A stretch of DNA of 29,425 bases. Source: a virus. Below the pieces are notes generated by a model. The model did no database searches, was not told the DNA's origin, and worked only from the letters and a program-made list of their open reading frames with translations. Positions within the stretch are counted from its first letter, which is position 1. Every line of letters begins with the position of its first letter. The position numbers were made by a program, and so were the translations under genes. Location of the stretch: positions 1-29,425 of IMG/VR virus record IMGVR_UViG_3300048924_000120; one strand, given 5' to 3'. Shown one piece after another: positions 1 through 29,425 of the stretch.

Positions 1-1
1 C

Positions 2-1207
2 GAAGTTGCGGTCACGCTTGAACCAAGCTTATTCACACACCCTTGGCACCGAAACTTATTGAAGATGATCCAAGAACTACACCGGATGGGGCAGGAGCTG
101 TCCATGACCAGAGTGGTAACGGTGTTTGAAAAGCATATGGAGAAGGTGGGGGGAGTTTCCTACCTTTCCGAACTAACTCGCTCAGCCTTCTCAATTTCCA
201 CATTGGAGCAGAATATCAGGCAGCTCATTGAAACCGATGCTCGTCGTAAAGCACTGGATTTGGTTGGTGAGTACCGTGAAAAATTCATGGATATGTCAGC
301 AGGTGGATTTGAGGAATTGCTGGATCAATTTGAACAGCGCTCTTTGGATATCCGGCCGAAAGCTTTGCGGGAAGATACCACGGTGGACGACATCATCCAG
401 TGGTATGAGGACTTAGTGCTTAAAACACAGGACCCTGCCCGAGCTCTTGGCATTATGACAGGCTGGTCAGCACTGGATAGACTGACGCTGGGATTTCAAC
501 GGACGAACTTAATCGTCATTGGAGCTCGGACCAGTATGGGTAAATCTGCCGTGGCAAATGAAATCAAGATGCGGGCTACCCAGCGGGGACATAGGGTTGC
601 GGACTTTAGCTTAGAAATGTCCAAAGCACAAATCTACAACCGGATGATCGCTAACCTATGCAGCATTCCCTTGCAGGCGATACGTTCAGGTCACCTGAAG
701 CCAGAACAGATTGAGCGTATTTCTACGCAGATGGAGTTTTTACGAAAAATTCATATCGACGATAGTCGCGGGGTGACTGCGGAGTACATTTGTTCCGAAA
801 TGCGTCGATTGAAGCGGCAAGAAGGACTTGATTTGGTCATCGTAGATTACTTGCAAGAAGTGGTTGAGCCTGCTGAACGCAACGACAACAGCGGTTCTGG
901 ATTGCATCGTGTATGTCAGAAGCTTCGGAAAGCTGCAAAGGATTGTGATTGTGCAATGATCGGTTTATCACAGGTCAAGCAGGATGTGGAGAGCCGACAG
1001 AATAAAAGGCCGTTCGTTTCGGACTTATCAGGCAGCGCGGCAATCAGTGCGGTTGCTGACGATATCATGCTGCTGTACAGGGACGAATACTACAATCCTG
1101 ACACACCGGACCCAGGTATTTTGGAAATCAACCTCGCAAAACAACGTAATGGTCCTACTGGGGTGGTGAAACTCAAATTCGAGAAAGAAACACAGCAAAT
1201 CGCATAA
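2..1207 (+). CDS. dnaB: DnaB-like replicative helicase, 5' end cut by the window edge
   Basis: Hexameric 5'-3' replicative helicase of the DnaB family, which unwinds DNA at the phage replication fork. The reading frame is open to the left edge, and the residues before the first start codon (TTG at 59) fit the DnaB N-terminal domain, which continues through GGVSYLSEL. The gene is therefore truncated by the window and does not really start at 59. The RecA-like C-terminal domain shows Walker A (ARTSMGKS, near residue 170 of the visible part), Walker B (LVIVDYLQ, near 278) and the late DLSGSAAISAVADDIMLLYR segment, where DnaB normally has its DNA-binding loop and arginine-finger region. A small gene follows 14 bp downstream in the same operon. 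The family call is firm; whether a separate helicase loader lies upstream cannot be seen. Confidence 0.93.
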   Translation, partial: EVAVTLEPSLFTHPWHRNLLKMIQELHRMGQELSMTRVVTVFEKHMEKVGGVSYLSELTRSAFSISTLEQNIRQLIETDARRKALDLVGEYREKFMDMSAGGFEELLDQFEQRSLDIRPKALREDTTVDDIIQWYEDLVLKTQDPARALGIMTGWSALDRLTLGFQRTNLIVIGARTSMGKSAVANEIKMRATQRGHRVADFSLEMSKAQIYNRMIANLCSIPLQAIRSGHLKPEQIERISTQMEFLRKIHIDDSRGVTAEYICSEMRRLKRQEGLDLVIVDYLQEVVEPAERNDNSGSGLHRVCQKLRKAAKDCDCAMIGLSQVKQDVESRQNKRPFVSDLSGSAAISAVADDIMLLYRDEYYNPDTPDPGILEINLAKQRNGPTGVVKLKFEKETQQIA

Positions 1208-1221
1208 AGGGAGGAACGGAC

Positions 1222-1389
1222 ATGGGGAAGCAGACACGGCCATCGCGGCCGACCCGCCGCCAGAAAGAGGAAATGAAGGCTTGGAAGCTCAAGCCTAGCA
1301 CCTGGTTAGTGGTGCTAGATACGGATTTGGAAATGGTTCTTATCAGCAAGTCTGGGATCAAAAAACGTACTATCCGGCGAGGTGCGTAA
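1222..1389 (+). CDS. small basic phage protein (DUF6906-like), 55 aa
   Basis: A 55-residue protein that starts at an ATG 8 bp after a strong GGGAGGA site. It has a basic N-terminus (RPSRPTRRQKE), a core NWLVV-type stretch (STWLVVLDTDLEMVLI) and a basic end (KKRTIRRGA). The pattern 'PTRRQK...WLVV.D....M.....G..RTIR' resembles the short DUF6906-type proteins seen in Firmicute phages; this is pattern recall, not a search result. The function is unknown. Its stop overlaps the start of the next gene (TAATG), so the two are probably translationally coupled within the replication operon. Confidence 0.7.
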   Translation: MGKQTRPSRPTRRQKEEMKAWKLKPSTWLVVLDTDLEMVLISKSGIKKRTIRRGA

Positions 1390-1601
1390 TGCAGCCGTCA
1401 TGTTGGACCAGATGGTCCGTCTATGAATACATGAAGCGGCGCTTTGTCTGCACTGGACAAGTTCCCGACGAGACGGAATTACTCGAGGAGCTGCCCAACA
1501 TTGATCGGAGTGAGCTGTCTGAGGGGATGGCTGAATTTCGCCTGATTCTTGGTGACTGGCCGATTGCTGGAAGTGTGTTGTCTTGCAGCTATGATGCCTG
1601 A
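1389..1601 (+). CDS. hypothetical phage protein, 70 aa
   Basis: A 70-residue acidic protein that I do not recognise. It begins at the ATG overlapping the stop of the gene before it, and it ends 18 bp before the RuvC-like gene. It has an aromatic and basic N-terminus (RWSVYEYMKRRFVC), an acidic middle (DETELLEELPNIDRSELSEG) and a hydrophobic end. There is no signal peptide and no membrane segment. Its tight packing between helicase and resolvase genes suggests a replication or recombination accessory role, but that is only context. Confidence 0.6.
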   Translation: MQPSCWTRWSVYEYMKRRFVCTGQVPDETELLEELPNIDRSELSEGMAEFRLILGDWPIAGSVLSCSYDA

Positions 1602-1619
1602 AATGAGGAGGAAGAAAGT

Positions 1620-2153
1620 TTGAAGATTATGGGGATTGATCACGGTACAAATTTTGCTGGTTGGGCCACAATGCGAAATGGTAAGCCGATAGAATTTGGA
1701 TTAAGGGACTATTCATCAATTACAATGCCTGGGGTTTTGGATGCCATCTATCAGGACACATTCCGACTGATCGAGCAGGAAGAACCGGAAATGATTGTAC
1801 TGGAGCGTCCAGTTCACTTTAAAAATGCCAATAGTGTGTTAGCTCTTGTCGGGGCGTATACTTCCGTTTCCTTGGCTGCTCTGCATTTGGACAAGCCGAT
1901 TGTGGGCATCCGTCCTTCAGAGCTCAAAATTCAGACTGGTAAAGGAAATGCGGATAAAGAGACAGTCGCCATGGAAATGCAGATGTTGTTTGACCTCGAC
2001 TATGACGAAATTGCGGTTCCTGTTTTATACAAGAGGAATGATCCACGGGGCAAGTACAAAATTGGGGACATAAGGGAACGTCTTTTTGATCCTTCAGACG
2101 CTATCGCACTTTGCTGGGCCTATCATCAAAATTTCATTAAGGGAGTGGCTTAA
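1620..2153 (+). CDS. RuvC-like Holliday junction resolvase
   Basis: An RNase H-fold endonuclease of the RuvC type, expected to cut four-way DNA junctions formed by phage recombination or replication, possibly debranching DNA before packaging. The N-terminal strand carries the first acidic residue (GIDHGTNFAGWA, D7), the second is in IVLERP (E62), and the C-terminal acidic pair is D157/D160 in DPSDAIAL. The basic stretch KGNADK lies between them, as in RuvC. At 177 aa it is close to the usual RuvC length. The start is a TTG 7 bp after AGGAGGA; an in-frame ATG at 1629 is less well placed. The next gene starts 2 bp after the stop. Confidence 0.85.
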   Translation: MKIMGIDHGTNFAGWATMRNGKPIEFGLRDYSSITMPGVLDAIYQDTFRLIEQEEPEMIVLERPVHFKNANSVLALVGAYTSVSLAALHLDKPIVGIRPSELKIQTGKGNADKETVAMEMQMLFDLDYDEIAVPVLYKRNDPRGKYKIGDIRERLFDPSDAIALCWAYHQNFIKGVA

Positions 2154-2155
2154 AG

Positions 2156-3133
2156 ATGAGCTATATAAATTTCAAAGGTACGGTTAAAAAGATCAATCTC
2201 AAGTCATCAGAAGAAACGGAAATTACAATCAGTATCCCAGCTTCTGAGCTAGACGGCCAATATAATACGCTTCAAAGCATGCTGGAACTTAAAGTTATCG
2301 GAGGTTTGGATTCACAGATTGTCACGTACAAAGTTTTGAAGAATGCCAGAACGGGCAAGCCAATCACGAAATACACCGTGGACGATGTTGGTGTGGTATC
2401 TGTAGCGAAGCCAGAAGGGGAGCAGCTTTCTATGGACTTGGGGCTTCCTCCTGAGAAAGTGGAGGTTAAAGCTGATCCAGAGCAAATTGACCTTGAAGTT
2501 ATTCAGGACTTTATACTTAGCGGCCTGGCGCCATGCTTTGACGACATGCAGTATGACTTTTTGGAAATCACAGAGCGCTTGGCCGGTGGGGACACCTATC
2601 TGAAAATAGCTGCTGATATCGGTATGGGTGTGGGCGTTTTTGTGGTTATGGTGGATGAATACCGGAAGCGGGTCGCGCCAATGGCTGCCAAGTGGGATGA
2701 ATGGCGCAAAGGCCAAGTCAATACGGTACCGCCGAAAGATGGGGAGCCATTAAACAGTCAGCAAGAAGAACAACAAAATGGCGATCAGCCGGAAGAACAA
2801 GAAGGTGCTAATACTGATTCGTCCGAGCAGACTGAAGAAAATGAATCTGAGGACAACAACAAGCCGGAGGACGACTCAAATCCTGCTACTGACACAGATT
2901 CCGAGACGACAGTTGATAAGGAGGAACTGGAGGAATACATTCTGAAAGTCCGTCCTAACTTCGACGATATCCCTGTTGATTTCCCTACTTTGCTTCAGCA
3001 GCGTCGTGAAGAAGGCAAGACATGGATGCAGATTGCTAAAAGCATCGGCTTGACCAGTGGCCAGATTACTACCAAATGGACTGCCTATAAGAAGATGGTT
3101 GCCAAGCAAATGAGAAACGGGGGAGCGGCGTAA
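2156..3133 (+). CDS. hypothetical protein with a duplicated C-terminal domain joined by an acidic linker
   Basis: A 325-residue protein with three visible parts. Residues 1-105 are a soluble domain (FKGTVKKINL...). Residues of about 111-184 and 255-323 are two copies of one module: both show a hydrophobic lead, an FDD triplet, a DF pair, a G-T/D stretch, an IA..IG helix and a Y.K.VA..M ending. The linker (about 185-255) is almost entirely Q, E, D, N, S and T, so it should be disordered. The IA-SIG-LTSGQITTKW segment of the second copy looks helix-turn-helix-like. I do not know a named family for it. Its place after a resolvase and helicase suggests a DNA-linked role, such as a recombination or regulatory factor; this is inference. 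The start is an ATG 2 bp after the stop before it. Confidence 0.8.
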   Translation: MSYINFKGTVKKINLKSSEETEITISIPASELDGQYNTLQSMLELKVIGGLDSQIVTYKVLKNARTGKPITKYTVDDVGVVSVAKPEGEQLSMDLGLPPEKVEVKADPEQIDLEVIQDFILSGLAPCFDDMQYDFLEITERLAGGDTYLKIAADIGMGVGVFVVMVDEYRKRVAPMAAKWDEWRKGQVNTVPPKDGEPLNSQQEEQQNGDQPEEQEGANTDSSEQTEENESEDNNKPEDDSNPATDTDSETTVDKEELEEYILKVRPNFDDIPVDFPTLLQQRREEGKTWMQIAKSIGLTSGQITTKWTAYKKMVAKQMRNGGAA

Positions 3134-3243
3134 GCCATTCCTTTCATAAAGCAACGTGGCCCCTACCCTCACGGGCTACGGCGGCCACCTGTATCTATAA
3201 AACAGAACGTATGATCTTATTTTTTCCTGAAAGGATGATATCT

Positions 3244-3684
3244 ATGAATGAATCTATGAAAAACAAGATTACCGTAGAACTGGAGGCGTTGCTTCTACGA
3301 ATGCAGCGCGTTAGTCAGATGATTGTCACTGTTGAGGGAAATTGGCCAGCACATTACAACAGGGAAAACCCGGAGGATCAGTACCTCCGTGGGATGTTTT
3401 GCCGGGTGGGAGACATCTTGGATGATGCTAAACGATTGCTTGACCAGGCCTTTGCTGAGGTTGTAGACGAGGGCGTCCTAACAAAAAATATGGGCGGTAG
3501 GTATGCTTTGCATGGGAGGGAGTTCACTTCTGGACAAACACTGGAGTGTCTGGTCCAAAATGACGACGGTAATCGTTGGGAGTTTTCGCGCATCGAACAC
3601 AACGGACATGATTATTACTTAGTCGATGACCGTAGCATACCACTTGAAGGGCTACGCGTTCGGTACAAACACATTGCACGCTGA
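3244..3684 (+). CDS. DUF5348-like phage protein, 146 aa
   Basis: A soluble 146-residue protein. The N-terminal half is helical (about residues 1-75); the C-terminal half has the pattern GRYALHGREFTSGQTLE...W..SRIEHNGHDYYLVD...LEGLRVR, which resembles the DUF5348 domain of Firmicute phages and mobile elements. The function is unknown. I chose the ATG at 3244 because AAGGA lies 8 bp upstream; an upstream in-frame ATG at 3211 has no site. The 110 bp before it contain a GTGGCC...GGCCAC inverted repeat (3156-3161/3183-3188). Confidence 0.75.
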   Translation: MNESMKNKITVELEALLLRMQRVSQMIVTVEGNWPAHYNRENPEDQYLRGMFCRVGDILDDAKRLLDQAFAEVVDEGVLTKNMGGRYALHGREFTSGQTLECLVQNDDGNRWEFSRIEHNGHDYYLVDDRSIPLEGLRVRYKHIAR

Positions 3685-3702
3685 GAAAGGGGGAGGTTGA
3701 TC

Positions 3703-4266
3703 TTGGCTCAAATAAGAATTGCAGAATTAGATAGAGCCCTCAAGGACGTAGCAGGTAAGCGAGCTGGTGTGTCACCTGAAGAATTTAAAAAGACAGAATA
3801 CCTGCTTTCAATAAATCCTCAAATAGTAAGAATAGTCAGAGACTATGAGTTTGCTGTAAAGTCCAGCATTTCTCTGAAAAGTTACGAGGGATCGAAAGGT
3901 CATGTTAGGCAAACAAAGGCTGTGATCCTCAAATATAAACGTCCGGAGCTTTACTTCCTGTTTAAAACGCTCACCAAAATTATACAGAGTTCCATTAACA
4001 ACTTAGTTAATCCGTACGAGCGAACTATTTTGGAACTTTTGTATATCAAAGGTGCGAGGTACCTTGTAGCGCAGTCATACATGGGGAAAGGTTACCGGAA
4101 CGACATGTACCCAATTAGTGGGAGTACGTTTGCTGAACGCAGAAGGGCAGCGATAAAAAAGGTAGCTCATAGCTTCCAAATACTCGGCTTGTTAGATTTG
4201 GTTCAAGCTGAATATCGAATTGGAGAACTGTCTAACTTGCAGTTTTTGGAGTTGAGACCAAGGTGA
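3703..4266 (+). CDS. ArpU/sigma-like transcriptional regulator (first of two)
   Basis: A 187-residue basic protein whose C-terminal half has a sigma region 4-like layout: YERTILELLYIKGARYLVAQ, then SGSTFAERRRAAIKKVAHSF, i.e. a helix-turn-helix whose recognition helix is followed by a basic helix. Such proteins usually control late phage transcription. I placed the start at TTG 3703, 6 bp after GGGAGG; TTG 3697 touches the site and cannot use it. It differs clearly from the ArpU-type gene at 4667, which has the same kind of C-terminus, so this window carries two related regulators. The target promoter is unknown. Confidence 0.65.
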   Translation: MAQIRIAELDRALKDVAGKRAGVSPEEFKKTEYLLSINPQIVRIVRDYEFAVKSSISLKSYEGSKGHVRQTKAVILKYKRPELYFLFKTLTKIIQSSINNLVNPYERTILELLYIKGARYLVAQSYMGKGYRNDMYPISGSTFAERRRAAIKKVAHSFQILGLLDLVQAEYRIGELSNLQFLELRPR

Positions 4267-4316
4267 GCTTGTATGAGTCAGATTATAGATGCTTTCCCCC
4301 TTTGGAGGTGTGAACC

Positions 4317-4556
4317 TTGGCAAATGTTAATGCAGCGATAGAGCGGCTCATGGATATGCGTTTGGAGCTGGATGATACGATGCGACTGCTCGGTTTTGAC
4401 CCGGAAGCATCGGATCGCCAGCAGGCAGGGACGGACGAGCGTGTGTTGCTTCATTTACAGGATATATACGATGTGTTGGATGCTCCGAGACCAAATGGGG
4501 GCTACGCGAAGCAACTGGTGCAAGAAGCGATGAAAATTGCAAAGGAAGAGATGTAA
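4317..4556 (+). CDS. small helical phage protein, 79 aa
   Basis: A 79-residue protein starting at a TTG 6 bp after GGAGGTG. It is mostly helical and charged (ERLMDMRLELDDTMRLLGFD at the start, GYAKQLVQEAMKIAKEEM at the end), with no cysteines, membrane segment or motif that I recognise. It sits between the two regulator genes and may be a small partner of one of them, but nothing in the sequence shows this. Confidence 0.6.
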   Translation: MANVNAAIERLMDMRLELDDTMRLLGFDPEASDRQQAGTDERVLLHLQDIYDVLDAPRPNGGYAKQLVQEAMKIAKEEM

Positions 4557-4587
4557 TGCTGTTCTTCTTCCACAAGAATACAAACAA

Positions 4588-4616
4588 CCCCGCATTCCTT
4601 GGCCGGGCTCGCGGGG
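4588..4616. terminator. GC-rich hairpin without a clear U-tract
   Basis: CCCCGC at 4588-4593 pairs with GCGGGG at 4611-4616 around a 17-nt loop. On the plus strand it is followed by GTCATCACT, not by T. On the minus strand it is followed by TTGTTTGT, so if it terminates anything, the minus direction fits better, although no minus-strand gene is visible here. It could also be a processing or stability element between 4317-4556 and the ArpU gene. Confidence 0.3.
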
Positions 4617-4666
4617 GTCATCACTCTTAAACCTCACCAAATTATACCACGGGTGAGGGGAACATA

Positions 4667-5152
4667 ATGGGGAAAAGAAGAAAAAACAGCTTACAACTGA
4701 CTTTTAACATTCTGCCGGTCGATGAGAAAGCCACCCGCCTTGCGGTGGAGGAATATCTGGAGACAGTTCGGCAGTATCGGCAGATTGGTTTTGTACGGCG
4801 CGAGGCTGCTATAACGCAGTCCTATACTTATAGAGAGCATCAATCCACCAATGCGATCAGCAAGCAGACGGAGGAAATTGCCACATACAACGTGGACAAG
4901 GAGGCAGAGCTTCAGGCTAAAGATCGGCTGTTGGAGCTTGCAATGAGCAAATTGTCCAGTATGCAACGGGAGGTTATTCAGCGAAGCTACCTGGATCATG
5001 AAGGGGAATTCGATTACATCAGTTGCGGAGAGATGGGAATTAGTGATAGTACGTTTCGACGTTTAAAAGGAGAAGCGGTAGGGATTCTTGCAACTGCGTT
5101 AAAGTTAACAGTTTTTAATAAGACTGATGAAATATCGTTTGAGGTCGGCTGA
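4667..5152 (+). CDS. ArpU-family late transcription regulator
   Basis: A 161-residue regulator of the ArpU type, a sigma-factor-like family that controls late gene expression in Firmicute phages. The N-terminus is basic (MGKRRKNSLQ), the middle helical (ATRLAVEEYLETVRQYRQIG), and the C-terminus carries the region 4-like helix-turn-helix (LSSMQREVIQRSYLD followed by ISCGEMGISDSTFRRLKGEA). The length is typical. The start is an ATG after GAGGGG. It is the last gene before a terminator (5142-5165) and the accessory region, the usual spot for the late switch in PBSX-like phages. Confidence 0.82.
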   Translation: MGKRRKNSLQLTFNILPVDEKATRLAVEEYLETVRQYRQIGFVRREAAITQSYTYREHQSTNAISKQTEEIATYNVDKEAELQAKDRLLELAMSKLSSMQREVIQRSYLDHEGEFDYISCGEMGISDSTFRRLKGEAVGILATALKLTVFNKTDEISFEVG

Positions 5153-5165
5153 TGTCGACCTTTTT
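5142..5165 (+). terminator. rho-independent terminator after the ArpU-type regulator
   Basis: AGGTCG (5142-5147) and CGACCT (5156-5161) form a 6-bp perfect stem with an 8-nt loop, followed by TTTTT. The stop codon of the regulator lies inside the loop. Confidence 0.75.
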
Positions 5166-5227
5166 AATCCAAAATCATTAGTTTAGATTATAATTGGAAT
5201 ACAAAAATGTGGAATGGGTGATTGAAC

Positions 5228-5962
5228 ATGGGGTTTTCATCTGAATTTAAGATGTTTTTTGATGAAATAAAAGCATTTTGTGACTTTCATCATAATAAAG
5301 AGATTTGGTTTCGGGGCCAAACATGTGACAAGCCTTTGAACTCCGGTTTATTTAGGATTGACCAGCTTAAAGAGATTGAAGATAAAAAAAATTATGAAGA
5401 GACGGCATATCGTAGATTTATAAGTCTTGGTCATCCTTTTTTAAATGGTGAGAAAGACTGGGAACTTCTATTTATTATGCAACATCATGGAGTAAAGACA
5501 AGACTGTTGGACTGGTCACCATCTCTTTTAACAGCTCTATTTTTTGCTACACAAAAAAATGAAGCACCTGTACTCTGGATGTTGCACCCCAGAAAACTTA
5601 ATAAAAAATGCGCAGGTGAGTATACCGTATTTTCAATGCCCATGATAGTCTCCTATGAGCGGTACATTATGACACCAAATCGTCTTTCATTTGGAACGGC
5701 AGCAATCTTCCCAACAAGAAATACCACACGCCAAGTAATTCAACAGGGTGTGTTTACAGTCCAAGGAGACGGTAACATACCGCTTGAGGAAGAATGTAAT
5801 GGTGCTTTAATTCGCGAAAGTATACTGAAGAAAATCGAAATTCCAGAATCCTTATTTGAAGAGATTAGATACTTTTTGAAACTCAACAATATTACTCAGT
5901 TCACTATGTATCCGGATTTAGATGGTCTTAGTAATCATATACATGATGCGTATTTGGAATGA
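5228..5962 (+). CDS. FRG-domain protein, candidate defence/exclusion cargo
   Basis: A 244-residue protein with an FRG domain, named after its FRG motif: WFRGQ at residues 27-31, and the second signature HHGVKTRLLDWS at about 86-97, followed by LTALFFATQ. FRG proteins occur widely in mobile elements, and some act in abortive anti-phage defence; the biochemical activity of the family is not settled. There is no signal peptide or membrane helix. The gene is AT-rich compared with its neighbours and lies between two terminators (5142-5165 and 6087-6111), which is the layout of an independent cargo gene. A TATAAT at 5189-5194 may be its -10 box, but no good -35 is seen. The start is ATG 5228 with GGGTG 7 bp upstream; TTG 5222 is an alternative. 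Confidence 0.82.
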   Translation: MGFSSEFKMFFDEIKAFCDFHHNKEIWFRGQTCDKPLNSGLFRIDQLKEIEDKKNYEETAYRRFISLGHPFLNGEKDWELLFIMQHHGVKTRLLDWSPSLLTALFFATQKNEAPVLWMLHPRKLNKKCAGEYTVFSMPMIVSYERYIMTPNRLSFGTAAIFPTRNTTRQVIQQGVFTVQGDGNIPLEEECNGALIRESILKKIEIPESLFEEIRYFLKLNNITQFTMYPDLDGLSNHIHDAYLE

Positions 5963-5974
5963 ACTGTCTCAATC

Positions 5975-5992
5975 TTGACCGGAAATTGACCG
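5975..5992 (+). repeat. tandem TTGACCG direct repeat, operator-like
   Basis: TTGACCG occurs at 5975-5981 and again at 5986-5992, 11 bp apart (one helical turn), between the FRG gene and the gene at 6148. The ACCGGA/ACCGTT half-sites resemble, in reverse orientation, the repeat at 7029-7044. Confidence 0.45.
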
Positions 5993-6086
5993 TTTTATGA
6001 TCCGCCACTGGACTTTTCATGTAGTAAAGTTATATCATGGAAAATCAAATAAGGAACGCATCGCAGCTTTCAAGCCTCGGTGATCA

Positions 6087-6111
6087 GGTCGGCCAATGTG
6101 CCGGCCTTTTT
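6087..6111 (+). terminator. rho-independent terminator after the FRG gene
   Basis: GGTCGGC (6087-6093) pairs with GCCGGCC (6100-6106) around CAATGT, with one G-U pair, followed by TTTTT. It stands upstream of the gene at 6148, so that gene needs its own promoter or read-through. Confidence 0.8.
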
Positions 6112-6147
6112 GATTTCTCTATAAAACTATATTCGGAGGAATTAATC

Positions 6148-6405
6148 ATGTCTACAAAACCACGTTTCGCATTTTTGAGTGAGGACGGAATCCTACGCTT
6201 ACACGATGAGGAGCACGCTTCGCAGCACGGCAAGCACGTACAAACAAGCCTGACTGACGACGAGAGTGGCTACCCAGTCGTTGAGGGTCAGGGCGTTGTG
6301 TACTATGCCTTTGAGGACAAGGCTTACGTCAAAGGCAACAAGAAAGATGGCCAGCTTATCCCGACACCGTTGGTGCTCAAGCAACTCGCAGCAAAGCTCC
6401 TGTAG
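6148..6405 (+). CDS. hypothetical phage protein, 85 aa
   Basis: An 85-residue soluble protein beginning MSTKPRFAFLSEDG and ending LVLKQLAAKLL. The start is the ATG at 6148, 6 bp after GGAGGA; the longer in-frame start at 6037 would have to be translated through the terminator at 6087-6111, so I rejected it. Codon use and the strong site indicate a real gene. I do not recognise the family. It is followed by about 410 bp without a convincing gene. Confidence 0.7.
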   Translation: MSTKPRFAFLSEDGILRLHDEEHASQHGKHVQTSLTDDESGYPVVEGQGVVYYAFEDKAYVKGNKKDGQLIPTPLVLKQLAAKLL

Positions 6406-6661
6406 TTTTTGAATGTGGTGGCGGAAGAGAGACGCTACAACGTAGGATGACACCTGCAGATGACAGTTGATAGCCTCAGTGACTCCTGCAAGGGGATAGA
6501 GGGACATACTGCTCAGCGGCATAGACCAGTGCGCGCAAGGGAAGGCCCGATTATGTGGCCGCGAACAAGGGTAGATCCTTGCTTCACTTAGAGGCACCCG
6601 TAACGCACAGCGGTAGATCGACACAGTTTGCAGATTGCGGTTAAACGGTAAGTCATTCCAT

Positions 6662-6682
6662 GCGGGGGAGAGTGGCCCCCGC
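6662..6682. repeat. perfect 7-bp GC hairpin
   Basis: GCGGGGG (6662-6668) and CCCCCGC (6676-6682) flank a 7-nt loop AGAGTGG. No T-run follows on either strand, so it is not a standard terminator; it is part of the structured non-coding stretch. Confidence 0.55.
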
Positions 6683-6695
6683 CCACATTACTCAT

Positions 6696-6787
6696 GGCAC
6701 GCGCAGGCGGCAAGGAACCAGTTAACCAGCGGAAACATGAAACAGCCTGGTCAGAACCCTTGCGCGGTTCAATTCCGCAGCGTGTCT
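6696..6787 (+). ncRNA. tRNA-like element (acceptor stem plus T-arm), function uncertain
   Basis: GGCACGC (6696-6702) pairs with GCGTGTC (6780-6786) over 7 bp (one G-U), and a T-arm lies directly before the 3' strand: GCGG-TTCAATT-CCGC (6764-6778), whose loop matches the GTTCAANTC pattern of tRNAs. The middle does not fold as D and anticodon arms; instead GCAAGG (6710-6715) pairs with CCTTGC (6758-6763), with ACCAG/CTGGT inside. No CCA is encoded. It could be a decayed long-arm tRNA, a tRNA mimic, or chance. Confidence 0.3.
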
Positions 6788-6816
6788 TTTATTTTTTCAT
6801 CGATGGGAGCGATATT

Positions 6817-6978
6817 GTGAAAAAGAGCCCGAAAGCAGGGAAATGTATGCTTTGCAATGACCCCAATCCGAATCCAGAGAACACAACAATGGGTGCATCC
6901 TTTTGTGATACGTGCTGGGAAACCATGAAGTCGGGTGATGAGGATAAACTGGGTGAAAGAATTGTCTGGGATGATTAA
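6817..6978 (+). CDS. small zinc-ribbon-like protein, 53 aa
   Basis: A 53-residue protein with two cysteine pairs, CMLC near residue 11 and CDTC near 33, spaced as in a zinc ribbon; the C-terminus is acidic (SGDEDKLGERIVWDD). I start it at GTG 6817, with GGGAG about 9 bp upstream. The longer in-frame ORF from 6694 would run through the tRNA-like element and has no ribosome site. It probably binds zinc and a nucleic acid or a protein; the target is unknown. Similar tiny cysteine-rich proteins follow at 7306 and 7569. Confidence 0.65.
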   Translation: MKKSPKAGKCMLCNDPNPNPENTTMGASFCDTCWETMKSGDEDKLGERIVWDD

Positions 6979-7028
6979 TATCGAGAAAGTGAGCAAAAGC
7001 CAGCTTATAATGGTTTAACTGCCCATTT

Positions 7029-7044
7029 TCCGGTATTGTCCGGT
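7029..7044 (+). repeat. TCCGGT tandem repeat next to a promoter
   Basis: TCCGGT at 7029-7034 and 7039-7044, 10 bp apart, ends 9 bp before a -35 box. Read on the other strand it is ACCGGA-N4-ACCGGA, similar to the repeat at 5975-5992. Confidence 0.45.
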
Positions 7045-7053
7045 CTTAGTTCT

Positions 7054-7083
7054 TTGACGGCCAATTTCTGAAATCAGTAAAAT
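7054..7083 (+). promoter_or_regulatory. sigma-A-type promoter
   Basis: TTGACG (7054-7059), an 18-bp spacer and TAAAAT (7078-7083): 5 of 6 consensus bases in each box. No start codon with a ribosome site follows before the terminator at 7254-7284, so the transcript would be non-coding. Confidence 0.6.
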
Positions 7084-7227
7084 GGTCTTGTTCTTCCTCT
7101 CTTGTTACTAAGTTCAATTGCTTTTAGTAAAGAGCGCAGCGTTTTTACTGCGGACGGTACGGACGCCATTCTTATAAGACGTAATAGCAGCAGATAGCGG
7201 TATTTTTTTGCGGAAACGTAATTTAAA

Positions 7228-7261
7228 CAGCCAAAATCGTACATATATCAGCCAAAGTCGT
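7228..7261 (+). repeat. direct repeat, 13 bp, two copies
   Basis: CAGCCAAAATCGT (7228-7240) and CAGCCAAAGTCGT (7249-7261) differ at one base and are offset by 21 bp, two helical turns. The second copy forms the 5' arm of the terminator that follows. Confidence 0.55.
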
Positions 7262-7284
7262 TCCTTCATGGATCGGCTTTTTTT
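7254..7284 (+). terminator. rho-independent terminator
   Basis: AAAGTCG (7254-7260) pairs with CGGCTTT (7274-7280); after a T-T mismatch TCC pairs with GGA, and the loop is TTCAT. A run of seven T ends at 7284. It lies upstream of the broken zinc-ribbon gene. Confidence 0.7.
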
Positions 7285-7305
7285 GGCATTCAAAGGGGCG
7301 GTAAC

Positions 7306-7496
7306 ATGGAACAACCATTGTTGGAGAAATACGAATGCATTAATAGAGAGTGTAGAGAATCGTTCCTGTAAACATCAAAAAATCTTAAGGCAAAGATCTG
7401 AAATGCCCGTATTGTCAATCAACCGCTGAAGCTGTTGCCAACGAGAATCCAGATTCAGAGCGCGGATTAGTCCAGGGGTGTTTATATCCATGGTGA
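7306..7496 (+). pseudogene. broken small zinc-ribbon gene
   Basis: The ATG at 7306 has GGGG upstream and opens MEQPLLEKYECINRECRESF, then hits a stop at 7369. The second half of a zinc ribbon appears in another frame from 7389: GKDLKCPYCQSTAE, ending GCLYPW at the stop 7494-7496. The two halves together give a normal CxxxxC...CxxC protein. Joining them needs at least two changes, because the frame of the second half also has a stop at 7386. The next reading frame starts inside its last codons, as if it had once been coupled. I call it a pseudogene; programmed recoding is unlikely with two lesions. Confidence 0.55.
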
Positions 7497-7585
7497 AATT
7501 CATTAAATGGCTGATTAGAGTCACGCACAGCCGAGCAGAAGCACCAAGAAATAGGAGTGAACGTCGTCATGGCCCGAAAACGTAA
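7490..7585 (+). CDS. possible 31-aa peptide
   Basis: A short ORF (MVKFIKWLIRVTHSR then a basic hydrophilic tail) that starts inside the end of the broken zinc-ribbon gene, 10 bp after GGGGTG, and overlaps the next small gene. The N-terminus could form an amphipathic helix. The support is only position and a moderate ribosome site. Confidence 0.3.
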   Translation: MVKFIKWLIRVTHSRAEAPRNRSERRHGPKT

Positions 7586-7712
7586 TAAGCTCCTGTCGCT
7601 ACGTTCTCAACCCAAACAGCCGAAGAAATGCAAAGGTTGTGTATGGGGTAGATGGGATGGCGTAAAACAGTTTTGCTTACGACCATGTGTCAAAGAGGAA
7701 AAATCTTTCTGA
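7569..7712 (+). CDS. small cysteine-rich basic protein, 47 aa
   Basis: A 47-residue protein with a basic N-terminus (MARKRNKLLSLRSQ) followed by four cysteines arranged CKGC...FCLRPC, with WGRWDG between the pairs. This is a compact zinc-binding knuckle of a sort often seen as tiny phage proteins. The ATG lies 11 bp after AGGAG. The role is unknown; zinc binding is inferred from cysteine spacing. Confidence 0.65.
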   Translation: MARKRNKLLSLRSQPKQPKKCKGCVWGRWDGVKQFCLRPCVKEEKSF

Positions 7713-7750
7713 TTGTCGAATCATGATCAATTAAAGGAGTGAATATTTAG

Positions 7751-8284
7751 ATGGATATGTTATTCAACTTTAAAGAATTTAAGAATTTAACGCTAAATAA
7801 GTTTTTATCAGGGTCTTTATTTATAAGTATTGTTATTTACTTAACAGATTTTTTTTATCCGGATGTCTATCTAGGTTTTGTTCAAGCAATGAAGTATTTT
7901 GCTAAGAAGATTGAATTTAATGCTTGGGCGGGTATTATTCCTGTTTGTAAAATCGTAATAGAGGCATCTTTATACTTGAGTATTCTAATTCTGTTGTTTT
8001 TATTTATTTCCAGAATGACAATTTGGAGTGAATTTAAACAACAGTCACTATCGTATACTCTAATTGAACAACTATTCATGTTAAACTTGAATATAACCTT
8101 TTTTTCTGTTTTATCATATTTAAACATTATACTATTCTATCGAATTCTTGGAGCAGAATGGAAGGGAACGATACATTCTGTCGTTGTGTGTTGTGTGTGT
8201 TTGTTTTTATACATTTTATTTTGGTTTTGGAGAATTAACTCTCTTAGTGAAATTAATGACGAGAATCTGAGCACTCATAATTGA
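7751..8284 (+). CDS. four-helix membrane protein, unknown cargo
   Basis: A 177-residue AT-rich gene for an integral membrane protein. Four hydrophobic segments are visible at about residues 18-36, 60-88, 103-130 and 138-163, separated by short charged loops; the ends are hydrophilic. There are no catalytic motifs and no signal peptide. An AAGGAG site is 11 bp before the ATG, and the gene ends in its own strong terminator that contains the stop codon, so it looks like an independently acquired cargo gene. A role in superinfection exclusion or lysogenic conversion is possible but not shown. It is not holin-like in size or position. Confidence 0.7.
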   Translation: MDMLFNFKEFKNLTLNKFLSGSLFISIVIYLTDFFYPDVYLGFVQAMKYFAKKIEFNAWAGIIPVCKIVIEASLYLSILILLFLFISRMTIWSEFKQQSLSYTLIEQLFMLNLNITFFSVLSYLNIILFYRILGAEWKGTIHSVVVCCVCLFLYILFWFWRINSLSEINDENLSTHN

Positions 8285-8293
8285 GTGCTTTTT
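8270..8293 (+). terminator. rho-independent terminator of the membrane protein gene
   Basis: AGCACTCA (8270-8277) and TGAGTGCT (8282-8289) form a perfect 8-bp stem with a TAAT loop, followed by TTTTTC. The gene's TGA stop is inside the 3' arm. Confidence 0.88.
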
Positions 8294-8457
8294 CTTTTGC
8301 CCTCATTCTACAATATGTGAGCTATTCTGAGCCTTCTTCCTGTTATACGGACGAATGCCGGAAGAAGTGCATAAGAAAGCAGAGAGAGGGCATACACACA
8401 GTCTGACAGCCTATTATCCTGCCACCCGAATAACGGAAACCAACTCAACACAAATAC
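8294..8457. other. non-coding stretch with one strong hairpin
   Basis: No supported gene. CTTCTTCC (8333-8340) and GGAAGAAG (8360-8367) form a perfect 8-bp inverted repeat with a 19-nt loop. It faces the convergent small membrane peptide gene and could carry a regulatory or antisense RNA, but no clear promoter is seen. Confidence 0.4.
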
Positions 8458-8482
8458 AGGGCAAACCGTCATGGTCTGCCCT
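8458..8482 (-). terminator. terminator hairpin of the minus-strand peptide gene
   Basis: AGGGCA (8458-8463)/TGCCCT (8477-8482), one mismatch, then ACC/GGT, with a GTCAT loop. It lies just past the stop of the minus-strand gene; the minus-side tail is GTATTTGTGTT, the plus-side tail CTTTGTTTT, so it may act in both directions. Confidence 0.55.
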
Positions 8483-8489
8483 CTTTGTT

Positions 8490-8591
8490 TTACCTTGAGT
8501 TTTTGATGACTACAGCAATGATTTTATAGATGAAGTAAACAACCAACGTCAAGCAGATGAATGGAATTGTTACACTCAGTGCGGTAAGCAT
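8490..8591 (-). CDS. 33-aa single-pass membrane peptide, possible type I toxin
   Basis: On the minus strand, ATG at 8591 reads a 33-residue peptide: a short polar start (MLTALSVT), one long hydrophobic helix (IPFICLTLVVYFIY, then IIAVVI) and a basic end (KNSR). AAGGGAG lies 8 bp upstream, a very good site, and a hairpin follows the stop. It is the only minus-strand gene in this part of the window. Small hydrophobic peptides with a charged tail are typical of type I toxins and of small phage membrane proteins; which one applies cannot be told from sequence alone. It does not show the sequence pattern of TxpA/BsrG that I remember. Confidence 0.6.
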   Translation of the reverse strand: MLTALSVTIPFICLTLVVYFIYKIIAVVIKNSR

Positions 8592-8677
8592 GTAGCTTTC
8601 TCCCTTCTCTTGTTCTCACTCTAGTAGTCTATCTATCTACATCTTTATGTGCGGAAGAATTTTTGGAGGTGTTCATC

Positions 8678-9226
8678 ATGGAAATCAGAGTCCTACCAAT
8701 CGAACAAATCAACGCAGCAGCATATAACCCACGGGATGACCTTCAGCCTGGTGACCCAGAGTATGAGAAGCTGAAAGCCAGCATCGAATCCTTTGGTTAT
8801 GTGGAGCCCATCGTCTGGAATGAGCGCACCGGGAACATGGTCGGCGGCCATCAACGCTATAAGATCATGGTTAACGAGCTGGGTCATACGGAGTTGACTG
8901 TAAGTGTTGTCGACCTGGACGATCAGCAGGAAAAGCTTCTCAATCTGGCGCTTAATAAGGTCAGTGGGAACTGGGATGATGAAGCCCTTTATCGATTGCT
9001 TGACGATCTGGAGCAGAGCGGAGCGGATATGGCTTTGTCTGGCTTTGACGCGGACGAGATAGAGGAGCTAATGAAGGACTTTACGGAGCCGCCAGAGGAC
9101 CAGCTTGGAGACTTCACCAACAAGGAACTGGACGTGTCAGACTTCGACGAAGAGAATTTTGAGTGCAAATGCCCACGTTGCGGTTTTGTGTTTGATCACA
9201 CAGAGAAAGGGGCCAGTGAGTCATGA
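8678..9226 (+). CDS. ParB-like nuclease-domain protein with C-terminal zinc knuckle
   Basis: A 182-residue protein with an N-terminal ParB/sulfiredoxin-like domain: VLPIEQINAAAYNPRDD, SIESFGYVEPIVWN and GGHQRYK, the last matching the GxxR box that in ParB-type proteins binds a nucleotide. The C-terminus ends in CKCPRCGFVF, a zinc-knuckle-like cysteine cluster. The ATG at 8678 lies 8 bp after GGAGG. The gene overlaps the next gene by 4 bp (ATGA), and the second ParB-like domain in the cassette (10261) is fused to a methyltransferase. The family occurs often next to phage methyltransferases and terminases. It may guide modification or cleave DNA; the activity is inferred. Confidence 0.82.
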   Translation: MEIRVLPIEQINAAAYNPRDDLQPGDPEYEKLKASIESFGYVEPIVWNERTGNMVGGHQRYKIMVNELGHTELTVSVVDLDDQQEKLLNLALNKVSGNWDDEALYRLLDDLEQSGADMALSGFDADEIEELMKDFTEPPEDQLGDFTNKELDVSDFDEENFECKCPRCGFVFDHTEKGASES

Positions 9227-10260
9227 GCCGCCCAGCATGGGATTGGAAACTGTCTGATCTGGCCGCTGTGCCGCAGCATGGACGGACGGTGTTTTCTTGC
9301 TTCTCCTGTGGCGGTGGCTCCACAATGGGATACAAGCGAGCTGGCTATAAGGTGCTGGGCAATGTTGAGATCGATCCGCAGATGATGCGTATCTACAAAA
9401 AGAACCACAACCCACCGTATCCGTTCTTAATGCCCATTCAGGACTTCAAGTCTATTCCTGATAGTGAGCTGCCGGCAGAATTGTTTAATCTGGATGTGTT
9501 GGATGGGTCGCCTCCATGTAGTGTGTTTTCAACTGCAGGTGACCGTGAAGATAAATGGGGTGGAGAATATGCTTTCCGTGAGGGACAGGCCGTACAGCAA
9601 CTTGACGACCTGTTTTTTGAGTTTCTGGAGGTAGCGCACAAACTTCAGCCCCGTGCGATCGTAGCGGAGAACGTCAAGGGTATGTTGATCGGTAAAGCCC
9701 GGGGCTTCGTGAGCCTGGTATTGTCCCGAATTCGGGAGATTGGATACAGACCACAGTTATTCCTTCTCAATTCTGCGACGATGGGCGTCCCTCAAAAGCG
9801 GGAGCGTGTTTTCTTCATCGCAGCTCGGGAGGACATGCCTTTCCCGCCGCTGAAGCTGGAGTTCAACGACCCACCTGTTCTGTATAAGGATATTCGTAGC
9901 GGGGAGGGCAGACCGATCAACCAGGACAGTCTAACATTTCAGCGCTGGAACAAGAAACGCCCGTCTGATCTTAATATGGGGGATGTGACGGAGCGCGAAG
10001 AAGGCAAAGTGAGCAACTTTAATACCATTCTGCTCAAGGATCAGAAAGTGGCCAACACGATTGCGAGTTCGTCCGTGTTCCTTCGGGGTGATGTGCCACA
10101 GCAGATATCCGTTTCTGACATTATCCGTATACAGACTTTCCCAAGCGATTACGATTTTCTGGATGCTGATCCGCAGTACGTTTGCGGTATGAGTGTCCCA
10201 CCGCTGATGATGCAGCGGATTGCAGAGCAAATCAATACCCAATGGTTTGAGGTGAGGTAA
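9223..10260 (+). CDS. DNA cytosine-C5 methyltransferase
   Basis: A 345-residue type II-like C5-cytosine methyltransferase that transfers a methyl group from S-adenosylmethionine to cytosine. Visible motifs, in order: I (FSCFSCGGGSTMGYKRAG, SAM binding), IV with the catalytic cysteine (GSPPC, C99), VI (AENV, E149), VIII (QKRERVFF), a target-recognition region at about 215-280 and the closing VSDIIRIQTFP/CGMSVPP of motifs IX-X. No restriction endonuclease gene is next to it, so it is a solitary phage methyltransferase, likely protecting phage DNA from host restriction. The recognition sequence cannot be predicted here. Confidence 0.93.
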   Translation: MSRPAWDWKLSDLAAVPQHGRTVFSCFSCGGGSTMGYKRAGYKVLGNVEIDPQMMRIYKKNHNPPYPFLMPIQDFKSIPDSELPAELFNLDVLDGSPPCSVFSTAGDREDKWGGEYAFREGQAVQQLDDLFFEFLEVAHKLQPRAIVAENVKGMLIGKARGFVSLVLSRIREIGYRPQLFLLNSATMGVPQKRERVFFIAAREDMPFPPLKLEFNDPPVLYKDIRSGEGRPINQDSLTFQRWNKKRPSDLNMGDVTEREEGKVSNFNTILLKDQKVANTIASSSVFLRGDVPQQISVSDIIRIQTFPSDYDFLDADPQYVCGMSVPPLMMQRIAEQINTQWFEVR

Positions 10261-11553
10261 ATGAGAGTTGAAGCGGTGCCGATAAGTCAACTAAGACGCA
10301 ATGATTGGAATCCCAATGAAATAGATAATCGTCGGTTCGAATCACTTGTGGCCAGTATTCGAAAACATGGCGTATTGCAGCCTATACTGGTGCGTTCCGA
10401 CATGACAATAGTTAAGGGCGAGAAGCGCTGGAAGGCAGCAAAAGAAGCGGGCTTACAAGAGTTACTGGCGGTTGTAGTTGAAAGTAGCGAGGAAGAATCT
10501 AAGCTGTTAACCGTCAGCCTGAGCAATTTACGCGGGCGAACAAACGAGGAATTGTTGGCTTCGCTAATTGGGGAATTATCACAGCATTTCTCAATTGCAG
10601 ATATAGCGATACAAACTGGTTTTGCTGTTGAAGAGCTTGACGATCTGCTTGCTGGTTTACCAACAGACACTGACATGGATGAACCAGTAACGGATGATGG
10701 ATTTGATGTCCAGCGTGCTCTAGATGAAATCAAGGAACCGGAGACGAGGCGCGGGGATGTGTGGCAACTAGGCCGGCACCGCTTGGTGTGTGGAGATGCG
10801 ACCAAGCCTGATGATGTTGCACTTTTAATGGACGGGGCTAAAGCAGCGCTGGTCGTTACTGATCCACCTTATAATGTGGCCGTTGAGAGTGTTTCAGAGC
10901 GTTTGGCCGCTGATGGCCGTAGCAGCATAATGAACGACAACATGCCCGCTGAGGACTTCGCGGGCTTTTTGCATTCCGTTTTTTCCAACTATGCAGTGGT
11001 GATGCAGCCAACTGCAGCTATATATGTATTTCATCCTTCGTCCTACCAGCGGGAGTTCGAGGATGCGATGAACGTAGCCGGCATCGTCGTCCGAACACAA
11101 TGCGTCTGGGTTAAGAATGCAGCCACCTTCGGCTGGGCACAGTACCGCTTTAAACATGAGCCGGTCTTTTATGCCCACCTGAAGGGCAAAGCTCCTGCCT
11201 GGTACGGTGATCGGACACAGACAACGGTATGGAAGGCTGGCCTGCCTGTTGAGGACCCGCTGCCTGAGACAGTATGGGAGGTTTCGAGGGGTGATGTGAA
11301 CAAGTACGTCCATCCTACTCAAAAACCTCTTGATCTGTTGGCCATTCCAATTAAGAATAGCAGCCAGCGTGGTGACGAGGTTGTCGATTTCTTTGGCGGC
11401 AGTGGTTCAACGCTTATGACATGTGAGCAGATGGACCGGACATGCCGGACTTTGGAATTGGACCCGATTTTCTGTGATGTAATTAAGAAACGTTTCCTGG
11501 AGAGTACTGGTATTGAGCCAGTCCTGTTGCATCGGGCTGAACCCGTAGCATAG
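10261..11553 (+). CDS. ParB-like domain fused to an N6-adenine/N4-cytosine DNA methyltransferase
   Basis: A 430-residue two-domain protein. Residues about 1-135 are a ParB-like domain (VPISQLRRNDWNPNE, HGVLQPILV, KGEKRWKAA). Residues about 155-425 are an amino-methyltransferase: motif IV DPPY at D201-Y204 comes before the SAM motif DFFGGSGS at 376-383, the beta-class order, with the HPTQKPLDL segment between. It starts directly at the stop of the C5 methyltransferase gene (TAAATG), so the three genes 8678-11553 form one operon. The two ParB-like domains are clearly different sequences. It modifies adenine or cytosine amino groups; the site is unknown. Confidence 0.92.
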   Translation: MRVEAVPISQLRRNDWNPNEIDNRRFESLVASIRKHGVLQPILVRSDMTIVKGEKRWKAAKEAGLQELLAVVVESSEEESKLLTVSLSNLRGRTNEELLASLIGELSQHFSIADIAIQTGFAVEELDDLLAGLPTDTDMDEPVTDDGFDVQRALDEIKEPETRRGDVWQLGRHRLVCGDATKPDDVALLMDGAKAALVVTDPPYNVAVESVSERLAADGRSSIMNDNMPAEDFAGFLHSVFSNYAVVMQPTAAIYVFHPSSYQREFEDAMNVAGIVVRTQCVWVKNAATFGWAQYRFKHEPVFYAHLKGKAPAWYGDRTQTTVWKAGLPVEDPLPETVWEVSRGDVNKYVHPTQKPLDLLAIPIKNSSQRGDEVVDFFGGSGSTLMTCEQMDRTCRTLELDPIFCDVIKKRFLESTGIEPVLLHRAEPVA

Positions 11554-11559
11554 GAAAAA

Positions 11560-11691
11560 GGAGGACGCGCTAACGTCCTCCCCCCCAATCCAGGGTATCC
11601 CCCGGCTGAGATAGCGGCCCGCCACGCGTGGCATTTTGCAGACATCCGCTATCTCGCATTCCAGTATATAGGAAAGCCGAGGGATACGACA
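11560..11691 (+). promoter_or_regulatory. three-way-junction leader RNA that covers a ribosome binding site
   Basis: Stems, all read directly: P0 GGAGGACG (11560-11567)/CGTCCTCC (11574-11581); P1 11595-11607 with 11675-11687 (12 of 13 pairs); P2 GAGATAGCGG (11608-11617)/CCGCTATCTC (11646-11655), a perfect 10 bp, enclosing the palindrome GCCACGCGTGGC (11621-11632); P4 TTCC (11659-11662)/GGAA (11671-11674). P1 and P2 abut, P4 ends exactly where the P1 3' strand begins, giving a three-way junction. The GAGGG ribosome site of the next gene (11679-11683) is inside P1. A DNA function such as a packaging site is an alternative. Confidence 0.6.
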
Positions 11692-11910
11692 ATGGGAACA
11701 GACAACGAACACCAAGATGCATTACTACAACGTGAGATAGAGATCGTCGAGGGAATCCTCGAATCCAAGGCACAGTACCGAAAGATTGTTAAGGCAGGAA
11801 TCGCACAGTGGGTTAAAGACCTACAGGCTGGAAATATAAAAATGCAGACGGTCCAGGACTTGGATCGTCTGATTGAGTTGGATATAAAGCTTCAAAAGGA
11901 TGAATTGTAA
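11692..11910 (+). CDS. small helical phage protein, 72 aa, under the leader RNA
   Basis: A 72-residue, highly charged, all-helical protein (REIEIVEGILESKAQYRKIV, then DLDRLIELDIKLQKDEL) with no recognised domain. The ATG at 11692 lies 8 bp after GAGGG, which is itself paired in the upstream structured element (11560-11691). It is the last plus-strand phage gene before the secreted cargo gene and the terminase small subunit, so it could be a packaging or late regulatory protein; this is only context. Confidence 0.65.
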   Translation: MGTDNEHQDALLQREIEIVEGILESKAQYRKIVKAGIAQWVKDLQAGNIKMQTVQDLDRLIELDIKLQKDEL

Positions 11911-12055
11911 AAGCATATAATAATCTTGCTAGTTGATGCATAAATATGGATTTATTAAACAATATTACGATATTATTGTAAGAAAAATTAAAAACATGGA
12001 ATCTTTTAGTAGAATGAGGTGGTAGTTTAATATACAAATATAGGAGGAATAAGCT

Positions 12056-12556
12056 TTGAAGAAAAAACATTTTATTGTACCGGCCTTGGCTCTGGGTCTA
12101 ATAGGGGGAGCTATTGCAGTACCCAATGCGATTTTTGCAGATTCAGATGTTGCTGTAACTGATTCTGCAACATCGACTACGGTGACTCAAGATGCTGGTA
12201 AAACAACTACTGGTGACCATGTCATTACTCCACAAGCTACTGATGGACAAATTGTCGATCGTCCAGTAGCTGGATTTAATGATTCTGCTGATTTTGACAT
12301 TAAAGGAGGATATGGATACGTAAGACTGTACTTGAGAAATACAGGAGACACTACTATATCCTTTACCGTAAATCAGGGAAGTGTATCTGGTGCGGAAAAG
12401 TACAGTGGAACAGTAAAACCCGGTAAAACATTCGATGAAATATTAAATAAAAGCAAGGCGTGGTCCTCAGGAAAATTTTATGTTAGTTTAAGTAGTGGTT
12501 CTGGCTCCATGTCTGGAAAGCTCGGAGTTCGGACTAGTACTAATACGAATTTTTAA
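12056..12556 (+). CDS. secreted beta-rich protein, lysogenic-conversion cargo
   Basis: A 166-residue protein with a Sec signal peptide: positive start (MKKKHF), hydrophobic core (IVPALALGLIGGAIAV), and a likely cut after IFA (residue 28). The mature part begins with a Thr/Ser/Asp-rich linker (about 30-65) and then a beta-strand-rich domain with alternating hydrophobic residues (GYGYVRLYLRNTGDTTISFTV...) ending KLGVRTST. It has no cysteines and no recognised enzymatic motif; it looks like a small sandwich-fold extracellular protein. The start is TTG 12056, 8 bp after AGGAGGA. The gene and its 145 bp of upstream DNA are AT-rich, and it has its own terminator, so it was probably acquired separately. 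Confidence 0.8.
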   Translation: MKKKHFIVPALALGLIGGAIAVPNAIFADSDVAVTDSATSTTVTQDAGKTTTGDHVITPQATDGQIVDRPVAGFNDSADFDIKGGYGYVRLYLRNTGDTTISFTVNQGSVSGAEKYSGTVKPGKTFDEILNKSKAWSSGKFYVSLSSGSGSMSGKLGVRTSTNTNF

Positions 12557-12572
12557 ATATAATTGCTGGGAA

Positions 12573-12599
12573 AGCGAGCCTATGAGGCTCGCTTTTTTT
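12573..12599 (+). terminator. rho-independent terminator of the secreted protein gene
   Basis: AGCGAGCC (12573-12580) and GGCTCGCT (12586-12593), a perfect 8-bp stem with a TATGA loop, then seven T. It insulates the terminase operon from the cargo gene. Confidence 0.9.
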
Positions 12600-12622
12600 G
12601 TTGGGGGTGGTGATTGTGTAGC

Positions 12623-13507
12623 ATGGCAAGAGAGCGAAGTCCTGAGCGGGACAAGGCAAAACAGATGTGGCTGGAGAGCGACGGAACGATGAAGTTAAAA
12701 GACATCGCCGCCGCTCTTTCTATTCCTGAAGGCAGGGTCCGCAAATGGAAGTCTATTGACTGCTGGCAGGATGAATTGAAAGGGAACGTTTTTGCTTCCT
12801 CCAATGGGAACGTTCCAAATGGAACGAAAGGGAACGCTCCTAACCCAAGGGGAGCGCCAAAGGGGAACAAGAACGCTGTTGGCAATCGCGGCGGTGCTCC
12901 CCCAGGTAACCAAAACGCCAAGGGAAATAGTGGTGGGCCGGGTGGTCCTTTTCGTAATAAAAAGGCCCTCAAGACAGGGATGTATGAAACTATCTTTCTG
13001 GATACGTTGGAGGAAGACGAGCAAGAGCTGTTTGATCAGATTGATACTTCCCCTTTGGCCCAGCTCAACGAACAGCTTATCATGCTGTCCCTCCAAGAAC
13101 GGCGACACATGCGCCGGGTCAAGCAGCTTGAAGCTGGCCTGACCGACGAGGAAAAGAAGATCAAGCAGGAGCTGCACCAGCGTAAGGACAAGGTTCCTTA
13201 CACTAGCCCCAAAACGGGTAAGCAAATCAATCTGTCTGTTGAAACCGAAGGTATGAAGGTCACAGAGATCACGACCGTAACTACTTCCAAATTGGATAAG
13301 ATTTTGAAACAAGAGGAAGCGCTGGTTAAAACCCGTGACAAGAAGCTTCGGGTTATTAATCTTATTGCCAGCTTGCAGCAGGAGGAAGAAAAGCTGGAGA
13401 TAGCTCGTGAACGGCTGGAGTTGGAGAAGCGCAAGTTGTTAGGTTATGGCGGTCCGGAAGGGGATGAAGGCGATGACGACGATGACGAGGAAGATGACGA
13501 ATGGTAA
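12623..13507 (+). CDS. terS: terminase small subunit
   Basis: A 294-residue DNA-recognition subunit of the packaging motor. The N-terminus has a helix-turn-helix (KAKQMWLESDGTMKLKDIAA, then SIPEGRVRKWK), typical of the PBSX/YqaS type; residues about 54-115 are G/N/P-rich with repeated GN-K/Q-NA units, also usual for this group; a helical region follows and the last 20 residues are almost all D and E. Start ATG 12623 with a G-rich site. It overlaps the large subunit gene by 7 bp. Four GGAACG copies lie in the coding DNA at 12783-12836 and may be the packaging site. Confidence 0.85.
   Translation: MARERSPERDKAKQMWLESDGTMKLKDIAAALSIPEGRVRKWKSIDCWQDELKGNVFASSNGNVPNGTKGNAPNPRGAPKGNKNAVGNRGGAPPGNQNAKGNSGGPGGPFRNKKALKTGMYETIFLDTLEEDEQELFDQIDTSPLAQLNEQLIMLSLQERRHMRRVKQLEAGLTDEEKKIKQELHQRKDKVPYTSPKTGKQINLSVETEGMKVTEITTVTTSKLDKILKQEEALVKTRDKKLRVINLIASLQQEEEKLEIARERLELEKRKLLGYGGPEGDEGDDDDDEEDDEW
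12783..12836 (+). repeat. GGAACG cluster inside terS, candidate packaging site
   Basis: GGAACG occurs at 12783, 12807, 12821 and 12831; the second copy extends to the palindrome GGAACGTTCC (12807-12816). They partly reflect Gly-Asn codons, but four identical hexamers in 54 bp, with the same codon choice, also fit a site bound by the small subunit. Confidence 0.35.
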
Positions 13508-15186
13508 TCACTCTTGCTAAGGAACATCGCAAACGAGCAAAACGGCGACTAAGAGATCGGCCTGAAAAGTTAGATGAGCTAAAGGGAATTCTAGCCGATT
13601 TTGAACAGTTTTGCTGGCGTATGCTCAAGATCAAAACGAAGGTCGGCCGCATTATGCCGCTGACGCTCAATAATGCTCAACGGATATTTGTCCGTGAAGT
13701 ATTTAGTCAGATCGAAGCTGGAAAGCCTGTTCGGATTATCATTCTTAAAGCCCGGCAGATGGGTTTTTCCACCGTCACGGAAGCACTAATTTATTATTTC
13801 ACGTCACTACAAGAGGCCAAGAACGCCTTTATCGTCGCACAGTCTTCTGATGCCTCTAGTAACTTGTACGATATGTTCCAGTTTTATTATGAGAAGGTAC
13901 CCGCAATCATCAAGCCAATGAGCCGAAAGAACAATGCTAAGAAACTCACCTTCGAGAATCCAACGATTCGGGCAACGGACCGTCGCAGGAATCCAGGGCT
14001 TAAGTCCAAGATCACAGTTCAGACAGCGGAAAGCCGGGTGCTTGCCCGTTCAGATACAATCCATTATCTGCATGCTTCAGAAGTGGCGTTCTGGCCAGCC
14101 AAGAAGAAAAAGAAGCATCTACTGTCCCTGCTGGCAGCCCTATCCAAAGAGCCCGGCAGTTTGGGTGTGATCGAATCTACCGCCAACGGCATGGAAGAGT
14201 TCAAAAAAATGTGGGATGCAGCCGTTAAGGGCGAGAGTGACTTCACTCCGCTCTTTTTCGCGTGGTTTGAAATGCCTGACTATCGCAAGCCGGTACCGCC
14301 AGGCTTTGAACTGACGGAAGAAGAACTGGAATTGAAGGCCAAGTATGGCTTGGATGATGAGCAATTGCAATGGCGGCGATACACAATCCGAAACGATTGC
14401 GGCGGCGATCCGCGGCAGTTTGACCAGGAGTATCCTTCCGAGCCCGACGATGCTTTCTTACTGTCCGGTGAAGGTATCTTCGACAACAAATTTATTAAGA
14501 GTTTGCGGGACGCGATCAGTGTTATTGGTAGCCGACACGAGATTGATTTTGTTAAAGACAAGATTATCCCTTCTTCCACTGGAGAACTGGCCATCTATCG
14601 ACAGCCAGAACAAGGTAAACGGTACGTGCTGGCTGCCGATACAGCCAAGGGTAAGGAAGACGGGGACTATGATGCTGCTTACGTAATTGAGGAGCGCACA
14701 GGGGAAATGTGCGCAGCTCTGCATGGCAAATGGGACACCGACTTGTATGGTAAAAAGCTGAACACGCTTGGTTTGTATTACAACACGGCACTGTTGGCCG
14801 TGGAGAACAACAACACTGGGGAATCCGTCCTGAATACGTTGTTCAATACTTGCCACTATCCGTTGTTATTCATGCATAAGAAGAGTTTGGGCTGGAACAC
14901 CAACCAAGCAACGCGCCCAGTGATGATCAGCGACTTCAAGGAAGCGATCCGCGATCAACTCTACGACATCTATTGCCCAAACTTGTACAGCGAGTGTATG
15001 ACGCTGATCGATAAGAACGGCAGGGCTGAGGCAGACAGCGGGTGCCATGACGATAGAATTCTTGCGTACTCCATTGCGTTGCAGGTGCGGCAAGTGGCTG
15101 ATAAATGGTTTGAATGGTTCAAGAAGAAACAGCAAAAACGGGCTGAATCCCGTGGTGATTACAACGAGGGAGTGGGGTGGATTTAA
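13501..15186 (+). CDS. terL: terminase large subunit
   Basis: A 561-residue packaging ATPase and nuclease that drives DNA into the prohead. The ATPase domain shows a QxxF-type adenine element (LNNAQRIFVREVF), Walker A-like KARQMGFST near residue 82 and GVIESTANG at 222-230 (coupling segment after Walker B). The RNase H-like nuclease domain has LAADTAKGKEDGDYDAA (D380), AVENNNTG (E435) and CHDDRILAY (D517/D518), three acidic positions expected for two-metal cleavage. The KARQMGFST form resembles Mu gp28-like and related terminases. The gene starts inside the end of terS. Confidence 0.92.
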   Translation: MVITLAKEHRKRAKRRLRDRPEKLDELKGILADFEQFCWRMLKIKTKVGRIMPLTLNNAQRIFVREVFSQIEAGKPVRIIILKARQMGFSTVTEALIYYFTSLQEAKNAFIVAQSSDASSNLYDMFQFYYEKVPAIIKPMSRKNNAKKLTFENPTIRATDRRRNPGLKSKITVQTAESRVLARSDTIHYLHASEVAFWPAKKKKKHLLSLLAALSKEPGSLGVIESTANGMEEFKKMWDAAVKGESDFTPLFFAWFEMPDYRKPVPPGFELTEEELELKAKYGLDDEQLQWRRYTIRNDCGGDPRQFDQEYPSEPDDAFLLSGEGIFDNKFIKSLRDAISVIGSRHEIDFVKDKIIPSSTGELAIYRQPEQGKRYVLAADTAKGKEDGDYDAAYVIEERTGEMCAALHGKWDTDLYGKKLNTLGLYYNTALLAVENNNTGESVLNTLFNTCHYPLLFMHKKSLGWNTNQATRPVMISDFKEAIRDQLYDIYCPNLYSECMTLIDKNGRAEADSGCHDDRILAYSIALQVRQVADKWFEWFKKKQQKRAESRGDYNEGVGWI

Positions 15187-15190
15187 GCAT

Positions 15191-16687
15191 ATGAGTGAGG
15201 GAAATGCACAGTGGTTTCAGATCAGCAAGGCGGACGATGAACGGCATATACCGTCCAGTGCTCAATTGCCGGATTTATTTGACGATCTGTACGATCTTCA
15301 CGGTCTGTTACCCTTCGCACTCGGCAATGACCCTGCTTCCTGCAAGCTGTTGGTCAAAAACTCCAACATCATACCGCAATGCATAGAGGCATACAAACGC
15401 AATATCGCTGGTTATGGTATTGCCCTGGAGTATTTGCCGGGAGAGAGCGACGTAACTGCGCTGGATGAATGGAACAAGGCCGAAAAATTCCTTGAAACCT
15501 GCAATTTGGAGGATACCCCGGACGAAATCATCAGCCAGTTGATTGACGATTTGGAAAGTACGGGGATGGCTCATGTCGAGGTAGCTTGGCCTGCTGGTTC
15601 GGAGTTCCCGACTATCTTCCGGATGAACCCGAAATACGTCCGCTGTACAAAGGAAAGTAACAAGGCGATTATCAAACGTAAGCGGCGAATCAGCTCTACA
15701 AAACAAGTAGAGGAATTTTCACAGGAGATTTACGCACGACGCTATGCTATGAAGCGCAATACATCTGTCGTGTGGTTCCGACTGTTTGGGACGGAGGCAG
15801 ATGAAGGTAAAGAGGAAAATCAGATCATCCCTCTTTGCATCGGTCATGACGGTCCTTATGGTGAGCCACGATGGTTCGGCAATGCGCCTGGCGTGGTTGG
15901 CAGTCGCGAAGCTGAGGAATTGAATGTGAATTACTTTAGCAACGGACGGATGCTGTCCATGCTCCTAACTGTTACTAACGGCAAGCTGACCAAACAATCT
16001 ATGGAGCTGCTTAAAAATGTGAAAGGTTCCGACTCACAGGGTGGCATACTCTATTTGGAGGCAAAAGGGGAAGAGACAGGCGGTCCGATGGACGAAAAGG
16101 TTGAAAAAGTGCAGATCAAGTTGGACAAGCTCAATGACCTGTTACAACAAGACGCGCTCTTTCTGGAGTATGGCAAGGAAAAGAAGACTGATATTTTGTC
16201 TGCCTTCCGGCTGCCTCCAATCTTGGTCGGTCAAAGTTCGGATTATAACAGGGCGACCGCCGATGCAGCTCTACGCTTTGCAGAAGAACAAGTTTTTGAG
16301 CCTTACCGCAAGTGGATCATGGCAGAGATATTCAATAAACGCCTGTTCCCGGCTATGGACATTTTCCGAGTGCGTGCCGTGTTGAGAGGGCCGAAGATTA
16401 TAGACCCGGCTGATCGCAAGGCTATGCTGGACTTTATCGCTGATCGGGGCATTATGCTGGTGCGGGATCTGATTCCGATTGCCGAGGACGTGCTGGGAAC
16501 TACCATCGACGAAACCAAGTTCACCGAGGAATATCTGGACACACCGATTGCGCAACTTGCGACCAGCCAGCCCGCATTGCTTGAGCCAGAGCCTGACACG
16601 GACACAGACGATTTGCAAGAACGTGTTGCTACAATTGCCAAACGCTTGTTAAAACAGGCTGACAAGGAGGCAGGCATTCATGTGTGA
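15191..16687 (+). CDS. portal protein, PBSX-type
   Basis: A 498-residue portal subunit; twelve copies form the ring through which DNA passes at one head vertex. The N-terminal third contains NSNIIPQCIEAYKRNIAGYG, the usual 'IP.CI..Y..NI.GYG' of PBSX-type portals. After this come the core and the FRLPPILVGQSSDYNRATAD segment followed by a long helix (AALRFAEEQVFEPYRKWI). The C-terminus is helical and ends LLKQADKEAG. The start is ATG 15191, just after the TerL stop; an in-frame ATG at 15047 lies inside TerL and is rejected. It overlaps the next gene by 8 bp. Confidence 0.88.
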   Translation: MSEGNAQWFQISKADDERHIPSSAQLPDLFDDLYDLHGLLPFALGNDPASCKLLVKNSNIIPQCIEAYKRNIAGYGIALEYLPGESDVTALDEWNKAEKFLETCNLEDTPDEIISQLIDDLESTGMAHVEVAWPAGSEFPTIFRMNPKYVRCTKESNKAIIKRKRRISSTKQVEEFSQEIYARRYAMKRNTSVVWFRLFGTEADEGKEENQIIPLCIGHDGPYGEPRWFGNAPGVVGSREAEELNVNYFSNGRMLSMLLTVTNGKLTKQSMELLKNVKGSDSQGGILYLEAKGEETGGPMDEKVEKVQIKLDKLNDLLQQDALFLEYGKEKKTDILSAFRLPPILVGQSSDYNRATADAALRFAEEQVFEPYRKWIMAEIFNKRLFPAMDIFRVRAVLRGPKIIDPADRKAMLDFIADRGIMLVRDLIPIAEDVLGTTIDETKFTEEYLDTPIAQLATSQPALLEPEPDTDTDDLQERVATIAKRLLKQADKEAGIHV

Positions 16688-17510
16688 GTCCTGCTGGGCG
16701 CTGATCGCCAAAGCTGACGACGACGAATTTCTGGATAGCTTGGAACTATCCTATGTTGAACGTAAGGTGCTGGAAGAACTGTACAAGCAGGGCGAGGATC
16801 GCATAACCGAGATTCTGGAGCTTCAAGGTCAAGCCCTTCATGATGCCATTTCAGAACTAAGTGAAGATGCCCTGGGTGATATCGGGGAACTGGGTAAGGT
16901 GCTTATCGCTTTGCACACAACAGATGTGTTTGCGGAGCTGTTTGAGCAAGCCATACAGGAGGCTTTTGAACCGCTGTTTCATATGGCCGGGGAAACAGAA
17001 CTGTCCGCGTTAGACAGGGAAAAGGTGTGGAGTACCAGTAACAAGGCTGCTGGCCGTTTCACGAAGAAGCTCAAGAAACTGGTTTCCGACATGAACAAAG
17101 CTTCTACGGATGTGTTGCTGCGTAGCTTCGGCAAAGCCATTGAGGAAGGAGCTACACCTTCCGAGAGGGCTTTGCTTGTGCAGGAAGTCAGCGCGCAGGC
17201 TGCCAACGGGGAAGATGGCCCATTTAGTATGCAACGTGCTCAGCGGGTATCACGAACCATGAGTACAGCAGCCGCCAACGGTGGCAAGCTGGAGGGCTGG
17301 AAACAGTCGGAGATTGCCAAAGGCAAGAAATGGCGGTCTTCTTCTGGGACACGTACTCGCAAGAGCCATCGCAAGGCCAATGGTCAGGTGGTACCGCTGG
17401 ATGAACCGTTTAAAGTCGGTGACAGCAAACTAATGTATCCCGGTGATCCGTCCGGGGAGGCAAAGGAAATCGTAAACTGTCGCTGTACTATGCAATTGGT
17501 GCTGGATTAA
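16680..17510 (+). CDS. minor head protein, Mu F-like (head morphogenesis)
   Basis: A 276-residue head protein. The C-terminus has the conserved minor head protein signature: HRKANGQVVPLDEPFKVGD, the MYPGDPSGEAKEIVNCR stretch and the closing VNCRCTMQLVLD. This region resembles the Mu gpF/SPP1 gp7 family, which sits at the portal and helps head assembly or DNA ejection. The N-terminus is helical (MCESCWALIAKADDDEFLDS). It overlaps the portal gene, as in PBSX-type phages. Its stop overlaps the stop of the minus-strand membrane gene. Confidence 0.85.
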   Translation: MCESCWALIAKADDDEFLDSLELSYVERKVLEELYKQGEDRITEILELQGQALHDAISELSEDALGDIGELGKVLIALHTTDVFAELFEQAIQEAFEPLFHMAGETELSALDREKVWSTSNKAAGRFTKKLKKLVSDMNKASTDVLLRSFGKAIEEGATPSERALLVQEVSAQAANGEDGPFSMQRAQRVSRTMSTAAANGGKLEGWKQSEIAKGKKWRSSSGTRTRKSHRKANGQVVPLDEPFKVGDSKLMYPGDPSGEAKEIVNCRCTMQLVLD

Positions 17511-17956
17511 GGATTTATTTTGAAGAATTTTAAAAATAAATTGAAGTACAAATACAGTACAGCTGTAGGAACTATATAGGAGATAAATGTCCAAAATATA
17601 TTCCAACCGTTAAAGTACGTAATCCTATCAAACTCCTTGAATATCCATTCGATTACTGTCAAGAGGATGGAGGTCAAGATTATGGAGGGAGCTGCTTTTG
17701 TGCCTTTACTAGAAATGAAATATAGCATAGAGCATATCACGATTGGATAAAGACCAAGGTCAAACGGAAGTGCTGAGAAGGATGCATTTCTAAATCTAGG
17801 AGAAAGAAACCAAAAATAATTGAAGCCAATTGTATTAATAACAGTAGACAATGCAATCGTGATAGGTACAAAAACAAACAATAGCTTTCTGTCTTTTATG
17901 AATCCTAAACCTAAAATCCAAGGAATTATAAAGCCTGCAATAAAATTTAATGTCAT
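17507..17956 (-). CDS. minus-strand integral membrane protein, CBO0543-like
   Basis: A 149-residue AT-rich protein with four to five hydrophobic helices (about 3-18, 25-47, 66-83, 88-106 and 118-143). The arrangement LGLYPIV, IEWIFKE and FNGWNIFWTF recalls the CBO0543 family of Firmicute membrane proteins (function unknown); this is pattern recall. The start ATG at 17956 has GGAGG 6 bp upstream on the minus strand. It interrupts the plus-strand head operon, between the head-morphogenesis and protease genes, and its stop overlaps the neighbour's stop, so it is a late insertion or cargo gene probably read from its own promoter in the lysogen. Confidence 0.72.
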   Translation of the reverse strand: MTLNFIAGFIIPWILGLGFIKDRKLLFVFVPITIALSTVINTIGFNYFWFLSPRFRNASFSALPFDLGLYPIVICSMLYFISSKGTKAAPSIILTSILLTVIEWIFKEFDRITYFNGWNIFWTFISYIVPTAVLYLYFNLFLKFFKINP

Positions 17957-17989
17957 GTCAAACCTCCAGGGTTTTTATCTTTTTTAGTA

Positions 17990-18018
17990 TTGACACTATT
18001 ATTGGTACTTAATATTAC
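17990..18018 (+). promoter_or_regulatory. weak candidate promoter for the downstream head genes
   Basis: TTGACA (17990-17995, a perfect -35), 17-bp spacer and TATTAC (18013-18018, 4 of 6). It lies right after the minus-strand gene, where a promoter could restart transcription of the protease, capsid and tail genes. The weak -10 keeps the confidence low. Confidence 0.35.
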
Positions 18019-18041
18019 TTCGAAGGGAGGTGAACTGAAAA

Positions 18042-19280
18042 ATGGGATTCAAATTGAAAGATGCCAAAATTACGCATCTGTCGCTCGTTGACAAAGGGGC
18101 TAACGGCATACCGTTTGCAATCATCAAGAGCGCGGGGAAGAACGCCATCCAGAAGCAAGTACAGATTGCGAAGGTTGACGATGCCAAAAGGGTTGTAATC
18201 GGCGTGGTATACCAGCCGGACGTGGCTGACGCTCATGGGGATCAGATGGATGCGGAGGAAATTGAGAAGGCCGCGCATCTATTCATGGAGAAACAACATA
18301 CCTACAACATCGACAAGCAACATGATTTAGACACGGACAAAGGCTATGTAGTCGAATCGTATATAGCTCCTTGTGACATGGAGATCGGTGAACAAACTAT
18401 TATTAAAGGCTCTTGGGTGGCTGGGGTAAAGGTAACGGATGACGACACTTGGGATGATATTCAGAAAGGCGAGATTACCGGTTTCTCGATGTGGGGTGTC
18501 GGTAAGCGGGAAGAGATCGAGGAAGACGGGGAGGTATCTAAAGGGCTCTTGAGTAAAATCGTTAAAGCGCTTGGTGCAATGGGATTGATTGAGAAAGGCG
18601 CAGTCGCTGACAAATACAATAAGAACCGTAAGAACCGCGAATTTTGGGCTGCTCAAGACGCCTTGAATGCGGTTCTTTTTCGTTGGGATAGTTGGGAGAG
18701 CGGCATGGAGAGCGACCCTGAATTAATCCGTGAAGCCCTTCAGGACTTTGTGGACATCGCTCAGGAGGTGCTCGTTCAAGAGGATATTGTAAAGGCAATC
18801 GGAAGCCCACCTGAACAGATTGCTAAAGCAGGGAAAAAGATTTCGGACGGCAACATGAAACACATTGACGATGCCATTGCTGCATTGACCGAATTAAAAA
18901 CAAAAACCGCCCCTGAAGAAGATGAGGGGAACGAGGAGGAAGACGATTTGAAAGCTGATGATATTGCAAAGGCTGTACAGGCTGCCGTGGCTCCAATCGC
19001 CAAACAAGTGGAAGCCCTGTCGACGCAGGTTACTGAATTAAAGAAACAAGAAGGGGAAGAGCCTGGACAGTCAGCGGGAACAGAACCACCTGCTGAACCA
19101 CAAGCAAACGCATTGACTGATGCGATTACTAAGGCGCTGGCACCGCTGACTGAGCAGGTCCAAGCGCTGGCTACAGATGTGCAAATTGTTAAAAACAGTC
19201 GCGGTGGTTCCGCTCAAGGCGGTACCGTAGACGAAATTCAAAAATCTACTGGCGGCGTGAGCTTCGGCGGCCTGCTTTAA
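18042..19280 (+). CDS. XkdF-like prohead protease with a scaffold-like C-terminal half
   Basis: A 412-residue protein. Residues about 1-165 form the XkdF-like protease domain, which begins with the LVDKGAN box (ITHLSLVDKGANGIPF) and has GVVYQPDVADAHGD, a histidine-containing NIDKQHD and GEITGFSMWGVGKRE; the histidine and serine are probable catalytic residues. Residues about 280-400 are coiled-coil and acidic, with repeated helices (IAKAVQAAVAPIAKQVEALS, then ITKALAPLTEQVQALA), like a phage scaffold. The whole probably builds the prohead and is then cleaved; the fusion of protease and scaffold is inferred. Start ATG after GGGAGGTG. Confidence 0.82.
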   Translation: MGFKLKDAKITHLSLVDKGANGIPFAIIKSAGKNAIQKQVQIAKVDDAKRVVIGVVYQPDVADAHGDQMDAEEIEKAAHLFMEKQHTYNIDKQHDLDTDKGYVVESYIAPCDMEIGEQTIIKGSWVAGVKVTDDDTWDDIQKGEITGFSMWGVGKREEIEEDGEVSKGLLSKIVKALGAMGLIEKGAVADKYNKNRKNREFWAAQDALNAVLFRWDSWESGMESDPELIREALQDFVDIAQEVLVQEDIVKAIGSPPEQIAKAGKKISDGNMKHIDDAIAALTELKTKTAPEEDEGNEEEDDLKADDIAKAVQAAVAPIAKQVEALSTQVTELKKQEGEEPGQSAGTEPPAEPQANALTDAITKALAPLTEQVQALATDVQIVKNSRGGSAQGGTVDEIQKSTGGVSFGGLL

Positions 19281-19304
19281 TACCAAGAAGGGAGACAAGC
19301 AAAT

Positions 19305-20237
19305 ATGAGAACAAACGGGGAAATCATCAAATCCACTATTACGAGCACGTTGGATCAAACCGCTCTGAATTACCAACAGGTGGATAAATTTACCGAAATG
19401 GCTTACGAATCGACTGAGTTTCTAAAGGGGATTCGTACGATCACACGTATCGCTTCTAAGGGGACAATCGACAAAATTGGTGTTACTGGCCGTAACTTGC
19501 GCAGCAAAAAGGAAAATATTATGGCTGACAATACGCCTACTCCAACATTACCACAAGTTCCGTATGCCGTAGAGCCAGTTGTTTTGCCATTCGAAATCAC
19601 CGAGGAATTTATCCGTCAAACCGCGCGTGTACGTGGTCAGAATGGTGAGGATATTATTATGGCAGCCATGACCAAAAACTATGGTGAAAATATGCAGGAT
19701 ATTGGGTTTAACGGGGATACTGCTACGCCGAATACTGACCCGGATTATGCTTTCCTAAGTATGAATAACGGTTGGTTGAAGCATGCGAAGACCAAAGGCA
19801 ATTACATTGATTGGACCACGTTGAAGGACCCTCAGAAAAAGGGTGTACTGTTTGAACTGGAACGTGCGATTCCAACTCGTTTGCGTACTGGTGGTGTATT
19901 TAAGTATTTCATGCATCCGAATACCTTTTCTAAGCGGCTTCAGGCTTTGGCTGAGAAAGACACCAGTGCATCCATCCAATTGCAGATTACGGGCGGCGTG
20001 AAGAGGGTGAACAGCTATGAGGTTGAGGAAGTAGCTCATATGCCAGAGGGAGCTATCATCTTTACGTACCAACAGAACTTTGTCTTGGTCAATACGTACG
20101 ATATGCAGATTCGTAAGACGACCGAGGGCAGAGAAGCCATTCTCGCAGACAAGCGTTTCTACGCTATCCATTCCGATTACGACTCTATCTTCGAAGAGCC
20201 AGGAGCGGTGGCATACGTCGAAGGGGTGGAATTTTAA
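19305..20237 (+). CDS. major capsid protein
   Basis: A 310-residue protein in the position of the major capsid gene, after the protease-scaffold gene and before the connector genes. The first 60 residues (MRTNGEIIKSTITSTLDQTA, EFLKGIRTITRIASKG) fit an N-arm and E-loop of an HK97-fold capsid, and the body has EEFIRQTARVRGQNGEDIIMAA and a domain with YFMHPNTFSKRLQALAE. The likely fold is HK97, which forms the head shell; that fold is inferred from gene order and layout. GAAGGGAG lies before the ATG. The stop overlaps the start of the next gene by one base. Confidence 0.8.
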   Translation: MRTNGEIIKSTITSTLDQTALNYQQVDKFTEMAYESTEFLKGIRTITRIASKGTIDKIGVTGRNLRSKKENIMADNTPTPTLPQVPYAVEPVVLPFEITEEFIRQTARVRGQNGEDIIMAAMTKNYGENMQDIGFNGDTATPNTDPDYAFLSMNNGWLKHAKTKGNYIDWTTLKDPQKKGVLFELERAIPTRLRTGGVFKYFMHPNTFSKRLQALAEKDTSASIQLQITGGVKRVNSYEVEEVAHMPEGAIIFTYQQNFVLVNTYDMQIRKTTEGREAILADKRFYAIHSDYDSIFEEPGAVAYVEGVEF

Positions 20238-20599
20238 TGGCCTATATCACATATCGAGGGGAAAACACCTCTTTGATGCTTTACGGCATCCGCTTCCCGG
20301 CCAAAGTTCCAGTGCTGGTTGAAAGCGAATCAGTCATTCAAAATTTCCGTGATCGTTCGGATTTTGATATCAAGGAAGAAAAGGTTATTCCGCTGGAAGA
20401 CCTGACCCTCGTCCAGCTTAAAGATAAGGCTAAAGCTGCCGGGATTAAGGGATCTAGCAACATGAATACACAGGATCTGATCACTGCGCTACGCGGTGGA
20501 GGTAAGCCTACCGACAATACGCCGCCTGCAGGTGATCCGGCGAAACCTGAAGGGGCTGACGGTAAAAGTGCTGACGCCAACAATACTCCAACAGCGTAG
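20237..20599 (+). CDS. small head protein with a SAP/Rho-N-like segment
   Basis: A 120-residue protein. Residues about 1-50 are a compact domain (YITYRGENTSLMLYGIRFPA), residues about 58-90 read LTLVQLKDKAKAAGIKG then NTQDLITALR, a two-helix pattern similar to the SAP or Rho N-terminal motif, and the last 30 are rich in P, D, A, G and T, disordered. It may be a head decoration or adaptor. The start is at ATG 20237, overlapping the capsid stop. Confidence 0.65.
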   Translation: MAYITYRGENTSLMLYGIRFPAKVPVLVESESVIQNFRDRSDFDIKEEKVIPLEDLTLVQLKDKAKAAGIKGSSNMNTQDLITALRGGGKPTDNTPPAGDPAKPEGADGKSADANNTPTA

Positions 20600-20951
20600 T
20601 CGAGTAACCCCTATCCAAGAGGCACCGGCAGAGCTGTTACAACAATACATTGACGACGCACAGGTACGGATTGAGTTATACTTGCCCGTTCCCTTCCCGG
20701 CTGAACCTGATAAGCAGATTATGCTGGCTTGGACCAAGCTGGCGGAGGGACTGGCCCTACAGGACAGCGAGGAATATCTCGCATCGGTAGCGCGTAACTA
20801 TGCGTCCGAGAGCGATGGAGCTTGGACGTACACGCGGCAGGCTGTGGAAGGCAAAACGACGGGTAATGTTGATGTGGACGCTATCCTGTTTCTGTGGGTG
20901 AAAAAGCAGACTGGACCGGATGATGGCAACATCACGGCTTATTTGTTATGA
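20568..20951 (+). CDS. head-tail adaptor, YqbG/DUF3199-like
   Basis: A head-tail connector subunit that probably docks under the portal. The conserved part reads APAELLQQYIDDAQVRIELY, WTKLAEGLALQDSEEYLA and ends in VKKQTGPDDGNITAYLL, resembling YqbG-type adaptors. The start is uncertain: the frame is open upstream to 20496 inside the gene before, and I chose GTG 20568 with AAGGGG at 20550; no start codon lies nearer to the conserved part. The C-terminus overlaps the next start (ATGA). Confidence 0.68.
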   Translation: MLTPTILQQRSRVTPIQEAPAELLQQYIDDAQVRIELYLPVPFPAEPDKQIMLAWTKLAEGLALQDSEEYLASVARNYASESDGAWTYTRQAVEGKTTGNVDVDAILFLWVKKQTGPDDGNITAYLL

Positions 20952-21274
20952 ACCATCGTTTTCACACGCCACTGTCTGTGTATCGGACAGAGAGCAAAAG
21001 GGATGATGACGACCTGTTCGATGATCGGAAATCGGGTAAGGTATCCGACCTGAAATGCTTTGTTGTGAAAACACAGACGGAAGCGAAAGCAGATTCTAAG
21101 CCGGTAATGTACATCGTCAAAAAGACGATAGGTATTCCGAAGCAGGCTGACGTTAAACTCAGCGACGAAGTGGTGCTGCTAGGCCGCCGATACCTGGTGA
21201 TCGACTCCATTCCGCGTCGTTACTGGCGCGAGCTGCTTGTAACATGTGAGGTGAAGGGAAATGACCGTGCATGA
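20948..21274 (+). CDS. head-tail stopper, YqbH-like
   Basis: A 108-residue small beta protein (RFHTPLSVYRTESKRDDDDL, VSDLKCFVVKT, VKLSDEVVLLGRRYLVIDSI). The size, position and the closing 'Y.V....' strand pattern fit the stopper (DUF3599/YqbH type) that closes the head after packaging. Start and stop both overlap neighbours (4 bp and 14 bp), as in a tight tail operon. Confidence 0.65.
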   Translation: MNHRFHTPLSVYRTESKRDDDDLFDDRKSGKVSDLKCFVVKTQTEAKADSKPVMYIVKKTIGIPKQADVKLSDEVVLLGRRYLVIDSIPRRYWRELLVTCEVKGNDRA

Positions 21275-21755
21275 TTTTGATGGGCTGGCCCGACGTTTTA
21301 GGCGCATTGCAGATGAGGGGATGGAACGCATTTTACGTAACATCGCAGAGGCAGCCGGGGAAACGCTGCTCAACCTGATCATTGATGAAATCGACCGACA
21401 GGATCTGATCGACACCGGGGCCATGTGGCAGTCCTTTTCCCGTGGCGACGATAACAACGTATGGGAATGGGATGTAGACCGCAACGCGATTACGCTGGAG
21501 CTTGGTTCCAACTTGCCTTATGCACAATTGGTCAATGATGGTTACACCATTGAGAAGAAACATTTTGTGCCGGGCTACTGGAATGGTGGCGGCTCATTTG
21601 TCTACGATCCGTCTGCCAAAACTGGGTTCATGGCAAAGCCGCGCAGCTTCATAGGTCGCCACTATTTTGATATCGCTGTCGAGCATTTGGAAGGCGGGAT
21701 GAACCAACTCATCATGCGCCGCCTCGAAGTCGAACTCGAAAGGATGTTGCGCTGA
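21261..21755 (+). CDS. tail completion protein, HK97 gp10-like (XkdI type)
   Basis: A 164-residue protein of the HK97 gp10/XkdI group: helical N-terminus (LARRFRRIADEGMERILRNI), LIDTGAMWQSFS, a hydrophobic strand (ITLELGSNLPYAQLVNDGYT) and an arginine-rich closing helix (MRRLEVELERMLR). DTG followed by the YA..V..G motif are the family's key residues. It helps join the head and tail. Confidence 0.8.
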   Translation: MTVHDFDGLARRFRRIADEGMERILRNIAEAAGETLLNLIIDEIDRQDLIDTGAMWQSFSRGDDNNVWEWDVDRNAITLELGSNLPYAQLVNDGYTIEKKHFVPGYWNGGGSFVYDPSAKTGFMAKPRSFIGRHYFDIAVEHLEGGMNQLIMRRLEVELERMLR

Positions 21756-22249
21756 TGATGGATGTGGGAGTAAAAGCCTGGGCTGAGATCGTACGGCGGG
21801 TGTATCCTGATCTGTCTATCCTGCGAGATCGGTCTAAATGGCTGGCTGGTGACTTTAAATTGCCAGCCGTGTTCATCGAGACGGACATTGTTTCGGACAA
21901 GGTTCACACGCCGAGGGCTGACCGGATAATAGAGGACGTTGGGCTGGTATTCCACTATGACAAGGAACGAGCGGACGAACAGGACGAGGGGGAGCCTATA
22001 CCGCTTGATCTTGACCCGTTTTTCACCTATCTTCGACAGCAACGGTTTAACGTAGCATCCAAGCGTTTTGGGGTTGTGCTGGTCATTGAGCCGCCACGGA
22101 CTAGGAAAAAGGCCGACCAAGTAGAGGTCACTTTTAGGTACTCGTATTTGCTCAGTGTACCGAAACCACTGGTCAATGACGATGGCAGCCCAATTCAGAA
22201 GATTAACAATTTTTATATCAGTCACAACGGGGAGGAATTTGACGCATGA
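21755..22249 (+). CDS. tail terminator, YqbJ/XkdJ-like
   Basis: A 164-residue protein that fits the tail terminator family: it starts with a helix (VKAWAEIVRRVYPDLSILRD), has a middle with PAVFIETDIVSDKVH and ends with a beta-rich part (VEVTFRYSYLLSV). Terminators cap the tail tube and bind it to the connector. Start ATG overlaps the stop before it; ATG 21758 would also be possible. It is the XkdJ position, before the sheath, which supports the call. Confidence 0.7.
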   Translation: MMDVGVKAWAEIVRRVYPDLSILRDRSKWLAGDFKLPAVFIETDIVSDKVHTPRADRIIEDVGLVFHYDKERADEQDEGEPIPLDLDPFFTYLRQQRFNVASKRFGVVLVIEPPRTRKKADQVEVTFRYSYLLSVPKPLVNDDGSPIQKINNFYISHNGEEFDA

Positions 22250-22506
22250 CTGAGGATTTAAACAAACGGAATAAGCAGGAATGGATTGAGAGCGCAGCGG
22301 TCTTGAAGGCAGAGCCTTACGAGATTGCGGGCGCTCTTTTTGATTGCGCTGCTTGCGACTTGCTTTCGCGGGCAGAAGTGGAGCAAAGACTGGATGCGTA
22401 TTTGCATCCGGTCAAGGAAGCCCCTGCTTCTACGCCTGTTAAACCAGAAGTACCACAAGTGAAAAAACCAAAGGAGGAAACGCCAAATGACAATTCAGCG
22501 GGTTAG
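22246..22506 (+). CDS. small phage protein before the sheath gene, 86 aa
   Basis: An 86-residue protein with a helical N-terminus (NKRNKQEWIESAAVLKAEPY, then EIAGALFDCAACDLLSRAE) and a Pro/Lys-rich tail (STPVKPEVPQVKKPKEETPN). The pattern WIESA..L..EPY.IAGAL is common to small proteins encoded just before the sheath in PBSX-like phages; its role is unknown. It overlaps the sheath gene by 20 bp. Confidence 0.65.
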   Translation: MTEDLNKRNKQEWIESAAVLKAEPYEIAGALFDCAACDLLSRAEVEQRLDAYLHPVKEAPASTPVKPEVPQVKKPKEETPNDNSAG

Positions 22507-23839
22507 GCCCAGCGCGTACATTGAATTGCTAGTAAAGGCACGGTCTCGGGTTGTTCCAACAACTGGCCGCGTACTCATTCCCTATCAGGCCGAATGGGGC
22601 GCACCGAACCAAGCCGTAGATATGGCTGATGATTCGGAACGACTGAAAGAGTCCGGCAAGCTTGTTGATGTATTGGAGCTTGCTGCCGAAAGCGGGGCGA
22701 CTGTTATCGGCTACCGGGTTACAAACGGGGAAGAAAAGGCTGCATCTGTCACTGTTGCTGACAGCTACACTATTGAGGCACGTTATCCAGGGGCACGAGG
22801 CAATGATTTCGAATACATGGTGCGTCCGGCTCTTATCGATGACACCAAGAAGGAGATCGTAGTCCGCGACACCAAGGGCGTATATGATACCGAAACGTAT
22901 CTTGTAGCTGACAAAGCCGTTGCTGTGGAAGCTCTTAAAAAGTCCGCTATGGTCCGTTTTAAAGATACTGGAGCTACTGCCCTTGCAGACGTGGCTTACA
23001 CCAAACTAGATGGCGGTACAACCGGTACGGCCACACTGGCGGCAGCCGACTGGAATCGTATCTTTAACCGGGTATATGGCCTGACGTTTGATACTATTTA
23101 CCTTTCCGCAACTGATCCGGCTGTACAAGCTTCCGCCAAACAATGGCTGTTGGATCGCCGCGATAAGGGCCATAAGCTGGCGACGTTGGTTATCGCTGGC
23201 CCTGCGTCTACGGACGGCGATATCGAGGCCCACAATGCTCGTAGTCGGGCAATGAATGCCCGTTATGTAATTAACTGCTCTCTTGCTGGCGATCATACCA
23301 ACGGCAAGACCTACACATCCGTCGAATGGGCGGCATGGGTGGCTGGATTGGTTGCGGGTACGCCTGCCAATAAGTCTTTTACAGGTGTCAAAGTTCCGAT
23401 GACGCAGGCAAAAGTGGACTGGAGTCATAGCGAAGTGTTGAAAGGACTTGCAGAAGGTACGCTGATGGCCACGCGAGATGGGTACGACTACGTTATCGAG
23501 CAGGCCATCAACACACTGACCACGCTCGGACCGAATGAACGTGAGGACTTTGGGAAGATTCGCGTTTCCGCTACGATTGACCAGGTCATGAACGATATTT
23601 ACGAAGCAGGCAAGCGTTGGAAGGCCAAGCTGGATAACGACAAAGAAGGTCGCGGCATGTTTGTTGCTGCGGTCTTGGAGTACCTCAAAATCCGTGCCCA
23701 GCAAAAGGCCATTGCGGACAAATTTAGCTTTGCTGAAAACCCTAACAAGACAAGCGAGAATGATTACGCCTATTTTGTACTTGCCGCTAAACCATTGGAT
23801 GCTATCGAGATTTTCTATATTGATTGGGAGGTGGAATAA
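22487..23839 (+). CDS. xkdK: tail sheath protein, XkdK-like
   Basis: A 450-residue contractile sheath subunit. The N-terminus RPSAYIELLVKA is the usual 'RPG.Y..' start; the middle has EARYPGARGNDFEY (sheath core signature) and LDGGTTGTATLAAADWNRIF; the C-terminus has the conserved IRVSATIDQVMNDIYEAGKR and ends AIEIFYIDWEVE. Many copies form the sheath around the tube and contract on infection, so the phage is a myovirus. ATG 22487 follows AAGGAGG. The tube gene starts 3 bp after the stop. Confidence 0.93.
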   Translation: MTIQRVRPSAYIELLVKARSRVVPTTGRVLIPYQAEWGAPNQAVDMADDSERLKESGKLVDVLELAAESGATVIGYRVTNGEEKAASVTVADSYTIEARYPGARGNDFEYMVRPALIDDTKKEIVVRDTKGVYDTETYLVADKAVAVEALKKSAMVRFKDTGATALADVAYTKLDGGTTGTATLAAADWNRIFNRVYGLTFDTIYLSATDPAVQASAKQWLLDRRDKGHKLATLVIAGPASTDGDIEAHNARSRAMNARYVINCSLAGDHTNGKTYTSVEWAAWVAGLVAGTPANKSFTGVKVPMTQAKVDWSHSEVLKGLAEGTLMATRDGYDYVIEQAINTLTTLGPNEREDFGKIRVSATIDQVMNDIYEAGKRWKAKLDNDKEGRGMFVAAVLEYLKIRAQQKAIADKFSFAENPNKTSENDYAYFVLAAKPLDAIEIFYIDWEVE

Positions 23840-23842
23840 TAG

Positions 23843-24287
23843 ATGGAACGCGAACTTATTGGACGAAATCTCTCGCTCCAAGATGATAACGGCGAGGACA
23901 TTCATACTGTCAAGGAAGTTGAGGTTAAGCTGACTACGGAAACATTGGATATTGTCAGAGCACGCCGTATGACGAACAAAGCAATTGACGGGTTACGAAA
24001 TCCCGGTCAAAATCGTCATGTCCAAATTAGAATCTCGGCTGCGTTACCGACTGCTGGAGGATTTTAAAGCAGGTAAGACCATGTTTTTGGCACGCATTAC
24101 AGGCGGTCTTGAAGACCGTATCACTGGCAACACGGAGAAAGTGTTGATTACTGGTGTCCACATCCACGGAGAAATGGACATCCTGATTGCCAAAATTGAC
24201 GACAACAACGGAATCGATATTACTTTAGAGGGTACGGCGACGGACTTCGATTTTGTCGAAAAGTTCCCAGATTATATGTGGGAGTAA
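23843..24287 (+). CDS. xkdM: tail tube protein, XkdM-like, split over two frames
   Basis: The ATG at 23843, 8 bp after GGGAGGTGG, reads MERELIGRNLSLQDDNGEDI and stays open to a stop at 24067. The second part, found in the +1 frame, runs up to the stop at 24285-24287 and reads TGYEIPVKIVMSKLESRLRY, then ending DFDFVEKFPDYMWE. Joined after AAC AAA (23975-23980) by skipping one base, the product is 147 residues and aligns end to end with XkdM-type tube proteins (the RRMTN-K-TGYE join matches RRMTGHKTTG of B. subtilis XkdM as I remember it). Either an indel (one extra A in an AAA run), an assembly error or a programmed +1 frameshift. No start for the second half alone is supported by a ribosome site. 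Confidence 0.75.
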
Positions 24288-24314
24288 GAGGGCGGTTCAT
24301 TCGCTCTCTTTTTT
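24287..24314 (+). terminator. terminator between tail tube and tail chaperone genes
   Basis: AGAGGGCG (24287-24294) pairs with CGCTCTCT (24302-24309), with one G-U, 7-nt loop, followed by TTTTTT. It overlaps the tube gene stop. It would reduce the downstream genes relative to the abundant sheath and tube. Confidence 0.7.
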
Positions 24315-24350
24315 ATTTCTAAAGAACATAACCAATTGGAGGAACTAAAC

Positions 24351-24770
24351 ATGAGTAATCAAGACAAATTGAAGAAATACCTAGCTAAAGCCAATGAAGT
24401 ACGTAAGGACGACGTTATTACGGTGCAAGCCGATGGCGAGGACTGGTCTGTACAACGCCTGAAAACATTAGACGTACGTCGGTCATATGATCTTGCTTTT
24501 GATGAGGATGGTAATTATAAGTCGCCTTATTTTAACGAAATCGACGTGATGATCGTCAAGGCGACAGAGCATGAGTTTGACTGGAATAACAAAGACCTTC
24601 TGAAAGCTTATGGAGCGACCAGCAAATTTGAATTGCCACCACGCATTTTAGACAACACGGACGATTATGCTGCACTCAGCAAGGCTGTGCGTAATTTCAA
24701 AGAGACTCAGGAATCGCTTTTAGCTGACGCAAAAAACTCATCCGGCGAGACGGAGAAGCGAGCTGGATAG
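24351..24770 (+). CDS. xkdN: tail assembly chaperone, short form (XkdN-like)
   Basis: A 139-residue tail assembly chaperone, the counterpart of lambda gpG, that keeps the tape measure protein soluble while the tail is built. The protein is helical with acidic patches (SNQDKLKKYLAKANEVRKDD, then LRNF-type end helix AALSKAVRNFKETQESLLAD). The start is ATG 24351, 7 bp after GGAGGA; an in-frame TTG at 24336 overlaps this site and is rejected. The stop at 24768-24770 can be bypassed by the -1 frameshift described in the next entry. Confidence 0.8.
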   Translation: MSNQDKLKKYLAKANEVRKDDVITVQADGEDWSVQRLKTLDVRRSYDLAFDEDGNYKSPYFNEIDVMIVKATEHEFDWNNKDLLKAYGATSKFELPPRILDNTDDYAALSKAVRNFKETQESLLADAKNSSGETEKRAG

Positions 24771-24907
24771 CTCATTTTTGGGTTAACCAAAAAAAATTGC
24801 CCGCCGAAGTCTTGCCGTATGAAGTAGACGAACAGCGCCAGTATTATTTTTGCCTGGCAGCATCAATGATTGCTGAGGAAGAAATGGCGCGTTTGAATCG
24901 GAAATAG
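24351..24907 (+). CDS. tail assembly chaperone, frameshifted long form
   Basis: A -1 shift at A AAA AAC (24731-24737) joins 129 residues of the short form to 56 residues in the -1 frame (ending at the TAG 24905-24907), giving 185 residues. The added part reads ASWIAHFWVNQKKLPAEVLP, then RQYYFCLAASMIAEEE, a short helical domain like the 'T' part of G/GT chaperones, which binds the tape measure. No stop interrupts it. The reading was checked codon by codon here. This explains why 24771-24907 has no start codon of its own. Confidence 0.82.
24731..24737 (+). promoter_or_regulatory. -1 ribosomal frameshift site A AAA AAC
   Basis: Frame-0 codons are GCA AAA AAC, so the heptamer is A AAA AAC in the X XXY YYZ form. 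ATCCGGC (24740-24746) can pair with GCTGGAT (24762-24768), a 7-bp stem with one G-U just downstream that may help pausing; the 2-nt gap is shorter than usual. Confidence 0.8.
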
Positions 24908-24928
24908 TCACGTCAGAACAGGAAGGGG

Positions 24929-27900
24929 GTGGGAACAATAGCAACTACATCAGTTACGGTACCGTTTGAGGCCCGAGATATGATAACCGGCGCTGTCCGG
25001 AATATGCGGCGTATGCTTCAGGACGCACATGACGACCTGATGAATTTTCGCCGGGCATCGGGCAGCATGTTCGATGATTTTGTATCCGGTAGCCGCCGGG
25101 CGAGGGAGTCTGCGGACGATCTAGGCAGACGGATTAATGGCGCGTCCGATGAAGTACGGCGTATGAATCAGATCCACCTGGACGATATCTTTCGTCGTGC
25201 GCGAGCTGGTGCTGATGATCTTAGGCGTTCTGCTGATCGAGCGGATTCGGAAATACGAAGTATCCGGGACGCTCATGTTAAGCTACGGGCCGAGGATTCG
25301 ATTAGTCCAGTCGTTGACCAGGTATCCGACAAGATTTCAGCGTTGGCAGCGTTGGCAGGTGGGATTGTGCTCGGTAGCGGTATAAGTGACTCTATGTTTG
25401 GGGGCGTGTCCGACTACAGCCGTGAGGCGGCGCGAAGTGCGGCTTACATGCCAGAAAACTATCGTCAGCAGAGCCTTAGCACGGTAGATGATTTAGTTAA
25501 AAAGGCCATTATTCCAGATCGTATTGAAGGAACCCGACAACTTGCCGATGCAGCTCCTTTAGTACAGGACAAATCCAAGATGAGTGACTTCGTAAGTGCG
25601 TCTGCTAAAATTCAGTACATCCGCCCAGATGCCGGAGCTGAGGAAGTGCAGCGGGCGCTGTCTCAAGCGTCGAACAGTTTTAAAGAATCCTACAGTCAAG
25701 TCGCTGATAGCATGATGTATGCCTATAAGGAGGTAGGTGACAAGCAGCAGGATCTGTTTGATACGTTTTGGGAATACAGTCCTTACTTCTCTAGCAGCGG
25801 CGTCGACTCAGAGCAAATGAGTAATTTTCTGACACAGACGGTGAAGGGTGGGGCCTTTAACTTCGACAAGCCTGCCGACTTTTTTAAAGAAACGTTCGGT
25901 GTTAAAGCTCTGAATACAGGGGATATGGCGAATTACTTTATCAGTCGTGGGGCAGGGAAGGATGAGGCTCAACGTCAGGCGACGGCTTTTACAGACGATA
26001 TCAATTCAGGTGACAAACAGCGTGCGCAAGGAGCCATAGCGGCATTGGTTGGCGATTTGGCTAGTCAAACGCGGAGCCAACTAAAACAATCCCTTGTAAC
26101 TTTGGGTTCTGGCGCTGGTGAAGACAACGCTGATTCCATCCTGAAGACGTTCGGCACAGCGTTTCAAAAAGCACCAAACATGAAGGGCACTACTGATAAT
26201 TTGCTTCGTAAGCAGCAAGCTGCTGACCCAATGACGGAAATGAAGCAAACTCGTGCTGAAATGAGCTTGCAAATGCAAGAGATTGGAACCAATATTTCTC
26301 AAGCAGCCCTTCCAGCTATGAAGGAATTTAACGACTTACTGGTACAGAATAAGGACAACATTCAGGCACTTGGTACGGGGATAACCAATGCGATAACCGG
26401 AGCGACTAGCTTCTATAAAGATCATTTTAATGCCATTAATACTGCTCTAATGGGGCTGGCTGCTGTACTGGTAGCTAAGAAATTATGGGCCTTTGCACAA
26501 GGTGTAAAGAAGTTCAACGATGACCTTTCTACTGCTGCTAAATGGGTAGGAGAGAAGGGAAAAGCGGGGGCAAATGCCACAGGCAGAGGAATCAAAGTCG
26601 GTTGGAATTGGATTCGTCGCAAACCTCCTGAACCTCCAGCTCCACCACCTGAAGAAACTCCAGCCCAACGAGCTGCCCGAATACGGGAGCGGATGGGTGG
26701 ACGTGGTATTAGACGCCAATTGAGTGGAAACCGTAACCCTGTCGATGATCGTATTGGTGGTTTACGCTCTGTTGCTTCCATGACTGTTAACGCTACAAAA
26801 GTCTATATAAATGGCACTGTGTCGGGTGGTGGAGACGGCGGGGCAGATGATGGCGGTGGCGATAGTGGCGATCGTGACAGAGATCGCCGCCGTAGAAGAA
26901 ACCGTCGTGGAGGGCGTAGGGGAGCGGGAGGCGGTAGACGTCGTATACGCATTAATGGTCCTCGTCCCACTCCACCCCCTGAGCTTAACCCAAGTCCTCG
27001 CGGATCGCGTGACAATCCATGGCGTGTTCGTCGACCTACTCCACCAAATCCACCGCCACCACCGAGTCCGCCTTCTGGCGGTGGCCGCTTGCGAGGCTTC
27101 CTGAAAGGAGCAGGTAAAGCGGCTAAAGTTGGCGGTATTGTTGGTACGGTAGCAAGCGTAGCAGCCGGTGCATATGACCTTTACCAAGCATCAAAGGATA
27201 AGGGCTTGCGTGAGGCTGTATCTACGCAAGGCGGTGCTATGGTTGGCCGTGTAGCCGGAGGTGCTATTGGCGGGGCTTTTGGATCTGTTCTTGGACCACT
27301 CGGCACAATGGCCGGTGCATACATCGGGAATATCGTAGGGGAGAAGATCGGTAAATTTGCCGATGAAAGTGGACTAACTCGTAAAGTGGTGGATGGTGCA
27401 GTAGGTATTTTCAACTCGGCCAAGGACACCTGGACTGGCGTGAAAAACTGGTTCACGGGGGACAAGAAGGAAGAGAAGCCTGGTCCACCGCCAGAAGCCA
27501 AGATTACAATTAACGGGCTCACTGTGCAAAAGCAGCAGCATCTCAAGCAAATTGGAGATGAGGTGCGCAAAAGTATAGTCGATAAAGGTCTTAAAGAGGG
27601 ACTGAAAACTGTTGCTGAACAGCCCGAAGTCAAGAAGCGGCTTGATGCGCTTAAAAATACATTCGGTGCTGTTTGGAAAATGGGTGACAGCAGCAAAGCC
27701 CAGAAGAGTATTAAAGATGTAGGAACCGCTTCTAAGAGCAGCGCGGATGAGGTGGCCAAAGGGGCAGCAAAAAATAAACAGAGTTTTAGTAGTGTCAGCG
27801 CTGCTGCAAAAACGGCCGTGGATAAGACCACACAATATCTGCTGTCACTTAAAAACGTATCGAGCCAGGGCAATAGCTGGGGAAGTGATCTTATGTCCCA

Positions 27901-28453
27901 TTTTATTGCTGGTATGCGCGGCCAGTTCCCTACGTTGTCTTCCGTTGTCAGTTCCGTTGCAGTAGTCCTTAAAAAGATGAAGGACGCAAAAGACGCTAAC
28001 TCTGGCGGCGGTGGAATTACACCGAAACCTAAGCCAAAACCATATGCTCAAGGTGGATATATCAATCGCCCACATGTTGGTTTGGTTGGCGAAGCTGGTC
28101 CGGAAATGATTATTCCGTTGTCGGCCAATCGACGCAGCCGTGGTCGGGAACTGTGGGAACGGGCCGGGATTATTATGGGTGTACGCCCATATGCAAACGG
28201 CGGCCAAGTCGGACGGTCAAGTCTGATCGGTGCGTCCAGTATGATGCCGATGGCACAGATGCTTGCCCAGCCTGCCTCTGCCGCGCCGAAGTCTGTGTCA
28301 ATAGGTAATATCAATATTGATTTCGGAGAGATGGCAAAGGGCATTAGTAATTTTGCCGAGTTCGCACAGATGCTCACCAGCCCTCAAGGTCGTGCGTTGA
28401 TCCGTAAAGTGTTTGGTGAAGAAATGATGAAAGTATTGGAGACTGGAGGGTAA
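24929..28453 (+). CDS. xkdO: tail tape measure protein, XkdO-like
   Basis: A 1174-residue tape measure that sets tail length and may form a channel in ejection. Residues 1-115 are coiled-coil (RDMITGAVRNMRRMLQDAHD). Hydrophobic stretches are at about 139-150, 505-525, 735-750 and 769-805 (VAGGAIGGAFGSVLGPLG, glycine-zipper like). Residues about 630-720 are rich in G, D, R and P with runs of R and P. Near 1041 it has GGYINRPHVGLVGEAGPEMI then IPLS, the usual C-terminal tape measure motif, and YANGGQVG. GTG 24929 sits only 4 bp past AGGAA, and an ATA codon at 24938 is better spaced, so the start is open. Confidence 0.92.
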   Translation: MGTIATTSVTVPFEARDMITGAVRNMRRMLQDAHDDLMNFRRASGSMFDDFVSGSRRARESADDLGRRINGASDEVRRMNQIHLDDIFRRARAGADDLRRSADRADSEIRSIRDAHVKLRAEDSISPVVDQVSDKISALAALAGGIVLGSGISDSMFGGVSDYSREAARSAAYMPENYRQQSLSTVDDLVKKAIIPDRIEGTRQLADAAPLVQDKSKMSDFVSASAKIQYIRPDAGAEEVQRALSQASNSFKESYSQVADSMMYAYKEVGDKQQDLFDTFWEYSPYFSSSGVDSEQMSNFLTQTVKGGAFNFDKPADFFKETFGVKALNTGDMANYFISRGAGKDEAQRQATAFTDDINSGDKQRAQGAIAALVGDLASQTRSQLKQSLVTLGSGAGEDNADSILKTFGTAFQKAPNMKGTTDNLLRKQQAADPMTEMKQTRAEMSLQMQEIGTNISQAALPAMKEFNDLLVQNKDNIQALGTGITNAITGATSFYKDHFNAINTALMGLAAVLVAKKLWAFAQGVKKFNDDLSTAAKWVGEKGKAGANATGRGIKVGWNWIRRKPPEPPAPPPEETPAQRAARIRERMGGRGIRRQLSGNRNPVDDRIGGLRSVASMTVNATKVYINGTVSGGGDGGADDGGGDSGDRDRDRRRRRNRRGGRRGAGGGRRRIRINGPRPTPPPELNPSPRGSRDNPWRVRRPTPPNPPPPPSPPSGGGRLRGFLKGAGKAAKVGGIVGTVASVAAGAYDLYQASKDKGLREAVSTQGGAMVGRVAGGAIGGAFGSVLGPLGTMAGAYIGNIVGEKIGKFADESGLTRKVVDGAVGIFNSAKDTWTGVKNWFTGDKKEEKPGPPPEAKITINGLTVQKQQHLKQIGDEVRKSIVDKGLKEGLKTVAEQPEVKKRLDALKNTFGAVWKMGDSSKAQKSIKDVGTASKSSADEVAKGAAKNKQSFSSVSAAAKTAVDKTTQYLLSLKNVSSQGNSWGSDLMSHFIAGMRGQFPTLSSVVSSVAVVLKKMKDAKDANSGGGGITPKPKPKPYAQGGYINRPHVGLVGEAGPEMIIPLSANRRSRGRELWERAGIIMGVRPYANGGQVGRSSLIGASSMMPMAQMLAQPASAAPKSVSIGNINIDFGEMAKGISNFAEFAQMLTSPQGRALIRKVFGEEMMKVLETGG

Positions 28454-28456
28454 GCC

Positions 28457-29104
28457 ATGTTGGCACTATCGCAAGGTAAAATCCGCCTTACTTTTCCCAT
28501 CACCCCAGCAGAGATTCAAATCACGTCTGGTAATGAGGTTGAAACCTTTACCGTCATAACTGGACAGGAGCGCACAGGGAAACCCGTTTCGAAAGTGAAA
28601 CGGGTTTCTTTTTCTGCAATCCTTCCACGCTATTGGGAAGAGATTTGGGAGACGGATAGCAAACAGACGGTCACCTATAAAACACCAGAAGTAACGTGGA
28701 AGCTACTGGAGCAATGGAAAGGTAAGCCTGTAGTACTTAACTTTGAGAACCTATTTAGTCAAACGATGCTCTTGGAGGGGATGGACCAGACGTACAAGGA
28801 TGGACAGGGGAATCTTCATGGTAACTATTCATTTGTGGAGTATAAGCCTGTTAAAATCGTTTCTTACTCTAACTCTAAACAGGTTCTCAAGCCTGGAACC
28901 GTGATCACTAAACCGTCAAAAAGTCGCCCTAATACTACGGGCAAGAAAGACAAAAAGAACGAAAAGAAAAAAGATGATAAAAAAAAGAAGGCCAAGGATA
29001 AAAGCAAAAAAGCCAAGGAGGACCCGAACGCTAGGGGCGCTTTTGACTATACCAGTTCCAAAAAGCGAATATCAGACAAGGTTTCCAAGGCTAAAGGGAA
29101 GTGA
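28457..29104 (+). CDS. baseplate/tail protein, XkdP position, lysine-rich C-terminus
   Basis: A 215-residue protein right after the tape measure, at the position of XkdP. Residues 1-140 form a beta-rich domain (GKIRLTFPITPAEIQITSGN, FSAILPRYWEEIWETDSK, GNYSFVEYKPVKIV) that resembles the XkdP N-terminal domain. Where XkdP usually has a LysM segment, this one carries about 70 residues almost entirely of K, D, E, S and A (about 145-215). The lysine tail is probably disordered. It is likely to make the tube-baseplate junction. Confidence 0.72.
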   Translation: MLALSQGKIRLTFPITPAEIQITSGNEVETFTVITGQERTGKPVSKVKRVSFSAILPRYWEEIWETDSKQTVTYKTPEVTWKLLEQWKGKPVVLNFENLFSQTMLLEGMDQTYKDGQGNLHGNYSFVEYKPVKIVSYSNSKQVLKPGTVITKPSKSRPNTTGKKDKKNEKKKDDKKKKAKDKSKKAKEDPNARGAFDYTSSKKRISDKVSKAKGK

Positions 29105-29110
29105 TGTATT

Positions 29111-29425
29111 ATGGACGGCTTTGCGGCTGTATATGGCAAGGAGAACGCCCGGCAGATGCTAACGGAGGGCATCGAGGAAGTGTCCTGGTCTTCTGGCCGT
29201 GATGAGATTGCCCGCAGCGCTACGGTACGACTTCGCAATGCGAGCAATATAAAGGTAGCTGGTATGCTGATGTGCTTTTCGCAAAAGGTCGGTGGTGCTC
29301 TTTATCATCACAAAAACCAATTTTTTCACGGACCTATTATAAAATACGAGCAGGACGAATTTACAAACGCTTGGGAAATTGAGGCGCGGGAGATAGGCTG
29401 GTACTTATCCAAAAACAAGGGAACC
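29111..29425 (+). CDS. xkdQ: baseplate hub protein, XkdQ-like, cut by the right edge
   Basis: The first 105 residues of a hub protein (TP901 gpD/XkdQ family). It begins MDGFAAVYGKENARQMLTEG, has SWSSGRDEIARSATVRLRN (the 'gD' beta domain) and reaches EAREIGWYLSKNKGT at the edge, the usual 'a.d.awYL..N' site of this family. ATG 29111 is chosen over ATG 29104, whose frame gives no family-like protein. GGGAAGTG lies 7 bp upstream. The product should sit at the hub of the baseplate and hold the spike. Confidence 0.8.
   Translation, partial: MDGFAAVYGKENARQMLTEGIEEVSWSSGRDEIARSATVRLRNASNIKVAGMLMCFSQKVGGALYHHKNQFFHGPIIKYEQDEFTNAWEIEAREIGWYLSKNKGT

Follow-up and report, generated by a model that had tools for sequence, protein, structure and literature searches.

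The interval between two genes in the window, by which we mean the whole stretch of DNA analysed here (a virus record of 29,425 bases), appears to encode two overlapping RNAs rather than a single structured leader. We consider it likely that these form a cis-antisense pair, in which a folded leader meets a leftward sRNA whose pairing controls the output of phrog_1476 protein. The element is bounded on one side by the gene for a ParB-domain DNA methyltransferase (10261-11553), whose stop codon abuts it, and on the other by the plus-strand gene of a 72-aa protein of no assigned function (11692-11910; phrog_1476, match at E = 6e-27), which is the constant partner of the RNA. The rightward transcript would fold into a three-way junction with the Shine-Dalgarno (SD) sequence of the phrog_1476 gene locked in stem P1. 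A leftward promoter, with its -10 box over stem P4 and its -35 box over the start codon, would make an sRNA of about 101 nt (minus strand, 11555-11655, predicted to start at 11655 and to end near 11555). Its three stem-loops would follow in the order SL1 (corresponding to P2/P3), SL2 and the terminator SL3, which would reach as far as the upstream gene's stop codon. By pairing with the leader, the sRNA would most likely determine how much phrog_1476 protein is made, its gene standing at the head of the packaging genes, either by removing the anti-SD arm and freeing the SD or by targeting the leader to RNase III. That both transcripts exist and meet is what we infer from the signals in the sequence.

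A preliminary description of this DNA had assigned four stems, namely P1, P2, P4 and an upstream hairpin at 11560-11581, to one rightward RNA. All four are found at the positions it gave, and all are included in the minimum-energy fold of 11550-11700, which at -62.8 kcal/mol lies well below dinucleotide shuffles of the same interval (-43.6 ± 3.8; z = -5.0; 0 of 200 as good). The compensatory changes that it looked for in homologues also exist: across 47 distinct homologues, 14 of the 25 plus-strand pairs have both sides changed (shuffled control 7.7 ± 1.4, 0 of 500), with 8 of 11 pairs in P1, 3 of 10 in P2 and 3 of 4 in P4. We found no pattern of homologues that keep the gene and lose the stems. 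The assignment of all four stems to one rightward RNA is nevertheless not supported, because the 11560-11581 hairpin reads as a minus-strand terminator, P4 overlaps the leftward promoter and P2/P3 forms the first stem-loop of the leftward sRNA. The one-strand reading was only half right: the structured leader with its buried SD stands, and a ligand-binding riboswitch or a thermometer is unnecessary.

Which strand's RNA folds can be told from the direction of wobble, since G.U pairs are tolerated only on the folding strand and appear as A.C mismatches on the opposite one. Judged by covariation and wobble together, the plus-strand leader appears real, alongside the predicted leftward RNA. P1 joins an anti-SD arm (11595-11606), whose complement in the sRNA is the SL2 region, to a 3' arm (11676-11687) containing the SD motif GAGGG (11679-11683), so the SD of the gene at 11692 does sit in P1 of a conserved, structured plus-strand leader, as had been proposed. 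The inner four pairs of P1, read on the plus strand, contain 33 G.U against 5 A.C; a DNA cruciform would show no wobble bias. The 3' arm lies outside the sRNA, within the promoter spacer, and its pairing is therefore explained only by a plus-strand transcript. A C.A mismatch of P1 at 11602/11680 is conserved, the A being part of GAGGG. The P2 stem (11608-11617/11646-11655) and its inner hairpin, together 11608-11655, serve both strands, as P2 of the leader and as SL1 of the sRNA. P2 is perfect on both strands and paired in 100% of cells across the 47 homologues, and in the Bacillus copies L156 and L158 both of its arms are wholly different in sequence. For P3, MAFFT moves the centre of the stem by one position between groups. 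The P4 hairpin of the leader (11660-11674, plus strand) overlaps the leftward -10 box and gives wobble counts of 24 and 29, which do not decide a strand.

How might the sRNA act on this leader? Lying opposite it from 11655 to 11555, the sRNA is complementary to it by overlap, and the complementarity stops about 20 nt before the SD, covering the anti-SD arm and not the SD. In a folding calculation, which ignores kinetics and RNases, the SD of the window has a mean unpaired probability of 0.20 within the intact leader, which rises to 0.65 once the stretch that pairs with the sRNA is blocked; over 99 copies the median moves from 0.20 to 0.52 under the same blocking. This modelling suggests that the sRNA opens the site; RNase III cleavage triggered by the duplex, or repression, may be the outcome instead. 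The geometry would favour opening or marking for RNase III, a direction of effect that we regard as uncertain.

The sRNA has a predicted promoter and intrinsic terminator of its own. Its stretch folds to -55.2 kcal/mol on the minus strand versus -38.6 kcal/mol on the plus strand, and double changes affect 12 of its 23 pairs (shuffles 5.9 ± 1.3). A covariance model built from 34 sequences scores the window, a member of the training set, at 100 bits, and scores the untrained copies of B054, LP041, phiEf11, phiFL3A, Lysinibacillus, Bacillus and Parageobacillus at 40-60 bits. Untrained matches in B054, LP041, phiEf11, phiFL3A, JGon-2020a, L155, L156, L220, L245 and L042 have E values from about 2e-14 to 1e-7, and all covariance-model matches in untrained copies lie opposite the gene's strand.

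The cassette is widespread in phages and prophages of Paenibacillus, Brevibacillus, Bacillus, Lysinibacillus, Lentibacillus, Parageobacillus, Listeria, Enterococcus and Latilactobacillus. Searches with the 72-aa protein recovered 42 loci in viral records and 104 relatives, of which 80 (overlapping the first set) were kept and aligned. They also recovered 42 loci in Paenibacillus, Brevibacillus, Bacillus, Lysinibacillus and Lentibacillus genomes. The distant relatives include the Listeria phages B054 and PSU-VKH-LP041, the Enterococcus phages phiEf11 and phiFL3A/B, TMW 1.2272 P1 (Latilactobacillus) and JGon-2020a (Parageobacillus). By the notes in its record, the phiEf11 gene also has a relative among the prophages of Enterococcus faecalis V583, a strain with published differential RNA-seq (PMC7724050). 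The RNA sits ahead of the phrog_1476 gene in nearly all loci found by protein. Searches that started from the RNA, one with a P2 pattern and one with the covariance model in 400 sampled Bacilli genomes (21 positive), placed a phrog_1476 gene 13-71 nt from the RNA in essentially every intact locus, and in all intact pattern-found loci with sufficient sequence. Among the loci that lack the gene, L067 is truncated and L270 is a covariance-model match with no recognised gene beside it, whereas L098 was rejected as a chance pattern match and L252 as a decayed remnant with a transposon-like insertion. Where the sequence suffices, the terminase small subunit gene terS follows about 0.24-2.5 kb beyond the phrog_1476 gene, with few exceptions.

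This strict linkage with a single downstream gene speaks against the strongest rival reading, by which the sRNA works chiefly in trans, with its targets among host transcripts, other phage transcripts or a protein, and its overlap with the leader is secondary. The anatomy of three stem-loops would suit a trans-acting RNA, as would its strongly conserved 5' sequence GAGAUAG and the LexA-like box that accompanies the promoter in many lineages. The same 5' sequence is replaced, however, in phiEf11 and in Bacillus copies, and the covariation of P1 couples the sRNA sequence to the SD region; on balance we think action chiefly in trans unlikely. The Gram-positive LexA consensus is CGAACRNRYGTTYC (PMC2248561), and matches to it begin 45-47 nt to the right of the sRNA start, immediately upstream of the -35 box, in Brevibacillus, Lysinibacillus, Lentibacillus, Bacillus and Listeria copies. 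The box, of the form [CG][AG]AACRNRYGTTC, occupies offsets +45 to +59, counted rightward from that start, and falls within the gene's 5' end (L245, L250, L247, L155, L154, L156, L190, L101 and other loci); it is not found at that position in the Paenibacillus group, the window included.

A more speculative version of the cis-antisense pair, which we would hold with little confidence, makes the antisense RNA an activator. It would combine the stripping of the anti-SD arm with pairing through a palindromic loop that would also permit dimers, LexA control in many lineages and structural selection on both strands. If true, an activating, LexA-governed sRNA would tie the expression of the packaging genes to prophage induction.

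Could the plus-strand leader stand alone, as a riboswitch, a thermometer or a protein-bound RNA, with the minus-strand signals accidental? P1, with its plus-strand wobble and buried SD, is what such a leader would present, but two hairpins with minus-strand wobble are mismatched on the plus strand. The first is SL3 (11560-11581, minus strand), the upstream hairpin of the preliminary description, which we read as an intrinsic terminator with its T-run encoded by A5 at 11555-11559. Among 34 aligned minus-strand sequences, 8 of its 10 pairs are changed on both sides, and read on the minus strand it holds 31 G.U cells against 3 A.C. Read on the plus strand, more than 30 unique helices have an interior A.C against about 3 with G.U; these are the safer counts, since a count over all copies includes a C.A beside the terminator loop. 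On the plus strand the homopolymer run stands before the hairpin instead of after it, and an A-run is there in all lineages, so that the minus strand reads a hairpin and then a T-run, as in a terminator. A pattern scan flags a minus-strand terminator in B054, phiEf11 and L155 and misses it in the window and L044 copies, probably because the T-run is paired with a run of G ahead of the stem. The second hairpin, SL2 (CCGGGG-GAUA-CCCUGG, 11590-11605, minus strand), recurs in the folds of seven lineages; across copies read on the plus strand it shows 35 A.C against 4 G.U, and it forms on the minus strand only.

The leftward promoter weighs against a plus-strand leader alone in the same way. Its -10 box, the hexamer TATACT (11663-11668, minus strand), lies 7 nt ahead of the predicted start, and the -35 box, TTGTCG (11687-11692, minus strand), lies at a spacer of 18 over the start codon of the gene at 11692. 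Of 77 distinct copies, 75 have a TANNNT hexamer 5-7 nt from where P2 ends on its outer side, 69 of them at exactly 7 nt. The spacing holds both for copies with the box in the P4 loop and for those with it in the P4 stem, behaviour that would fit a -10 box and not an RNA loop. Most copies have a TTG-type -35 box 17-18 nt beyond it, over the start codon; in L057, L058 and L088 the start codon is shifted, yet the CAAT that forms the -35 box is kept. An independent scan of 11480-11800 returned a single promoter, TTGTCG-N18-TATACT, where 0.2 were expected, and scanning placed promoters at the same site in B054, the Latilactobacillus phage L044 (TTGTCA-N17-TATAAT), the Bacillus copy L156 and the Lysinibacillus copy L155. 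When the leader was checked for a riboswitch core, its conserved unpaired bases coincided with this promoter. With an invariant -10 box at fixed spacing and an A-run ahead of the hairpin in every lineage, we find a leader alone quite improbable. Observations that count against the antisense pair that we prefer include the weak -35 box of some Paenibacillus copies, the copies missed by the terminator scan, the palindromic tip of P2 and, in several loci, a plus-strand terminator just upstream of the element. No convincing candidate for a rightward promoter was found inside the element.

A small gene with a folded leader and an overlapping antisense RNA is also the usual anatomy of a type I toxin-antitoxin module, with the 72-aa protein as toxin and the sRNA as antitoxin. 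The protein, however, is charged and soluble-looking with two predicted helices (sequence and an AlphaFold2 model, pLDDT 79, for which six rows from public phage records were left out of the input alignment), and by sequence and model it lacks the short hydrophobic membrane peptide seen in type I toxins. It has no match in Pfam, and comparison of the model with the PDB and with viral structures gave no match with E below 0.001. The pairs txpA/RatA and bsrG/SR4 are sense/antisense pairs of Gram-positive prophages with structured mRNAs, a likeness that the present element is predicted to share, but it differs in having no toxin-like peptide. Both are named in PMC3871023 and PMC7724050. As the gene also nearly always adjoins terS, we judge a type I module very unlikely.

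The inner hairpin enclosed by P2 carries at its tip a perfect 12-nt palindrome, GCCACGCGTGGC (11621-11632, both strands), with the self-complementary tetraloop CGCG. The tip is palindromic in most lineages, though its sequence varies (tetraloops GGCC, CGCG, GCGC and TGCA), with exceptions in L006, L138, L155 and L166. A plain antisense pair does not explain this palindrome; it would be compatible with dimer formation, whether kissing or extended, or with an operator bound by a protein. The preliminary description offered a DNA-level packaging site as its alternative. Such a site, or a regulatory one (cos, pac or a cruciform, with the palindrome bound by a dimeric protein), would suit the palindromic core of changing sequence and the position beside terS in almost all loci (here terS at 12614-13507, plus strand, and terL from 13501, so the site does adjoin the terminase genes), but is the least credible of the readings, since it leaves the nested covariation, strand-specific wobble, promoter and terminator unexplained and the database records of B054 and phiEf11 end about 270 and 990 bp past the gene, outside the element. 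A packaging cut inside the element likewise finds no support in these record ends.

By analogy, the predicted antisense pair would be most like the CopA-type plasmid antisense RNAs and OOP, sar and aQ in its mode of action. Plasmid copy-control RNAs such as CopA/CopT of R1 and RNAIII of pIP501 are complementary to the leader of their target and have their own promoter and terminator; CopA-type RNAs set the yield of the plasmid rep gene, and RNA I of ColE1 is of similar size with three stem-loops. The element is predicted to share this arrangement, an antisense RNA with a promoter and a terminator of its own that is complementary to the controlled gene's leader. Unlike in those systems, its target is by annotation not a replication initiator (phrog_1476, no Pfam match), its sRNA covers the anti-SD arm but ends before reaching the SD and could thus open the site, and its tip loop is palindromic. 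RNAII of pMV158 acts on translation (PMC4485353). Lambda OOP (cII), P22 sar (ant) and lambda aQ (Q) are short phage antisense RNAs with phage mRNA targets (PMC12197685). The present element would resemble them in this respect, whereas it lies beside terS and not in a lysogeny switch, is broadly conserved in Gram-positive phages and has structure on both strands; we found no family relation. The pRNA of phi29 is another structured RNA that contains a three-way junction and is associated with genes for DNA packaging. The present element differs from it in lacking an Rfam match, in lying opposite a coding leader and in belonging to phages that use TerS/TerL.

The RNA family is apparently undescribed so far: a search of the main text of articles found no report of it. 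In Rfam, the window has no relevant match either at the gathering score or with the E limit relaxed to 5, and the divergent homologues match nothing except tRNAs, in agreement with the earlier view that no named class fits. To our knowledge, little is known of post-transcriptional control of the packaging and late region in Gram-positive temperate phages, and the element supplies a specific candidate regulator at the head of these genes. Conserved structure on both strands, separable by the direction of wobble, also makes it a clean case of overlapping RNA genes.

Both flanks of the element resemble cargo sites, given the variable gap before terS and upstream neighbours that differ between loci. 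The gap between the phrog_1476 gene and terS ranges from about 0.24 to 2.5 kb across loci L045-L124 and is filled here (11910-12614) by the gene of a secreted-looking protein of no assigned function (phrog_33200, 12056-12556). Upstream, L012, L020, L030, L044, L156 and L192 have a plus-strand intrinsic terminator immediately before the minus-strand one, in the style of convergent genes, and in other loci the stop codon of the upstream gene touches the element. In L165, a prophage remnant, the sRNA and gene are present twice in decaying form (5814-5911 and 7744-7838), the copies lying about 1.9 kb from each other on either side of an unrelated insert. Elsewhere in the window, the open reading frame at 5222-5962 has a WFRGQ motif and may encode an FRG-domain-like protein.

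Follow-up and report, generated by a model that had tools for sequence, protein, structure and literature searches.

The DNA analysed here (the window, 29,425 nucleotides of an IMG/VR virus record) is part of a Paenibacillus-type myovirus prophage. Its tail genes run in the order sheath, tube, chaperone, tape measure, as they do in relatives, and the gene under study occupies the place expected of a tube gene, between the tail sheath gene and the gene for an XkdN-like tail assembly chaperone:

22487–23839, + strand: tail sheath gene, intact, directly 5' of the tube gene (PHROG 279 tail sheath, 1.4e-80)
23843–24067, + strand: 5' open frame of the tail tube gene, 74 codons, comprising about 44 native residues, about 28–30 out-of-frame residues and a stop
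23973–24287, + strand: 3' open frame of the tail tube gene (C-terminal part), in another frame (PHROG 365, 8e-13)
24351–24770, + strand: XkdN-like tail assembly chaperone, short (unshifted) product (PHROG 389, 7.1e-09)

Set against three relatives, the sheath gene is full length and in frame, and the chaperone gene is likewise full length, with 91–100% identity. A terminator-like hairpin with a T run (24286–24310), which overlaps the tube stop codon and lies between the tube and chaperone genes in the late operon, may have the role of an attenuator. In two relatives, the tube and chaperone genes are separated by extra DNA of about 0.4–1 kb (L024, 3295–4300; L005, 3295–3700), which in L024 contains a long open frame with a membrane-associated look; this gap is a possible insertion point for cargo in the tail module.

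Translation of bases 23843–24290 in all three frames reveals an intact tube N-terminus in one frame and an intact C-terminal part in another. The frame of 23843 reads MERELIGRNLSLQDDNGEDIHTVKEVEVKLTTETLDIVRARRMTNK, followed by about 28 residues to the stop at 24067, and the next frame, open from 23973, reads TKQLTGYEIPVKIVMSKLE...FPDYMWE to 24287; the split over two frames reported in the original prediction is therefore real. When the join is read through, the product is a protein of 147 residues that matches Pfam PF09393 ('Phage tail tube protein') at 6.2e-08 and 33.2 bits (cut-off 27) over positions 19–139 of the 139 in the profile, and PHROG 365 ('tail protein') at 1.1e-18 over nearly its whole length. 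For comparison, the intact relative L003 scores 37.0 bits against PF09393, and the match covers residues 16–139 in the read-through product and in intact relatives. Taken separately, the N part has no tube match among the Pfam and PHROG profiles and the Pfam match of the C part is below the cut-off, such that neither frame on its own reaches the PF09393 threshold. Solved structures gave weak sequence matches only (XkdM-like 6gkx and tube CD1364 8v3t, E near 0.8). The gene is a broken copy of a member of the XkdM-like/DUF2001 tail tube family (PF09393, PHROG 365), which it resembles in its family match and in its position between the sheath and the chaperone, and the earlier identification as an XkdM-like tube gene is borne out by the profile scores of the read-through product. 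It differs from its intact relatives in that they encode the tube in one frame of 146–148 residues; the window copy, broken by a two-base loss, is alone in lacking the uninterrupted frame of the family.

The break is located just after the ATG at 23970, within a short run of A's:

23973–23980, + strand: lesion, GAAC in place of the GAAAAC of intact relatives, a shortage of two A's, from blastn and codon comparison with L002, L003, L004 and L023

At this place the four nearest relatives (L002, L003, L004 and L023), which are 91–94% identical to the window over 1 kb, read ATGACGAAAACAAAGCA or ATGACTAAAACAAAGCA, and the window reads ATGACGAACAAAGCA. Tube residues 1–44 of the window are identical to those of all four, and at the join the proteins have MTKTKQ in these intact relatives versus MTNKQ in the window read-through. 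The residues that follow the ATG at codon 43 are x-K-T-K-Q in every relative, with K-T-K invariant. In the four nearest relatives the tube protein has 148 residues, versus 147 in the read-through product, so, contrary to what had been proposed, the halves do not add up to exactly one full-length protein. An extra A in the AAA at 23978–23980, the change suggested originally, would likewise yield 147 residues and no invariant K-T, and was rejected; the comparison with the four relatives instead places a shortage of two A's a few bases upstream.

The C-terminal half alone served as the query in the first searches for relatives, a choice that would bring up split copies as well; later searches employed a profile of intact tube proteins and a DNA search among genomes from the genus to which Paenibacillus maysiensis belongs. 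The survey covers 98 other tube loci from Paenibacillus and Aneurinibacillus prophages in viral contigs (47 distinct ones) and bacterial genomes; some of the loci overlap, and 43 sequences are distinct. According to a uniform check of each locus, all 98 possess a single uninterrupted full-length frame in which codon 44 is followed by KTK. A split is seen only in the window itself and in L001, a piece of the same record; the comparison with close relatives for which the original prediction had called thus found the split to be shared by none of the other loci. A pattern search for the exact lesion sequence in IMG/VR, with the window's own record left out, gave no match, and no close matches were found in annotated phage genomes.

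Programmed or spontaneous frameshifting (+1 or −2) that joins the halves into a full tube protein would agree with the intactness of both halves and with the match of the read-through to the tube family over nearly its full length, but none of the 98 other loci uses a split frame. This excludes in practice the undescribed +1 recoding site that had been offered as one explanation, and recoding shared with relatives was rejected across the 98 loci. In addition, the KTK that is invariant at the join in relatives is missing from the window read-through, and the 0 frame continues for nearly 30 codons. No 0-frame stop codon, slippery motif or repeat heptamer was found at 23970–23985, the RNA fold at the join is ordinary (z −0.83), and the tube gene (23843–24287) has neither a conserved split nor a slippery or hungry codon site accompanied by a stimulatory signal. 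We consider joining of the halves by frameshifting to be highly improbable, and it would be extraordinary if this one phage had swapped an intact tube frame for a recoded one, shifting at AAC-AAA (23975–23980) enough to build tails. The original preference for an indel over recoding is accordingly supported by the survey.

Another way of rescuing the gene would be translation of the C-terminal part alone by re-initiation, for example at the TTG at 23985, which stands in an open frame, to yield a working two-piece tube. However, no ribosome binding site is seen 5' of this TTG, the same stretch is the middle of one domain in relatives, and no relative has separate halves; the chance of such a tube appears negligible.

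The gene that follows the tube gene carries the features of the conserved −1 frameshift of tail assembly chaperone genes (Xu, Hendrix and Duda 2004, as cited in PMC4493119 and PMC2628397):

24731–24737, + strand: A_AAA_AAC, −1 slippery heptamer of the tail assembly chaperone, recognised by its register and the downstream RNA fold
24728–24907, + strand: −1 frame extension of the tail assembly chaperone, matching a conserved C-terminal extension in the −1 frame of relatives

A slippery heptamer in the same register (A_AAA_AAC, A_AAA_AAA or G_GGA_AAG) is present in all 38 distinct overlap sequences, in the chaperone region (24351–24907) it is accompanied by a conserved −1 extension that precedes the tape measure gene, and the RNA fold downstream of the heptamer is strong (z −4.61, as opposed to the z-score at the tube join). 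By these sequence features, the A_AAA_AAC at 24731–24737 can be identified as the real recoding site of the tail module, namely the known chaperone −1 shift. Lying outside the tube gene, this site has no part in joining the tube halves, but it provides a model of a real recoding site in the same module. A literature search for XkdN frameshifting found nothing on the point.

The most likely explanation, to which we assign a probability of about two-thirds, is that the tube gene of the prophage lost two bases in the short A run, that is, a recent frameshift mutation in the actual DNA. Outside the lesion, the comparison of 145 codons with L002, L003, L004 and L023 revealed 16–35 synonymous and no nonsynonymous differences, and all codons from 23985 on differ from these relatives only synonymously. 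The absence of nonsynonymous differences indicates that selection preserved the tube protein until very recently, and the break must be either very recent or an error. The state of the gene fits a fresh mutation in a lysogen or a record error, but not old decay.

A sequencing or assembly error, in which the real tube gene is intact and the consensus lost two bases, is possible, and we give it a minority of the weight. The otherwise perfect conservation of the tube at the protein level agrees with it, the absence of further decay in the gene is equally expected of an error, the lesion occurs in no other record, and every other compared gene is intact. On the other hand, homopolymer errors do not usually take the form of a two-base loss from a four-base run, and elsewhere in the record genes stay in frame across runs of six to eight bases. 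Runs of at least four identical bases that start in the listed genes number 331, and none of these breaks a compared gene; because the 17 runs of six to eight bases are among them, the record does not give the impression of many homopolymer errors. A single mutation is thereby moderately favoured over an error-prone read technology.

To assess the rest of the window, 30 of its genes were aligned with the corresponding DNA of three related phages. Almost all window genes with a counterpart align end to end and in frame, and no other broken genes were found among those compared. With the exception of the tube lesion, the indels that separate the window from its nearest relatives have a length divisible by three, are offset by another within a few codons, fall between genes, or occur in the relative alone. 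A possible second lesion, at 4533, was rejected, as L034 matches the window there and L033 alone deviates. Apparent multi-frame matches elsewhere proved to stem from antisense frames or from paralogous ParB/methyltransferase-like genes. Two paralogous ParB-like N-terminal domains (8663–9226 and 10261–11553), named by eye, flank a DNA cytosine methyltransferase-like gene (9223–10260), and the second copy is apparently fused to another methyltransferase domain. Between the gene at 16680–17510 and an XkdF-like protease, the blastn alignment of the window with its nearest relatives is interrupted at 17507–17956 (− strand) by a membrane-protein-like frame of 149 residues, which looks like an inserted cargo gene.

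Frameshifted genes occur in decaying or defective prophages. The window resembles such prophages in that one inactivating indel disrupts an essential structural gene and the prophage otherwise looks intact; it differs in that only this one gene was found broken, the record being a partial sequence. A single, ordinary frameshift lesion (or an error in the sequence) accounts for the split, which is no novel way of reading a gene.

If the two bases are missing from the actual DNA, translation would start normally, depart from the frame after about 44 residues and stop at 24067, and the product would be a truncated, presumably non-functional tube fragment of 74 residues. Without the tube protein, no tail tube would polymerise around the tape measure, and the prophage would give no infectious tailed virions, even though its other structural genes look intact. 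For the homologous step in siphoviruses, polymerisation of the tube around the tape measure, PMC4493119 provides a description. Since this is the role of the tube protein in the family, a lysogen with the lesion should have no working tail; that the actual DNA carries the lesion, and that tails are lost as a result, are both inferred.

The finding has little import beyond annotation: a flag on the record should warn that its tail tube gene is frameshifted, which would keep the two halves from being annotated as separate proteins and the site from being listed as a recoding event. Given a real lesion, the prophage would be expected to assemble heads but no working tails.
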